Assembly (NCBI GenBank): GCA_016763155.1
Contig: JAESUH010000011.1
Span: 1 to 64,000 of the forward strand
DNA from: Rhizobiaceae bacterium
GTDB lineage: Bacteria; Pseudomonadota; Alphaproteobacteria; Rhizobiales; Rhizobiaceae
DNA: 64,000 nucleotides
Direction: 5' to 3'
Shown here: one piece after another, positions 1 to 64,000 of the stretch
Numbering within the stretch: the first letter of the stretch is position 1
Layout: each line of letters begins with the position of its first letter
Notes under the pieces: generated by a model
What the model was told of the DNA's origin: nothing
The model's database searches: none
What the model saw: the letters and a program-made list of their open reading frames with translations, nothing else
Program-made: the position numbers and the translations under genes

Positions 1-1302
1 AGTATCGGGATTATCCCTTTCCATAGCCTCGACAAATATCACATCTCCGACCTCAAGGATGTCATTCACCTTTTTGGCAGTGCGGTTTTTCTCATCCTTG
101 ATGCGAATTTTCTTTGCCCATTTCATGTCTTCCAAAAACAACCGACCAGTTTTACGTTCGCTGGAGAGAGCACCTGAAGTTTCTTTCTTTGGCTTGATAC
201 CGAATGAAGCGCTGGTTTCATCAGAAGATAAAATAACAGCAAGCTTCCATTCAGGAACGTCGGAAAGCCCTTTTACTTTAGCAATAGACAGGCCCCAGTC
301 ATTGCCAAGTTCGATTTTCTCACGAGCACCGCGATAACCATCGACAATATCGAATTTGACAAGACCATCCATCAACGCCTTGCGCGCCATGATCTGTAGT
401 TTTGGATCAAGGGTCGTGCGGATCGATAACCCGCCTTCATAAAGGGCCGTTTCACCGTAACGTGTAACGATTTCCCGGCGAACTTCTTCGGAGAAATACT
501 CCGATGCAGCCAGATAGGTTGACCGGCGTCTCGGGTTAACTTCCAGTTTGTGTGCTTTTGCCTTTTCACCCTCTTCGAAACTGACATAGCCGTTTTGAAC
601 CATGCGATCGATCACCCAATTGCGCCGTATGATTGCCCGTTCGGTATGTTTAAAAGGGTGATAATTATTAGGTGCTTTGGGAAGTGCTGCCAAATAGGCC
701 GCTTCATGCAGTTCTATTTCCTGAACTGCTTTATCAAAATAGGTCAACGAAGCACCAGCAACACCGTATGCTCCAAGACCCAGAAAAATTTCATTCAGAT
801 ACAGTTCAAGAATTCGGTTTTTTGAATAGGCCTGCTCAATTCGTAGCGACAGAATCGCTTCCTTGATTTTACGATCAATGGAGCGCTCATTCGACAATAG
901 AAAGTTCTTTGCAACCTGTTGAGTAATGGTCGAGGCACCAATGGCGCGGCGTCCGCTGCCATAATTGCGAATATTGGTGATAACAGCGCGGGCAAGGCCG
1001 GTTGGATCAATGCCGAAATGCTTATAAAAATTCTTGTCTTCCGCAGATAAAAACGCGGCCTTGATCAATTCCGGCATGGCCTGAATGGGCAGATACAGCC
1101 TGCGCTGGCGCGCATATTCGGCCATTAAATCACCATCACTGGCATGAATGCGGGTGGTTACTGGCGGCTCATAAGCGTTCAAAACCTCAAAATCTGGCAA
1201 ATCTTTTGACAATTCACTCACATACCAGCCGACACCTGCGATTGCAGCAATCGCAAATAATATACCGATTCCAAAGAGATAGCCGAATATTTTAAAAAAC
1301 AT
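1..1302 (-). CDS. mrcA: Penicillin-binding protein 1A (transglycosylase/transpeptidase), C-terminus off left edge
   Basis: Reverse translation from ATG at 1302: MFFKIFGYLFGIGILFAIAAIAGVGWYVSELSKDLPDFEVLNAYEPPVTTRIHASDGDLMAEYARQRRLYLPIQAMPELIKAAFLSAEDKNFYKHFGIDPTGLARA...GASTITQQVAKNFLL, with GT51 motifs EDKNFYKHFGID and GASTITQQ. Open to the window edge, so absent from the ORF track. Confidence 0.93.
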   Translation of the reverse strand, partial: MFFKIFGYLFGIGILFAIAAIAGVGWYVSELSKDLPDFEVLNAYEPPVTTRIHASDGDLMAEYARQRRLYLPIQAMPELIKAAFLSAEDKNFYKHFGIDPTGLARAVITNIRNYGSGRRAIGASTITQQVAKNFLLSNERSIDRKIKEAILSLRIEQAYSKNRILELYLNEIFLGLGAYGVAGASLTYFDKAVQEIELHEAAYLAALPKAPNNYHPFKHTERAIIRRNWVIDRMVQNGYVSFEEGEKAKAHKLEVNPRRRSTYLAASEYFSEEVRREIVTRYGETALYEGGLSIRTTLDPKLQIMARKALMDGLVKFDIVDGYRGAREKIELGNDWGLSIAKVKGLSDVPEWKLAVILSSDETSASFGIKPKKETSGALSSERKTGRLFLEDMKWAKKIRIKDEKNRTAKKVNDILEVGDVIFVEAMERDNPDT

Positions 1303-1444
1303 TTAGTCTGGTTTCACTTATATTGTGGTCTGAGCAGCAAGTATTGAGCCTTCAATGCAGAATCAGTAGCATATACAATGGGGGAAAAATATGTCCAACA
1401 GGGTAAACAACCCCTTACCATCGGCAATATCAAAGGATATTAAA

Positions 1445-2719
1445 TCACGGTTGTAACGGTAAGGGTAATCTCGGTTTGAAAAATTTCAAGACCGCCTCAC
1501 TCACCAATCTTGCCACTTTGGCCTGCCACAGTTTTGAATTCATAAGTTTTTCGTCTTCTTTATTAGACAGATACCCCAATTCAAGCAGGACACTTGGCAC
1601 TTCCGGCGCCTTTAAAACCCCGAAGGCTGCATAGCGCTGAGGGTTTTTAATCAGGGTTATTCCGTTTTTTAGTGTGCCGGCCAAAATACCGGAAAAATGT
1701 CTGGAAAACCGGATTGTTTCACGCGCAGTCAGTTCAACCAGAATGTCAGTCACCACCTCTTTTTCTTCAGGCAAAGCCAGCCCGGCAACCAAATCTGAAA
1801 GATTTTCTGATGCAGCAAGGCTCGCTGACAGTCTGTCAGATGCCTTTTTGGATAGGGTGTAAATGGTCGACCCTCTAACGCGGCGCTGGGATAGGCTATC
1901 TGCATGAATGGATATGAACAGATCTGCCTGGGCAGTTCTGGTGAAATCCACCCTTTGCCTGAGGGAAACAAATACATCCTCATCACGGGTTAAAACCACA
2001 TCGAAGGGGCCAATCTTTTCCAGCTTCTTTTTAAGTTGCACCGCCACGGCAAAGGTAATTGTCTTTTCCTTGGTTCCCCCAACCCCGACAGCACCCCCAT
2101 CAATTCCGCCATGGCCCGGATCAATTATAATTGTAAAGCGCCCATTGTTTTTACCAGCGTTGGTATTTTTGTTCTTGAAGACCCGGTCACCCTTTTTGGC
2201 AACAGCGCCACTGGCACCGCGAATTTTGTTTTGCTCTTCAATGAGCTTGGTAAAATCCTGCTGAGATATTGCATCAATATCCAAGATCAAACGATGACCA
2301 ATGCCGGATTTCAGTTCGGAAATTTCCTGGCTTGAGACCTTCGCTGCACCTTTAAGTGTAAGAACGATACGAGTGGTTTCCTTGGAGATGGCCCCATGGC
2401 GAACCAGATCGACCAGGCCACGCGGTTCAATTGCCGTTTTTCCTCCAGCAAACCGAAATACGGTCTTCGGCAAATCGATCACAATGCGCCGTGGCTGGTC
2501 CATATATTGGATGTTGATGGTGAGTTTCGTATCAAAATCCATCAACATACGGGTGCTGTTATCATCTCCCATAATCCGCACAGCAAAACCAACAGCACCG
2601 GGCTTATTGTTTTCTGAGGGTTCGGGTTGGGCGAAGCTATCCGCGACAAGTGCAAAAAACATGCATGCAAAGATCAGCAACAAGCGCATCACAGCAGCCC
2701 TCCCCGCATTTGCGGCCAT
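1445..2719 (-). CDS. amiC: N-acetylmuramoyl-L-alanine amidase (AMIN + Amidase_3)
   Basis: IIIDPGHGGIDGGAVG, VVLTRDEDVFVSLRQRVDFTR, FISIHADS and LLELGYLSNKEDE motifs; N-terminal signal peptide and AMIN-like domain. Confidence 0.93.
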   Translation of the reverse strand: MAANAGRAAVMRLLLIFACMFFALVADSFAQPEPSENNKPGAVGFAVRIMGDDNSTRMLMDFDTKLTINIQYMDQPRRIVIDLPKTVFRFAGGKTAIEPRGLVDLVRHGAISKETTRIVLTLKGAAKVSSQEISELKSGIGHRLILDIDAISQQDFTKLIEEQNKIRGASGAVAKKGDRVFKNKNTNAGKNNGRFTIIIDPGHGGIDGGAVGVGGTKEKTITFAVAVQLKKKLEKIGPFDVVLTRDEDVFVSLRQRVDFTRTAQADLFISIHADSLSQRRVRGSTIYTLSKKASDRLSASLAASENLSDLVAGLALPEEKEVVTDILVELTARETIRFSRHFSGILAGTLKNGITLIKNPQRYAAFGVLKAPEVPSVLLELGYLSNKEDEKLMNSKLWQAKVARLVSEAVLKFFKPRLPLPLQP

Positions 2720-3530
2720 CTTTTCAATTGCTGTTGTGAACGCACTTGAATTTGCACGGATGCTGCACCTTTTTGAAGCGACTCAATTTCTGCAATTCCA
2801 TGACTGCAATAGCAGGCATTTAGTAATTTCAAAGTCAAAATACAAAAGAGCTTTCTGCCGAATGGATTTATTCAAACCGATAAAGCCTCATTTCCAGTAG
2901 ATAATTTACCCTAAAATTGTCGGAAAATTTTATTTCCTTGTATTAATTGCGCCTTTTGCATAACTATAAGTGGTTGGATTTGAAACAAATTGCAATGTGA
3001 TGGCGGTACGAGGAAAAACGCCAGACTGCTGAGGTTGTTCGGGTTTGCTCGCAAATGTGAAACGACCGCGTTGAAATTAATTACCAGCGGCTGGGGTTTT
3101 ACCGGAAACGGCACTCTCTAATTGTATTTAAATTTTGCAAATAGTTGAACATTTTGGCTGTTTGTAATGAATCTAACGAAAAATTCGCGCTTTTTCTCAT
3201 TTCTGATGAAACAGATCAATTGAGATAAAGGCATCGATACTGTGTTTCTCAAGGTACCATAATATGGCTGGGAAATGCATCACCGATCTGGGCAACGCAC
3301 GATACGCTCCATAAAGAGCAGTATTGGCGAGCTGAACGATCTTTATGTAACAAAAAGTGGACGGAACCGCTGAAATGAGTATGGAAAGTCAGAAAAGGAG
3401 CCGGAATTTTACCGTGCATTCCTTTGCCCCTACGGGCATGTTGTCTGACCCGCTCAGTTGGTTCGCTCCCGCTTTTGCAATTGCAAACCTTTTCCGGAAT
3501 ATAATCATCCGCCTTGTTTTGGCTGGAAGA

Positions 3531-3595
3531 CAAGCGATATCGCTTGAACAACACGAGTATGTTTTCGAGCTATCGACCGGATCCGCGTTTGCGGA
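3531..3595 (+). promoter_or_regulatory. rne leader palindrome and SD-overlapping hairpin
   Basis: Perfect 16-nt palindrome CAAGCGATATCGCTTG (3531-3546) and hairpin TCCGC-GTTT-GCGGA (3582-3595), whose 3' arm overlaps the GGAG upstream of ATG 3607. Confidence 0.5.
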
Positions 3596-3606
3596 GATAA
3601 TTAATA

Positions 3607-6600
3607 ATGGCTACCAACAAGATGTTAATCGACGCCTCCCACCCGGAAGAAACCCGGGTGGCCGTGGTGCGCGGCAATCGTGTAGAAGAATTTGATTTTG
3701 AAAGCCAGGAGAAAAGACAACTCCGTGGCAATATTTATTTGGCGAAAGTTACCCGTGTAGAGCCCTCTCTACAGGCTGCTTTTGTTGACTATGGCGGAAA
3801 TCGTCACGGCTTTTTAGCCTTTAGTGAAATCCACCCGGACTATTACCAAATACCGGTCGCTGACCGTATTGCTTTGCTTGAAGCCGAGGCAGAAGACGCG
3901 CGCGCTTCACGCAAAGAAGATGATGATCGCGACGAAGCTTCTGACACAGATAATGGTGACAACGGTAACAATACTGATACTGATACTGATACTGATACTG
4001 ATACTGATACTGATACTGATGCTGATACTGATGCTGCTGAAGAAGGCGATAGCGTTGAAGTCATCGATGCTGCACCTGCAGAAGATGGTGAAGCTGAAGC
4101 CGAGCCAAAGAAACCAAAAAGAAATCGCCGTCCAAGACGCCGCTCCCGGGCAAAATCTTCCGAGACCAGCGAAGATAGCGATGCTGTAGAAGCAAATGCT
4201 GAAACTACAGATAAAGATGAGAGCGCTGATGCTTCCAATGCTGACGCTCCATCCACAGATGAAGCCCCTGCTCCTAGTGAAACAAAAACAGTTGAGGCAG
4301 AATCTGCCGAAACGGAAGTAGTTGAAACAGCCAGTGAAGATGTAGTCGCGACAAAAGAAGTAGCGGATACAGACACACCGGCACCCGAGCCAGAAAATGG
4401 CGAACCGGGTGAGGATGATGCTTCGGAAGGTGATCCGAAAATCATGTCCGCAATTGTTGAAATGGATTCAATTTCCGAACCAGCCTCAGAGCCTGATTCA
4501 GAAGACGAATCCTCTTCAGATGGCGAAGAAGAAGAGCCCGTTGCAGAAAAACCTAAACGGCGGACCACCAGAAGAAAACGCGTCACCAAGAAAGTGGAAG
4601 CCACCGAGGAAAAAGTTGAAACTGCTAAAGATAGCGTAACGGCAGAATCCAAGGAAAGCGCACCGAGCGAAAAGGACGCAGCTGAAGAAAAAAGCGATGT
4701 GACCGAAGAAGTCGTTGCTGCAGAAGAAGCTCCTGCTGAAAAGCCCAAGCGGCGCACCACAAGACGCAAACGCAAAGCCGTAGAAGAAAAAAGCGATGAA
4801 GTAGTTGCTGAAGAGGCACCAAAAGCTGAAACAGCGCCGGTTGCAGAAGCAGAGGCCAATCCAGAGCCCGCTGCTGACGTAGAGATTGTTGCCGAAGCTG
4901 CAAAAACCTCTTCTGAAGAAACTCCAACCGAGGCTTCTTCCGAGGAAGAAGCGACAGAAGAGCCACGCAAAAAGCGTTCACGCCGCTCAAGAAGAAGAGG
5001 CCCTAAGAAAGCTGAAGCTTCAGAAACTGAGTCAGATTCCAATGGCGAAGACGATGTAGAATCTGTTGGCCAGGAAGATGCGCTTGAAGAAGTGCCTGTA
5101 CGCCGCAAGAGCCGCAGACAATATAAAATTCAGGAAGTGATTAAACGCCGTCAGGTTCTGCTTGTTCAGGTTGTTAAAGAAGAACGTGGCAATAAGGGTG
5201 CAGCTCTTACCACCTATTTATCACTTGCCGGGCGTTATTCCGTATTGATGCCAAACACTGCTCGCGGTGGTGGTATTTCACGTAAAATCACCAATGCTAG
5301 CGATCGTAAGCGTCTTAAATCAATCGCAAATGATCTGGCCGTACCAGAAGGCATGGGCGTTATCCTGCGCACCGCTGGCGCGACCCGTACCAAAGCTGAA
5401 ATCACTCGGGATTTTGATTATTTGATGCGACTTTGGGAAAAGGTTCGCAGCCTGACCCTCGCTTCATCAGCCCCGTGCCTCGTCTATGAAGAAGGCAGCC
5501 TGGTCAAACGCTCTATTCGTGATCTCTACAATAAAGACATCAACGAAATTCTGGTTTCCGGTGAAGCTGGCTTCCAGGAAGCCAAAGACTTTATGGGCAT
5601 GTTGATGCCTGATCACGTGGATAACGTGAAACAGTATGAAGACAGCCAGACAATATTCAGCAAATTTGGCGTTGAAGCACATCTGGAACAAATGGTTGCA
5701 CCGCAGGTAACGCTGAAATCCGGCGGCTATCTGGTGATCAACCAAACCGAAGCACTGGTTGCAATCGACGTGAACTCCGGTCGCTCGACCCGCGAACACT
5801 CAATCGAAGATACAGCCTACCAGACAAACCTGGAAGCAGCGGAAGAAGTCGCGCGCCAATTGAGATTGCGCGATCTTGCAGGCCTGATCGTCATCGATTT
5901 CATCGACATGGAAGAAAAGCGTAACAATCGCTCCGTCGAGAAAAAGATGAAAGACTGTCTGAAAAATGACCGGGCACGCATTCAGGTTGGGCGGATTTCC
6001 CATTTTGGCCTGATGGAAATGTCTCGCCAGCGTATTCGCGCCAGCGTACTGGAAAGCACAATGGATGTCTGTCCCCATTGTCAGGGACTGGGTCACATAC
6101 GTTCAGAATCAGCGATTTCACTTCATGTGTTCCGCTCTATTGAAGAGTATCTTGCAAAACATTCACGCTTTGATGTGCTGGTTAAAACCACACCGATCAT
6201 TGCACTGAACATTCTCAACTATAAACGCCAGTCCCTGATGGAACTGGAAGAACGTTTTGGCCTGAAAATTCTGATCGAAGGAGATATGAATATCCAGGGG
6301 CAGGACTTCACCGTTGAGAAAGGCGAGCCTGCAAGAGGAAAGCCCAAGAAACAATCGCATATTGATGTTAATAGCGGTGCCGAGCCGGAAAATACTGGCG
6401 GGCAGAATTCTGGCTCTGGCGATGAGGAAGATGGCGAACCAAGAAAACGTCGTCGTCGTCGTCGCGGTAAAGGACGTCCAGACGAGAATAATGCTGAACA
6501 GCCAGAGACCGTGAGCGAAGATAACGCTCAACCTGTGCTAGCTGACAATTCTACAGTTGAAACCTCCGAAGATGCAGATGGCGAAGAAAAAGGCCAGAAA

Positions 6601-7128
6601 CGTCGTCGCCGCCGGGGTAAACGCGGTGGAAAACGTGGTTCAGCCGAAGAAACACAGACTGAAGAAAATGCAGTTTCTGCCGATAGTGAAACAACTGATG
6701 GCGAAGCAAATACTGCTCAGCCGGATGCAGCCCCAGAGACAGTTGTTGAAGCTGTTGAAAGCGAAGAAAGCGTTGCTGAGAAGCCAAACCGGCGCAATAA
6801 TCGACGCCCGAGAAAAGCTAAATCAGACAAGGTGGAAACCACCGACAGTTCTGAAGAAGCCACAGCAACCGTTTCAGATAACACTGTTAGCGATGTTGAA
6901 CCTGTAGCTGAACAAGCTGAAAGTCAGGAAGCTGCTCCTCAGGAGGAGGCTTCTGAAACTGAGGCCGCATCAGCAACGGGCAGAAACACAAGACGCCCTC
7001 GCAATCCAGTGGAAGCAACCAATAGCGAACCTGTGGTTCAATCCTCAGGTGAAAAGTCAGAAGAAGGCGCAGAAGAGCCGAAAAAACGGGGCGGCTGGTG
7101 GAGTCGCGCTGGTGGCTTCTTTAGCTAA
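3607..7128 (+). CDS. rne: Ribonuclease E with large disordered insertion in the S1 domain and disordered C-terminus
   Basis: N-term LIDASHPEETRVAVVRGNRVEEFDFESQEKRQLRGNIYLAKVTRVEPSLQAAFVDYGGNRHGFLAFSEIHPDYY; later VAIDVNSGRSTREHSIEDTAYQTNLEAAEEVARQLRLRDLAGLIVIDFIDM and VCPHCQGLGHI (Zn-link). Confidence 0.97.
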   Translation: MATNKMLIDASHPEETRVAVVRGNRVEEFDFESQEKRQLRGNIYLAKVTRVEPSLQAAFVDYGGNRHGFLAFSEIHPDYYQIPVADRIALLEAEAEDARASRKEDDDRDEASDTDNGDNGNNTDTDTDTDTDTDTDTDADTDAAEEGDSVEVIDAAPAEDGEAEAEPKKPKRNRRPRRRSRAKSSETSEDSDAVEANAETTDKDESADASNADAPSTDEAPAPSETKTVEAESAETEVVETASEDVVATKEVADTDTPAPEPENGEPGEDDASEGDPKIMSAIVEMDSISEPASEPDSEDESSSDGEEEEPVAEKPKRRTTRRKRVTKKVEATEEKVETAKDSVTAESKESAPSEKDAAEEKSDVTEEVVAAEEAPAEKPKRRTTRRKRKAVEEKSDEVVAEEAPKAETAPVAEAEANPEPAADVEIVAEAAKTSSEETPTEASSEEEATEEPRKKRSRRSRRRGPKKAEASETESDSNGEDDVESVGQEDALEEVPVRRKSRRQYKIQEVIKRRQVLLVQVVKEERGNKGAALTTYLSLAGRYSVLMPNTARGGGISRKITNASDRKRLKSIANDLAVPEGMGVILRTAGATRTKAEITRDFDYLMRLWEKVRSLTLASSAPCLVYEEGSLVKRSIRDLYNKDINEILVSGEAGFQEAKDFMGMLMPDHVDNVKQYEDSQTIFSKFGVEAHLEQMVAPQVTLKSGGYLVINQTEALVAIDVNSGRSTREHSIEDTAYQTNLEAAEEVARQLRLRDLAGLIVIDFIDMEEKRNNRSVEKKMKDCLKNDRARIQVGRISHFGLMEMSRQRIRASVLESTMDVCPHCQGLGHIRSESAISLHVFRSIEEYLAKHSRFDVLVKTTPIIALNILNYKRQSLMELEERFGLKILIEGDMNIQGQDFTVEKGEPARGKPKKQSHIDVNSGAEPENTGGQNSGSGDEEDGEPRKRRRRRRGKGRPDENNAEQPETVSEDNAQPVLADNSTVETSEDADGEEKGQKRRRRRGKRGGKRGSAEETQTEENAVSADSETTDGEANTAQPDAAPETVVEAVESEESVAEKPNRRNNRRPRKAKSDKVETTDSSEEATATVSDNTVSDVEPVAEQAESQEAAPQEEASETEAASATGRNTRRPRNPVEATNSEPVVQSSGEKSEEGAEEPKKRGGWWSRAGGFFS
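3973..4038 (+). repeat. Hexanucleotide tandem repeat (ACTGAT)n inside rne
   Basis: Eight perfect ACTGAT units (3973-4020), then GCTGAT ACTGAT GCTGCT; encodes (TD)8-AD-TD-AA. Confidence 0.95.
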
Positions 7129-7161
7129 TATTCTGGCATTGCAGATATTGTGAATTTAAAG

Positions 7162-7197
7162 TGGGGCTGAACCTTAGTGGTTTGGCCCCATTCTTTT
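7162..7197 (+). terminator. Rho-independent terminator after rne
   Basis: TGGGGCTGAACC-TTAGT-GGTTTGGCCCCA stem (two internal mismatches) followed by TTCTTTTT. Confidence 0.8.
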
Positions 7198-7210
7198 TAC
7201 AAAAGAGGTT

Positions 7211-7648
7211 TTAAAGAAGACCCAAATTTGCCAGTTCCGAGCGTAATTCTGGAGGTAGTGCATTTATGCCACTTCCTGAATTTCCAATATCTCGGGGGCT
7301 GTCCTCAACTTTGAGATAGCGCCAGCCCTGAAATGCCCGGCGCGGCTGCCACTCTGTTAGAATGAGGCGTGGCTCCATTACCAAATCACAGCGCTTTATC
7401 CCCTGCCCGTCAGTAAACGGGCGAATATCCACCAATATCTGGCGAACCTGCACCTTGCCCTTGATAACCCAATAGAGCGAACCACCGTCGAGTAACTCAG
7501 GCGCGCGTTTGGGCACCATGCGGGTGGTGTGGGTCGGTTCGTGGATTTGGCCAAGGGCGCGTTTTTCAGAAATCCGAAAATCCAGATGTGCCTGTAGCTC
7601 CTCAACAGAGGAGATGCCAACGCAGAGCTTTACCAGATTTAATGTCAT
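7211..7648 (-). CDS. DUF1489 family protein
   Basis: LVKLCVGISSVEELQAHL... THTTRMVPKRAPELLDGGSLYWVIKGKVQVRQ..., typical of the alphaproteobacterial DUF1489 family. Confidence 0.85.
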   Translation of the reverse strand: MTLNLVKLCVGISSVEELQAHLDFRISEKRALGQIHEPTHTTRMVPKRAPELLDGGSLYWVIKGKVQVRQILVDIRPFTDGQGIKRCDLVMEPRLILTEWQPRRAFQGWRYLKVEDSPRDIGNSGSGINALPPELRSELANLGLL

Positions 7649-7692
7649 GATGAGAGTCTAGTGCTTTAAGGCCTCAGTTGAAACTCGCACGA

Positions 7693-9084
7693 TCAACATT
7701 CAACAACATTCACCGCCAATCCGCCAAGACTGGTTTCTTTATACCGGGCATTCATGTCGCGCCCGGTTTCACCCATGGTCTTGATACAGGCGTCCAGCGA
7801 TACGAAATGGGTCCCATCCCCTTTCATCGCCAGCGATGCTGCAGAAACAGCCTTAATGGCACCCATGCCATTGCGCTCAATGCACGGTATCTGAACCAAT
7901 CCGCCTATGGGGTCGCAGGTCATGCCAAGATGGTGTTCCAGAGCAATTTCAGCTGCGTTTTCTACCTGTGCAGGCGTGCCACCCATAATCGCTGCAAGCC
8001 CTGCCGCAGCCATGGCCGAGGCTGAACCAATTTCTCCCTGACACCCCACCTCTGCGCCGGAAATGGAGGCATTATGCTTGATGATCCCGCCAATGGCGGA
8101 TGCGGTCAGCAAAAACTCCTCAATGCTTGATTTTTCGGCATCTGGAAAGAATTTCAAATAATAGCTCAAGGTCGCAGGGATAACTCCGGCCGCCCCATTG
8201 GTGGGGGCGGTAACGACCCTGCCACCTGAAGCGTTTTCCTCATTGACCGCCATGGCAAACGCCTGCAACCAATCATTGGCAAGCAATGGGTTGGGCTTGT
8301 TTGATCGCCAGTCATCCAGTAATTTTTCATGAATTTTCCCAGCACGCCGTTTAACCTTGAGGCCACCGGGCAATTCACCCTCTGCATCAAATCCCTGCAC
8401 AATGCTTGATTCCATCACATCCCAAATATCCATCAATCCATCAGAAAGCGCATTGGCGCTCATATCAGCGATTTCATTTTCCCGCTTCATGCTGCCAATG
8501 GAGAGGCCGGACTGATTTGCCATTTGGAGCATTTGATCAGCATTTTCAAATGGAAATGGCACATTTTGAGGAGCGCTAGCATCTTGCTGCTTTGCAAGTT
8601 CCTCTTCGCTGGCAATAAACCCTCCGCCGATGGAGTAATACACCCGTTTGAGCAGCATACGGCCATCGGCCGCATAGGCGAAGAATATCATGCCATTGGT
8701 ATGGCCCGGCAAAATGGTTTCATAATCAAAGACCAGATCAGAATCTGGTGAGAAATCATAAGCCGGGTGCCCATTTGGAGAGATTTTTTTCTCTTTATGT
8801 ATGGCGGCAATCGCCGCATCTGCCTCACTGCGTGTCACGCTGGAGGGTGATTTGCCGGCCAAACCAAGCAATATTGCGCGGTCTGTTGCATGGCCCTTAC
8901 CGGTGAAGGCGAGCGAGCCATGCAAAGAAACTGAAATATGAGTGACCCCGTCCGACGCCGGCCTTGGCCAGTCTCCGTTGAGAATTTCGTCCAGAAACCG
9001 GCTTCCGGCCACCATCGGCCCAATCGTGTGGGAAGATGATGGGCCAATGCCAATTTTAAAAAGTTCAAAGACGGAGAGGAACAT
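7693..9084 (-). CDS. sdaA: L-serine ammonia-lyase (single-chain iron-sulfur type)
   Basis: [82 protein letters not shown]. Confidence 0.96.
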
Positions 9085-9122
9085 TGGGTTTCAATCCCGA
9101 ATTAATGGTTGATTAAAACAAC

Positions 9123-9521
9123 CTATGAGGATTTCTTTTCAACCAGCGTAGCGCCTGCGTCCTTCATTGCGCCAAAGCCGCCATCAATATGAGCAATATT
9201 TTCAAACCCCATATCCATCAACGATTTCGCTGCAAGCGCAGAGCGCCAGCCTGCTGCACAAAATAACACATAGGTCTGGCTTTCTTCAGCAAATACCTCA
9301 CGGTGATAGGGGCTTTCCGCATCAAACCAGAATTCAAGCATACCGCGCGGTGCATGGACTGCATTTTCTACGCGCCCTTCCCGGTTTAGTTCGCGCACAT
9401 CGCGAATATCAACCAGCAACATCTGGCCTTGCTGCTGGCCTTCCAGTGCATTTTCAGGTGACAAGGTTGTGACTTGTTCATTGGCTCTCTCAACAAGCTC
9501 TTTTACGCCAATTTTGGTCAT
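9123..9521 (-). CDS. Rhodanese-like domain protein
   Basis: LLVDIRDVRELNREGRVENAVHAPRGMLEFW...YVLFCAAGWRSALAAKSLMDMGFENIAHIDGGF; active-site loop CAAGWRS. Confidence 0.93.
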   Translation of the reverse strand: MTKIGVKELVERANEQVTTLSPENALEGQQQGQMLLVDIRDVRELNREGRVENAVHAPRGMLEFWFDAESPYHREVFAEESQTYVLFCAAGWRSALAAKSLMDMGFENIAHIDGGFGAMKDAGATLVEKKSS

Positions 9522-9595
9522 CTATCGCATTCCTTTGTCAGAATTTGTGGGTCCAACAGCAGTAATCCCTAAGAGGCAGCCACACAATATAAAAG

Positions 9596-9633
9596 GAAAA
9601 CAAAAAAAGGCCGGTTTAAAAAAACCGACCTTT
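9596..9633 (-). terminator. Rho-independent terminator for minus-strand transcript
   Basis: On the minus strand AAAGGTCGGTTT-loop-AAACCGGCCTTT followed by a T7 run (plus-strand AAAAAAA at 9602-9608). Confidence 0.7.
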
Positions 9634-9680
9634 GAATTTATGAGGAACCAGCGCTATTTGGCGATTCCTATTTAAAATCT

Positions 9681-9818
9681 TTATTGTGTAGCGATTGTGA
9701 TCACTTCAGGGACGCTTAACATGTTTGCCGCCAAGAATACCACACCGAAAATCGCTATGGCAGTAAAAGCTACCGTCCACACCGAGCGTTCCGCTCTTTC
9801 ATCCATAGATAAGTCCAT
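9681..9818 (-). CDS. 45-aa single-TM microprotein (not in supplied ORF track)
   Basis: MDLSMDERAERSVWTVAFTAIAIFGVVFLAANMLSVPEVITIATQ*; one hydrophobic segment; AGGG upstream of ATG; terminator directly downstream on the same strand. Confidence 0.6.
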   Translation of the reverse strand: MDLSMDERAERSVWTVAFTAIAIFGVVFLAANMLSVPEVITIATQ

Positions 9819-10094
9819 TTCGCCCTGTCAACTTTGCCGAATTATTCCGGCGATTTTTTTGTTTCTATACATTTGACCACCGCTCTTCGCAAGTGCAAAA
9901 GTGACAATATTGCGGCGCAGCATTCATGGCTGTTATGCAGCAACCGCATGGAACGTTTAAAACCTGTGCCTGAACACGCCTTTGGAACGGCTAATCCAGA
10001 ATTCCACGAGAAATTGTGTTGGATAATTACGACAATTTAGTCATAATCGTCTGTGGATCAATACTAAACAGAATCCAAAATCCGTGAGCGTTTT

Positions 10095-10784
10095 ATGAAA
10101 TTATTTGATATTTTTACGATGTTAGACTTCGCTGCTCTGTGGTATTTCCTCATGTGCTGGATCGTGTTCTCGCTGATTACAGATATCAGCAGGTTCAAAA
10201 AGCACAGCATTTCCTATGCCATGAATGAGCAACGCAAAAAATGGATGAACGTTATGGCCAACCGGGAATTGCGCATGGTCGATACTGCAATCATTGCTGG
10301 CCTTCAGCAAGGAACCGCCTTTTTTGCGTCCTCCTGTCTGCTGGCAATTGGTGGTTGTTTTGCTTTGGTGAGTGCGGTCCAGGATCTGGCAGGCTTATTT
10401 AGTGTGGACCCCATATTGAAGGACACTTTGGTGGCGGGGCTGGAACTCAAGTTACTTGGTTTGACAGCTATTTTTGCCTATAGCTTTTTCAAATTCGGCT
10501 GGGCCTATCGCCTGTTTAATTATTGCTCCATCATTATTGGCGCAACCCCACACCGGGCAGATGATACTCCCGACGAGATGGCCATCCAGATCAATAAAGC
10601 TACCGAAATCAACGTATTAGGCGGAAAGCATTTCAATTCTGGCCTGCGAGGAATATTTTTTGGGCTTGGTTACATCGGCTGGTTTATCGGCCCATGGATG
10701 TTTGTGGCAACGACCACGCTTATCCTTGTAGTGATGGTGCGCCGACAATTCTTCTCCAAAGCCAGTGCCATTGTACAATTATAG
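10095..10784 (+). CDS. DUF599 family membrane protein
   Basis: RFKKHSISYAMNEQRKKWMNVMANRELRMVDTAIIAGLQQGTAFFASSCLLAIGG matches the DUF599 family pattern. Confidence 0.85.
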   Translation: MKLFDIFTMLDFAALWYFLMCWIVFSLITDISRFKKHSISYAMNEQRKKWMNVMANRELRMVDTAIIAGLQQGTAFFASSCLLAIGGCFALVSAVQDLAGLFSVDPILKDTLVAGLELKLLGLTAIFAYSFFKFGWAYRLFNYCSIIIGATPHRADDTPDEMAIQINKATEINVLGGKHFNSGLRGIFFGLGYIGWFIGPWMFVATTTLILVVMVRRQFFSKASAIVQL

Positions 10785-10805
10785 GGCACGGATGCAGACC
10801 GTTCG

Positions 10806-11564
10806 ATGACAAAAAAAGTGCGAAAGCAGAAAACCAGAATTGCCCTAATCGATCTTGCGCGAGGAATCGCTTTGATATCGATGGCAATATTCCATTTCAA
10901 TTTTGATCTGGAACTGTTTCGGCTGGTAGATCATGGCTATATCAGCCAGTTCCACTGGGTGATGTTTGCCCGAATCATTGCTGCAAGCTTTTTGATTCTT
11001 GTGGGCTTTTCTCTCATGCTTTCTAGCGTTAACGGCATGAACTGGCCTTCCTTTTGGGTCCGCCAGCTGAAAGTGACTGTCGCCGCCTTAATCATCACGA
11101 TTGCAACTTTTTACGCCATTCCGAGCGGTTACATTTTCTTCGGCATCCTGCATCAAATCGCGCTTGCCAGCCTGCTAGGATTGCTATTTTTGCGGTTGCC
11201 ATGGGGCGTAGTGGTGACCTTTGCCCTGTTTTTCCTGCTTGCTCGTGACCAAATGCGCTCAGAATTATTTAATGCGCCGTGGTGGTGGTGGAGTGGCCTG
11301 TCACAGTCTGTTCCACCCACAAGTGATTATGAACCGGTATTTCCATGGTTTGGCTGGGTATTGGTGGGAATCGCAATGGCGAAAATTTGCATAAATCGAA
11401 ACTGGCTCTCCCGATTGGCTGACGTAAAGTTTGAGCACCCAAAAACACTGGCACCCTTAGCAAAATTCATGCAATTACTGGGCCGTAACAGCCTCGTTTT
11501 TTATCTTGTGCATCAACCAATTATGATTGGATTGCTATATGTGTATTTGCAAATTACCGCATAA
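10806..11564 (+). CDS. DUF1624 / heparan-alpha-glucosaminide N-acetyltransferase-like membrane protein
   Basis: RIALIDLARGIALISMAIFHFNFDLELF..., multiple TM segments, YLVHQPIMIGLLY near the C-terminus. Confidence 0.8.
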   Translation: MTKKVRKQKTRIALIDLARGIALISMAIFHFNFDLELFRLVDHGYISQFHWVMFARIIAASFLILVGFSLMLSSVNGMNWPSFWVRQLKVTVAALIITIATFYAIPSGYIFFGILHQIALASLLGLLFLRLPWGVVVTFALFFLLARDQMRSELFNAPWWWWSGLSQSVPPTSDYEPVFPWFGWVLVGIAMAKICINRNWLSRLADVKFEHPKTLAPLAKFMQLLGRNSLVFYLVHQPIMIGLLYVYLQITA

Positions 11565-11608
11565 GATTGTTTGATAGTAACAGTACAAATACGATTACGG
11601 AGCGTAAG

Positions 11609-12073
11609 ATGGAAAAACCAAATACCATTCCCTGGCCACCAATCATTGTGATCTGTGCGTTGATTACAGGTGTGTTGCTTCAGTATATCTATCCCCTTCC
11701 CTGGCTGTCGGGGGTTGCGTCCGAACTTGCCTTTGGGCTCGGTCTGTTACTAGCAGCCGTGGCAATTACCATTATCATCTCCACGATCAAGACACTTTCC
11801 AAACACAGCACCACCGTGCACCCGACAAAATCTGCCAGCCATCTGGTGACCTCCGGCCCGTTTTCTTTCTCAAGGAACCCAATCTATCTGGCAAATGTGT
11901 GCCTGCTTTTTGCAGTGGGGCTTTTGTTTGGGGTTGTTTGGCTATTCATAACAGCCATTGCAGCAGGTTTTGCCACGCAAAAACTAGCGATCGAACGCGA
12001 AGAAGCTCATTTGGAGCATAGATTTGGTAGAGCGTGGCGCCATTACCGCAAAACAGCACGCCGCTGGATTTAG
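11609..12073 (+). CDS. Isoprenylcysteine carboxyl methyltransferase (ICMT)/PEMT-like membrane methyltransferase
   Basis: LVTSGPFSFSRNPIYLANVCLLFAVGLLFG...EEAHLEHRFGRAWRHYRKTARRWI; ATG at 11609 preceded by GGAG. Confidence 0.82.
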   Translation: MEKPNTIPWPPIIVICALITGVLLQYIYPLPWLSGVASELAFGLGLLLAAVAITIIISTIKTLSKHSTTVHPTKSASHLVTSGPFSFSRNPIYLANVCLLFAVGLLFGVVWLFITAIAAGFATQKLAIEREEAHLEHRFGRAWRHYRKTARRWI

Positions 12074-12125
12074 AGCAAAATCTGAAAAGTGGTGACCAGT
12101 TTTCGGATAAATTATGCGTTAAAAT
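12072..12125. repeat. Alphaproteobacterial palindromic intergenic repeat copy
   Basis: AGAGCAAAATCTGAAAAGTGGTGACCAGTTTTCGGATAAATTATGCGTTAAAA; core hairpin GAAAAGTGG-TGA-CCAGTTTTC. Resembles the common rhizobial GATCCGAAAAGTGG..CCGGTTTTCGGA..GATCATGC intergenic element. Confidence 0.65.
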
Positions 12126-12143
12126 AAACAGATAGGCGCTTTA

Positions 12144-12545
12144 TCAGCGCCCTACGCCAAGTTCTGCCAGTCGTTGCAACACCTGATCCTCAACTTGTTC
12201 CAGTTCGGCCATGGTTTCGTTGATATCCAGCCGCTTTTGCTCAAGTTCTGCACGTTTTTCCGAAACTTTTCCAACCAGCATCCGCAATTGGCCTTCTTCG
12301 CCAGGCGGTTGCTTATACATGGCCAGAATTTCGCGAATTTCAGCAATGGTAAATCCCAAACGTTTGCCGCGCAGGATGGTCATTAGCAAACGTCGATCGG
12401 ACGGGCGAAACAGTCTTGTGCGCCCTTTGCGGGCTGGCTTGATCAATCCCTCATCTTCGTAAAACCGAATGGTGCGCGTCGACACACCAAATTCTCGGGT
12501 TAACTCAGAAATTGTATAAAACTCTTTTGGTTCAGGAACGTTCAC
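12144..12545 (-). CDS. MerR family transcriptional regulator (LiuR-like)
   Basis: FYTISELTREFGVSTRTIRFYEDEGLIKPARKGRTRLFRPSDRRLLMTILRGKRLGFTIAEIREIL, followed by a coiled dimerisation helix. Confidence 0.88.
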   Translation of the reverse strand: MNVPEPKEFYTISELTREFGVSTRTIRFYEDEGLIKPARKGRTRLFRPSDRRLLMTILRGKRLGFTIAEIREILAMYKQPPGEEGQLRMLVGKVSEKRAELEQKRLDINETMAELEQVEDQVLQRLAELGVGR

Positions 12546-12592
12546 ACGGGCCAGCTTTCATTAGTGTCTTAGTCAAGACAGGGATAGAGAAG

Positions 12593-12602
12593 TTTACGTA
12601 AA
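12593..12602 (-). promoter_or_regulatory. Candidate MerR operator TTTACGTAAA in a TTGACT-led promoter spacer
   Basis: Minus strand TTGACTTTTACGTAAACTTCTCTATCCC upstream of the MerR ORF; perfect 10-bp palindrome. Confidence 0.4.
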
Positions 12603-12674
12603 AGTCAATTAAACCGGCGAGACTTTTACTACCTGCCCTATGTCCGGCCTGTGCCCGTCTAATGAAATCACAGT

Positions 12675-14216
12675 CTACACCAGTAAAAGTGAGGCCAATC
12701 CCAAGAATGCAAAGAACCCGAATACATCGGTAACTGTTGTCACAAATACGCTTGATGCAATGGCAGGATCTGCATCCAGCCGATCCAGTAAAAGCGGAAT
12801 TGAAATACCGGCAATGGCAGCGCACACCATATTAAACATCATCGCCGCAGCAATGACCCCACCAAGTTGCGGTGAATCAAACCAAATTCCTGAAACCACA
12901 CCGATGATTACCGCAAATACGACACCGTTTAATACGCCCACCAAAAATTCACGGCGAATAATGCGACCCGCATTATAAATATCAATATCACGCATCGCGA
13001 TGGCGCGAACGGCTACTGTCATGGTCTGGGTGCCAGCATTGCCCCCCATGGAGGCAACAATGGGCATGAGGATTGCCAGTGCAACCATTTCCTGCAAGGT
13101 TGCATCAAACAGGCCAATGACAAAGGAGGCCAGTATGGCGGTGGCAAGATTGACCAGCAACCACGGTATGCGTGACTGGGCGATTGCCCAAAAAGAATCA
13201 GATAATTCCTCATCTCCAACACCTGCCAGCAATTTAATATCTTCATCCGCCTCTTGATGGATAACATCCACCACATCATCAATGGTCAGCACCCCTACCA
13301 GCCGATTATTCTCATCAACCACCGCAGCAGAAAGCAAATCATACTGCTCAAACATGTGGGCAGCCTCTTCCTGATCCAGATTGGCATCAACCGAGTGAAG
13401 CGTCTCCCCCATTATTGTTTTGATTAATTCATCACGCGAACTGCGCAAAATTGCATCCAGCGTTACCGATCCGTGCAAACCAAATGCAGGTCCAATGACA
13501 AACACCTCATGGAATCGATCCGGCAACTCTGTATGAGCACGCATATGGTCGATTGTTTGCCCGACACTCCAAAACTCAGGCACAGCAACCAGCTCGGTCT
13601 GCATTCGACGACCAGCGGATTCTACCGGATAGTCCAGAGAACGGCGCAGTCTTTGTCGTGCCTCGAAGGGCAATATCGCCAGAATTTCTTCCTGATCCGA
13701 CTGCTCCATATCCTCAAGAATGTACACAGCATCATCGGAATCTATTTCCTGAACGCCTTCAGCAATCTGCTCATTGGGCAGTGCATTCACAATGCCCAGA
13801 CGGATCGCCTCATCCACCTCAGTAAGTGAGGATAGATCAAAGTCTTCTGCGGCAAGTTCAACTAACTGGTTGCGCTGTAAGGGATTTAGCGCTTCGAGCA
13901 AATCCCCAAGCTCTGACCCATGCAGATCTTCGATAGTGGATAGCAATTGATTGGCATCCCCGCCCTCCAATTGCTTAACGACATTCCTCACAAAACTATT
14001 CAGAAGAACGCCATCTTCATCATAGATGGTCACTTCCAAGGCCAAATCTTCCGGATTTTCGTGGTCTTTCATCTTTTCCATAACCGGCCAATAAATGTGG
14101 GGAATGGCCCCAATTTGTTTGAGTTCAACATAAGGCGGGAATGCATCCTTTGACAACCGAGACTTATGTGGCGCAAACAAATATTTTCCTGTGCGAATTA
14201 CCCCTTGTAAAACCAC
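12675..14216 (-). CDS. mgtE: Magnesium transporter MgtE
   Basis: MgtE_N (LHGSELGDLLEALNPLQRNQLVEL), CBS domains, and C-terminal MASMGGNAGTQTMTVAVRAIA signature. Confidence 0.95.
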   Translation of the reverse strand: MVLQGVIRTGKYLFAPHKSRLSKDAFPPYVELKQIGAIPHIYWPVMEKMKDHENPEDLALEVTIYDEDGVLLNSFVRNVVKQLEGGDANQLLSTIEDLHGSELGDLLEALNPLQRNQLVELAAEDFDLSSLTEVDEAIRLGIVNALPNEQIAEGVQEIDSDDAVYILEDMEQSDQEEILAILPFEARQRLRRSLDYPVESAGRRMQTELVAVPEFWSVGQTIDHMRAHTELPDRFHEVFVIGPAFGLHGSVTLDAILRSSRDELIKTIMGETLHSVDANLDQEEAAHMFEQYDLLSAAVVDENNRLVGVLTIDDVVDVIHQEADEDIKLLAGVGDEELSDSFWAIAQSRIPWLLVNLATAILASFVIGLFDATLQEMVALAILMPIVASMGGNAGTQTMTVAVRAIAMRDIDIYNAGRIIRREFLVGVLNGVVFAVIIGVVSGIWFDSPQLGGVIAAAMMFNMVCAAIAGISIPLLLDRLDADPAIASSVFVTTVTDVFGFFAFLGLASLLLV

Positions 14217-14282
14217 ATCATTGGGTGCTAAAGAGCTGCAAATGCGCCCTTATGGTTTTCCAAAATGGGTGTTTCGATGTTT

Positions 14283-14367
<85 letters not shown>

Positions 14368-14488
14368 CACATCGAAATTGAAAAAGCAATTCTCAGGAAA
14401 TTGCCCGGGAAATCAGGGTATTGCCAATCCGGCAAAAAAAGCCTGGCTATGATCTGGCCGGCTAAAACAGTTAGACAGGTGCAAAACT

Positions 14489-15844
14489 ATGCAAGTTACT
14501 GAAACGCTAAATGAAGGCCTTCAGCGCGAACTGAAAATTACCGTTCCTAAAGCGGATATGGTTGCACGCCTGGACGAGCGCCTGAACCAGATGAAATCTC
14601 AGGTTCAGATCAATGGCTTTCGTCAGGGAAAAGTTCCAACCAGTCATTTGAAAAAAGTTTACGGCGAACAGGCCATGGCTGAAATCGTAAATGATTTCAT
14701 CAACAATCGCTCAGGCGAAGTGTTGAAAGAGCGCGAAGAGCGCCCAGCCCAACAGCCAGAAATCTCCATGACGGAAGACGAAGCCCAAGCTAAGGAAATC
14801 CTGGCTGGCAATGCAGATTTTGAATACACCATGTCATATGAAGTGATGCCGGAAATTAATGCTCCGGAACTTGAAAAACTCAAAATTAACCGCCCCGTTG
14901 CTGAAACCACTGAAAAAGAAGTGGAAGAGCAGGTTGAACGTATCGCTGAGAGCGCGCGTCAATATGAAGAGAAAAAAGGCAAGTCTGCAGACGGCGACCG
15001 CATTACCATGAATTATCTTGGTAAAATCGACGGCGAACCATTTGAAGGTGGCGCAGACGACAATGCTCAACTCATACTTGGCTCAGGCCAGTTCATCCCA
15101 GGCTTTGAAGACCAGTTGGTCGGCAAAAAAGCCGATGATGAAACAGTTGTTAAAGTAAGCTTCCCGGATGATTACAGCGCGGCCCAGCTTGCTGGCAAAA
15201 ATGCTGAATTCGACGTGAAGGTGATCAAGGTTGAAAAACCAAGCAAACTGGAAATCAACGATGAGCTTGCAAAACAGCTTGGTGTTGAAACAGCTGACCA
15301 ATTGCGTGAAGTTGTTCGTGGCCAAATTGAAAGCCAATACGGTTCATTTACCCGCGCAAAGGTAAAACGTCAGGTTCTCGACCTATTGGACGAAAAAACC
15401 GAAATGGAACTACCCAAGAAAATGGTTGAACAAGAGTTCACCAATATCTGGGGCCAGGTTGAAGCTGAAATGGAACGCTCTGGTAAGAGCTTCGAAGACG
15501 AAGACACCACAGAAAAAGAATCACGCGAAGAATACCAGAAACTGGCAGAACGCCGTGTTCGGGTTGGGCTGGTTCTGGCTGATATTGGCGAAAAAGCCGA
15601 AATTCAGGTGAGCGAAGAAGAAATGCAGGCTGCTGTTTATAAGCAAATTCAGCAATATCCAGGCCAAGAGCAAGAAGTGATGGATTATTTCAAGAACCAT
15701 TCAGATGCAATTGCCGGTCTTCGTGCTCCCATTTATGAAGATAAAGTAATTGATTTCATTATGGAAAAAGCTGAAGTCACCGATAAAAAGGTGAGCAAAG
15801 AAGAGCTAATGAAAGAAGATGACGACGACGACATCAAATCATAA
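14489..15844 (+). CDS. tig: Trigger factor
   Basis: MQVTETLNEGLQRELKITVPKADMVARLDERL...GFRQGKVPTSHLKKVYG and FKBP domain YLGKIDGEPFEGGADDNAQLILGSGQFIPGFEDQLVGKK. Confidence 0.97.
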   Translation: MQVTETLNEGLQRELKITVPKADMVARLDERLNQMKSQVQINGFRQGKVPTSHLKKVYGEQAMAEIVNDFINNRSGEVLKEREERPAQQPEISMTEDEAQAKEILAGNADFEYTMSYEVMPEINAPELEKLKINRPVAETTEKEVEEQVERIAESARQYEEKKGKSADGDRITMNYLGKIDGEPFEGGADDNAQLILGSGQFIPGFEDQLVGKKADDETVVKVSFPDDYSAAQLAGKNAEFDVKVIKVEKPSKLEINDELAKQLGVETADQLREVVRGQIESQYGSFTRAKVKRQVLDLLDEKTEMELPKKMVEQEFTNIWGQVEAEMERSGKSFEDEDTTEKESREEYQKLAERRVRVGLVLADIGEKAEIQVSEEEMQAAVYKQIQQYPGQEQEVMDYFKNHSDAIAGLRAPIYEDKVIDFIMEKAEVTDKKVSKEELMKEDDDDDIKS

Positions 15845-15872
15845 GATGTCAAAATCTCTTTCAATATAAAAT

Positions 15873-15897
15873 TGGCCCCTGAAGGGGCCATTTTTTT
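15873..15897 (+). terminator. Rho-independent terminator after tig
   Basis: TGGCCCC-TGAA-GGGGCCA followed by TTTTTTT. Confidence 0.92.
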
Positions 15898-15966
15898 GTC
15901 TGCAATTCAGAAAAGCAGACTTCGGAAGGGGCAAAAATCAACAGACCTTACCCCTAAGCCTTATCC

Positions 15967-16302
15967 CTAGCTCTTTTGAGATCCCTTATTGGCGCAATTG
16001 CGGCACAAATGCGTATGAGGCAACAAATCCAGCCTGGCATCCAATATATCGTTGTCACATTGGGTGCATCGCCCATAAGTGCCATTCTCAATGCGTTCCA
16101 GAGCAGCCGTGACCATTGAAATTTCAAGCAGGCCTGAATTGCCCATGCTCTCCATAACCTCGTCACCTTCCCGCTCGGCTGAACGATCTTCCCAATCCTG
16201 AGACATAGGCTTATCCAGCTCATGTTCAATCGTGCCCAATCGGGTCTCAAGTTCATTTAGACGCTGGGTCAATTGTTCTTTTCGTTCTTGAATGGTTGGC
16301 AT
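15967..16302 (-). CDS. DksA/TraR C4-type zinc finger protein
   Basis: ALERIENGTYGRCTQCDNDILDARLDLLPHTHLCRNCA with CxxC...CxxC. Confidence 0.88.
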   Translation of the reverse strand: MPTIQERKEQLTQRLNELETRLGTIEHELDKPMSQDWEDRSAEREGDEVMESMGNSGLLEISMVTAALERIENGTYGRCTQCDNDILDARLDLLPHTHLCRNCANKGSQKS

Positions 16303-16581
16303 TTTTTAAGACCTTTACGAGTTGGACGTATACACAAGCACAATACCTGCAAAATATGGCAACTATGTCCCGACTGATATTTCCATCAATTTCAGGGGTA
16401 TAACTCGCCAAATTCAATTTTTCTCTGTTTAAATCTAGTTGCCATCTTCCCCTATCGCTTTGACGCAAGTCAAAGCCCCTGCAATTGTTTAATCCTATAA
16501 AATCAGCCGCTACAATTGAACACATCTTGGGATTATTCTAAATTTAGCGGTAGATAGTAAAAGAGCGAGTTCATAGCGATC

Positions 16582-18210
16582 ATGCCAATTGCATCAAAAG
16601 AACACCCAGCAGATCCAGATACTGGATTGTTTAGCCAATTGCGCTGGTCCTATTTACCCCCGTTAATGGTGTATCTGGCCGCAGGAATTTCCGGGCTGAC
16701 GGCCATTGTTGGAACCTTCTTCGTCAAAGACTATTTGGGACTATCCGCCACATTCCTTGCAGGGCTCGCTTTTTGGGCAGGCATTCCATGGGCCCTAAAA
16801 ATGCCCCTTGGCCACTTCGTCGACCTGATCTGGCGCTGGAAATTCATAATGGTCTATGTGGGCGCAGGCCTGATTACGTCTAGCATTTTGATCATGTACG
16901 GCCTGATTAGCCATACAGATCAAATGACTGCATATATGACCATCGAAGCCTGGTTCGTCACCAGCGCCCTGCTAGCACCCATTGGCTATGTGGTGCAAGA
17001 CGTTGTGGCCGACGCCATGACCGTGGAAGCTGTCCCAAACCGTGATGATGAAGGCGTATTGTATTCCGAGCGCCAATCCAAGGCCATGCACACAACCATG
17101 CAAACCCTTGGCAGATTTGCCATTATCGGCGGTTTTGCATTTGTTGCAGCTTTAAACATTTTCATGTTCTCCGGCGTGGAATTCATGACCCAGCCTGAGA
17201 AAATCGAAATTTATTCCAAAATCTATACCGCAGCCCTGATCGTACCCGTGATTTCAGTAGTGGGCGTCATGCTGGGGCAAATGATGTTGCGTAACCGTGC
17301 CAAAACCATGCGCGGCCACGGGATGAAAGAAAAAGAAATCGATTCCCTGCTTTTCCGCACAACCCAGGAAACCAAGCCAAATTGGTGGATATTTGGCGGT
17401 AGCGGCGTGTTTGTTATCTTCACATTGATTATGGGCTTGGGCAATTACGCCTATGGGCAGGAAGTAATTTTCATCGGCTCAATGGCAATTGTATTGTTCC
17501 TCATGTCCCGGCTAATCCGCGAACTGGATCCAAGAGTCGCCCGTGCATTGGTTGGCACAGCCATCATCATTTTCATGTTCCGAGCCACCCCATCACCAGG
17601 TGCTGGTGCCACATGGTTTGAAATTGATGTCCTGGGCTTTGATCAGCAATTCCTGTCTATCCTGAGCCTTTTCACCTCGGGATTAACCCTTATCGGCATG
17701 GTGTTATTGAGGCCCCTAATGGCGACCAAATCAATCGCCTTCATCATCGTGTTTTTGACAATTGCCGCAGGGTTTTTATCCCTGCCAAATATCGGCCTGT
17801 TCTACGGCCTCCATCATTGGACCGAAGCATGGAGTGGCGGCATAATTGATGCGCGTTTCATTGCGATTTTGGATACCGCGATTGAATCGCCATTGGGCCA
17901 AATTGCCATGATCCCGATGTTGGCATGGATCGCCAAAAATGCGCCGGTAAACCTGAAGGCTACTTTCTTTGCTGTAATGGCATCGTTCACCAATCTAGCC
18001 CTTTCGGCCAGTGCATTGTCGACCAAATATCTCAACAAAATTTTCTTTGTTACCCGCGAAGTGAAGGACCGCGTTACCGGTGAAGTTACCACCGAAGCTG
18101 ATTATGGCGAATTAGGCTTGTTATTGATCTCAGCCACCCTAATTATTGTAATACTGCCGCTTGCAGCCGTCATCATCATCCAAAACTCGCGTTTTAAAAC
18201 AACACAATAG
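16582..18210 (+). CDS. MFS/BT1-like multi-TM transporter
   Basis: About 12 predicted TM segments; LAGLAFWAGIPWALKMPLGHFVDLI and GYVVQDVVADAMTVE resemble folate-biopterin (BT1)-type transporters. Confidence 0.65.
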   Translation: MPIASKEHPADPDTGLFSQLRWSYLPPLMVYLAAGISGLTAIVGTFFVKDYLGLSATFLAGLAFWAGIPWALKMPLGHFVDLIWRWKFIMVYVGAGLITSSILIMYGLISHTDQMTAYMTIEAWFVTSALLAPIGYVVQDVVADAMTVEAVPNRDDEGVLYSERQSKAMHTTMQTLGRFAIIGGFAFVAALNIFMFSGVEFMTQPEKIEIYSKIYTAALIVPVISVVGVMLGQMMLRNRAKTMRGHGMKEKEIDSLLFRTTQETKPNWWIFGGSGVFVIFTLIMGLGNYAYGQEVIFIGSMAIVLFLMSRLIRELDPRVARALVGTAIIIFMFRATPSPGAGATWFEIDVLGFDQQFLSILSLFTSGLTLIGMVLLRPLMATKSIAFIIVFLTIAAGFLSLPNIGLFYGLHHWTEAWSGGIIDARFIAILDTAIESPLGQIAMIPMLAWIAKNAPVNLKATFFAVMASFTNLALSASALSTKYLNKIFFVTREVKDRVTGEVTTEADYGELGLLLISATLIIVILPLAAVIIIQNSRFKTTQ

Positions 18211-18217
18211 GGGAATA

Positions 18218-18940
18218 ATGCAGTTAGAGCATGAACATACAGCCGAAGCGATCCGCGAACGGTTGGCAGAGGAACATCGCCCAAATTACCTGCGCGATTG
18301 GGTCTATGGCGGCATAGATGGTGCAATCACAACATTTGCTATTGTGGCGGGCGTGGTTGGCGCTGGCCTATCCGCAAAAGTGATCATTATTCTTGGCCTT
18401 GCCAATTTGATTGCCGATGGCTTTTCCATGGCCGCCAGCGCCTATAGCGGCACAAAAACTGAGGCCGATGAACTGGAACGATTTCGCCAGATCGAGAAAC
18501 GCCATATTGAATTGGTCCCCGAAGGGGAGCGCGAGGAGGTTCGTCAAATTCTCATGGCAAAGGGGCTAAAAGGACATGCCCTTGAAGATGCTGTTGCAGC
18601 AATTACTTCGAATGAAGAAACCTGGATCAATACCATGTTGGTTGAGGAGCATAATTTATCAATAAATCTGCGCTCGCCAATGATGTCCGGCTTGAGCACG
18701 TTCATATCTTTTTTCATATGTGGCGCGATTCCACTCATCCCCTTCCTGCTGGCATTCGACAACGCCATGGAGATTGCCTTAGTTACAACGGCAGCCGCAT
18801 TTTTTCTGATTGGCACAATTAAAAGCAAATGGTCACTTGCCGCATGGTGGAAATCAGGATTTGAAACGCTGGCAATCGGCATCACAGCCTCAGCCATGGC
18901 CTTCGCCATTGGGTATTATGTTGAAAAAATTGTGAGCTGA
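18218..18940 (+). CDS. VIT1/CCC1 transporter family protein
   Basis: RPNYLRDWVYGGIDGAITTFAIVAGVVGAGLSAKVIIILGLANLIADGFSMAASAYSGTKTEAD; ATG 18218 with upstream GGGGA. Confidence 0.92.
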   Translation: MQLEHEHTAEAIRERLAEEHRPNYLRDWVYGGIDGAITTFAIVAGVVGAGLSAKVIIILGLANLIADGFSMAASAYSGTKTEADELERFRQIEKRHIELVPEGEREEVRQILMAKGLKGHALEDAVAAITSNEETWINTMLVEEHNLSINLRSPMMSGLSTFISFFICGAIPLIPFLLAFDNAMEIALVTTAAAFFLIGTIKSKWSLAAWWKSGFETLAIGITASAMAFAIGYYVEKIVS

Positions 18941-18952
18941 TCCTAACTCAAC

Positions 18953-20398
18953 CTATTTGCTGCCCTTTGATATTTCCCGGCCAGATCGCGTGAATTGAAT
19001 TTTCCATGGCTCGTATCGTGGCAATTTCAAATTCACCACATCCGACACAGTTTTTATATCACTTCCACTGAATTTGCGGATGATATCACCCTGCTTCATG
19101 CCAAATTTTGCAGCAGAAGAGCCAGCTCTCACCTCAAGTACAATCACGCCTCCCCGCGTGCTTTCAAGGCCATAATCCAGCGCCAGAGCCGGTGACAGGC
19201 TAGCGATTTTCGCACCACTGAAAGGATGCAAGGTGGGAAGCCATGTATCCTCTCGTGCCGGTTCATTGGGTGGGGAAGCTAAAACTGCCTTAAGCGTCAT
19301 CCGCAGGCCATGACGCAATATCTTAAGTTCAACACTATCCCCCACAAGATGCGAAGCAATGCGTTGATTGATCGAATTGGTGTTACTGATAGGCATCCCG
19401 TCAAGCGTGAGAATAACATCGCCAGTTTTCAAACCAGCTTTTGCAGCCGGTCCATTGGGAAAAACAACTGTAACGGCCAATGCCGTCTTTTCCTCAACAA
19501 GAATTATAGCGGCCAGCGATGGCGGCAATTGTCGCCCGGCAATACCGATCCACGGCCTTAAATAAGGCCGCCGCTTAATTGCACTTTCCACGATGGGGCG
19601 CACCATATTAATCGGCACGGCAAACCCCAACCCCTGAGATCCGCCACTTCTGGAATAAATCGCAGTATTGATGCCAACCAGTTTTCCTTCTGATGAAATC
19701 AACGGTCCGCCAGAATTACCCGGATTAATCGCTGCATCGGTTTGGATAAAAAATCGAAAATCACTGATGCCGACGGTTGCCCTCGAGCGTGCAGAGATAA
19801 TGCCGCTGGTCACCGTTTGACCAATGCCAAAGGGGTTGCCAATAGCAACCACCATGTCGCCAATTCTGAGCTGATCGGAATCACCAAATTCGATGTGGGG
19901 CAGCGTCATGTAACTTGCCGAAATGCGCAAAATAGCGATATCTGTTCGCTTATCCGATAAAACTACCTGCCCTGGAAACACCCTTCCATCACTCAAGGAC
20001 ACCAAAATCCCTTGCGCCGATTGGATGACGTGATGGTTTGTAACAATAATGCCATCGGGTGAAACAATCACCCCCGAACCAAGCGCATTCACAAAGCGCT
20101 CTCGGCCGTAACCAAACAATAATGTGTCCCGGAACAGCCGCCAAAAAGCTGAACCATCCAGTGCCGATGTTGGAGATTTTGAGCGTATAATTTTGCGCGC
20201 ATATATGTTGACGACGGCCGGCAAGGTCTTTTCAACAATCGGCGCAAAAGAGTATGTGATTTGATTACGCGATTGGGGCACGATTGGTTTGGTTTCGCCA
20301 ATGGCGATTATGCAACTCAGCCACAGCCAAATGAATCCACCAAGCGCAGTAACCAAAAGTGGTAAGAAAACCGGTCGTTTTTCCATGCGTCCAATCAT
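18953..20398 (-). CDS. DegP/HtrA-family serine endoprotease with PDZ domains
   Basis: GSGVIVSPDGIIVTNHHVI, DKRTDIAILRI, DAAINPGNSGGPLIS catalytic triad; PDZ GPAAKAGLKTGDVILTLDG. Confidence 0.94.
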   Translation of the reverse strand: MIGRMEKRPVFLPLLVTALGGFIWLWLSCIIAIGETKPIVPQSRNQITYSFAPIVEKTLPAVVNIYARKIIRSKSPTSALDGSAFWRLFRDTLLFGYGRERFVNALGSGVIVSPDGIIVTNHHVIQSAQGILVSLSDGRVFPGQVVLSDKRTDIAILRISASYMTLPHIEFGDSDQLRIGDMVVAIGNPFGIGQTVTSGIISARSRATVGISDFRFFIQTDAAINPGNSGGPLISSEGKLVGINTAIYSRSGGSQGLGFAVPINMVRPIVESAIKRRPYLRPWIGIAGRQLPPSLAAIILVEEKTALAVTVVFPNGPAAKAGLKTGDVILTLDGMPISNTNSINQRIASHLVGDSVELKILRHGLRMTLKAVLASPPNEPAREDTWLPTLHPFSGAKIASLSPALALDYGLESTRGGVIVLEVRAGSSAAKFGMKQGDIIRKFSGSDIKTVSDVVNLKLPRYEPWKIQFTRSGREISKGSK

Positions 20399-20419
20399 TT
20401 GATCTCCTTCACAATCCCC

Positions 20420-21010
20420 CTATCTTGCCAGTGGAAAATATTGCGGCACCAGAATAAGCGCGATAATCAGCCAAAACAAAATGATTGAAAAATATGAGGC
20501 TTTCTTGAAGTGGACGGATAAACGACGGGCAGCTGGAAAGTCATTTCTGTTGAAAAGACTGTATGTTTTACCCCACAATTCATAGGGGTTATCGGCATCG
20601 ATTTGTTCGCACCGTTCAACATAGGAACGTTCACTATTTCCCCGTGGCCTGCGCCGCAGATAGTCCCGATAAAAATCGTAACCAAGCAGTAATTCCAGAA
20701 AAATAATGCGCGGATATAAAGCGACAACTTCCCGGTCAATGCTAAGCACAGCACGATAGGAAAAACCCATTATTGCCGATGCCACAAGTGCGCCCGCAAT
20801 AAGCATGGGGCGGCTGGACATGGTGAGACTTAAATTCAAAATCAGCCAGAAAGAACTAAAAGCAATCGCGCACCCAATCGCAAACCAAACATTATAGGAG
20901 CGAATCAATGCCATTCTCTGCTCATGAATTTCCTTATATTCAGTCACATGGAAATCGGTAGCATCAAGTCTTGCAGCGCTGCGTGGTCTAGTTTCGGTCT
21001 GCTTAGCCAT
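20420..21010 (-). CDS. Hypothetical membrane protein (4 predicted TM)
   Basis: 196-aa uninterrupted ORF downstream-coupled with the degP-like gene on the same strand; hydrophobic segments; no family recognised. Confidence 0.6.
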   Translation of the reverse strand: MAKQTETRPRSAARLDATDFHVTEYKEIHEQRMALIRSYNVWFAIGCAIAFSSFWLILNLSLTMSSRPMLIAGALVASAIMGFSYRAVLSIDREVVALYPRIIFLELLLGYDFYRDYLRRRPRGNSERSYVERCEQIDADNPYELWGKTYSLFNRNDFPAARRLSVHFKKASYFSIILFWLIIALILVPQYFPLAR

Positions 21011-21177
21011 GGTTCACTCACCTTCCTAAATCCAGTTCGTTCCCCGTATTAAATTAGCATATCGGGTAAATGCGGTCAAAACAGCATCGAAATCAGCTTC
21101 AATGCTGACGCGGATTTACAACAAACCCGACTTCTTCATTTCCAAAAAGACCATAGGAAGTTTCTCTTCATCAGGTT

Positions 21178-21191
21178 TTGACCTTGATCAA
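21178..21191 (+). promoter_or_regulatory. FNR/FixK-type box (distal) upstream of hemN
   Basis: TTGACCTTGATCAA fits TTGA-N6-TCAA exactly. Confidence 0.55.
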
Positions 21192-21288
21192 GGAAAAGCC
21201 GGGAAGAATCAGGCAGTTTCACTTTCAATCGAACCGATTTGAGCCCAGTCATTTTGCCTTTGGGAACAATGATCAAACACTCAAAGGA

Positions 21289-21302
21289 TTGATATGGATC
21301 AT
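21289..21302 (+). promoter_or_regulatory. FNR/FixK-type box (proximal) upstream of hemN
   Basis: TTGATATGGATCAT, one mismatch to TTGAT-N4-ATCAA; centred about 85 bp before ATG 21381. Confidence 0.5.
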
Positions 21303-21380
21303 CGCGGCACGATTTTTAACCTGCGATGATCGCAATAGGCTTCATTGAGAAGCAAGCAGTTTACGAGCCCGGACAACAAC

Positions 21381-22733
21381 ATGCATGACACAAAATTGAA
21401 GAAATATTATGACGAGCGGCTTCCTCGATATACCAGCTATCCCACCGCTCCCAATTTTTCCGAGAAAGTAGACCGAAATATCTACGCCGAATGGCTGTCG
21501 GCTCTTGAACCCAAAAAAGAAGTTTCGTTCTATGTGCACGTCCCGTTTTGTCGGTCCATGTGCTGGTATTGCGGTTGTCACACAAAAATATCCAAACGCG
21601 ATGGCCCGATTGAAGAATATCTAGATGCCCTGCACAAAGAAATTGCGCTCACCGCTGAGCTGGTTTCGCCTGAGGTAATCGTCAAGCATTTGCATTTTGG
21701 CGGTGGTACACCAACAATTGTCGGCGATTCTGGTTTTTTCGAGTTGATGCAAACCCTGCGCAAGAATTTTCACTTTGATAAAAAAGCTGATATCGCAGTT
21801 GAAATTGACCCAAGAACCTTTTCTCAGGAAATTGCAGACGTATTCGAGCAGCAAGGCGTAACCCGCGCCAGCTTGGGCGTTCAAAGTTTTGACCCGACCG
21901 TCCAAAAAGCAATAAATCGCATCCAGTCCTTTGAAGAAACCGCGGATACGGTCACCATGTTGCGAGGAGCAAGCGTAAAAAGCATCAATTTTGATCTGAT
22001 TTACGGCCTGCCCCACCAAAGTGAAGTTTCCTGTATTTCGACCACTTTACGGGCTCTGGAGATGGAGCCTGATCGGTTTTCTGTATTTGGTTATGCCCAC
22101 ATCCCTTCCTTCAAGACCCACCAAAACATGATCGATGAATCAGCCCTTGCCGAAGGTCAGCAGCGTTTGGAACAGGCAGAAGCCATTGCCAAAACCCTTG
22201 CGGCCCACGGGTATCGCGCCATTGGACTGGATCATTACGCCCGTCAAGGGGACGAATTGGTGACAGCGCTTGATAATGGGGAATTACACCGGAATTTTCA
22301 GGGTTACACCACTGACACATGCGATACATTGATCGGGCTTGGCGCCTCCTCCATCAGCCAGTTCCCCCAGGGATATACTCAAAATAATGTGGCACTCGGG
22401 CGCTACATTGAAGATATCACCAGCGGCCAACTGGCCACGAGCAAAGGCTATACGCTCACATTTGAAGACCGGATACGGGCCGAAATCATCGAAAAACTGA
22501 TGTGTGAATACAAGGTTGATCTCGAATTAATCTGTTCCACCCACAACGTGTCGATCAATGATTTTCTGCAAAATAATGAGCGACTAGATTCTCTTGTCGA
22601 AGATGGGTTTGTGCGGATTGAACGCGGCCAGATACATGTAAATCCAGATACCCGCTTTATCATCCGCAACGTCGCAGCGGCCTTTGACGCCCATCTTGGC
22701 CAAAGCGGACGAACACATTCAAAAACTGCTTGA
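21381..22733 (+). CDS. hemN: Oxygen-independent coproporphyrinogen III dehydrogenase
   Basis: YTSYPTAPNFSEKV, VHVPFCRSMCWYCGCHT radical SAM motif, HLHFGGGTPTIV. ORF track extends to 21345; ATG 21381 is the likely start. Confidence 0.95.
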   Translation: MHDTKLKKYYDERLPRYTSYPTAPNFSEKVDRNIYAEWLSALEPKKEVSFYVHVPFCRSMCWYCGCHTKISKRDGPIEEYLDALHKEIALTAELVSPEVIVKHLHFGGGTPTIVGDSGFFELMQTLRKNFHFDKKADIAVEIDPRTFSQEIADVFEQQGVTRASLGVQSFDPTVQKAINRIQSFEETADTVTMLRGASVKSINFDLIYGLPHQSEVSCISTTLRALEMEPDRFSVFGYAHIPSFKTHQNMIDESALAEGQQRLEQAEAIAKTLAAHGYRAIGLDHYARQGDELVTALDNGELHRNFQGYTTDTCDTLIGLGASSISQFPQGYTQNNVALGRYIEDITSGQLATSKGYTLTFEDRIRAEIIEKLMCEYKVDLELICSTHNVSINDFLQNNERLDSLVEDGFVRIERGQIHVNPDTRFIIRNVAAAFDAHLGQSGRTHSKTA

Positions 22734-22876
22734 ACTATCTATTTTGGACAAAAGGTAGGATCATAGAAAGAGTTAGCGGATAGATATTTATCTTTTCAAA
22801 GGCTACCCTTTTCAAGCTGGTTTGATATCATCAAAGCCAACATCACAGATCCATATTTTCCCAAAATGGCCTCAAA

Positions 22877-23812
22877 ATGATTTCTGTTCTTGGCGTATTC
22901 AATGCTGATTTAAAATTTCTGATCAATAAATTCCCTCAGCCAGGAGAAACCCTGCACGGCATTTCTTTTGAGGTCCAACCGGGAGGAAAAGGGTTTAATC
23001 AGGCCGTGGCTTGCCGCCGTTCCCAAAATGCCGATGGCCCAGACGTGGTGATGCTGACCCAATTGGGCAAAGATAATTTTGCCGATATGGCAATAGCGGT
23101 CATGCAACAAGAAAGCATAAATGCTTCCCAAATTCTGACAACAGACCTCATGCCAACTGGCACTGCGATGATCATGGTGGAAAAAGAAACCGCGGAAAAC
23201 ATGATCGTCATTGCACCCGGTGCGGCTTCATTGTTAGGTTCAAAGGAAATTCACCAATTTTCCAAGGTCATCGAGAATTCTAAGCTTTTCATGACAAATC
23301 TCGAAGTACCTATGGAAGCTGCATTGGAAGGTCTTCGTCTGGCGCAACAAAACAACGTCAAAACCCTGCTTGATCCAGCCCCCGCATGTGAATTACCTGC
23401 CGAAATATACAGCCATATCGACTACATCACCCCCAATGAAAGCGAAGCAGAAATCCTTGTAGGTTTTGAAGTCAAAACTCTGGAGGATGCCAAGAAAGCA
23501 GGGGAAATTCTTTGTTCTCGCGGCGCGGGCACTTCCATCATCACCATGGGCCCGCTCGGCGTTGTAGCAGTAAGCGACAGCGAGACCATCTACAACCCGG
23601 CATTTACGCTGGACCATGTGGTAGACACAACCGGTGCAGGTGACGCTTTCAATGGTTGCTTTGCCGCATCCATAATTGAGGGCAAAGGTCTCAAAGAGGC
23701 TCTGCGTTTCGCCTCCGCAGGTGCGGCCCTTTGCGTTGGAAAAAATGGTGCAGCAAACGCCATGGCGAAACGAACTGAGATTGAGGAATTTTTACAAAAT
23801 TCCAGTCCATAA
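22877..23812 (+). CDS. PfkB-family carbohydrate kinase (ribokinase-like)
   Basis: PQPGETLHGISFEVQPGGKGFNQAVACRR and DTTGAGDAFNGCFAA ATP/anion-hole motif. Confidence 0.92.
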   Translation: MISVLGVFNADLKFLINKFPQPGETLHGISFEVQPGGKGFNQAVACRRSQNADGPDVVMLTQLGKDNFADMAIAVMQQESINASQILTTDLMPTGTAMIMVEKETAENMIVIAPGAASLLGSKEIHQFSKVIENSKLFMTNLEVPMEAALEGLRLAQQNNVKTLLDPAPACELPAEIYSHIDYITPNESEAEILVGFEVKTLEDAKKAGEILCSRGAGTSIITMGPLGVVAVSDSETIYNPAFTLDHVVDTTGAGDAFNGCFAASIIEGKGLKEALRFASAGAALCVGKNGAANAMAKRTEIEEFLQNSSP

Positions 23813-23861
23813 TTATGGTTCAATCAGCTGTCGATATTGGCAGGTAACATAGATCAGCGCA

Positions 23862-25481
23862 TCACTCTTTTGGCCGCCATTGTTCGCGAGCTATTTTAAG
23901 CACATCGGGCGTATCCACATCAAAACTTGCAGCCTCACCCAGTTCCACTTCAACAACTTTTTCCTGATTCTGCCCAATCAGATGGCGAGCACCCACATCT
24001 CCGCTAATCGCGCGCAAGGAAGGGAAAAAGGCCTTTGGCCAAAGTGTCGGATTACCGCGTTTCCCATTATGGGTAGCCATAATTATTGAGCCCGGGCTGG
24101 CAGCTTTCGCGGCTTCAAGCAATTGATCAATCATTGAAACTGTAATTCCAGGCATATCGCCAAGCAACACAATTGCCTGATCGGCATCGCCCTCAATCGC
24201 TGAAATACCTGCGGCAAGAGAAGTAGATAGGCCTTCTTCATATTTTGGATTATGAGCGAAACGCAAATCCAAGTCTTCCAGCTCTTCACGCACCAAATTG
24301 CTCTCATGGCCACTCACCACAACCACGTCAAGTTCCTTGTTTGCAGCGATACTAGCAGCTTCCGCCACATAGCGTACCAGTGCCTTATCCTTGAGCTTTG
24401 CCAGCAATTTATTCTGTGGCCCCATACGCGATGATTGCCCAGCAGCAAGAATGATCGCCGCTGTTTTGGGTGCAGTTTCAACAGGCTTTTCGCGAGGACG
24501 CGGACGCGACCCAATTTCCATCAAAAGACCACCTACCCCCATACCAACAATATCCGCACTGCTAACCGGCATCCCGGCCAGAACGCGCTGTAAAATCCAG
24601 TCAAATCCATTTTCCGCCGGGCTTCTGGAGCATCCCGGCGCACCGATCACTGGCGTTTCGCCAAGTTCGCCTAACAACAGCAGATTGCCCGGATCAACCG
24701 GCATCCCAAAACGGGTAATTGCGCCGCCAGCCTCAACCAAAGCGCTCGGAATAACATCACCGATATCCGATATCGCAGACGCACCAAACAAAATGATGAG
24801 ATCGCTTTCATCACAAATATCATCTAATGCCTGTTTTACTGCTGCACTTTCATGGGGCACCCGAATTTCGCGGGAAATCGTCGACCCGCTCAACAACAAT
24901 CTTTGCTCCAGCACCCGAATGGTTTTATCCATTACTGATGGTTTCAAAGATGGTAATTGAGTTGCGATCACTCCTACCTTTAAAGCCTGATAGGTGGATA
25001 TTTTTACAACATTTTCATCCAACGCATCCAGCGCAAGATCAAGCGCTGTACTTTTCACGCCATAGGGAATGATCTTGATGGTAGCGACCATGCGCCCGGA
25101 ATTCACCTCGGCATAATCTTCCAAAGTCGCGATGGTAATCCCCGGATCAATCTGGTTAACCCGGTCGATTGCCCCCTTATCCACCCGTAGCAAACCATTT
25201 TTCGTGGCAAAAACATTTACCCGCCCGGTCGAGGCTGCATCCAGTCGCAAACCAGTATGGAGTAATTGTTCCGCCAGCCGACTTGCTGCCTCATCCTCAC
25301 CAATTTCGTCTTCGGATAAGAGAGCGACAGTGACCTGATCAATCCCCGATTGGACAAGGTTTTCAATATCCTTAGGCGTGAGGGGCAGCCCTTTTTTTAA
25401 ACGAACTCCGCTCGCCAATTTCAAACTGTGAGCAAGGATTGCTCCTTCAGCCTGATTGACGGGAATGGGTCCAAATTTCAT
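23862..25481 (-). CDS. Molybdopterin-binding (MoeA/MogA-like) + MobA-like nucleotidyltransferase fusion
   Basis: N-term MKFGPIPVNQAEGAILAHSLKL; mid LIILFGASAISDIGDVIPSALVEAGG; C-term AAIILAAGQSSRMGPQNKLLAKLKDKALV NTP-transferase motif. Confidence 0.87.
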   Translation of the reverse strand: MKFGPIPVNQAEGAILAHSLKLASGVRLKKGLPLTPKDIENLVQSGIDQVTVALLSEDEIGEDEAASRLAEQLLHTGLRLDAASTGRVNVFATKNGLLRVDKGAIDRVNQIDPGITIATLEDYAEVNSGRMVATIKIIPYGVKSTALDLALDALDENVVKISTYQALKVGVIATQLPSLKPSVMDKTIRVLEQRLLLSGSTISREIRVPHESAAVKQALDDICDESDLIILFGASAISDIGDVIPSALVEAGGAITRFGMPVDPGNLLLLGELGETPVIGAPGCSRSPAENGFDWILQRVLAGMPVSSADIVGMGVGGLLMEIGSRPRPREKPVETAPKTAAIILAAGQSSRMGPQNKLLAKLKDKALVRYVAEAASIAANKELDVVVVSGHESNLVREELEDLDLRFAHNPKYEEGLSTSLAAGISAIEGDADQAIVLLGDMPGITVSMIDQLLEAAKAASPGSIIMATHNGKRGNPTLWPKAFFPSLRAISGDVGARHLIGQNQEKVVEVELGEAASFDVDTPDVLKIAREQWRPKE

Positions 25482-26170
25482 GAACCAACCATGCCACGCT
25501 TGCGAAAGGTTTCAATAATTTCAGCCATCACAGCAATAGCAATTTCCGAAGGAGTCGCGGCAGCTATATTCAGGCCGATCGGGGCATGAATTTTTTCCAT
25601 CTGTGCAGCCGTTATTCCAGCCTCTGAAAACCGCGTGAGACGTTTTGCATGGGTCTTGCGACTACCAAGTGCGCCCACATAAAAGCACCCGACCCGCAAA
25701 GCTTCCTGCAGCGGAAAATCGTCAATTTTGGGATCATGGGTAAGGGCCGCAAGTGCCGTATAGGCATCAAGCGGACTATCTTTAAGAACATCTTCCGGCC
25801 AATCCGCTTGCAACTCCACACCGCTAAAACGCTCTGGCGTGGCAAATGCCGTGCGCGGATCAATCACCTTCACATCATATCCTGCAAGGGCTGCAATTTG
25901 GGTCAATGCCTGGGAAATATGCACAGCGCCAATAATCACCAAACGGGGTGAAGGCACATGTACGTTTAAGAATAGCTCCGCTCCCTCAACTTCAACCACT
26001 CCGGATTTACCGGATCTAAATCCCTTTTGAACAGCTTCACCAAGAGCGCCATCCACCTCATCAGCTTCCAATACCAGCTGGCCTTCACCATTTACCAGAT
26101 TGGTAACCACCATCGCCGCCCGGCGATTGTCCCGCTCAATATTGAGCTGCTGCAATATCTTTAAATCCAT
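25478..26170 (-). CDS. XdhC-family protein (Rossmann XdhC_C domain)
   Basis: SPRLVIIGAVHISQALTQIAALAGYDVKVIDPRTAFATPERF and YVGALGSRKTHAKRLTR. Start at 26170; stop overlaps next ATG by 4 nt (ATGA at 25478-25481). Confidence 0.88.
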   Translation of the reverse strand: MDLKILQQLNIERDNRRAAMVVTNLVNGEGQLVLEADEVDGALGEAVQKGFRSGKSGVVEVEGAELFLNVHVPSPRLVIIGAVHISQALTQIAALAGYDVKVIDPRTAFATPERFSGVELQADWPEDVLKDSPLDAYTALAALTHDPKIDDFPLQEALRVGCFYVGALGSRKTHAKRLTRFSEAGITAAQMEKIHAPIGLNIAAATPSEIAIAVMAEIIETFRKRGMVGS

Positions 26171-26505
26171 CAGGCAGCTCCCAGCCGTTCCACATAAACG
26201 CGAATGCGGCCACCGCAGGAAAGGCCAACCTCCCATGCGGCTTCATCTGCAACACCAAATTCCAACATGCGTGTTTTACCAGATGAAATCACATCCATCG
26301 CCTCGGCCACAACGGCCCCTTCCACGCACCCACCAGAAACGGAACCTTCGAAATTACCGTCTCCGTCAATCACCAGGTGAGAACCCACCGGACGCGGAGC
26401 GGAACCCCAGGTTTCAACCACAGTTGCAATAGCCACGCTCTTGCCATCGCCAGCCCATTGTTCAGCCAGTTTCAGCTCGTCATTCAAAGTTGCTTGTTGC
26501 ACCAC
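26170..26505 (-). CDS. XdhC/CoxI N-terminal family protein
   Basis: KSVAIATVVETWGSAPRPVGSHLVIDGDGNFEGSVSGGCVEGAVVAEAMDVISSGKTRMLEFGVAD; probable GTG start at 26505 or 26502 behind AAGGAG; stop overlaps downstream ATG by 1 nt. Confidence 0.85.
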   Translation of the reverse strand: MVQQATLNDELKLAEQWAGDGKSVAIATVVETWGSAPRPVGSHLVIDGDGNFEGSVSGGCVEGAVVAEAMDVISSGKTRMLEFGVADEAAWEVGLSCGGRIRVYVERLGAA

Positions 26506-26512
26506 ATGCTCC

Positions 26513-27811
26513 TTAGGTTTGATCAATACGGTTGACCGCTCGCAGCCAGTTTTTCGGGTCGCTTTCACGCCCCCCCGGCCTACTCAGCGCTTCACAAAGT
26601 CCGCTCAAGGCATCCAGCGAATGCACAGGCCGGAACTCGTCCACATGAGGCAACATAGCACGAATGCCGCGCGCTGCAGCCTTGAAGCCTTCAAACCTCA
26701 ACAGCGGATTTAGCCAGATTAGCCGACGGCAAGATCGATGTAAGCGATCCATCTCAAATTCGAGCACATCATCAATATCCCGCTCCAGCCCGTCGGTAAT
26801 CAACAGCACAATCGCGCCTTGTGATAATACCCGGCGCGACCAGTCCCTGTTAAATTCACCAAGGGTCGTTCCAATACGGGTGCCACCAGACCAATCATCC
26901 ACAACATCAGAACATTCTTCCAGCGCTTCATCAGGGTCTTTCATACGCAATTGACGCGTTACATTGGTCAGCCTTGTGCCAAATAAGAAGGTATGCACAT
27001 TGCGGCGCTCCTCGGTAAGTGCGTGCAGAAAATGCAAGAATACCCGCGTATATTGGCTCATTGAACCCGAAATATCGGCCAACACAACAATCGGTGGATG
27101 CAGGGTTTTCCGCTTCTTAAACTGCGGCAGAATCAAATCCCCACCAGAGCGCAAACTAGCCGCCAACATGCGACGCGGATCAAGTACGGCACCCCGATTA
27201 ACCGGTTTGAACCGGCGGGTACGAATTAGGTTTTCCGGCATGATCATCGCCTTCATGGCGCGTTTGGCAACGGCGATTTCTTCCGCCGTCATTTGAGCAA
27301 AATCTTTTTGCTGCAACACTTCGCGCTCAGATGCCGTTAGCAGCGCATCAATCTCGATTTCCGGCTGCTCCATTTCCTTTTGGTTTTCTCTGCCTGAAAA
27401 AAGCGATTGAGAGACCCGGTTTTGAGCAGCTTTGGGTTTTTCTTTTTCCGGTGATGGATTTGCCATTGGCGAAAACATCTGGATCATTTTTTCGACCAGA
27501 TCACGTGAGCGCCAGAACACTTTGAAAGCTTCAACAAACACGAGATGGTCTTCTTTACGCTTCACCATCACACAGTGCAGCGTCCAGTAAAAATCATCCC
27601 GTGTGGAAATACCAGCCACCATCATGGCCCGCACAGAATCGACCACATCAGAGGGGCCAATCTTTATCCCGGCGCCGCGCAAAACGCGGGCAAAATAGAG
27701 AATATTCTCAGCCATTTTGCCATCGGCACTGGCAACCATCGGGGTTAAATCCCCCGGTTGAACCATCGAACGAGCGCCCAATCCCGCATTTAATTGCTCT
27801 GGCGTGACCAT
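26513..27811 (-). CDS. CoxE-like VWA domain protein
   Basis: PPIVVLADISGSMSQYTRVFLHFLHALTEERRNVHTFLFGTRLTNVTRQL (MIDAS DxSxS), WSGGTRIGTTL, VLLITDGLERD. Confidence 0.93.
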   Translation of the reverse strand: MVTPEQLNAGLGARSMVQPGDLTPMVASADGKMAENILYFARVLRGAGIKIGPSDVVDSVRAMMVAGISTRDDFYWTLHCVMVKRKEDHLVFVEAFKVFWRSRDLVEKMIQMFSPMANPSPEKEKPKAAQNRVSQSLFSGRENQKEMEQPEIEIDALLTASEREVLQQKDFAQMTAEEIAVAKRAMKAMIMPENLIRTRRFKPVNRGAVLDPRRMLAASLRSGGDLILPQFKKRKTLHPPIVVLADISGSMSQYTRVFLHFLHALTEERRNVHTFLFGTRLTNVTRQLRMKDPDEALEECSDVVDDWSGGTRIGTTLGEFNRDWSRRVLSQGAIVLLITDGLERDIDDVLEFEMDRLHRSCRRLIWLNPLLRFEGFKAAARGIRAMLPHVDEFRPVHSLDALSGLCEALSRPGGRESDPKNWLRAVNRIDQT

Positions 27812-27814
27812 AGC

Positions 27815-28759
27815 CTAAGCCGCCTGCCCGGCTTTCAAATCCGAACGCACTTCATCCAGCAATCGCTTGCCTTCGCTCAGGTCGATTTTGGCTATATCAT
27901 CCTGATATTTCAGCAATACACCGATAGTATCTGAAATCGTTTGTGGATCGACCGCCACTTTATCAAGTTCAATCAAAGCAGTAGCCCAATCAATGGTTTC
28001 CGCAACGCCAGGGCTCTTAAACAAATTCTGCTGACGCAGTTTTTGCACAAATCCCACAATCTCCTTCGAAAGCACCCCGCCAGCCTCTGGCACTCTGGCA
28101 TTGAGGATCGCCAATTCGCGCGCGCCATCAGGATAATCCAGCCAGTGATAGAGGCAACGCCGTTTCAGCGCATCGTGAATTTCACGCGTCCTATTTGTGG
28201 TGATAATAACAATTGGTGGCTCTTTTGCCTTGATCGTTCCAAGTTCAGGAATGGTTATCTGAAAATCCGACAATATCTCAAGCAAAAATGCCTCGAACGC
28301 TTCGTCGGTTCTATCCAGCTCATCAATCAACAAAATCGGAGCGCGGCCTTCTTCTCCCTCAAGCGCTTGCAATAATGGGCGTTTGATAAGGAACTTTTCT
28401 GAAAACACACCTTCTTCCAGCGTCTTTTGGTCAATATCACCGCCTGCTTCTTTCATGCGGATTTCCACCATTTGAGCGGCGTAATTCCACTCATAAACGG
28501 CTGACGAAATGTCCAGCCCCTCATAGCATTGCAGGCGAATCAATGGCCGGTTAAGGCCACGGCTTAAAACCTTGGCAATTTCGGTTTTCCCAACACCAGC
28601 TTCCCCTTCAAGGAAGAGCGGTCGCCCCATTTTCAAACTTAAATAAAGCACGGTTGCCAAGGATCGATCGGCCACATAGCCCTGCCCCGCCATAAGCGCG
28701 AGTGTATCCTCAATAGACCCTGGAATTTCAGAACTGATTTCGCTCACAAACATCTCCAA
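27815..28759 (-). CDS. MoxR-type AAA+ ATPase (CoxD-like)
   Basis: GRPLFLEGEAGVGKTEIAKVLSRGLNRPLIRLQCYEGLDISSAVYEWNY, PILLIDELDRTDEAFEAFLLEILSDFQITIPELGTI. Confidence 0.94.
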   Translation of the reverse strand: MEMFVSEISSEIPGSIEDTLALMAGQGYVADRSLATVLYLSLKMGRPLFLEGEAGVGKTEIAKVLSRGLNRPLIRLQCYEGLDISSAVYEWNYAAQMVEIRMKEAGGDIDQKTLEEGVFSEKFLIKRPLLQALEGEEGRAPILLIDELDRTDEAFEAFLLEILSDFQITIPELGTIKAKEPPIVIITTNRTREIHDALKRRCLYHWLDYPDGARELAILNARVPEAGGVLSKEIVGFVQKLRQQNLFKSPGVAETIDWATALIELDKVAVDPQTISDTIGVLLKYQDDIAKIDLSEGKRLLDEVRSDLKAGQAA

Positions 28760-28824
28760 ATTTCAGCACAACAATCATCACTTCTATAGTAATGCCCCCA
28801 TGAATAATTGCAATCCAATGCCCC

Positions 28825-29562
28825 TTAACCATTCAAAATTAACGTTGCACCAAGCATTGTCAGGCCAATCAGGAAAATTTTGCGAAAAAGGCTTTCTGAA
28901 AGATATTTCGCGAGCCATTCACCCAGCGCCATGCCCGCAAGCGCCGGTACCACTGAGATTGCAGAAACCACATTGGCTTCGACGCTCAACGCTCCTCTGA
29001 AAAAAAGCGCTACCATCAAGGTGACGCTGGATATCAGAAACATCAGCCCCATGGCTTGCCGCAACATCACACGCGGCAATCCAATAGAGTTCAAAAATAT
29101 TACGCCCGGTACTGAAAGAGACCCCGTGAGGCCGGTAAACGTACCATTCAACAACCCAATCAGCACACCGGACCATTTCTCGCGGCGGCCAGTCAAATCC
29201 ATTTGAAAGCCTGCGAGGGTGGAGAGCGCATAGATCACCAGTAGAATACCAAGAAGCCGTGTGAGCAAAGGCCCATCCACAACGCTGAGAAACCCGGAGG
29301 CGAACCAGATTGCGCCCATCGCAGCCAGTAAAAACGGCGCGAGCTTTCGTAGAATCTCTAAAAACTTACCACCCACATATATTTGCCAAATGTTGGTCGC
29401 AATGGCTGGCATCAAAATCAACACCATCCCAATTCTGCTATCAAAAACCAGACTTAACAAAGCAATAGCAAGAACTGGAAGGCCAAACCCAACAATTCCC
29501 TTGACCGTTCCGCAAAACAGAAAAATACAAATAATAATTACGATATCGGAAAATTCATACAT
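28825..29562 (-). CDS. TauE/SafE family sulfite exporter-like permease
   Basis: GTVKGIVGFGLPVLAIALLSLVFDSRIGMVLILMPAIATNIWQ, GLLNGTFTGLTGSLSVPGVIFLNSIGLPRV. Confidence 0.9.
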   Translation of the reverse strand: MYEFSDIVIIICIFLFCGTVKGIVGFGLPVLAIALLSLVFDSRIGMVLILMPAIATNIWQIYVGGKFLEILRKLAPFLLAAMGAIWFASGFLSVVDGPLLTRLLGILLVIYALSTLAGFQMDLTGRREKWSGVLIGLLNGTFTGLTGSLSVPGVIFLNSIGLPRVMLRQAMGLMFLISSVTLMVALFFRGALSVEANVVSAISVVPALAGMALGEWLAKYLSESLFRKIFLIGLTMLGATLILNG

Positions 29563-29932
29563 ATTTGATCTCTAAGCCATACCTTCTTGTGCAACTACAA
29601 AGTAATGCTACCATTACTTCAATCAGCCACAACAATGTGTCTGGACAGAATGCTCTAAATTGAGATCAAAGGCATAGGAGTATTGTTAATTTTGGCGCCA
29701 TTTTGATCCAGTTTATAAATTTGTGACCTTGGGCACTTTGGAAGTGCCAGAAACTCTTCTTAATAAGAAGCTATAAAAACAATAAGTTAGTTAGATTCTA
29801 CAAATCAGGCAATACTAAAAATTATCCAATGGTTCTCACAAAAAGTTTTGGCTATTATACATTTGCCAATTGCACGGTCTGGCTACATTGCCTATTTTGC
29901 AGCCAATAACTCACAGGTAAAATTGACACCAC

Positions 29933-31036
29933 ATGTCCAGACTGCTCTCAATAATAGCCAGCCTTTTGATTGCCCTTCCTGCCCTAGTAGGCGTGGCAAT
30001 AGCTGAGCCGGTAAGGATCGGCGTATCCCTGCCCCTTGGCAGCAGTTCTGCCAAACTCTCTGAACAATACCTTGTGGGTATGCGGCTAGCCATTCACAAC
30101 GAATCTCAACCGGGCCAATTCGAATTATTGCCCATGGATGATGGCTGTGACCGGGAAATTGGCGCTCTCGCTGCAGAAGATTTTGCCGAAAGCAATGTCG
30201 CCATGGTCACCGGTTATTTCTGTAGCGAACCGGCGGAAATCTCCGCCACTTACCTCAAAGAGGGCGGCATTCCAATTATCGTGACAGAAGCGCGCTCCGT
30301 TCGGTTGATGATTGACCGCAAAAAAGAGGAATGGAATTTATGGCGCATGGCACCGGGGGATGACTTCCCTGCAGAAGCAGCCTTTATCGCTCTCTCCAAA
30401 CGTTGGCAAAACATTCCCTATGCACTGCTGGATGACGGCACGATCTACGGCCGCACACTTGTTGATGAATTTCGCGCCCGCATGGAAGAAGCCAATCTCA
30501 AACCTCAATTTGTCGATAATTTCCGCGCCGCTCAATCCACCCAGGCAAGCCTCATTCGCCGGTTGCGAAATTCCGGCGTACAAGCAGCCTTCATCGGCGC
30601 ATCCGCAGATGATATTTCGATCATATCCCACAATATCGCAGAATTAAGCGGCAAATTTGATATTGTTGGCGGAGAAGTGATGAACATCCTTCCCTATCAA
30701 ATTGATGGCAAACCTTTGCCAAAAGGGCTTTTGGCGATCATGGAACCAGAACCTGATCAGCTTGCCTCCACAAAAAATTTACGTGAGCAATTGGCCTCGG
30801 AAAATATTGACCCGGAACCCTTTGTGTTTAAAGGATATGCCGCCATGCAGGTGGTTTTGCAGGCTATCAAAGATACACCCGAAAACACCACCAAGGCCTT
30901 ACAGAGCCAGACATTCAATACGGTTCTTGGCGATGTAAAATTTAATGCTGATGGCATAAATACACGCAACCATTTCGTCCTCCAAAGGTGGAATGGAAAG
31001 AGATTTGAACCGGTTAAACCAGCCAATGACAATTAA
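29933..31036 (+). CDS. ABC-type branched-chain amino acid/urea-like periplasmic binding protein
   Basis: Signal peptide then VRIGVSLPLGSSSAKLSEQYLVGMRLAIHNESQ...GYFCSEPAEISATYLKEGGIPIIVTEAR; Peripla_BP_6-like. Confidence 0.8.
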   Translation: MSRLLSIIASLLIALPALVGVAIAEPVRIGVSLPLGSSSAKLSEQYLVGMRLAIHNESQPGQFELLPMDDGCDREIGALAAEDFAESNVAMVTGYFCSEPAEISATYLKEGGIPIIVTEARSVRLMIDRKKEEWNLWRMAPGDDFPAEAAFIALSKRWQNIPYALLDDGTIYGRTLVDEFRARMEEANLKPQFVDNFRAAQSTQASLIRRLRNSGVQAAFIGASADDISIISHNIAELSGKFDIVGGEVMNILPYQIDGKPLPKGLLAIMEPEPDQLASTKNLREQLASENIDPEPFVFKGYAAMQVVLQAIKDTPENTTKALQSQTFNTVLGDVKFNADGINTRNHFVLQRWNGKRFEPVKPANDN

Positions 31037-32042
31037 ACCCGGTTCCCGCAATAGCCTTGCAGACATTGCAGGAATTCGTGTGGGAAATGCGGCATCCTCA
31101 AGCCTGAAATCCGGCGTAACCGCTATCATTTGCGATCAGCCGACGATTGCCAGCGTCCACGTTATGGGCGGAGGTCCAGGCACCCGAGATACAGAATTGC
31201 TATCTCCAAAAAATACCGTTGAAAGTGTCGATGCACTGGTTTTATCCGGCGGTTCGGCCTTTGGACTGGATGCGGCTTCCGGTGTTCAATCAATGCTGCG
31301 CGAACAAGGTCGCGGTTTTGCCATTGGCCCCGTCACCGTACCGATCGTGCCATCCGCCATCCTGTTTGATCTGATAAACGGCGGGGATAAGGATTGGGGT
31401 GAATACCCGCCTTACCGTGAATTAGGAAAAGAAGCGGCCCTTGCCGCCAGTGCTGATTTTGCTATTGGCAGCGAAGGTGCTGGCGTTGGCGCAATGGTTG
31501 CCGGATTAAAAGGCGGGCTGGGTACAGCTTCAATAAAGCTGCAAAATGGAATAACCATTGCAGCCCTTGTGGCAGTGAATGCCATCGGCAGTCCTGTAAT
31601 CGCAGAAACCGGACATTTTTGGGCCTCTCCTTTTGAAATCGGCGACGAATTCGGTGGCCGCTCTCTACCTTCGCCAATGCCACCAGATGCCACCGATCTG
31701 CAAATCAAGTTTCGCGAAGCAGCCAAATCTGGCACCAACACCACCATCGGTATCATCGCAACCGACGCGGTTTTGACAAAAGCACAGGCCGAACGCCTTG
31801 CAATTGCCAGCCATGATGGTTTTGCCCGCGCCCTTTGGCCGGTTCATACACCGTTAGATGGCGATCTGGTTTTTTCACTTGCTACTGGTGCAACAAAAAT
31901 CACCCCAAGCATGGATGACTGGATAGATTTAAGCGCCCATGCCGCAAGCGTTATGTCACGGGCGATTGCCCGGGGAATATTTGAGGCAAGCTCTGCGTCT
32001 TATGATTTGCTTCCCACGTGGAAGGAAAAATATGGCCCGTGA
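31026..32042 (+). CDS. P1/S58 family peptidase (DmpA-type aminopeptidase)
   Basis: SLADIAGIRVGNA, GGPGTRDTELLSPKNTVESVDALVLSGGSAFGLDAASGV, and autocleavage-region SGTNTTIGIIATDAVLTKAQAERLA. ATG 31026 overlaps the preceding stop. Confidence 0.93.
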   Translation: MTIKPGSRNSLADIAGIRVGNAASSSLKSGVTAIICDQPTIASVHVMGGGPGTRDTELLSPKNTVESVDALVLSGGSAFGLDAASGVQSMLREQGRGFAIGPVTVPIVPSAILFDLINGGDKDWGEYPPYRELGKEAALAASADFAIGSEGAGVGAMVAGLKGGLGTASIKLQNGITIAALVAVNAIGSPVIAETGHFWASPFEIGDEFGGRSLPSPMPPDATDLQIKFREAAKSGTNTTIGIIATDAVLTKAQAERLAIASHDGFARALWPVHTPLDGDLVFSLATGATKITPSMDDWIDLSAHAASVMSRAIARGIFEASSASYDLLPTWKEKYGP

Positions 32043-32529
32043 AACAATCAATCGAAATGCAGTGACAAGATATTGGCGTACAACCGCCATTTTTGTTGTG
32101 CTTTGGAGTGCATTAATTTGCGTGATGATTGCCTTGCCCCTGTATCTCAAAGGCCATCGCAGCAATGAGGACATGCAGATAATTGTTTTCATTTGCGCGT
32201 TCGGCGGTGCCGTAGCGGCCCTGATAACAAGGCTGTTTTCTCGATTTTTTACCTGGCGACGGGTAAAATCTGCTCGCTTCGCGGCAACACTGGTGCTGCT
32301 TTCTTCGACAAGTGTATTATCGACCGCATTTTTGTTTTCACTTCAATATAGAATCTACTTCGCCCAGTGGCATCAATCGACCTTCTCCCTTGGCTGGTTT
32401 TTCCAGTTTGTTTTCACCGGCGCTTATTCTGTCTATCTATATGCATCCACCGCTCTGCACCTTCTGGTCAGCCCGATGAACGTGGTAATTCTAATCCTCT
32501 GTGCATGGATTTTTGAACCACGCAGGTGA
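32032..32529 (+). CDS. Hypothetical membrane protein (4 predicted TM)
   Basis: MARETINRNAVTRYWRTTAIFVVLWSALICVMIAL...; ATG 32032 overlaps stop of the S58 gene by 11 nt. Confidence 0.65.
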   Translation: MARETINRNAVTRYWRTTAIFVVLWSALICVMIALPLYLKGHRSNEDMQIIVFICAFGGAVAALITRLFSRFFTWRRVKSARFAATLVLLSSTSVLSTAFLFSLQYRIYFAQWHQSTFSLGWFFQFVFTGAYSVYLYASTALHLLVSPMNVVILILCAWIFEPRR

Positions 32530-32599
32530 CCATTGAGTTCGTCATTTACTGGTGCTACTCAGACGTTATTCAACATAATCAAGATCAAGGAATCTCGGC

Positions 32600-33901
32600 A
32601 TGATCCCGCGTTATTCGCGACCGGAAATGGTTGCTATCTGGTCTCCCCAGTCAAAATTTAAAATCTGGTTCGAAATCGAAGCCCACGCCTGCGATGCGTT
32701 GGCAAAATTAGGCGTTATCCCAAAAGAAGCGGCTAAAACCATCTGGGATAAAGCAGGTGACATAGATTTTGACGTCGCCCGCATTGATGAAATCGAAGCA
32801 GTGACCAAACATGATGTCATTGCGTTCCTCACCCATCTTGCAGAAATCGTCGGCCCCGATTCCAGATTTGTGCATCAGGGCATGACCTCTTCCGATGTGC
32901 TGGACACCTGCTTCAATGTGCAATTGACCAAAGCTGCAGATTTGCTGTTGGCCGATCTGGATAAATTGCTGGCAGCGCTGAAAACCCGCGCTATGGAACA
33001 TAAAGACACCATCACCATTGGCCGTTCCCACGCTATCCATGCAGAACCCACAACATTCGGCTTAAAGCTGGCACAAGCTTACGCAGAATTTGGGCGCTGC
33101 AAAAAACGTCTGATTGCAGCACGCGAAGAAATTGCCACTTGCGCAATTTCAGGCGCTGTGGGCACATTTGCCAATATCGACCCGCAGGTCGAAGAGCATG
33201 TGGCTGAAGCCATGGGCCTTGCCGTTGAACCTGCTTCAACTCAGGTAATTCCACGTGACCGTCACGCCATGTTTTTTGCCACCCTCGGCGTAATCGCATC
33301 TTGTGTGGAGCGTTTATCCATTGAAATCAGACATTTGCAAAGAACCGAAGTGCTGGAGGTAGAAGAATATTTCTCTCCCGGCCAAAAGGGTTCTTCCGCC
33401 ATGCCTCATAAACGAAACCCGGTTCTAACCGAAAACCTGACGGGCCTCGCACGCATGGTACGCTCTTACGCCATGCCAGCCATGGAAAATGTGGCGCTAT
33501 GGCATGAACGCGATATTTCCCATTCATCCGTTGAGCGCATGATTGGCCCAGATGCAACCATCACACTTGATTTTGCCCTTGGCCGCCTCACCGGCGTCAT
33601 GGAAAAACTATTGGTTTATCCCGATAACATGATTGCCAATATGAATAAATTCAAAGGCTTGATCCATTCCCAACGTGTGCTTTTGGCACTTACTCAGGCA
33701 GGCGTATCACGCGAAGACAGCTATCGTCTGGTCCAGCGCAATGCCATGAAAGTTTGGGAACAGGGCAAGGATTTTCTGGAAGAGCTTCTTGCAGATGAAG
33801 AAGTGCTTGCTGCCCTTAGCGAGGAAGAAATCCGCGATAAATTCGATCTCGCCTACCACACCAAACACGTGGATACGATTTTCAAACGGGTATTTGGCTA
33901 G
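32600..33901 (+). CDS. purB: Adenylosuccinate lyase
   Basis: MIPRYSRPEMVAIWSPQSKFKIWFEIEAHA, HQGMTSSDVLDTCFNVQL, SSAMPHKRNPVLTENLTGLARM. Confidence 0.98.
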   Translation: MIPRYSRPEMVAIWSPQSKFKIWFEIEAHACDALAKLGVIPKEAAKTIWDKAGDIDFDVARIDEIEAVTKHDVIAFLTHLAEIVGPDSRFVHQGMTSSDVLDTCFNVQLTKAADLLLADLDKLLAALKTRAMEHKDTITIGRSHAIHAEPTTFGLKLAQAYAEFGRCKKRLIAAREEIATCAISGAVGTFANIDPQVEEHVAEAMGLAVEPASTQVIPRDRHAMFFATLGVIASCVERLSIEIRHLQRTEVLEVEEYFSPGQKGSSAMPHKRNPVLTENLTGLARMVRSYAMPAMENVALWHERDISHSSVERMIGPDATITLDFALGRLTGVMEKLLVYPDNMIANMNKFKGLIHSQRVLLALTQAGVSREDSYRLVQRNAMKVWEQGKDFLEELLADEEVLAALSEEEIRDKFDLAYHTKHVDTIFKRVFG

Positions 33902-33939
33902 CACTTGAGGTTGGCGGGTAAAATCCCTATCTCAAAACT

Positions 33940-34494
33940 ATGAAAACAACAGACGCAGAAGTTTTATTTGTCCCCGGCTATAAGGGGGCAGGTCCCGACC
34001 ATTGGCAATCCCGCTGGGAGAGCAAGCTTTCGGCTGCGCGAATGGTCGCGATGGGCGATTGGCATAAACCGGTCTTTGAAGACTGGAAGGCAAATCTGAT
34101 TGCAGAAGTGGAAAAATGTGAGAAGCCAATATTGTTAATTGGCCACTCCATCGGTTCTCAGGTTATTGTGCGTGCCGCAACCGAGTTCTCAAAACCCATT
34201 GCCGGTGCAATGCTGGTTGCTCCACCTGATGTGGAAAATCCGGATATTCGGCCCAAGCATTTGCTGACATTTGGCCCGGCACCGCGTGATCCCTTGCCAT
34301 TTCCATCCATGACAATTGCCAGCCGCAACGATCCTTTCTGCTCAATTGAAAAAGCAGAGGATATGGCAGCGAACTGGGGTTCACTTTTCATGGATGCAGG
34401 CGAATGCGGCCATATCAACCACGAAAGTGGTCAAGGCCCATGGCCCGAAGGCCTGATGGTATTCAGCAAATTTATATCAGGATTGAAGGTTTAG
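33940..34494 (+). CDS. RBBP9/YdeN-family alpha/beta hydrolase
   Basis: LFVPGYKGAGPDHWQSRWESKL, LIGHSIGSQVIVRA, SRNDPFCSIEKAEDMAANWGSLFMDAGECGHINHESG. Confidence 0.9.
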   Translation: MKTTDAEVLFVPGYKGAGPDHWQSRWESKLSAARMVAMGDWHKPVFEDWKANLIAEVEKCEKPILLIGHSIGSQVIVRAATEFSKPIAGAMLVAPPDVENPDIRPKHLLTFGPAPRDPLPFPSMTIASRNDPFCSIEKAEDMAANWGSLFMDAGECGHINHESGQGPWPEGLMVFSKFISGLKV

Positions 34495-34517
34495 CCAAAG
34501 TCCCACTTCCCAACACC

Positions 34518-34633
34518 CGTCATACCTGTGCTCGTCACAGGTATCCATTCCTCTTCACTATCCAAACAATGACACCATCGAATCCTTGGAGAACTCTCTG
34601 GCATGGATTCCTGTGACAAGCACAGGAATGACG
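34518..34633. repeat. Nested inverted-repeat element (MITE/REP-like)
   Basis: Left arm CGTCATACCTGTGCTCGTCACAGGTATCCAT (34518-34548) and inverted right arm ATGGATTCCTGTGACAAGCACAGGAATGACG (34603-34633), 28/31 identical as inverted repeat; each arm contains CCTGTG...CACAGG. Confidence 0.85.
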
Positions 34634-34654
34634 ATGAAGAAAGAAACCCGCCTT

Positions 34655-35413
34655 CTAGAAATCCAAATCCAGATGATATTCAGCACCCTTGGCTAGGTAG
34701 GTACCATCATAGCCGATGGTAATCAGCTTGAAACCCAGTGAATGGGCCAGATTTGCATGTTCCGGTGTCAGGGAAAAAGCAGTTGGAATTTTTCCAATAG
34801 CTAATACCCGCTTGGCAACGTCGGTGATTTGTTCAATCGATCCGGCACCATAAGCATCCGGCACAGGATTACCTGCCAGCGAAATTGAGAAATCACCGGG
34901 GCCAATCAATATCCCGTCAATGCCTTCAACCGAGATGATTTCATCCAGATTTTCATAAGCTTCACGGGTCTCAATCATGGCAATCGCAAAGGAATTGTCA
35001 TTGATCGTGCTCATATATTCAACAGGATCAGCCTTATAAAGCGCAATTGCCTGCGAAGGACCGTGTGAACGGCTGCCATTAGGCGGATATTTGACTGACG
35101 CAGCAAAACGCTCCGCATCTGCCCGATTATTGATCATAGGTGCGACAACACTCAACGCACCGAAATCCATGGCGCGTTCAGCCATATCCCAACGCCCAAC
35201 TGGAATGCGCACAATCGGCGGCTTCCCGGCATGAACGATTGCGGAAATCCCAGCTAAAATGCTGGATTCATCCAGATAGCCGTGCTGCACATCCAAAAGT
35301 GCTACATCAAAATCGAAACTGGCCATGCTCGCAATATATTGCGGATCACGCATACCAAGCCAACAGGATTTGAGAACTTTACCGCTCTCAAATGCCTTTT
35401 TCAGTCGGTTCAT
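34655..35413 (-). CDS. HpcH/HpaI aldolase family protein
   Basis: NRLKKAFESGKVLKSCWLGMRDPQYIASMASFDFDVALLDVQHG, PIVRIPVGRW, AIAMIETREAYENLDEIISVEGIDGILIGPGDFSISL. Confidence 0.92.
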   Translation of the reverse strand: MNRLKKAFESGKVLKSCWLGMRDPQYIASMASFDFDVALLDVQHGYLDESSILAGISAIVHAGKPPIVRIPVGRWDMAERAMDFGALSVVAPMINNRADAERFAASVKYPPNGSRSHGPSQAIALYKADPVEYMSTINDNSFAIAMIETREAYENLDEIISVEGIDGILIGPGDFSISLAGNPVPDAYGAGSIEQITDVAKRVLAIGKIPTAFSLTPEHANLAHSLGFKLITIGYDGTYLAKGAEYHLDLDF

Positions 35414-35414
35414 A

Positions 35415-35738
35415 TTAGCTGTCAGTCTGGATTTGTTTAACAGCCTCATCCATCAATTCAGACATAGTGCGTCGGATTTGGTGGTCGGATTGCTCGACTT
35501 TCGCTGCATCGAAATCACCGCGAATTTTGCGGAATACGTCTTCGTCACCCGGTTCTTCAAAATCGGAACGAATAACTTCTTTTGCATATTCTTCTGCTTC
35601 ATCAGCAGATTTGCCAAGTTTTTCCGCAGCCCAAAGGCCAAGCAATTTGTTGCGTCGGGCTTCCGCCTTGAATTTTAATTCCGCGTCATGGGCGAATTTA
35701 TTTTCAAATACATCACCACGGTCATCTATGCTGCTCAT
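35415..35738 (-). CDS. DUF1476 family protein (F1-ATPase zeta-subunit-like inhibitor)
   Basis: DDRGDVFENKFAHDAELKFKAEARRNKLLGLWAAEKLGKSADEAEEYAKEVIRSDFEEPGDEDVFRKIRGD. Confidence 0.92.
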   Translation of the reverse strand: MSSIDDRGDVFENKFAHDAELKFKAEARRNKLLGLWAAEKLGKSADEAEEYAKEVIRSDFEEPGDEDVFRKIRGDFDAAKVEQSDHQIRRTMSELMDEAVKQIQTDS

Positions 35739-36020
35739 TTGCAGACCTCCATTTAAAATATCTTACCTTTTATATAGGCAAGCTAAGGCGTCTTTTGAAC
35801 AAAAATATTACAATTTTTCAAAACTTTCATTCATTAGCCATAAAAGGTGTGCATAGCGGATTTTGTTTGGCTTGTCGTGACAATCTCGGTTGAATGGCGG
35901 CTAACGGTTTTCTATGATAAAAATCAGCCCCGAAACGCCAAAACTGATTCCAATGCGTCCACCTGTAACCGGAACTCCGGATAAACACCGGACGTATTGC
36001 TAAACTGGAAAATTATTACC

Positions 36021-36809
36021 ATGACCAGACGTCGTCGCATCTATGAAGGCAAGGCAAAAATTATATATGAAGGCCCTGAACCGGGCACTTTGGTGCAGTT
36101 CTTCAAGGATGATGCGACCGCTTTTAACAATAAGAAGCACGAAATCATCGACGGCAAAGGCGTGTTGAACAACCGGATTTCCGAATACATCTTCACCAGC
36201 CTGAACCGTATCGGCATCCCGACTCATTTTATCAAACGCCTAAATATGCGCGAACAGCTGATAAAAGAGGTGGAGATTATCCCGATTGAAGTGGTGGTCC
36301 GCAATATCGCCGCAGGTCAGCTCTCAGAACGGCTTGGAATTCCAGAAGGCGAAGTCCTGCCCCGCTCGATCATCGAATTTTACTACAAAAAAGACGAACT
36401 CAACGACCCTCTCGTTTCAGAAGAACATATCACGGCCTTTGGCTGGGCATCTCCTCAAGAGATTGATGATATGATGGCGCTTGCCATTCGGGTGAACGAT
36501 TTTCTATCCGGTCTGTTTCTGGGTGTCGGCATTCAATTGGTGGATTTCAAAATTGAGCTGGGACGCCTGTATGAAAATGACATCATGCGCGTCATCGTTG
36601 CTGATGAAATTTCTCCAGATAGCTGCCGTTTATGGGATGTCAAAACCAATAAGAAACTGGATAAAGACCGGTTCCGCCACGATATGGGCGGATTGCTTGA
36701 TGCTTATAACGAAGTTGCCACCCGCCTTGGCCTGATCAAGGAAAGCGAGCCGCCTCGCGGAAAAGGCCCGGTTCTGGTAAAAACTGACAACACCGATAAA
36801 AGCGAATAA
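36021..36809 (+). CDS. purC: Phosphoribosylaminoimidazole-succinocarboxamide synthase
   Basis: [75 protein letters not shown]. Confidence 0.97.
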
Positions 36810-36814
36810 AAATA

Positions 36815-37057
36815 GTGATCACAGCACGCATCACCGTCACCTTGAAAAACGGGGTCCTCGACCCACAGGGAAAAGCCATTGAAGGCGGTCTTTCCGCCTT
36901 GGGTTTTTCCGGCATCGGCTCTGTTCGTCAGGGTAAAATCTTTGACGTGGAATTAGACGCCAAGGATGATAACACTGCCCTTGGAGAGCTTAACGCCATG
37001 TGCGCCAAGCTTCTCGCCAATACGGTAATCGAAGATTACCATGTGGAAATTTTGTAA
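36815..37057 (+). CDS. purS: Phosphoribosylformylglycinamidine synthase subunit PurS (GTG start)
   Basis: [46 protein letters not shown]. Confidence 0.96.
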
Positions 37058-37068
37058 CGGCTGAGACC

Positions 37069-37749
37069 ATGAAAACGTCCATCAACCAATTCCCCGGCTC
37101 AAATCGCGACCGTGATATGATTGCCGCCATCACCAAAATCAGCGGTGCCACGCCCCAATCTGTCTGGCACAGCGAGACTGAGCTCCCTAAATCTGACCTG
37201 ATTATCATTCCAGGCGGGTTTTCCTACGGCGATTACCTTCGTTCCGGTGCCATCGCCGCGCGCGCTCCGATCATGGATGCAGTTCGCAGTGCTGCAGACG
37301 CAGGCATTATGGTTCTTGGGGTTTGCAATGGCTTCCAAATTTTGACCGAAGCAGGGCTTCTACCCGGAGCATTGATGCGCAATGCGGGTCTGAAATTCGT
37401 GTGCAAGCAGGTGAATTTGAAGGTTGAGAACAACCGGACCAATTTCACCCATCGCTATGAACAGAACCAGATTATTCCCTGTCCTGTAGCGCATCACGAT
37501 GGCAATTATTTTGCTGACAGTGAGACATTGAACAAAATTGAATCTGAAGGTCAGGTGGTTTTCCGCTATACTCCAGATACCAATCCCAATGGCTCGATCA
37601 ACGACATTGCCGGCATCATCAATGAAGCAGGAAATGTACTTGGCCTGATGCCACATCCGGAAAACCTGATTGAAGCAGATCATGGCGGGGATGAAGGTAA
37701 ATATCTTTTCGAAAGTGCGCTCCATCCAATGCTGGATACAGCCGCGTGA
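37069..37749 (+). CDS. purQ: Phosphoribosylformylglycinamidine synthase subunit PurQ
   Basis: [55 protein letters not shown]. Confidence 0.97.
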
Positions 37750-38171
37750 ACAAGGCTTTGGGCAAAATTTGTTTAGGCTTCTCCCTTTGCCTGCTTAGTG
37801 CATGTCAATCTGGCCAACCTTCTGGCGCCTTGAGCCTAAATTCAAAAACTTCTCCCACCAGCTTGATCGTCTCAATTGCAAAGACCATTCAGACCTGTTG
37901 GTTCAAATCCAGCGATCCTGCTTTCAAACCCTATCGCCTCGCAAGTGAGGTCAATTCCTATGCCGGTCGCCCGCGCCTATTGCTGGTACCGCGCCAAAAC
38001 CCCGGCGGCCTACCGTCTCTTGTGGTACAAGCAGAACAGCGCGGCGACAAAAATTCCGGTAAATTCACCAATCTCCAGACCTACGGACCGATTTTGCAGA
38101 GCAATTCCGGCAAGCGCATCACCGACGATATCAAACGTTGGTCGCTTGGCAGCACAAATTGCAAAGCGTAA
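37746..38171 (+). CDS. Putative small lipoprotein inside the pur cluster (GTG start, overlaps purQ stop)
   Basis: [27 protein letters not shown]: lipobox LLSAC; GTGA overlap with purQ stop; ends 18 nt before purL. Confidence 0.75.
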
Positions 38172-38188
38172 AATCGGGGTAAAAAATC

Positions 38189-40411
38189 ATGACTATTAGA
38201 AATACCCGCACAATCACTCCCGAACTGGTCGAAGAACATGGCCTAACGACCGAGGAGTATGACCAGATTGTCGTCCTCACAGGCCGCGAACCCAGTTACA
38301 CGGAACTTGGCATCTGGTCAGCCATGTGGAACGAGCATTGCTCCTATAAATCTTCCAAAAAATGGTTAAAAACCCTCCCTACGGAAGGGCCTCAGGTCGT
38401 TCTTGGGCCCGGTGAAAATGCAGGCGTGGTGGATATTGGTGACGGTGATGTGGTGGTTTTCAAAATGGAAAGCCACAATCACCCATCTTATATTGAACCC
38501 TATCAAGGGGCAGCCACTGGCATGGGCGGCATTTTGCGTGATGTATTCACCATGGGCGCGCGCCCAATTGCTGCAATGAACGCACTTCGCTTCGGCTCCC
38601 CCGATCATCCAAAAACCCGCCATCTGGTTTCCGGTGTGGTCTCCGGCATTGGCGGTTATGGCAATTCTTTCGGCGTGCCAACGGTGGGTGGCGAAGTCAA
38701 TTTCCATGCTCGCTACAATGATAATATTCTGGTCAATGCCTTTGCTGCAGGCATCGCCAAAGCAGACGCCATTTTTCTGTCCGAAGCCAAGGGCGTTGGA
38801 CTTCCTGTCGTTTATCTGGGCGCAAAAACGGGCCGGGACGGCGTTGGTGGCGCAACCATGGCCTCCGCTGAATTTGACGAAAACATTGAGGAAAAACGCC
38901 CAACAGTACAAGTTGGCGATCCCTTCACTGAAAAATGCCTGCTAGAAGCCTGTCTTGAGTTGATGAAAACCGGCGCTGTCATCGCCATTCAGGATATGGG
39001 GGCAGCTGGCCTCACTTGTTCCGCAGTAGAAATGGGTGCCAAGGGTGGCCTTGGCGTTGAATTAAACCTCGATCTGGTTCCCTGCCGCGAAGACAATATG
39101 ACCGCCTATGAAATGATGCTTTCTGAAAGTCAGGAACGCATGTTGATGGTGCTTGATCCTGATAAGGAAAAAGCCGCCGAAGCCATTTTCATCAAATGGG
39201 GTCTGGATTTTGCAATTGTCGGCAAAACCACCGATGATTTGCGCTTCCGTGTCCTCCATCAAGGAGACGAAGTAGCAAACTTGCCAATCAAGGAATTGGG
39301 CGATGAAGCACCAGAATATGACCGCCCCTATATCGTGCCTGGAAAACATTCAGACCTCACCGCTGATATGGTTGAAGACGTCAAAGATTATAACAAGGCG
39401 CTGAAAACCCTGTTGAATTCTCCTGATATCTGCTCGCGCCGCTGGGTCTGGGAACAATATGATACGCTCATTCAGGGCAATACTCTGCAGATCCCAGGCG
39501 GAGATGCCGGTATCGTGCGCATTGAAAACGAAGATGGTGAAACAACCGGCAAAGCCCTCGCCTTCGCCTGCGATGTGACCCCGCGTTATTGCGAAGCCGA
39601 CGCCTTTGAAGGCGGTAAGCAGGCAGTGGCAGAGGTCTATCGAAACCTCACCGCCGTTGGTGCGCAGCCACTCGCTTCCACCGATAATCTGAATTTTGGC
39701 AATCCTGAAAAACCGGAGATTATGGGCAGTTTTGTCAAGGCAATCGAAGGTATTGGAGAGGCTGTTCTGGCACTCGACATGCCAATCGTTTCCGGCAATG
39801 TATCGCTTTATAACGAAACCAAGGGCCAAGCCATTCTACCCACCCCAACCATAGGTGGCGTTGGGCTGATCCCCGATAGTTCCAAATGCGCGACCATTGG
39901 CGGTGCAAATTCCGGCGACGTGTTATTTTTGATCGGCATCGAGGCTGAACATCTTGGCCAATCGCTTTACCTGCGAGAATGCCTAGACCTTGAAGAAGGC
40001 CCGCCCCCGCCGGTTGATTTGCTGACAGAAAAAGCCCGTGGTGATTTTGTCCGCGCGGCAATTAGATCAGGCTACGTAAGCGCATGTCATGATATTTCTG
40101 ATGGCGGCCTTGCTGTCGCACTTGCCGAAATAGCAATCGCCAGCGACAAGGGCGCAAACATTGATATCACTAGCGATTTCCCCCATGCTGCCTTGTTTGG
40201 TGAAGATCAGGCACGCTATATTCTTGCAGTTAATGCAGACTATGCAGATATGTTTGCCGCAAATTCTGAAGGGTCTGGTGTTTCTTTCACAAGGCTCGGG
40301 CAGGTTGCAGGAGATAGGCTGATTATTGGTGATTATATTTCCCTATCAGTCCAGGAAATGAAACAATTGCACGAATCGTGGTTCCCTGAGTTTATGGCAG
40401 AAGCCACTTAA
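38189..40411 (+). CDS. purL: Phosphoribosylformylglycinamidine synthase subunit PurL
   Basis: [76 protein letters not shown]. Confidence 0.98.
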
Positions 40412-40456
40412 CAGTCCCAAAATCGTGCAGAACACCGCTGAATAGGAGTATATTTT

Positions 40457-40690
40457 ATGGCAATGGATGCCGCTGATATCGAGCAAATGATTATCGAAGC
40501 CCTGCCTGATGCAAAGGTCACAATCAGGGACCTTGCAGGTGATGGTGATCACTATGCCGCTGAAGTAATTTCAGAAAGTTTTCGTGGGAAATCCCGCGTC
40601 CAGCAACATCAAATGGTCTACAAGGCGCTCAAAGGCAATATGGGTGGCGTGTTGCACGCGCTTGCCTTGCAAACCAGCGTTCCCGAGTAA
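40457..40690 (+). CDS. BolA family protein
   Basis: MAMDAADIEQMIIEALPDAKVTIRDLAGDGDHYAAEVISESFRGKSRVQQHQMVYKALKGNMGGVLHALALQT. Confidence 0.95.
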   Translation: MAMDAADIEQMIIEALPDAKVTIRDLAGDGDHYAAEVISESFRGKSRVQQHQMVYKALKGNMGGVLHALALQTSVPE

Positions 40691-40696
40691 TCAATC

Positions 40697-40822
40697 ATGT
40701 CCAGCGGCTTAGAAAAAATACCAAGGATATTCAAAAAACCAATATGGAAAGATCCAGTATTTTGGTTGTTTTGGGTGGCATTGGCATTCTGGGCAAGCGT
40801 TATATGGATAATATTTGTGTGA
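40697..40822 (+). CDS. 41-aa Trp-rich single-TM microprotein (not in supplied ORF track)
   Basis: MSSGLEKIPRIFKKPIWKDPVFWLFWVALAFWASVIWIIFV*; starts 6 nt after the bolA stop, upstream of grx4, same strand. Confidence 0.6.
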   Translation: MSSGLEKIPRIFKKPIWKDPVFWLFWVALAFWASVIWIIFV

Positions 40823-40904
40823 AGCCCCTTGTTTCTCGGCTATTTCGGGATATCTTTGGGGTGAATAGTGTAGCCAATTTGGCTTCCGAGTAAGGAAAAA
40901 CGAT

Positions 40905-41243
40905 ATGAGCATGAACGAATTCATCGAAAATGAGGTGAAAACCAACAACGTGGTTTTATTCATGAAGGGTACCCCAGACTTTCCACAATGTGGATTTTCC
41001 GGTCAGGTTACCCAGATTCTGAATTATCTCGGCGTTGAGTTTAAGGGCATCAACGTTCTAAGTGACGATGATTTGCGTCAGGGTATCAAGGATTACACCC
41101 AATGGCCCACAGTGCCGCAGCTCTATGTAAAAGGCGAGTTCGTTGGCGGATGTGATATTATCCGCGAAATGTTCCAAAATGGAGAACTTCAAACGCATAT
41201 GACTGAGAAAGGTATTGTACAGCAAAAGACCGCTGAAGCTTAG
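40905..41243 (+). CDS. grxD: Monothiol CGFS glutaredoxin (Grx4/GrxD type)
   Basis: VVLFMKGTPDFPQCGFSGQVTQILNYLGVEFKGINVL, WPTVPQLYVKGEFVGGCDIIREMFQNGEL. Confidence 0.97.
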   Translation: MSMNEFIENEVKTNNVVLFMKGTPDFPQCGFSGQVTQILNYLGVEFKGINVLSDDDLRQGIKDYTQWPTVPQLYVKGEFVGGCDIIREMFQNGELQTHMTEKGIVQQKTAEA

Positions 41244-41427
41244 TCAGATCGCAACTGTGTTAGCAGTTCATAATCTGGCTTGATTTGCCACTAAATCGCC
41301 CAATTTATGAGTGATTAAGGCATTGATATGCTACAATAATGAACAAGGTAACTCTCATTTCCCATTCATTAACCAATCTCTGTTCTAATTTAGACATACG
41401 GATTATGTGATGGGTACCGGTGACGTG

Positions 41428-42387
41428 ATGCAAAAAACTGTTTTTTCAGCGTGGAATGACCACGCACGAACCAAATTTTTGATGATAGCAATGCTAGGCG
41501 TCCTGCCACTGGCAGGGTGCACGTCCAGCGGTATTTCGGATATTGCAAGTGGCCTTGAAACAAGCGCCATTGCTCCAGCTCCAATTGGAGCCCCACAGCA
41601 ACTTCGCCAAAATCAAATTCAGGTCGTAGATTTACCACCACCCGTTGCAACGGCACCGGCAGGTCTCGAGCAAATGGAACAACCTGTAAGCCTGACCACG
41701 TTGATCGAGAATTCCGAGCCGGAAAGTTTTGCACTTGCCAGTTACGGACAAGATGCTAACGGGTTCCCGGCTCAGGCCTATGGTGAAGTCCCTATAGACA
41801 CCCCTGAGACACTTGCTGAGCAACGTATCGCAGAACTTTTTCCCAAAATGAAGCATGGCACTTGCAAGACAGGTTGGGGAACTCAGGCAAAAAGACTTGA
41901 TGCCAATCGATATACTCCAGGTGATCCTTATTATATCGAAATTCGCATGAGACATACGCCACCTCTACCCGTAGGCCACACCTATACTGCCTATGGAAGA
42001 TTGGATGAACAGGGCAACAAACTGGATGAACATCTGGTTATGCTTGCCCCCGTTGGTGGCTATGTGGGTGCTGGAATTGCCGGCGCCATTCCAATGCCTG
42101 GAATAATGGTACCACAAAAAACTGATTGCAAGATCACACCGAAGGCCGCTTATCGCGTTTCCTTGAGTGCTGTTCAATATGAAAAGCTGCTTTTAGAAAT
42201 CAAGCAGGCGAAAATTGATAAACCCAGATATCAGCTGTTCACCTATAATTGCAATCACTTCACTTCCCGGATATCAGAATCCGTTGGCATCAAAACGCCG
42301 CGTAACAAATACACCTCATCACTTGTGTATATGTATGATATTATTAAGGAAAACGAGCTCCGAGCCACTCGGTTGGCCAGCCGTTAA
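41428..42387 (+). CDS. Putative lipoprotein with PPPDE/papain-fold-like C-terminal region
   Basis: Lipobox LPLAGC; C-terminal VGHTYTAYGRLDEQG...RYQLFTYNCNHFTSRISESVGIKTP. Confidence 0.6.
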   Translation: MQKTVFSAWNDHARTKFLMIAMLGVLPLAGCTSSGISDIASGLETSAIAPAPIGAPQQLRQNQIQVVDLPPPVATAPAGLEQMEQPVSLTTLIENSEPESFALASYGQDANGFPAQAYGEVPIDTPETLAEQRIAELFPKMKHGTCKTGWGTQAKRLDANRYTPGDPYYIEIRMRHTPPLPVGHTYTAYGRLDEQGNKLDEHLVMLAPVGGYVGAGIAGAIPMPGIMVPQKTDCKITPKAAYRVSLSAVQYEKLLLEIKQAKIDKPRYQLFTYNCNHFTSRISESVGIKTPRNKYTSSLVYMYDIIKENELRATRLASR

Positions 42388-42409
42388 ATCAAATCATTAT
42401 TGCTAAAAG

Positions 42410-42436
42410 AGCGCTCTTGCCATTTGCTAGAGCGCT
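42410..42436. terminator. Shared bidirectional hairpin between convergent lipoprotein gene and scpB
   Basis: AGCGCTCT-(11 nt)-AGAGCGCT, with A/T tracts on either side. Confidence 0.5.
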
Positions 42437-42502
42437 TTAGCCTTTGATTTTACAAAAATTCTATATGAATATCCGCTCCCGCTATTAGGCAGGCGCAATC
42501 GG

Positions 42503-43228
42503 TTACTTTTCATCCCCAAGGGGAGATAGCAGACCCAAATCTTCAAGATCTTCCGGTGTGAACGGATCCTCATCTTCCTGCAATTCGTCTGAATCGTAGG
42601 GAACAGGAACGGAAAACTTCGCCGGTAATTGCGATTGCAATAATCCAGAGCCTCGTAGCTCATCTAGTCCAGGCAAATCTCTTAATTCAGATAATGCAAA
42701 ATGATCCAGAAATTCATCGGTCGTGCCATAGGTGATTGGACGCCCGGGGGTACGCCTGCGGCCACGCATTTTGACCCAACCGGTTTCCATCAATACATCC
42801 AAGGTGCCTTTGGAGGTGGAAACCCCGCGAATATCTTCAAGCTCAGCCCGCGTGGTAGGTTGGTGATAAGCGATCGTCGCCAGAACTTCCAAAGCCGCAC
42901 GTGAAAGTTTTTTGATTGCTACAGCTTCACGCTGCAACAAAAAGCTCAAATCATCAGCAGTGCGGAATGCCCAATTATTGCCGATCTTGACCAGATTAAC
43001 GCCACGATTTGCATAGAGTTGTTGCAAATCCGCCATCAATTCATCCAGAGCCACATCTTCGGGCAAGCGTTCACTCAGCGCCCGCTCTGACACTGGTTCC
43101 GCAGAAGCAAACACGATTGCTTCCACCATGCGCAAATGCTCATGACGCGGCTTGATTGCCATCTCATCGCCTCCAGCAGGCCCAAAAGTCAAAATTTTTG
43201 CATCGTTCTGCTTCATATTCTCGCTCAT
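42503..43228 (-). CDS. scpB: Segregation and condensation protein B
   Basis: RMVEAIVFASAEPVSERALSERLPEDVAL, RAALEVLATIAYHQPTTRAELEDIRGVSTSKGTLDVLMETGWVKMRGRRRTPGRPITYGTTDEFLDHF. Confidence 0.96.
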   Translation of the reverse strand: MSENMKQNDAKILTFGPAGGDEMAIKPRHEHLRMVEAIVFASAEPVSERALSERLPEDVALDELMADLQQLYANRGVNLVKIGNNWAFRTADDLSFLLQREAVAIKKLSRAALEVLATIAYHQPTTRAELEDIRGVSTSKGTLDVLMETGWVKMRGRRRTPGRPITYGTTDEFLDHFALSELRDLPGLDELRGSGLLQSQLPAKFSVPVPYDSDELQEDEDPFTPEDLEDLGLLSPLGDEK

Positions 43229-43236
43229 TTTAGTTC

Positions 43237-44112
43237 CTATTCCACAGCCCGATTATCGGTTTTCGATTGCGCCGTTCGAATATATAATGGTGCAAAAGCT
43301 TCCTCTTGCCGCATGAGCAACGTCCCTTCCCGCACCAGTTCTAGCGACGCAGCAAAAGAACTGGCAATTGCGCTGATACGCATTTCCGGCGTGGGAATAT
43401 ATTTTAGCAAAAACACATCAAGTGGTGTCCAGTTGGACAATTCCCCGACCAAACGTGTGAGTATTTCGCGGGCATCAGATAGTGACCATACGTCCCGTTT
43501 GGCGATAGTAACCGTTGAAACACTCTGGCGTTGACGCTGTGCGGCATAGGCAGTCAGCAAGTCATAGAGCGACGCCTTATATTCGCTGCGCCGGTCAATC
43601 GCGATGGGTTCCGGATTGCCTCTGGCAAAGAAGTCCTACCCCAGGCGGTTTCGATTGATGAGCTTATTGCCAGCCTCACGCATGGCTTCAAGTCGCTGCA
43701 AGCGGAAGGCAAGCAATGCGGCCATTTCTTCGCCGCTCAGCTCCTCGTCATCATCCTCTTCATTGGGCAATAACAGACGGGATTTAAGATAAGCCAGCCA
43801 AGCCGCCATTACCAGATAATCAGCTGCAAGTTCAATTCGCAGCATTCTCAATTCTTCAATAAAGACCAGATATTGCTCGGCCAGCGCCAAAATTGAAATT
43901 TTGGCCAGGTCAACTTTTTGACGGCGTGATAGCTCCAGCAAAAGACCAAGCGGCCCTTCAAATCCTTCCACATCCACATTCATCTCAGGGACGGGAGTAC
44001 GGGACAAGTCGCCTTCTACTGCCGCTTGATCATGGTTTTCACCATCCCACAAATCGGCAGTTACAGCTTCTTGCTGTTCGTTCTTAGTATTGTTGTCACC
44101 TGTATCAGTCAC
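43237..44112 (-). pseudogene. scpA: Segregation and condensation protein A, interrupted by in-frame TAG at 43636-43638
   Basis: 44112-43636: VDVEGFEGPLGLLLELSRRQKVDLAKISILALAEQYLVFIEELRMLRIELAADYLVMAAWLAYLKSRLLLP...EAGNKLINRNRLG*; continues in the same frame DFFARGNPEPIAIDRRSEYKASLYDLLTAYAAQRQRQSVSTVTIAKRDVWSLSDAREILTRLV... to 43237. Confidence 0.85.
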
Positions 44113-44130
44113 AAGTTTTCCGTTCAGTTT

Positions 44131-45147
44131 TTAAACACCAACCGCAAACATGCCCTCATATTCCGCACGTAATTCGGCGATATCGCATTTTTGTGGCTCT
44201 ACCAACAGCTTTTCCGCTGCCTGCGCCCGAACCAGTGCTTGTCCTTCAAGTTCCGGGCAATGGGCAGCAATGATGGACATTTCCTCCATCACTCCATTGC
44301 AATGAAGCACACAATCACAACCTGCCGCAAAAGCCTTTTGTGTTCTGTCAGAGAAATCCCCAGAAAGCGCATGCATAGAAAGATCATCGCTCATAATCAG
44401 CCCGTCAAACCCGATAAATCCACGAATTACATCGTTGATTATCTTTTTTGATGTGGTCGCTGGAGCTTCAGCATCCAACTGCGAATAAACCACATGTGCA
44501 GTCATCGCCATGGGCAGATCATTCAAACCGACAAATGCGGCAAAATCCGTTGCTTCCAATTCAGCCAAATCACTATCGACGACCGGCAAATCCTTGTGAC
44601 TGTCTGCCCCTGCCCGGCCATGACCCGGAATATGCTTGATTACAGGCAATACGCCCCCAGCCAGCAGGCCTTCGCTTGCAGAACGTCCCATGGCCACAAC
44701 GGTTTCAACATCATACCCATAGGCCCTATCGCCGATCACATCATGAGCACCTTTAACAGGCACATCCAATACCGGCAGGCAGTCGACATTAAGCCCCACA
44801 TCGATCAAATCTGCAGCCATCAACCGCGATTGCAACCATGCAGCCCGCAGTCCTGTTGCTTTGTCCTGTCGATAAAGATCACCAAGTATTTGGCCCGAAT
44901 GATAATCATGCCAATGGGGAGGTTTCAGGCGGCGCACCCGCCCACCTTCTTGGTCAACCAGAATAGGAACATTCTCACGCCCAACGCATTCGCGCATTTC
45001 GCTACACAAACCACGAAGTTGATCCGGGTTATCGATATTTCTTGCAAATACGATAAAACCCCAAGGCAGCTCATCACGAAAAAACTGTTTTTCGTCCTGC
45101 GTCAGTTCAAGACCGGAACAACCGGCAATTAATGCTTTGATTCCCAT
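44131..45147 (-). CDS. nagZ: Beta-N-acetylhexosaminidase
   Basis: VPILVDQEGGRVRRLKPPHW, PVIKHIPGHGRAGADSHKDLPVVD, GFIGFDGLIMSDDLSMHALSGD. Confidence 0.97.
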   Translation of the reverse strand: MGIKALIAGCSGLELTQDEKQFFRDELPWGFIVFARNIDNPDQLRGLCSEMRECVGRENVPILVDQEGGRVRRLKPPHWHDYHSGQILGDLYRQDKATGLRAAWLQSRLMAADLIDVGLNVDCLPVLDVPVKGAHDVIGDRAYGYDVETVVAMGRSASEGLLAGGVLPVIKHIPGHGRAGADSHKDLPVVDSDLAELEATDFAAFVGLNDLPMAMTAHVVYSQLDAEAPATTSKKIINDVIRGFIGFDGLIMSDDLSMHALSGDFSDRTQKAFAAGCDCVLHCNGVMEEMSIIAAHCPELEGQALVRAQAAEKLLVEPQKCDIAELRAEYEGMFAVGV

Positions 45148-45249
45148 GGGAACAGAATAACAGCCTCACCCATAGGCACAAACTAAAATTGCAGATGAAA
45201 CCACAACAAAATCAAATAAGCTTGCGCATATATCTAACCGTGAAAGGTT

Positions 45250-47427
45250 CTAGCGGGTGACGAAACAACTGCCACCTGATGACTTGAATTTAGTGCAAAA
45301 ACTGTTCGCCGACTGCTTAGACTGCGCTTTCACACGTACCCGGAAAAAGGTACCCTTGCCGCTAACCTGCGCTTGCTGGATGCTAACCGACTGATCATTA
45401 AGCAGGTTTGGGAATTTTCGTTTTAGATTTTTGAACGAGGCATCCGCCGCTTCCTGGCTACGTTGGGAAGAAATCTGCACAGCCCATCCATTACTTGAGC
45501 TGGCTGACTGAAGTGGCAATCCACTCCCGTTTGAAGTATTTGCAACCCGAATGGAATCAGTTTTCTCTGGATCAGGCTTCAAGACTGTATTTGCTGGTTC
45601 TGGATTGGTCGAGACCAATACAGGTTTTGGCAGCGGGCTTTGCTCCGGAATTGGAATATTCCCGGTTGCTACAACCGCACCATCGATGGGTTCGGGCCCA
45701 CTATTGGTAGTTTCAACCACAGGATTAGCTGAAGCCAGCTGAGTTGTATCAGTTCCATTTTCAGGGTTAGGGTCCAAAGACAGCGCTTCCGGCACCACGG
45801 GATCGGTGCTAAAAGTATTAAGACCATTTGGTACTACATCTTGCAGCGCAATCTCGGTGGTCTCCACATCTCCCACAGGGTCAGGAATTATAATGGTCCC
45901 ATCCGGCTTAACGGTGAATGTCTTCACCCGTTTTGGCGCAATGGCTGCAGGCACATTTGCAACAGGTTCATCAGTTCCTGGCGAAAGGCGCTCTTCAACT
46001 TTGGTTTCAAAGGAGGCCACCCGCTCAGGGGTCTCATTGGCAATCTCGGTTCCAGAAATCAACCTATCCTGATTTGAATTCTCTTTTTCGCCAGAAAGCT
46101 CCGCATAGGAGGCTTTATCCTGGTTGGCAATGAATTTACCACCGCGATTTTCGGGTTTAATTTTGATGTCACCAGTGTCAGCTTTCACAACAATAGGGTC
46201 TTTTTCGCTATCACCCTTTGAGAAATAGCCATACCCAACAGCCGAAAATCCAGCAACTAGCGCAATTCCAAGCGCTAAAGCGGCCATTTTAAACCCACTG
46301 CGCCCGGAACGTGGCGACATAGATGCGCCTAATTCTTTTTCGAGTTCTGCCTCATCAAACATGGCAGGATCATTTAGATGTTCTGGTCCGGCTTCCATAG
46401 AAACAGCAGCAACTATATTTTCCTCTTCTTCAGGGAATGCTGCATCAAATTCCAATTGACCTTCACTGGCATCAATTTCATCCCATGATTGTGCCGGTGG
46501 AGTTTCGTCCAAGGCCGGGTCTTCATGTGTATTATCAACAGGTTGCTGAAGACCTTCATCCAGATCAAGTTCGTCGGCAAATGCCGATTCAAACTCTGCT
46601 TCCAGGTTCAATTCATCGCCAGAAAAATCAGCTTCAGTCGCAAGTTCCGGCTCTATATCAAATGTGAGTTCCTGAGGAGCTACATAATTTTCTTGTTGCG
46701 GCACACCAGCATCCGGCATGGCTTCAACAGCAAGTTCACCGGCCAGAGCTTCCACTTGTTGCAACTGCTCAATGTGATTTCTCTCGGCATCGGCCGGCAC
46801 AAATGACTCAGCCAGTGCCTTTGGCAATTCCGGCGGCACTTGAGATTCTGGGACAACCGGCGCTGATGGAAGCGGCGGAGCGGCTGGTTCTACCAGCTCT
46901 GCAAGTTCTTGAACTTGCAGCTCAGAGACCAATTGTTCTTCAAGGGAAGCTTCAAAATCACTGATGACAGTGTTATATTCTTCAATCGGAGCTTGAACCA
47001 CAGGATCTTGGACGCTTGGATCACGGGCAATCGGATCATGGCTAACTGGCGCCTGAACCACTGGTTCATAGGCAATTGGAGCCTGAACAATTGATGGCTG
47101 GGCAACAGGATTATCAGCAACGCTCAAGTCTTCAACTGGTGCCACACCTTGCACAACAGGTTGTTGTTCAATAGGTGCGCCTTGTTGCTGAGCAATTTCC
47201 CGAAGCAGTTCCTGCTCCAGATCAGCCCCAAACTCGATTTCGGCCTCACCTTGCATTTCTGGCACTGCCACATCGCTGTGTTGCGCTTGCAGGAGTTCTT
47301 CTACTGGTTGCTCTTGCAAAGCTTCCACAATTGGACTTTCGCCAGCAACAATACGGGCAAGTTCAGCCAGTGGGTCATCATCCTCTATAGGATTGCTCTG
47401 ACTAGCCTGATCAATACGTTCGCTCAT
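45250..47427 (-). CDS. SPOR domain-containing membrane protein
   Basis: Long acidic N-terminus, single TM (FKMAALALGIALVAGFSAVGYGYF), C-terminal SPOR domain GWAVQISSQRSQEAADASFKNLKRKFPNLL...GTFFRVRVKAQSKQSANSFCTKFKSSGGSCFV. Confidence 0.92.
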   Translation of the reverse strand: MSERIDQASQSNPIEDDDPLAELARIVAGESPIVEALQEQPVEELLQAQHSDVAVPEMQGEAEIEFGADLEQELLREIAQQQGAPIEQQPVVQGVAPVEDLSVADNPVAQPSIVQAPIAYEPVVQAPVSHDPIARDPSVQDPVVQAPIEEYNTVISDFEASLEEQLVSELQVQELAELVEPAAPPLPSAPVVPESQVPPELPKALAESFVPADAERNHIEQLQQVEALAGELAVEAMPDAGVPQQENYVAPQELTFDIEPELATEADFSGDELNLEAEFESAFADELDLDEGLQQPVDNTHEDPALDETPPAQSWDEIDASEGQLEFDAAFPEEEENIVAAVSMEAGPEHLNDPAMFDEAELEKELGASMSPRSGRSGFKMAALALGIALVAGFSAVGYGYFSKGDSEKDPIVVKADTGDIKIKPENRGGKFIANQDKASYAELSGEKENSNQDRLISGTEIANETPERVASFETKVEERLSPGTDEPVANVPAAIAPKRVKTFTVKPDGTIIIPDPVGDVETTEIALQDVVPNGLNTFSTDPVVPEALSLDPNPENGTDTTQLASANPVVETTNSGPEPIDGAVVATGNIPIPEQSPLPKPVLVSTNPEPANTVLKPDPEKTDSIRVANTSNGSGLPLQSASSSNGWAVQISSQRSQEAADASFKNLKRKFPNLLNDQSVSIQQAQVSGKGTFFRVRVKAQSKQSANSFCTKFKSSGGSCFVTR

Positions 47428-47568
47428 TACTCTATAAACCTGTTTTCACCCTGGGGCGATGCTGCACTCAAACACAGAATCTCTCAAAACACACATGCAA
47501 CTCAAAAATGGCTTAACAATGATAAGCCAAAGTCAGATGTATCTCAATCAATCAAATGCCGCTGCAAA

Positions 47569-49338
47569 TCAGCGCATTTCCTGCGGTGCATCCGCCCCCA
47601 CAATCGATAAGCCTGACACCAATATTGAAGCGATCGCTCGCAACATTGCCAGTCTTGCTAAAGTCATTTTGACATTTTTATGGTTAATAAACCGTAATTC
47701 CGGCTGATCTTTGCCTTTATTCCAGTGCGTATGCACATCTGAAGCCAACTCATAGAGGTAAAATGCCACCCTGTGAGGCTCATCACTACGCGCAGCCTGC
47801 TCGATCATCCTGGGAAATTCCGTCATTTTGCGGATCAGTCCATATTCGCCCTCATCCGTTAGCAATGCCAAATCCGCATTCTTCAATGCATCATCGCTAA
47901 TATCCAGATCAGGCAATTCGACAGCTGCTTGCCGAAAAACCGAACAGGTTCTGGCATGGGCATATTGCACGTAAAACACCGGATTATCTTTGGATTGCTC
48001 GGTAACTTTTGCAAAATCAAAATCAAGCGGCGCTTCTGGTTTACGATATAGCATCATAAAGCGCACGGCATCACAGCCAACCTCATCCACCACTTCACGC
48101 AATGTGATGAAATTGCCGGAGCGTTTGGACATCGTCACCGGTTGCCCATCCCGCAACAACTTAACCAACTGTATCAACAAAACATCCAACTGGGTCTTTC
48201 CGCCAGAAATCGCCTTTGCAACCGCTTTCAGACGCTTAACATAACCGCCATGATCAGCGCCAAGTACAAAAACCGTGCGATCAAAGCCCCGGTCAAACTT
48301 ATCTTTAAAATAGGCAACATCGGCGGCAAAATAGGTATAGGAACCATCGGATTTCACCAAAGGCCGATCGATATCATCGCCAACATCTGTGGAGCGAAAC
48401 AGAGTTTGCTCCCGATCTTCCCAATCCTGCGGCAACTCCCCTTTAGGCGGTGGCAATTTACCCTCATAGACAAAGCCCTGAGCCCGCATCTCATCCAGCA
48501 TATCGCCAATTTTAGAGGAATTACCCTCTTTCTCATGAAGGCTTCGCTCTGAAAAGAAAACGTCATGATGCACATTGAGTGCAGCCAAATCCCCACGAAT
48601 TAGGTCCATCATCGCACTGATGGAAGTTTCGCGCAGCAGCACTAATCTTTCGCCTTCATCCATGTCGAGCAAGGCATCTCCATAGGTCTTCGCGAGAAGT
48701 TTCCCCACCGGTATCAAATAATCGCCGGGATAAAGCCCTTCCGGAATTTTCCCGATATTCTCACCCAATGCCTCACGGTAACGCAAAAAGGTAGAATTTG
48801 CCAAAACATCGATCTGCGAACCCGCATCATTGATGTAATATTCCTTGATCACATCATAACCAGCAAAGGAAAGCAGATTGGCCAGCGCATCGCCAACCAC
48901 GGCACCACGACAATGGCCCACATGCATGGGACCTGTTGGGTTGGCCGAAACATATTCAACGTTGATCTTGTACCCAGCTTCCACCTGAGCACGACCATAA
49001 TTCCCGCTCAATTGCAAAATCTGGCTCAATTGGTCAGCCCAAAAAGCTGGCGACAGGCGCAAATTAATGAATCCCGGCCCTGCAATTTCAGCAGATTCGA
49101 CCTCTGGCTGCGAACTAATTGCAGCCACAAGAAGTTCAGCCACCTCGCGAGGCGGTTTCCCAACCTGCTTCGCTAACACCATAGCCGCATTTGTCGCCAT
49201 GTCCCCATGGCTTGGATCACGCGGTGGCTCAACCGAAATTCGATCACATGAAATTTCATTTTCTGTATGAAAATCAATAGATTCAACAATTTTGATAATC
49301 TTTTGCTTGAACTGATTGTAGATATTCGTCGCCGACAT
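47569..49338 (-). CDS. argS: Arginyl-tRNA synthetase
   Basis: [66 protein letters not shown]. Likely start ATG 49338 ([12 protein letters not shown]). Confidence 0.97.
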
Positions 49339-49413
49339 GGATTTGAAAGCCTGAGTGTTGCGGTTTTTTTGGTTTGCTGCCACCTGAATAATGGATGGCC
49401 TATTAAGAGTTCG

Positions 49414-50622
49414 CTAGCCTAAATTGGGGGTAACGTCAAATAATCGCTGATGTTCCAATATAGCGTAGCGGTCGGTCATACCGGCAATAAAATCACAAAC
49501 CGTGCGCGCCCGTTTGCCCTCATCAAGCTTCGCGTCAGCCTGTTGCCAATCCATACCCCACTCCTTCGGCATTTCAGCCTCACCTGAAAAATAGCAATCA
49601 AATAGATCAACCACGATTTGATGGGCGTTTTTGCGCACGGCCATAACTGAGGGTGCGCGGTACATATTCTCGAACAAGAACGCTTTGATTGCTTTTTCAG
49701 CCTTTGCCATTTCCGGGCTGAAAGCGACTATTGTCTGCCCCGCATGACGAACATCATCGGCACTTTTTGGTGCTAATGCCTTCAAACGCCGATTGGTTTC
49801 GCTGATAACATCTTCAACCATCGCCGTAATCTGGCGACGCACGATCTCATGGGTTATGCGACTGGCATCCAAATCCGGATACAGGCTTTTCACCTGCGCC
49901 AGACTATCACTTGCCAATGGCAATTCAGCGATATCTTCAAGGTTAAACAAGTCCGCTCTTAGCCCATCATCAAGATCATGGGCATTATAGGCAATATCAT
50001 CGGCAATCGCTGCACATTGCGCCTCAATCGAAGAATGACTTTCCAGCCACAAATCAAATTTTTGGTTGAAGTTCAAAATCGAAGACGGCACCTCGCCTAC
50101 CATTGCCTCCACGATTATCGGCCCATTATGTTTGACCAAACCTTCCAATGTCTCCCAACTCAAATTTAAGCCGTCAAAAGCCGCATACCGCCTCTTAAGA
50201 TCGGTCGCAATGCGCAAGGATTGAGCATTGTGGTCAAACCCGCCAAAATCTTGCATCACTTCATTCAGCGCTTCTTCGCCTGTGTGACCAAAGGGCGTGT
50301 GACCAAAATCATGGGATAGCGCCAGCGCTTCCGCCAAATCCTCATCCACCCGAAAGGCCCGGGCTAATGAGCGCGCAATCTGTGCCACTTCAATCGAATG
50401 GGTAAGTCTTGTGCGGTAGTGGTCGCCCTCATGATAAACGAAAACCTGGGTCTTATGCTTCATCCGCCGAAAAGCGGTGGAATGGACAATCCGGTCACGG
50501 TCGCGCTGAAAGGGCGAGCGCGTAGGACTGGAGGGTTCATCCACCAATCGCCCACGGCTTTTATCAGCCTGACAGGCAAAATCTGCTAAATTCGTACGGG
50601 CAAAATGTGGTTTATCCGACAT
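49414..50622 (-). CDS. dgt: dGTP triphosphohydrolase-like HD domain protein
   Basis: [85 protein letters not shown]. Confidence 0.96.
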
Positions 50623-50672
50623 ACCGGTTCTCTTTCTAGGGCTGGTTCAGCCTCAGGATCACTCGCCTAGGG

Positions 50673-51809
50673 TCAGACTGGAAATACCATGATGTTTTCA
50701 GGCGCTACCAAAAGAAGCACATATTTGGCATCCTGGTCCAAAACTCCTGCCCGAATACGAACTCGTACAGGTTCCAATCGGCCTTCAACGCCAAGTTCAA
50801 TCAATTCCACAACTCCCATGAAGCGCCTGGAACGAATTTTGACTGCTCCAGTGGCTCGTGTGGCAGTTTTTAGTTCCAGATCAGAAAGCCGGACGCAAAT
50901 ATTTGCCTCATCCCCGTCAGTAAATCCTTCAGCATCAATTTTACCCAGCGGCGTATCGAAATGCCCACCTTGTGCTCTACATCTGAAAATATTCATTTCA
51001 GAGAAGAACTGAGCAGAAAACAAACTATTAGGGCTGTGATATAATTCTTCGCTAGTGCCAAGTTGCACCAGATTGCCATTTTTCATTAGCGCAATGTGAT
51101 CGGCCACCCGCAAGGCTTCTTCAGGATCATGGGTAACGATGATGGCAGTCGATCTGGTGTCACGCAACAATTCGACGGTTTCTGCGCGAATAGCATCGCG
51201 CAAACGCGCATCAAGGCCGGAAAAGGGTTCATCCATCAAAACGATTTGCGGGCGCGGAGCCAATGCACGTGCAAGAGCCACACGCTGTTGTTCACCGCCG
51301 GAAATCTGGTGCGGATAAACATTGGCAAATCCCAACATCCCAACGCGTTCCAGCATCCGGTTAGCCTGAGTGGTTGCATCTTTTCGGTTAAGTTGCGCCA
51401 GACCAAATTTCACATTTTCCAAAATGGTCAAATGGGGAAAAAGGGCAAAATCCTGAAATACCAAACCAATGCCACGCTGTTCCGTGGGAACATGGATATC
51501 ATCCCCGTCCACAAGCCTGCCATCTATACGCACATTGCCTGTATCCGGCACTTCTAACCCGGCCGCAATGCGCAAAAGCGTGGTCTTACCTGAGCCAGAT
51601 GGCCCCAACAGGCACAAGATTTCTCCCGGCGCGGCTTCCAGCGTAACTCCGTTTAACACCAAGGTTTTATGATAGGCGTAACAAATATTTTCAAAACTCA
51701 GACTGGAGGCAATTGAAACCCCGGCAGAATTGGGAGCACCCCATTGCCCGAGCCCTGTTTGCTCAAGCTCTGCTTGCCCGTCCTTTGCCATTTGCCCCTG
51801 CTTGCCCAT
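50673..51809 (-). CDS. ABC transporter ATP-binding protein (FbpC/PotA-like)
   Basis: Walker A LLGPSGSGKTTLLRIAAGLE, RGIGLVFQDFALFPHLTILENVKFGL, signature ISGGEQQRVALARALAPRPQIVLMDEPFSGLDARLR; TOBE-like C-terminus. Confidence 0.92.
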   Translation of the reverse strand: MGKQGQMAKDGQAELEQTGLGQWGAPNSAGVSIASSLSFENICYAYHKTLVLNGVTLEAAPGEILCLLGPSGSGKTTLLRIAAGLEVPDTGNVRIDGRLVDGDDIHVPTEQRGIGLVFQDFALFPHLTILENVKFGLAQLNRKDATTQANRMLERVGMLGFANVYPHQISGGEQQRVALARALAPRPQIVLMDEPFSGLDARLRDAIRAETVELLRDTRSTAIIVTHDPEEALRVADHIALMKNGNLVQLGTSEELYHSPNSLFSAQFFSEMNIFRCRAQGGHFDTPLGKIDAEGFTDGDEANICVRLSDLELKTATRATGAVKIRSRRFMGVVELIELGVEGRLEPVRVRIRAGVLDQDAKYVLLLVAPENIMVFPV

Positions 51810-51818
51810 TTACACCAA

Positions 51819-53189
51819 CTACTTTTTCTGGCCTGCTGCCTTCAATGCCGCATTGCGCGCCCGAATTTGCGAACCATAATCTTTTTTCACACTCTGCCTG
51901 CCGCGGCCAATACCCATGGCATCATCAGGCACTTCTTCGGTGATAACACTGCCCGAAGCTACATAAGCCCCGTCACCAATTTTCACCGGCGCTACCAAGG
52001 ATGAATTTGAACCGATAAAGGCATTTTTTCCAATATCCGTAAAGTGCTTGTTCATGCCGTCATAATTGCACGTAATAGTACCAGCCCCAATATTGGCGCC
52101 CGCACCAACGCGTGCATCCCCGATATAGGTCAGATGGTTCACTTTTGCACCCTTCTCAATGACTGCTTTTTTAACTTCGCAGAAATTACCTACCTTGGAG
52201 CCCTCATGCAGCTCCGCACCCGGCCGTAGACGGGCATAGGGACCGATTACTACATCTTTGCCCACATCTGCACCTTCAAGATGGGAAAACGCCCTGAGAA
52301 CAGCACCGGCTTTAACCACAACTTGTGGCCCAAATATAACATTTGGCTCAATCGTCACATCGCTTTCAATCTGCGTATCATGATGAAAAAATACGGTTTG
52401 CGGGGCGCTCATGGAAACCCCGGCAAGCATCAAGGCCTCGCGTTTCCGGTTTTGCCACAGGCTTTCCACCTGAGCCAATTCAACACGATTATTAACCCCG
52501 ATGATTTCCTCTACATCCGCTTCCATCGCCTTTACATTCAGGCCCTTGGCGCGGGCGATTTCCACCATATCGGTTAGATAAAACTCGTTATTGGCGTTTT
52601 CATTGGAAATCCCATCTAGCAGTTCCAGCGCCAATTTACCGGAAAACGCCATAATGCCGCCATTGCAGAATTCAACTTTGCGCTCTTCTTCGCTTGCATC
52701 CTTATGTTCACGAATAGCAACAAGATTGCCGTCTTCTTCCAGCAATCGACCATAGCCTGTTGGATTTTCAGTGCGAAACCCGAGAACGGCCACATCCACG
52801 CCATCGCCAAGCATACCGCGCAATTCAATCAGCGTTTGCGCTTTGGTTAGCGGCACATCCCCGTAAAGGATCAAAACATCATCATAGGATTTTTCGATAG
52901 CGTCACGTGCGGCCAAGACCGCATGGGCAGTGCCCAAGCGTTCTTTTTGTTCAAAAATTTGCGCCTGATTATCTTGGGCGGCAACTGCCTCTCCAACCAA
53001 AGCAGCCTGATTGCCCACAACAACAGCAAGTGCCGTTCCACCAGCTTCGCTCGCTGCCTGCATAACGTGGTTGACCATAGGAAGCCCTGCCACCGGGTGC
53101 AAAACCTTTGGCAGGTTTGAGCGCATGCGGGTTCCCTCGCCCGCAGCAAGTATGATCGTCAAACAGCTTCTATTGCTGGAATTATTCAT
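51819..53189 (-). CDS. glmU: Bifunctional UDP-GlcNAc pyrophosphorylase / glucosamine-1-P N-acetyltransferase
   Basis: [32 protein letters not shown], left-handed beta-helix C-terminus [37 protein letters not shown]. Confidence 0.97.
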
Positions 53190-53389
53190 TTTGCAAACTT
53201 TCCGATATCACTATTGCTGCCACATACACTATTCAGTCTTATTTTTTCATTGAAATTCAACAATTCTCGTACCTGTCCCCAATTGACTGGCCGTTGCACT
53301 ACCTCACTGACCGTTGCAATTGTATAGGTTTTTCCCATATCAATGAAATACAGCCGATTTACAGGGTTAAACAAGAAGTAGGAAGCAGA

Positions 53390-54844
53390 TTGTCAAACAT
53401 TACAAATTTGACCGATGATGCATTAATCGCATTTGATAATCTATCTGATATGGCCACTAACCTGGTCACGCCCACCCTTCGCTTGGGAATTACCGGCCTT
53501 TCACGCGCCGGAAAAACCGTATTCATCACATCGCTGGTTCATAATTTGATCCATAATGGCAGATTGCCGATGTTTGAACCCCATGCCAGCGGGCGCATTG
53601 CACAGGCCATGTTGCAACCACAACCATCGATGGATGTGCCTCGTTTTGCCTATGAAGACCACGTTAAAACCCTGCTGCAAGACCACGCTTGGCCAAATTC
53701 CACCAGTTCCATCTCGCAATTACGGCTAACCCTAAAATATGAATCCGCCACTGCCTGGGGGCGTACATTTGGCTCGGGCGTATTGAATATTGATATGGTC
53801 GATTATCCAGGCGAATGGTTATTGGATTTACCATTGCTTGGAATGACCTATTCCCAATGGTGCAAGCAGGCGCTTGAATTATCGCATCAGCCTGCACGGG
53901 TGAAACTTGCAGCCCGCTGGCATAAGGCACTCGCCAAGGTCGATCCGAATGCAACTCTGGATGAGACTATTGCACGCGAACAGGCACAAATTTTCACTCA
54001 ATATCTGCGCGATTGCCGGGAAGATAAATCAGCCCTCTCAACCCTTCCGCCCGGACGCTTTTTGATGCCGGGAGACCTTGAAGGCTCCCCCGCTCTCACC
54101 TTTGCCCCGCTGGAACTGAACGAAGATGCAAAACCTGAGGCAGGATCACTCCATGCCCTGATGGATGATCGCTATCAAGCCTATAAAACCATCGTCATCA
54201 AACCATTTTTCCGGGAACATTTTGCCAGACTTGATCGCCAAATTGTACTGGTTGATGCCCTACAGGCCATCAATGCCGGTCCGGAAGCATTGCAAGATTT
54301 GGAAACCGCATTGAGCAATGTCCTCAACTGCTTTCGCCCCGGCACTGGCCATTGGCTGACCTCAATTTTATCACGCAGGATCGATAAAATTCTGTTTGCA
54401 GCCACCAAGGCTGACCACCTTCACCACGAAAATCACGACCGATTGGAGGCACTCCTATCGCGTCTGGTTGAAAAGGCAGTAGCCCGCGCAAAATTTGCTG
54501 GCGCTGATGTTCAGGTGCAAGCTATTGCCTCAGTGCGCGCCACAAGCGAAGGCTATATGGGAGATGCAAAGGAAAAACTTCCAGTTGTCATTGGCAAACC
54601 GATGAAGGACCAGTTGATTGACGGAGAAAAATTCGATGGAAATACCAAAACAGCGATTTTTCCCGGTGATTTGCCTAAAAACCCATCTGACCTGCTCAAT
54701 GGTTCAAGTGATCAACACAAACTGACATTTGTCCGTTTCAAACCACCGGAACTGGAAACCAGCGAAGAAGGCCTCACGCTCTCCCTGCCCCATATCCGCC
54801 TTGACCGTGCGCTGCAATTTCTCCTTGCAGACCGTCTTGCTTGA
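53390..54844 (+). CDS. YcjX-family P-loop GTPase-like protein
   Basis: TLRLGITGLSRAGKTVFITSLVHNLIHNGRLPMFEPHASGRIAQAMLQP, MVDYPGEWLLDLPLL, FAATKADHLHHENHDRLEALL. ORF opens at 53294; TTG 53390 behind GGAAG is a plausible start. Confidence 0.9.
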   Translation: MSNITNLTDDALIAFDNLSDMATNLVTPTLRLGITGLSRAGKTVFITSLVHNLIHNGRLPMFEPHASGRIAQAMLQPQPSMDVPRFAYEDHVKTLLQDHAWPNSTSSISQLRLTLKYESATAWGRTFGSGVLNIDMVDYPGEWLLDLPLLGMTYSQWCKQALELSHQPARVKLAARWHKALAKVDPNATLDETIAREQAQIFTQYLRDCREDKSALSTLPPGRFLMPGDLEGSPALTFAPLELNEDAKPEAGSLHALMDDRYQAYKTIVIKPFFREHFARLDRQIVLVDALQAINAGPEALQDLETALSNVLNCFRPGTGHWLTSILSRRIDKILFAATKADHLHHENHDRLEALLSRLVEKAVARAKFAGADVQVQAIASVRATSEGYMGDAKEKLPVVIGKPMKDQLIDGEKFDGNTKTAIFPGDLPKNPSDLLNGSSDQHKLTFVRFKPPELETSEEGLTLSLPHIRLDRALQFLLADRLA

Positions 54845-54860
54845 TTAAAGAGGATAACCC

Positions 54861-55946
54861 ATGTCGGATTCAAACAGAAAACCCCGCTCGTTCAAAATTA
54901 CCCCTGAAGAAACAGAACCAAAAGCTCAAAATGCGATAAAAACACAGACCACACCAAAACAAGCCCGCAAACCGCGGACTGTAAAAGATTTAGAAAACCT
55001 CACTCTGATTTCCGATGACGAGGCCAATGGCATTATTGCGACCCTTGAGCCAGAGCCGCTAGCATCCAAAAAGCGCAGTGGTTTCAAATGGTCAAACCTC
55101 TTCTTCATGGCGCTTGGTGGTCTGATATCCATCGCAATTGGCCTCAGCCTTGATCAGCTAATTCGTGAACTGTTTGAACGTTACACATGGGCTGGATGGT
55201 TTGCTGCGGTTCTAACGGCATTATTGGTGCTCTCATTGATCGCCATCGTTCTCAAAGAAATTTGGGGAATTTTTCATCTTCAAAAGATCACTGATCTCCG
55301 GCAAAAAGCAGCTTTGGCCAAATCCGACAATAATCTTTCTACGGCAAAACGAATAATCCATGAATTGGCAGGTCTGTTTCGTGATCGCCCTGATATGGCG
55401 CTTGCCAGAACCAGTTTGGCGGCCCATGCACGTGAATTGGTGGATGGCAGCGACCTCATCACCCTTGCTGAGCGCAATTTGATGGAGCCATTGGACATAA
55501 AAGCGCGCCAATTGGTGATGAATTCAGCCAAGCGTGTATCGCTGGTGACCGCCATTTCTCCCCGCGCCCTGATTGATATCGCTTATGTATTGACGGAAAA
55601 CATCCGTCTGGTGCGCGCGCTCTCCCAACTTTATGGTGGCAGGCCGGGAACACTGGGGTTTTTGAGGCTATCAAAAAATGTTTTGACCCATCTGGCAGCG
55701 ACCGGCGCCATCGCCATTGGCGTTGGATTGCTTCAACAAATGATTGGGCAAGGCCTTGCTGCCAAACTATCCGCCAGATTGGGAGAAGGCGTTATCAACG
55801 GCCTGCTCACCGCGCGAATAGGCATTTCAGCCATGGATATCTGCCGCCCAATGGCCTTTGACGCTCTTTCACGCCCCGGAATTTCTGACTTCATGGGGGA
55901 ATTACTGAAACTCAACCAATTCAGAACCAAAGAAAAACAGGCATGA
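54861..55946 (+). CDS. YcjF-family (DUF697) inner membrane protein
   Basis: Two central TM segments; DLITLAERNLMEPLDIKARQLVMNSAKRVSLVTAISPRALIDIAYVLTENIRLVRALSQLYGGRPGTLGFLRL. Confidence 0.93.
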   Translation: MSDSNRKPRSFKITPEETEPKAQNAIKTQTTPKQARKPRTVKDLENLTLISDDEANGIIATLEPEPLASKKRSGFKWSNLFFMALGGLISIAIGLSLDQLIRELFERYTWAGWFAAVLTALLVLSLIAIVLKEIWGIFHLQKITDLRQKAALAKSDNNLSTAKRIIHELAGLFRDRPDMALARTSLAAHARELVDGSDLITLAERNLMEPLDIKARQLVMNSAKRVSLVTAISPRALIDIAYVLTENIRLVRALSQLYGGRPGTLGFLRLSKNVLTHLAATGAIAIGVGLLQQMIGQGLAAKLSARLGEGVINGLLTARIGISAMDICRPMAFDALSRPGISDFMGELLKLNQFRTKEKQA

Positions 55947-56039
55947 AACAATTGGAAACAGCTTTTGATGCGCTCCGGGGCATAATTGGTTAACCATTTT
56001 CGGTAAGAGTGTATTGAACATTTGTTGTGGGAATCTGTA

Positions 56040-56561
56040 ATGCGTATTTTTAGTATAATTTTTTCGATATTCTTCATTGGTTTGATGACTTTGGGCGCAC
56101 AAGCTTCAGAGCGCACATTCTTCACCAATATTGCTGGAAAATGGAAAGGCCCTGGCGAAATTGTTGCCGGAAAGTTCAAGGGCACAAAATTTGTCTGCAC
56201 ATTTGACGGCGAAAGCCTGGGTAATGCCTCTGGTATGAACATCGACGGCTCTTGCCGCGTTGGTCTATTCTCTCAACCAATGAATGCATTGGTGCGCAAA
56301 GCAGGCGGCAGCTATCGCGGCAAATTCCTCGACGGTGCAGCAGGCGAAGGCATGGATGTTACCGGCGGTCGCTATTCCAGATCACGCCTCAGTGTGAACA
56401 TTCTGCGTAAGGATTTACGCGGTGTAATGGTCACAAACCTTAGCAAGAACAATAAACTGAATGTCACCATATCGGTTCATGTGGGTAAGCAACTCGTTCC
56501 GGTTATCGGAATGACATTAAAACGCATCGGCACAACGAAACTGGCCAGCAAACGCAAATAA
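56040..56561 (+). CDS. Hypothetical secreted protein
   Basis: Signal peptide MRIFSIIFSIFFIGLMTLGAQASE then FTNIAGKWKGPGEIVAGKFKGTKFVCTFDGESLGNASGMNIDGSCRVGLFSQPM. Confidence 0.7.
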   Translation: MRIFSIIFSIFFIGLMTLGAQASERTFFTNIAGKWKGPGEIVAGKFKGTKFVCTFDGESLGNASGMNIDGSCRVGLFSQPMNALVRKAGGSYRGKFLDGAAGEGMDVTGGRYSRSRLSVNILRKDLRGVMVTNLSKNNKLNVTISVHVGKQLVPVIGMTLKRIGTTKLASKRK

Positions 56562-56564
56562 GCG

Positions 56565-57092
56565 TTACGCATCGCCCTTTGGCAAATACCAGTCCTGCGC
56601 GGTTGGAAAATCTTCAATATCTGCGACATCGCAAGCACTTAGCCATTCGGCAACGCTTTTACCGTAAACAATCAGATCCGCCGCAATATCTGCCAACGGT
56701 TTGAGTACAAAGGCGCGTTCATGCATTCTTGGATGAGGCAGTGTAAGCGTTGATGTCGACTGTTCCACCCCTTCATAAACCAGCAAATCCACATCAATTG
56801 ATCGCGGCCCCCAACGTATAGTTCGCTGACGCTTAAGCGCTGACTCTGCTGCCAGACAAACTTCCAACAACTGTTTCGGCTGAAGCCGGGTGGCAATTTT
56901 TGCAGCACCGTTCAAAAACCAGTCTTGATCGGTCACCCCCCAAGGTGGCGTTTTATAGATTGGGGATACTTTGAGAAGCTCAATATCGTCGTTTGCATCG
57001 AGCATTTGCAATGCACTGGCCATATTGGCTTCAACATCACCAACATTTCCACCGAGCCCCAACCAGGCCTGTTTTGAAGCTAATTCAAACAT
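56565..57092 (-). CDS. folK: 2-amino-4-hydroxy-6-hydroxymethyldihydropteridine pyrophosphokinase
   Basis: AWLGLGGNVGDVEANMASALQML, TPPWGVTDQDWFLNGAAKIAT, RWGPRSIDVDLLVYEG. Confidence 0.96.
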   Translation of the reverse strand: MFELASKQAWLGLGGNVGDVEANMASALQMLDANDDIELLKVSPIYKTPPWGVTDQDWFLNGAAKIATRLQPKQLLEVCLAAESALKRQRTIRWGPRSIDVDLLVYEGVEQSTSTLTLPHPRMHERAFVLKPLADIAADLIVYGKSVAEWLSACDVADIEDFPTAQDWYLPKGDA

Positions 57093-57459
57093 CGTTCTGA
57101 GGATAGGTTACGCTGACTTCGGCATAATCCAGTATGCCCTGAACAGGCGCGCTGGGTTTGCGAATTGTCACGGTTACAGATTTCACAATTGGGAAACTGG
57201 CACATATATCCTTTGCCACATCTAGCGCTAATGACTCGATCAAAAATCGACGTGTGCCCGTTACAATTCGTTCTATCACCTTAAAAGCAGCGCCATAATC
57301 TACCACTTTTTCAAAATCATCGTCTTCCAGGGCGGTCGTCCCATTCACCACCAATTCAGCATCAACAAAAAAACGTTGCCCGAGGGTTTCTTCCTCGCTG
57401 AACAGGCCGTGGCGTGCAAAAAATGCACAATTGTGCAGTCGGATTCGATATTCCGTCAT
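57085..57459 (-). CDS. folB: Dihydroneopterin aldolase
   Basis: YRIRLHNCAFFARHGLFSEEETLGQRFFVDAELVV; overlaps folK start and folP stop. Confidence 0.94.
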   Translation of the reverse strand: MTEYRIRLHNCAFFARHGLFSEEETLGQRFFVDAELVVNGTTALEDDDFEKVVDYGAAFKVIERIVTGTRRFLIESLALDVAKDICASFPIVKSVTVTIRKPSAPVQGILDYAEVSVTYPQNDV

Positions 57460-58334
57460 TGATCTTTTCCCATTTCAATAAATCGCGCTGATATTACGGC
57501 ATCAGCAATTGCCAGCGCATCACGATTTGCGCCAATATCGTGCACACGAAATACAGCACTACCCTTCATTCGAGCAACCACAGTCGTTGCAGCAGTTGCA
57601 ATATCACGGTTGCCAACTTCCCTCCCCGTCACAGCACCCAGGAAACGTTTCCTGGAAGTTCCAGTCAGCAGGGGAAACCCTAATTCAAGCAGCCTCTCAA
57701 AATTAGCCAGCAATTCAATATTCTCCTCTGGATCTTTGGCAAATCCAAATCCTGGATCAAGCAAAATGGCCTCATCATCAATGCCAGCGGCTTTGGCAAT
57801 TGCGAGTGATTTTGAAAGAAATTCCAATTGGTCCGCAATAACATCACGGTCGCGTTCTCTTTCGCGTCCTGTATGCATCATACAGCAACCTGCACCATAT
57901 TCAGCCACAACATTTGCAATTTTGGGCTCTTTTTGAAAACCCCAAACATCATTGACAATATGTGCCCCCGCCTTAAGTGCTTTTTCAGCCGTTTCTGCTC
58001 GGTAGGTGTCCACTGATATGAGTATGTCAGATTTTTCTGCCAGACTTTTAATCACGGGAAGAACACGAGATTGTTCCAGCTCTGCACTAACAGCTTGCGC
58101 ATTCGGTTTCGTGGATTCACCGCCAATATCGATGATCTCGGCTCCCTGATCCACCATTTGAAGAGCCGCAAAAACGGCCACATCATCATTGCGCAAATTA
58201 CCGCCATCAGAAAATGAATCAGGCGTTACGTTCAATATCCCCATCAAAACGCCCTTCGGGCCTAGAGGTAAATGGCGCCCATGGGCCAATTTCCATTTTC
58301 TGGGTAAGAAGGGATTGTATACATTTTTTCCCAT
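57456..58334 (-). CDS. folP: Dihydropteroate synthase
   Basis: LMGILNVTPDSFSDGGNL, GAEIIDIGGESTKPNA, LLDPGFGFAKDPEENIELLANFERL. Confidence 0.96.
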   Translation of the reverse strand: MGKNVYNPFLPRKWKLAHGRHLPLGPKGVLMGILNVTPDSFSDGGNLRNDDVAVFAALQMVDQGAEIIDIGGESTKPNAQAVSAELEQSRVLPVIKSLAEKSDILISVDTYRAETAEKALKAGAHIVNDVWGFQKEPKIANVVAEYGAGCCMMHTGRERERDRDVIADQLEFLSKSLAIAKAAGIDDEAILLDPGFGFAKDPEENIELLANFERLLELGFPLLTGTSRKRFLGAVTGREVGNRDIATAATTVVARMKGSAVFRVHDIGANRDALAIADAVISARFIEMGKDQ

Positions 58335-58401
58335 AAAAGAACGAACTCCGGTTTGAACCTACTAGTTAGTTGTGTTTATCGGCAAGTGATATTATCGGTC
58401 A

Positions 58402-59691
58402 ATGATAAACTGTTTGCTGGATTGCCCCTCGACTGTTAACTCTGTTTTGAAATCACGCAAGGCTCCCACATTGAAATTTAACCTTTTCCCTAACCTATCG
58501 TCCGACAGGTTGCGAAGTCCGGTTTTTTTGCTGATGACAATGGCTGCCATCATGCAAATATCCTTTGCTGCGTGGACAATTCTTACCAACAATTTCGCCG
58601 TGGAAGAGCTGGGTTTTACGGGCCGTGAAATCGGCATTCAACAAAGCATCCGGGAAATTCCAGGCTTCCTTTCCTTTGCCGCCGTATTTTTTCTGGTTTT
58701 GATGCGTGAGCAGGTTCTGGCATTTGTCTCGCTGCTGGTGTTGGGTGCAGGCGCTGCAATAACTGGCTTTTTCCCTTCCTATTACGGGTTCTTGCTCACT
58801 ACTTTCATATCCTCCATGGGATTTCATTATTTTGAAACCATGAACCAGTCCCTTGCGTTGCAATGGTTGCCCAAGAAAACTGCGCCCGCCACCATGGGTA
58901 AAATTTTGGCGGTAGGCTCCTTTGCCCAATTGATCACCTTTGCCTTTGTGTTTGCTATGTGGAAACTGGTTGATATCGGCTACACCAGTATATTCTTGAT
59001 CACGGGTGGCGCTACCATGCTTGGCGTGGTGTGGATGTACTTCCATTTCCCCATGTTTCGAGAGGGAGTTGCCCAGCGAAAAACTCTGGTAGTGCGAAAA
59101 CGATACTGGCTCTACTACGCCCTCACCTTCATGGGCGGTGCCAGACGCCAGATATTCATGGTTTTCGCAGCCTTCATGATGGTGGAGCGGTTTGGGTTTC
59201 AGGTGCATGAGATCGCCGTTCTGTTTTTCATAAACAGCGCCCTCAACATGTATTTTGCCCCAAAAATCGGCAAATGGATTATGCGCTATGGCGAACGGCG
59301 AACCCTGACGGTCGAATATATCGGATTGGTGCTGATATTCACCGCCTATGCCTTCGTACCCAATGTCTGGTTTGCGATAGCGCTATACATCATCGATCAT
59401 GCATTCTTTGCCATGGCGATCGCTATGAAGACCTATTTTCAAAAAATCGCAGACCCAGCCGACATCGCCCCAACCGCTGGCGTCGCTTTTACAATCAATC
59501 ATATTGCAGCCGTCTTTATTCCGGTTATATTCGGACTGATTTGGTTGTGGAGCCCGGCTGCTGTATTTCTTGCAGGGGCAGCCATGGCCGCAATTTCAAT
59601 TGGGCTGGCGCAAATGGTTCCATTCACTCCTGAGGATGGAATAGAGTTTCGTTGGCTAGAAACCGCTGGAAGTCGTGGAAATACTAAATGA
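58402..59691 (+). CDS. MFS transporter
   Basis: About 12 TM segments; NNFAVEELGFTGREIGIQQSIREIPGFLSF; GGARRQIFMVFAAFMMVERFGF. Confidence 0.8.
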   Translation: MINCLLDCPSTVNSVLKSRKAPTLKFNLFPNLSSDRLRSPVFLLMTMAAIMQISFAAWTILTNNFAVEELGFTGREIGIQQSIREIPGFLSFAAVFFLVLMREQVLAFVSLLVLGAGAAITGFFPSYYGFLLTTFISSMGFHYFETMNQSLALQWLPKKTAPATMGKILAVGSFAQLITFAFVFAMWKLVDIGYTSIFLITGGATMLGVVWMYFHFPMFREGVAQRKTLVVRKRYWLYYALTFMGGARRQIFMVFAAFMMVERFGFQVHEIAVLFFINSALNMYFAPKIGKWIMRYGERRTLTVEYIGLVLIFTAYAFVPNVWFAIALYIIDHAFFAMAIAMKTYFQKIADPADIAPTAGVAFTINHIAAVFIPVIFGLIWLWSPAAVFLAGAAMAAISIGLAQMVPFTPEDGIEFRWLETAGSRGNTK

Positions 59692-60287
59692 GAGCGTTAA
59701 AAATATCTGGGAATTTACTGTTACTTTCGCTACTCACAGCATGCACATCTGTTGGTGAACGAACTCAGATAAGCGTCGGATATTACGACATAAAAGGCAC
59801 TACATTCAGCGAATTAGACCAACAAATACTGCTGCATGGCCCCACTGTTAAAGGCGTTGGAAAAGCACTTGCTGCAACCAACATCAAAATGGAGCCAAAT
59901 ATCCGCTTCAGCAGGTTAAACGGCAAGTGCCGCCTTACTAAAATCAGGGTAAAAGTGAAGGCTCGCGTAACACTACCGCGCCTGACAAACCGGAAAAACC
60001 TTACAAAAAAGTTGCGTAACGCCTGGAACAATCTGGAAGAATACGCCCGGCTGCACGAAGCCGTTCATGTGGCGATTGCAGACCATCACGCCCTGGAAAT
60101 CGAAAAAGCACTCGCAGCATTACCACCGGCCGAAGATTGCGAAAAACTGAGAACCAACGCACAAGATCTTGCAGCAACCCTGTTGGAAAAACACCAACAG
60201 GAACAATTGAGATTTGACGCATCTGAAAAACAGCGGATTGAGAAACTAACAGGCCAAAAAAGCAGATCTGCTGGCCTGAAATCCTAA
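59688..60287 (+). CDS. DUF922-like lipoprotein, putative Zn-dependent protease
   Basis: Lipobox LLTAC; HExxH in RLHEAVHVAIADHHALEIEKAL; ATGA overlap with the MFS gene. Confidence 0.8.
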   Translation: MRALKISGNLLLLSLLTACTSVGERTQISVGYYDIKGTTFSELDQQILLHGPTVKGVGKALAATNIKMEPNIRFSRLNGKCRLTKIRVKVKARVTLPRLTNRKNLTKKLRNAWNNLEEYARLHEAVHVAIADHHALEIEKALAALPPAEDCEKLRTNAQDLAATLLEKHQQEQLRFDASEKQRIEKLTGQKSRSAGLKS

Positions 60288-60289
60288 GG

Positions 60290-60610
60290 TCAGGCCTGTC
60301 GCTTGGGCACGCGGATGATCAAGCCATCCAAATCGTCGGTCAGCTTGATTTGACAGCTCAAACGTGAATTTGGCTGAACTTCCCAAGCAAAATCCAGCAT
60401 GTCCTCTTCCATCACTTGTGGTTCGCCGGTTTTTTCCTTCCAGGCATCATCCACATAGACATGGCAAGTCGCGCAAGCGCACGCTCCACCACACTCTGCT
60501 TCAATTCCAGAGATGGAGTTTTTAACCGCTATTTCCATAACCGTGCTGCCGGATGGCGCCTCCACTTCGCTCGAAGTGCCATCATGGCTGATAAAGGTAA
60601 TTTTTGGCAT
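60290..60610 (-). CDS. Adrenodoxin-type [2Fe-2S] ferredoxin
   Basis: [68 protein letters not shown]. Confidence 0.96.
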
Positions 60611-60794
60611 GCCGGTTCAAATCCTGAAGCTTATTTAAAACAAGGATGTCTTGGCACACCAAAGCAACATTTGTAAACGCACAAATCACAGGACATGGCC
60701 GCTATCGCCCCAAATCAAGAATTAAGGGCGACGATGACACACCATTGGCGTTAAAAAACATCACATCAAATCGGCATTAGAAATTTTGGCAGAC

Positions 60795-61154
60795 TTAGTT
60801 AGTCAGAACACGAATATATTCTGATACCCTGAAAGTCGCTGATTCAAGTGCTTGAAAATCATGGAAATCCGGAGCTTCAGCCCGTTCAGCCTGTGCAGCT
60901 AAATCCCAGGCACCCAAGCCTTGTGCAGATCCCTTAATACGGTGAGCTGCATGCTTGCGACAATTTTGGTTTGCCGCATTTTTATAATCGTCCAGATAAT
61001 TATCACAATTGGACAGGAAAATGCTCAATACCTCAATTTCCAATTCCCGGTCACCCATGGTTTGCCGAGCCAAATGTACTAAATCTACTGGTTTATCCAT
61101 ACCTGCAACTTTGCAAGCCATGGCAACATCTTGTTTCAGGGCCATACCCATCAT
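60795..61154 (-). CDS. Hpt (histidine phosphotransfer) domain protein
   Basis: ANQNCRKHAAHRIKGSAQGLGAWDLAAQAERAE: Hpt HRxKGSA motif. Confidence 0.85.
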   Translation of the reverse strand: MMGMALKQDVAMACKVAGMDKPVDLVHLARQTMGDRELEIEVLSIFLSNCDNYLDDYKNAANQNCRKHAAHRIKGSAQGLGAWDLAAQAERAEAPDFHDFQALESATFRVSEYIRVLTN

Positions 61155-61693
61155 CGCGCTCCTTAAGCTTTTAAAAATATCCTCACAACGATGCCATTAA
61201 ACCACAAACATCCGGTTAAACTGCGGCATTTAATTCAAGATTGATCGATATTTCATAACAATAGGGTTACCCAATCACTAAAATTATCCCGGTTCAAAAT
61301 CCGAAAAACCACCCCATCTTTTCATGCTGTATGCGTTAAATATCAATCCCATCACACATAAAATTTTGCTGCAACCCTATAGTTAAAGCCATGTTTGGCC
61401 CAAATTTTGCCACGTTAACCTTGTCTTTACTTTTTCGTGCAGAGCGGGATCAAAATCTTGTTCCAATACTGGATTCGTGCCATGACTTAGGGGATGCGGC
61501 AAATACCAAAAACAATCCCAATTAAGTTTGGATTGTTTGATGTGCAATTTTTGAGGACAATAACCAGCCTCTCCCTAGTTTCTATAGGCGAGAGTATACG
61601 GGCGTTGTGTTCAATATTCGGATATTTTTCCCGAGTTGCCTGTGTTTGTTGCTCTCATGGGTGTTTTGCTCAGATTAACACAAGGTAGTAAGA

Positions 61694-64000
61694 ATGGCGT
61701 CCAAACCAAAAGTCGATGAAACCAACGAAGCAGCTCTTCTGGCGGTTGAAGAAGCGCTAGCGCTTGAAATCGAAGATATCGACCTTGATGATTTGGAGGC
61801 CGAAGTTGAACTTGATATTGACGGCATGGATTTGGAAGATTCCATTGCCAGCGCCCTTCGCGACGAGAGTTTTTCATCCGATACCGCTGATAGTTTCAGC
61901 GAATTGGAAAAAAAGCTGGCAGAAGCTGCCAATGATTTGCGCGAAGACGACGCTCTTTATGACGATTATGAAGATACCCCGGCTTCATCATTCGACGACA
62001 TAAAATCTGCAACTGCTAGTTCCATCATACCAAAGAGCACAGATAGCTCTGATCCGTCCGGTTTGGATAAATATAAAAGAGACGCTGATACAACAGGGTC
62101 TTCTTCTGAAGCATCACCGCGCCTTTCAAATGATTTGAGTATGGAAGCACCTGCCCCGGCAAATGATGACCGCCAGGACTCTATTGCCGATCTGGTATTT
62201 GCCCTACAGCGCAAACCTTCCTCGCGGATATTGTGGTTTACGGCTCTCCTTTCCTTCACCTGGCTCGGCATTTGTGGCTATTACGCCTATGCAAATTATG
62301 GCCCAATCATTACCAAAGTCAGATCTGTTCAAGATGCGTTGAACATACCGAACATATTCTTGCTGGTTGGAATTGCCATTATTCCGATCCTGTTGCTCTG
62401 GTCCTTCGCGATTATGGTTCGCCGTGCTCAGGAAATGCGCTTCGCCGCAGATTCAATGACGGAAGCCGCAATCCGCCTACTTCAGCCTGAACACGTAGCT
62501 CAGGAATCCATCACGACTGTCGGAAAAGCAATTCGTCGCGAAGTCGCAGCCATCGGAACAGGCATTGAACGTGCCCTTGCGCGTGCTGGCGAGCTTGAAG
62601 TTCTGGTACAAAACGAAGTGGTCAATCTTGAGAGATCCTACGGGGATTCTGAAATTAGATTACGCGGCCTGATTCAGGAAATGAGCGATGAGCGTGAGGC
62701 CATTATTGGCCATGCGGATCGCCTTAAAGATTCAATTGGCGACAGTCACAGTTCTTTTGCAAAAGAACTGGAAAATGCGTCAATCCGCATTGAAGAAACC
62801 GTAACCACCGCCACCGAGCGGTTGAATACAAGTCTGGAAGCACGCAGGAAATCTGTCAGCGCCAGCCTTTCCGTTGCGGGAGAAAGCCTTGTATCTCTCC
62901 TCTCCAGCTCAGGTGAAGAACTGAAACTGCGCCTTGAAACTGGCAAGCAGGATTTTGAAAAAACGCTGACTACCCAAACCAGTGCTTTGACCAAACAAAT
63001 CAATATGTCCGGCAATGCATTTGCAAAACTGCTAGATACCCGCACGGCAAGCATCAAGTCTCAGGGTTCTGAAATCACAGCCCAGTTGAACGAGGCTATG
63101 ATAAAACGTGCAAACGAGTTCCAGTCAAAGATTACCACTGCCGGCTCTGCCCTGCAAAAATCTCTGGATGATCGCCTTACCAGCATCGAGACAAGCCTGA
63201 CGGATCGAGGTACAAAACTCGTAACCGATCTTTCTTTGCGTACTGAGCGGCTGGACAAGGTTCTAACCGTGAGAACGGAAAAAATTGGCGAGACCATTGG
63301 CGAGCGCCTATCCGGGTTTGGCAAAACTCTAACCACCCAGGTCGACGAAACTGTCGGCAAACTGGCAGAACGCGCCAATACGCTGGAAACAAACGCTGGC
63401 AAAATTAACAAGCAGCTTGCCGCCCGTATGGAATCAATGGAAAAAAACCTTGCTGGCCATTCAAGCAAGCTGGACAAGACCCTACACACAACACAATCGG
63501 CAATCAGCAATGCGTTGGATACAAACATCCGAAGCATGGCAGAAAAAGCCATCAAAATTTCCACCGACCTCACCCAGCAGAATCAAATATTTTCTGCCAG
63601 CATCGATCAGCAATCTGATGCATTGAGCAAAACATTCGGCGTGAAATCCGAGATCATTCTCAAAGGTCTGGATGAGGGCAAAACAGCGCTCGCTGCAACT
63701 TTGACCAAAGGTGCCGAAGCAATCAGTGGCAACCTTAAATCAACCAATCAAATTTTGGGCGATACTTTGAACCAGGGTGCAGAAGCAATCAGTAGCAACC
63801 TTGAATCAAAACAAGAGAAATTGGCTGAAACTTTGAGCCATGGTGCTGAAGCGATTAGCAGCAATCTGCAATCAAGCAACGAAACCATGACCAAAACTCT
63901 AGGTCACGTTGCCCAAGCAATTAGCAGCAATTTGCAATCAAGCAATGAGACAATGGCCAAAACTTTGAGCCACAGTGTCGAAGCGATCAGCAGTAAACTG
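61694..64000 (+). CDS. GPR (growth pole ring)-like large membrane/coiled-coil protein, truncated at right edge
   Basis: Acidic N-terminus; two TM segments (SRILWFTALLSFTWLGICGYYAYANYG, NIFLLVGIAIIPILLLWSFAIMV) then MVRRAQEMRFAADSMTEAAIRLLQPE and a long apolipoprotein-like helical repeat region. Confidence 0.7.
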   Translation, partial: MASKPKVDETNEAALLAVEEALALEIEDIDLDDLEAEVELDIDGMDLEDSIASALRDESFSSDTADSFSELEKKLAEAANDLREDDALYDDYEDTPASSFDDIKSATASSIIPKSTDSSDPSGLDKYKRDADTTGSSSEASPRLSNDLSMEAPAPANDDRQDSIADLVFALQRKPSSRILWFTALLSFTWLGICGYYAYANYGPIITKVRSVQDALNIPNIFLLVGIAIIPILLLWSFAIMVRRAQEMRFAADSMTEAAIRLLQPEHVAQESITTVGKAIRREVAAIGTGIERALARAGELEVLVQNEVVNLERSYGDSEIRLRGLIQEMSDEREAIIGHADRLKDSIGDSHSSFAKELENASIRIEETVTTATERLNTSLEARRKSVSASLSVAGESLVSLLSSSGEELKLRLETGKQDFEKTLTTQTSALTKQINMSGNAFAKLLDTRTASIKSQGSEITAQLNEAMIKRANEFQSKITTAGSALQKSLDDRLTSIETSLTDRGTKLVTDLSLRTERLDKVLTVRTEKIGETIGERLSGFGKTLTTQVDETVGKLAERANTLETNAGKINKQLAARMESMEKNLAGHSSKLDKTLHTTQSAISNALDTNIRSMAEKAIKISTDLTQQNQIFSASIDQQSDALSKTFGVKSEIILKGLDEGKTALAATLTKGAEAISGNLKSTNQILGDTLNQGAEAISSNLESKQEKLAETLSHGAEAISSNLQSSNETMTKTLGHVAQAISSNLQSSNETMAKTLSHSVEAISSKL
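63710..64000 (+). repeat. 66-bp (22-aa) tandem repeat within the GPR-like CDS
   Basis: GAEAISGNLKSTNQILGDTLNQ / GAEAISSNLESKQEKLAETLSH / GAEAISSNLQSSNETMTKTLGH / VAQAISSNLQSSNETMAKTLSH / SVEAISSKL... Confidence 0.92.

Follow-up and report, generated by a model that had tools for sequence, protein, structure and literature searches.

The scpA gene, encoding the kleisin subunit of the SMC-ScpAB complex, was interrupted by an in-frame TAG codon in the DNA window analysed here (64,000 nucleotides from a Rhizobiaceae bacterium), and this codon was, on balance, probably an isolated lesion of the draft consensus, that is, a sequencing, assembly or strain-mosaic error. The gene comprised 291 codons (43237..44112, minus strand), and its translation placed the TAG at codon 159 (43636..43638, minus strand; cta on the plus strand), between the residues NRNRLG and DFFARGNPE. 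It was the single internal stop, and the frame was clean on either side, as the first-pass annotation had described. The bases following the internal TAG were GAC, and the terminal stop of the gene was likewise TAG. A whole-genome search of the source assembly (3.99 Mb in 256 contigs, 85% complete, 4.4% contamination) recovered only this scpA with its one TAG, and a second copy was not found. If the consensus is in error, the cell would make full-length ScpA, with codon 159 specifying an ordinary residue. We infer that the consensus, rather than the cell, is wrong from an otherwise intact gene, the arginine of its relatives and the failure to find recoding machinery or signals.

The interrupted frame was not a chance open reading frame, judging from the alignments, because both halves matched the intact ScpA of relatives at high identity. 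Furthermore, the gene matched PF02616 (SMC_ScpA) and adjoined scpB in operon position. The N-terminal region of ScpA binds the SMC neck, the middle binds the ScpB dimer, and the C-terminal region binds the SMC cap (PMC4255302). The two SMC-binding parts were both encoded in frame, with the TAG of the consensus between them. According to the Pfam and PDB alignments and the published roles (PMC4255302), the 158 codons before the stop (43639..44112, minus strand) covered the SMC-neck-binding N-terminal region and the first half of the ScpB-binding middle. This portion matched PF02616 with E = 4.6e-11 in the Pfam search and aligned to the PDB chains 3zgx_C, 3w6j_A and 4i98_A. The 132 codons after the stop (43240..43635, minus strand) formed an open, conserved frame that held the remaining middle and the C-terminal SMC-cap-binding domain. 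The flanking genes were intact and stop-free, in agreement with the first-pass annotation. They were scpB (42503..43228, minus strand; PF04079, E = 1.3e-47; 87% identity to NORP147) and a nagZ-like family 3 glycoside hydrolase gene (44131..45147, minus strand; PF00933, E = 8e-48). The smc gene was also intact, on contig C33 of the same assembly. The SMC-ScpAB complex is apparently under selection because smc, scpB and nagZ were all intact, and their integrity argues for a consensus error.

The residue at codon 159 was compared across 103 distinct homologs, the copy in the window being excluded. Arginine occupied this position in 96 homologs, glutamine in three, and valine, leucine or isoleucine in four; the arginine was nearly always encoded by CGN. 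The nearest public relatives were NORP147, which belongs to the same genus as the window organism and is, according to PMC9426424, a Rhizobiaceae assembly of the North Pond subseafloor aquifer, and NORP69. The ScpA proteins of these relatives (Rhizobiaceae/Hyphomicrobiales, PF02616) contained the same regions as the window ScpA, with 78-79% amino acid identity over the gene (78% for NORP147), and the nagZ-scpA-scpB gene order was common to NORP147 and the window. Their scpA genes were uninterrupted, carrying CGT (NORP147) and CGG (NORP69) where the window has TAG. Every arginine codon is at least two base changes away from TAG, and GGC CGG in NORP69 differs from GGG TAG in the window at three adjacent bases, including the glycine codon. 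These multiple changes favour a consensus error, and they count against a genuine nonsense mutation of very recent date in the strain or population, which would cut ScpA after 158 residues and which we consider a serious but clearly less probable explanation. A single-base origin from CAG or AGG had been proposed; CAG (glutamine) is indeed one change from TAG, whereas AGG is two changes away. A two-step mutation via glutamine, the residue carried by those three homologs, is quite possible, and it weighs against the consensus error and for the nonsense mutation.

The TAG codon may, as a bare possibility, reflect a compensating pair of one-base errors in G runs, by which GGT AGG GAC was read as GGG TAG GAC. 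Such a pair is in keeping with the remaining lesions of the assembly, all of them one-base losses from runs of G or C, but it is a strained assumption that two errors arose in such close proximity. An order-wide search (398 genomes, 363 matches) revealed no internal stop in any other scpA among the matches listed, which again supports a consensus error and speaks against a real nonsense mutation. The TGA reported for the scpA of NORP147 was rejected as a second interrupted gene; it was the end of the gene itself, which the match had overrun. A TGA was also reported for the scpA of genome G041, where the match reached query residue 242, near the gene end in relatives.

The age of the lesion was evaluated from the columns downstream of the stop. 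Of these columns, 35 were conserved in at least 90% of the other homologs, and none of the 35 was changed in the window, a result shared by NORP69 and NORP147. With zero changes, the neutral divergence since any loss of function was at most about 0.04 substitutions per site (95% bound), a value that treats the 35 columns as free to change once function was lost. The synonymous divergence to NORP69 and NORP147 was approximately 1-1.5 for the half before the stop, a rough value near saturation. The lesion is thus either very young or absent from the organism, because all 35 strongly conserved positions were kept. The earlier suggestion that the decay would be recent, if real, was supported accordingly. 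The conservation on both sides of the stop is readily accommodated by a consensus error, whereas a nonsense mutation would have to be a very young event.

The background of lesions was explored by comparing 0.79 Mb sampled from the window genome with 0.92 Mb of NORP147, which covered 28,556 codons in 84 overlapping genes. Two true lesions were recovered. One was the scpA TAG; the other was the deletion of a single base in a MoeB/ThiF-like gene (contig C107, approximately 53,490, minus strand), in which one G was missing relative to NORP147 and identity was maintained beyond. The other stop calls were read as shadow or upstream frames. In the reverse control, no true lesion was found in the 89 genes of NORP147 that were compared. 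A whole-genome search with PF00005 and PF00528 (206 matches) gave one internal stop and one frameshift. The frameshift was in phnK (contig C22, approximately 27,030), where one C had apparently been lost from a C run and the phosphonate operon was otherwise intact. The internal stop belonged to a livF-like remnant at a contig end (C92, bases 1-690), which was decayed and contained several stops; its TAG was therefore rejected as a recoding event.

Hence, scpA was not alone: several lesions of this assembly were apparently fresh. Explanations specific to scpA are weakened accordingly, and an assembly or sequence error, or else a general background of recent lesions, is favoured. The MoeB/ThiF-like and phnK lesions, both single-base changes with intact flanks, support an error in the consensus; together with the livF remnant, they can also be cited for real mutation. 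Two points run against an error: the true genes of the scpA contig (72.6 kb, 55 genes) contained no further internal stop and no frameshift in the pairwise comparison with NORP147, so the error rate looks low, and the other lesions differed in kind, being one-base deletions. The window scpA resembles the sporadic nonsense and frameshift lesions of draft genomes in being a single isolated lesion with intact flanks and companions in the same assembly, and it differs from the interrupted genes compared in that the change is a nonsense codon and not a frameshift. The case is ordinary. A literature search for papers on internal stops in assemblies of this type gave no results. As between assembly error and recent nonsense mutation, both of which the first-pass annotation had listed, our analysis leans to error.

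Were the nonsense mutation real, the truncated ScpA of 158 residues would lack half of the middle part that binds ScpB, together with the C-terminal cap-binding domain, and should be inactive; the SMC ring would be unable to close, and the complex would be inactive. Several bacteria survive SMC deletion, and the smc deletion of Caulobacter results in temperature-sensitive growth rather than simple lethality (PMC4255302). A truncated kleisin in the organism is thus conceivable but costly. Moreover, TAG serves as an ordinary terminator here, which suits the nonsense mutation.

Amber suppression or programmed readthrough, in which UAG would be read as an amino acid and some full-length ScpA made, was also raised in the first-pass annotation and found no support here; we regard it as quite improbable. 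The frame past the stop was open and conserved, as this explanation requires. Nevertheless, TAG terminated 16 of the 55 genes on the contig, scpA among them, so UAG terminates here and has not been dropped as a terminator; the remaining contig genes had no internal TAG. No CUA anticodon, the mark of the suppressor tRNA that the first-pass annotation proposed to look for, was present among 28 tRNA matches, a set that is incomplete (Tyr, Trp and His tRNAs were unseen) and to that extent leaves room for suppression. The tRNA-Leu of the window has the anticodon UAG, reads CUA codons and is not a suppressor. The best PylS match scored 25.8 bits against the curated cut-off of 178, which argues against pyrrolysine insertion. 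The hallmarks of programmed readthrough, a conserved stop and a stimulatory context or structure, were not observed: relatives carried arginine at this position, the site had no Rfam match, and the fold z was about 0, indicating no unusual structure. The gene for release factor 1 (prfA) was not found in the 85% complete assembly, which could be taken to favour suppression, but the whole ptsP-prfA-prmC locus was missing; ptsP and prmC, the neighbours of prfA in genome G002, had no ortholog in the window assembly either. The absence of this locus, and with it the apparent loss of release factor 1, is most likely an assembly gap, judging from gene content. A combined state, in which the stop is real and low-level readthrough or suppression gives two kleisin forms, seems slightly less probable still.

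The least probable explanation, with only a very slight chance, is a split kleisin, in which a second polypeptide would begin after the stop and act together with the first. The C-terminal half was intact, as such an arrangement would need, but close after the stop no in-frame start had a well-placed Shine-Dalgarno sequence. The first in-frame start was a TTG approximately 75 bases past the stop, with AAGG approximately 14 bases ahead of it, and the first ATG would leave approximately 48 codons. Furthermore, two pieces could not tether both SMC heads unless they bound each other, and no gene split at this place was seen among the relatives' matches listed. The split kleisin proposed in the first-pass annotation therefore gained no support, for want of a credible restart or a precedent among those matches.

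The case bears mainly on quality control: neither recoding nor loss of condensin should be read from an isolated internal stop in a draft consensus. A stop that was both real and fixed would make the organism an instance of an alphaproteobacterium that lives without functional SMC-ScpAB.

Two further features of the contig were observed. From 61694 to the right end of the window, an open reading frame that ran on to contig position 66709 encoded an internally repetitive protein of 1671 residues, which gave only sub-threshold apolipoprotein-like coiled-coil matches. A block of approximately 7.6 kb (16305-23900), located downstream of the tRNA-Leu and trigger factor genes, carried genes for a BT1-family transporter, a trypsin/PDZ protease, a radical-SAM protein (HemN-like) and a PfkB kinase. 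Nothing equivalent to this block lay at the corresponding position in NORP147, and the block is a candidate for an insertion or deletion that distinguishes the window species from NORP147.
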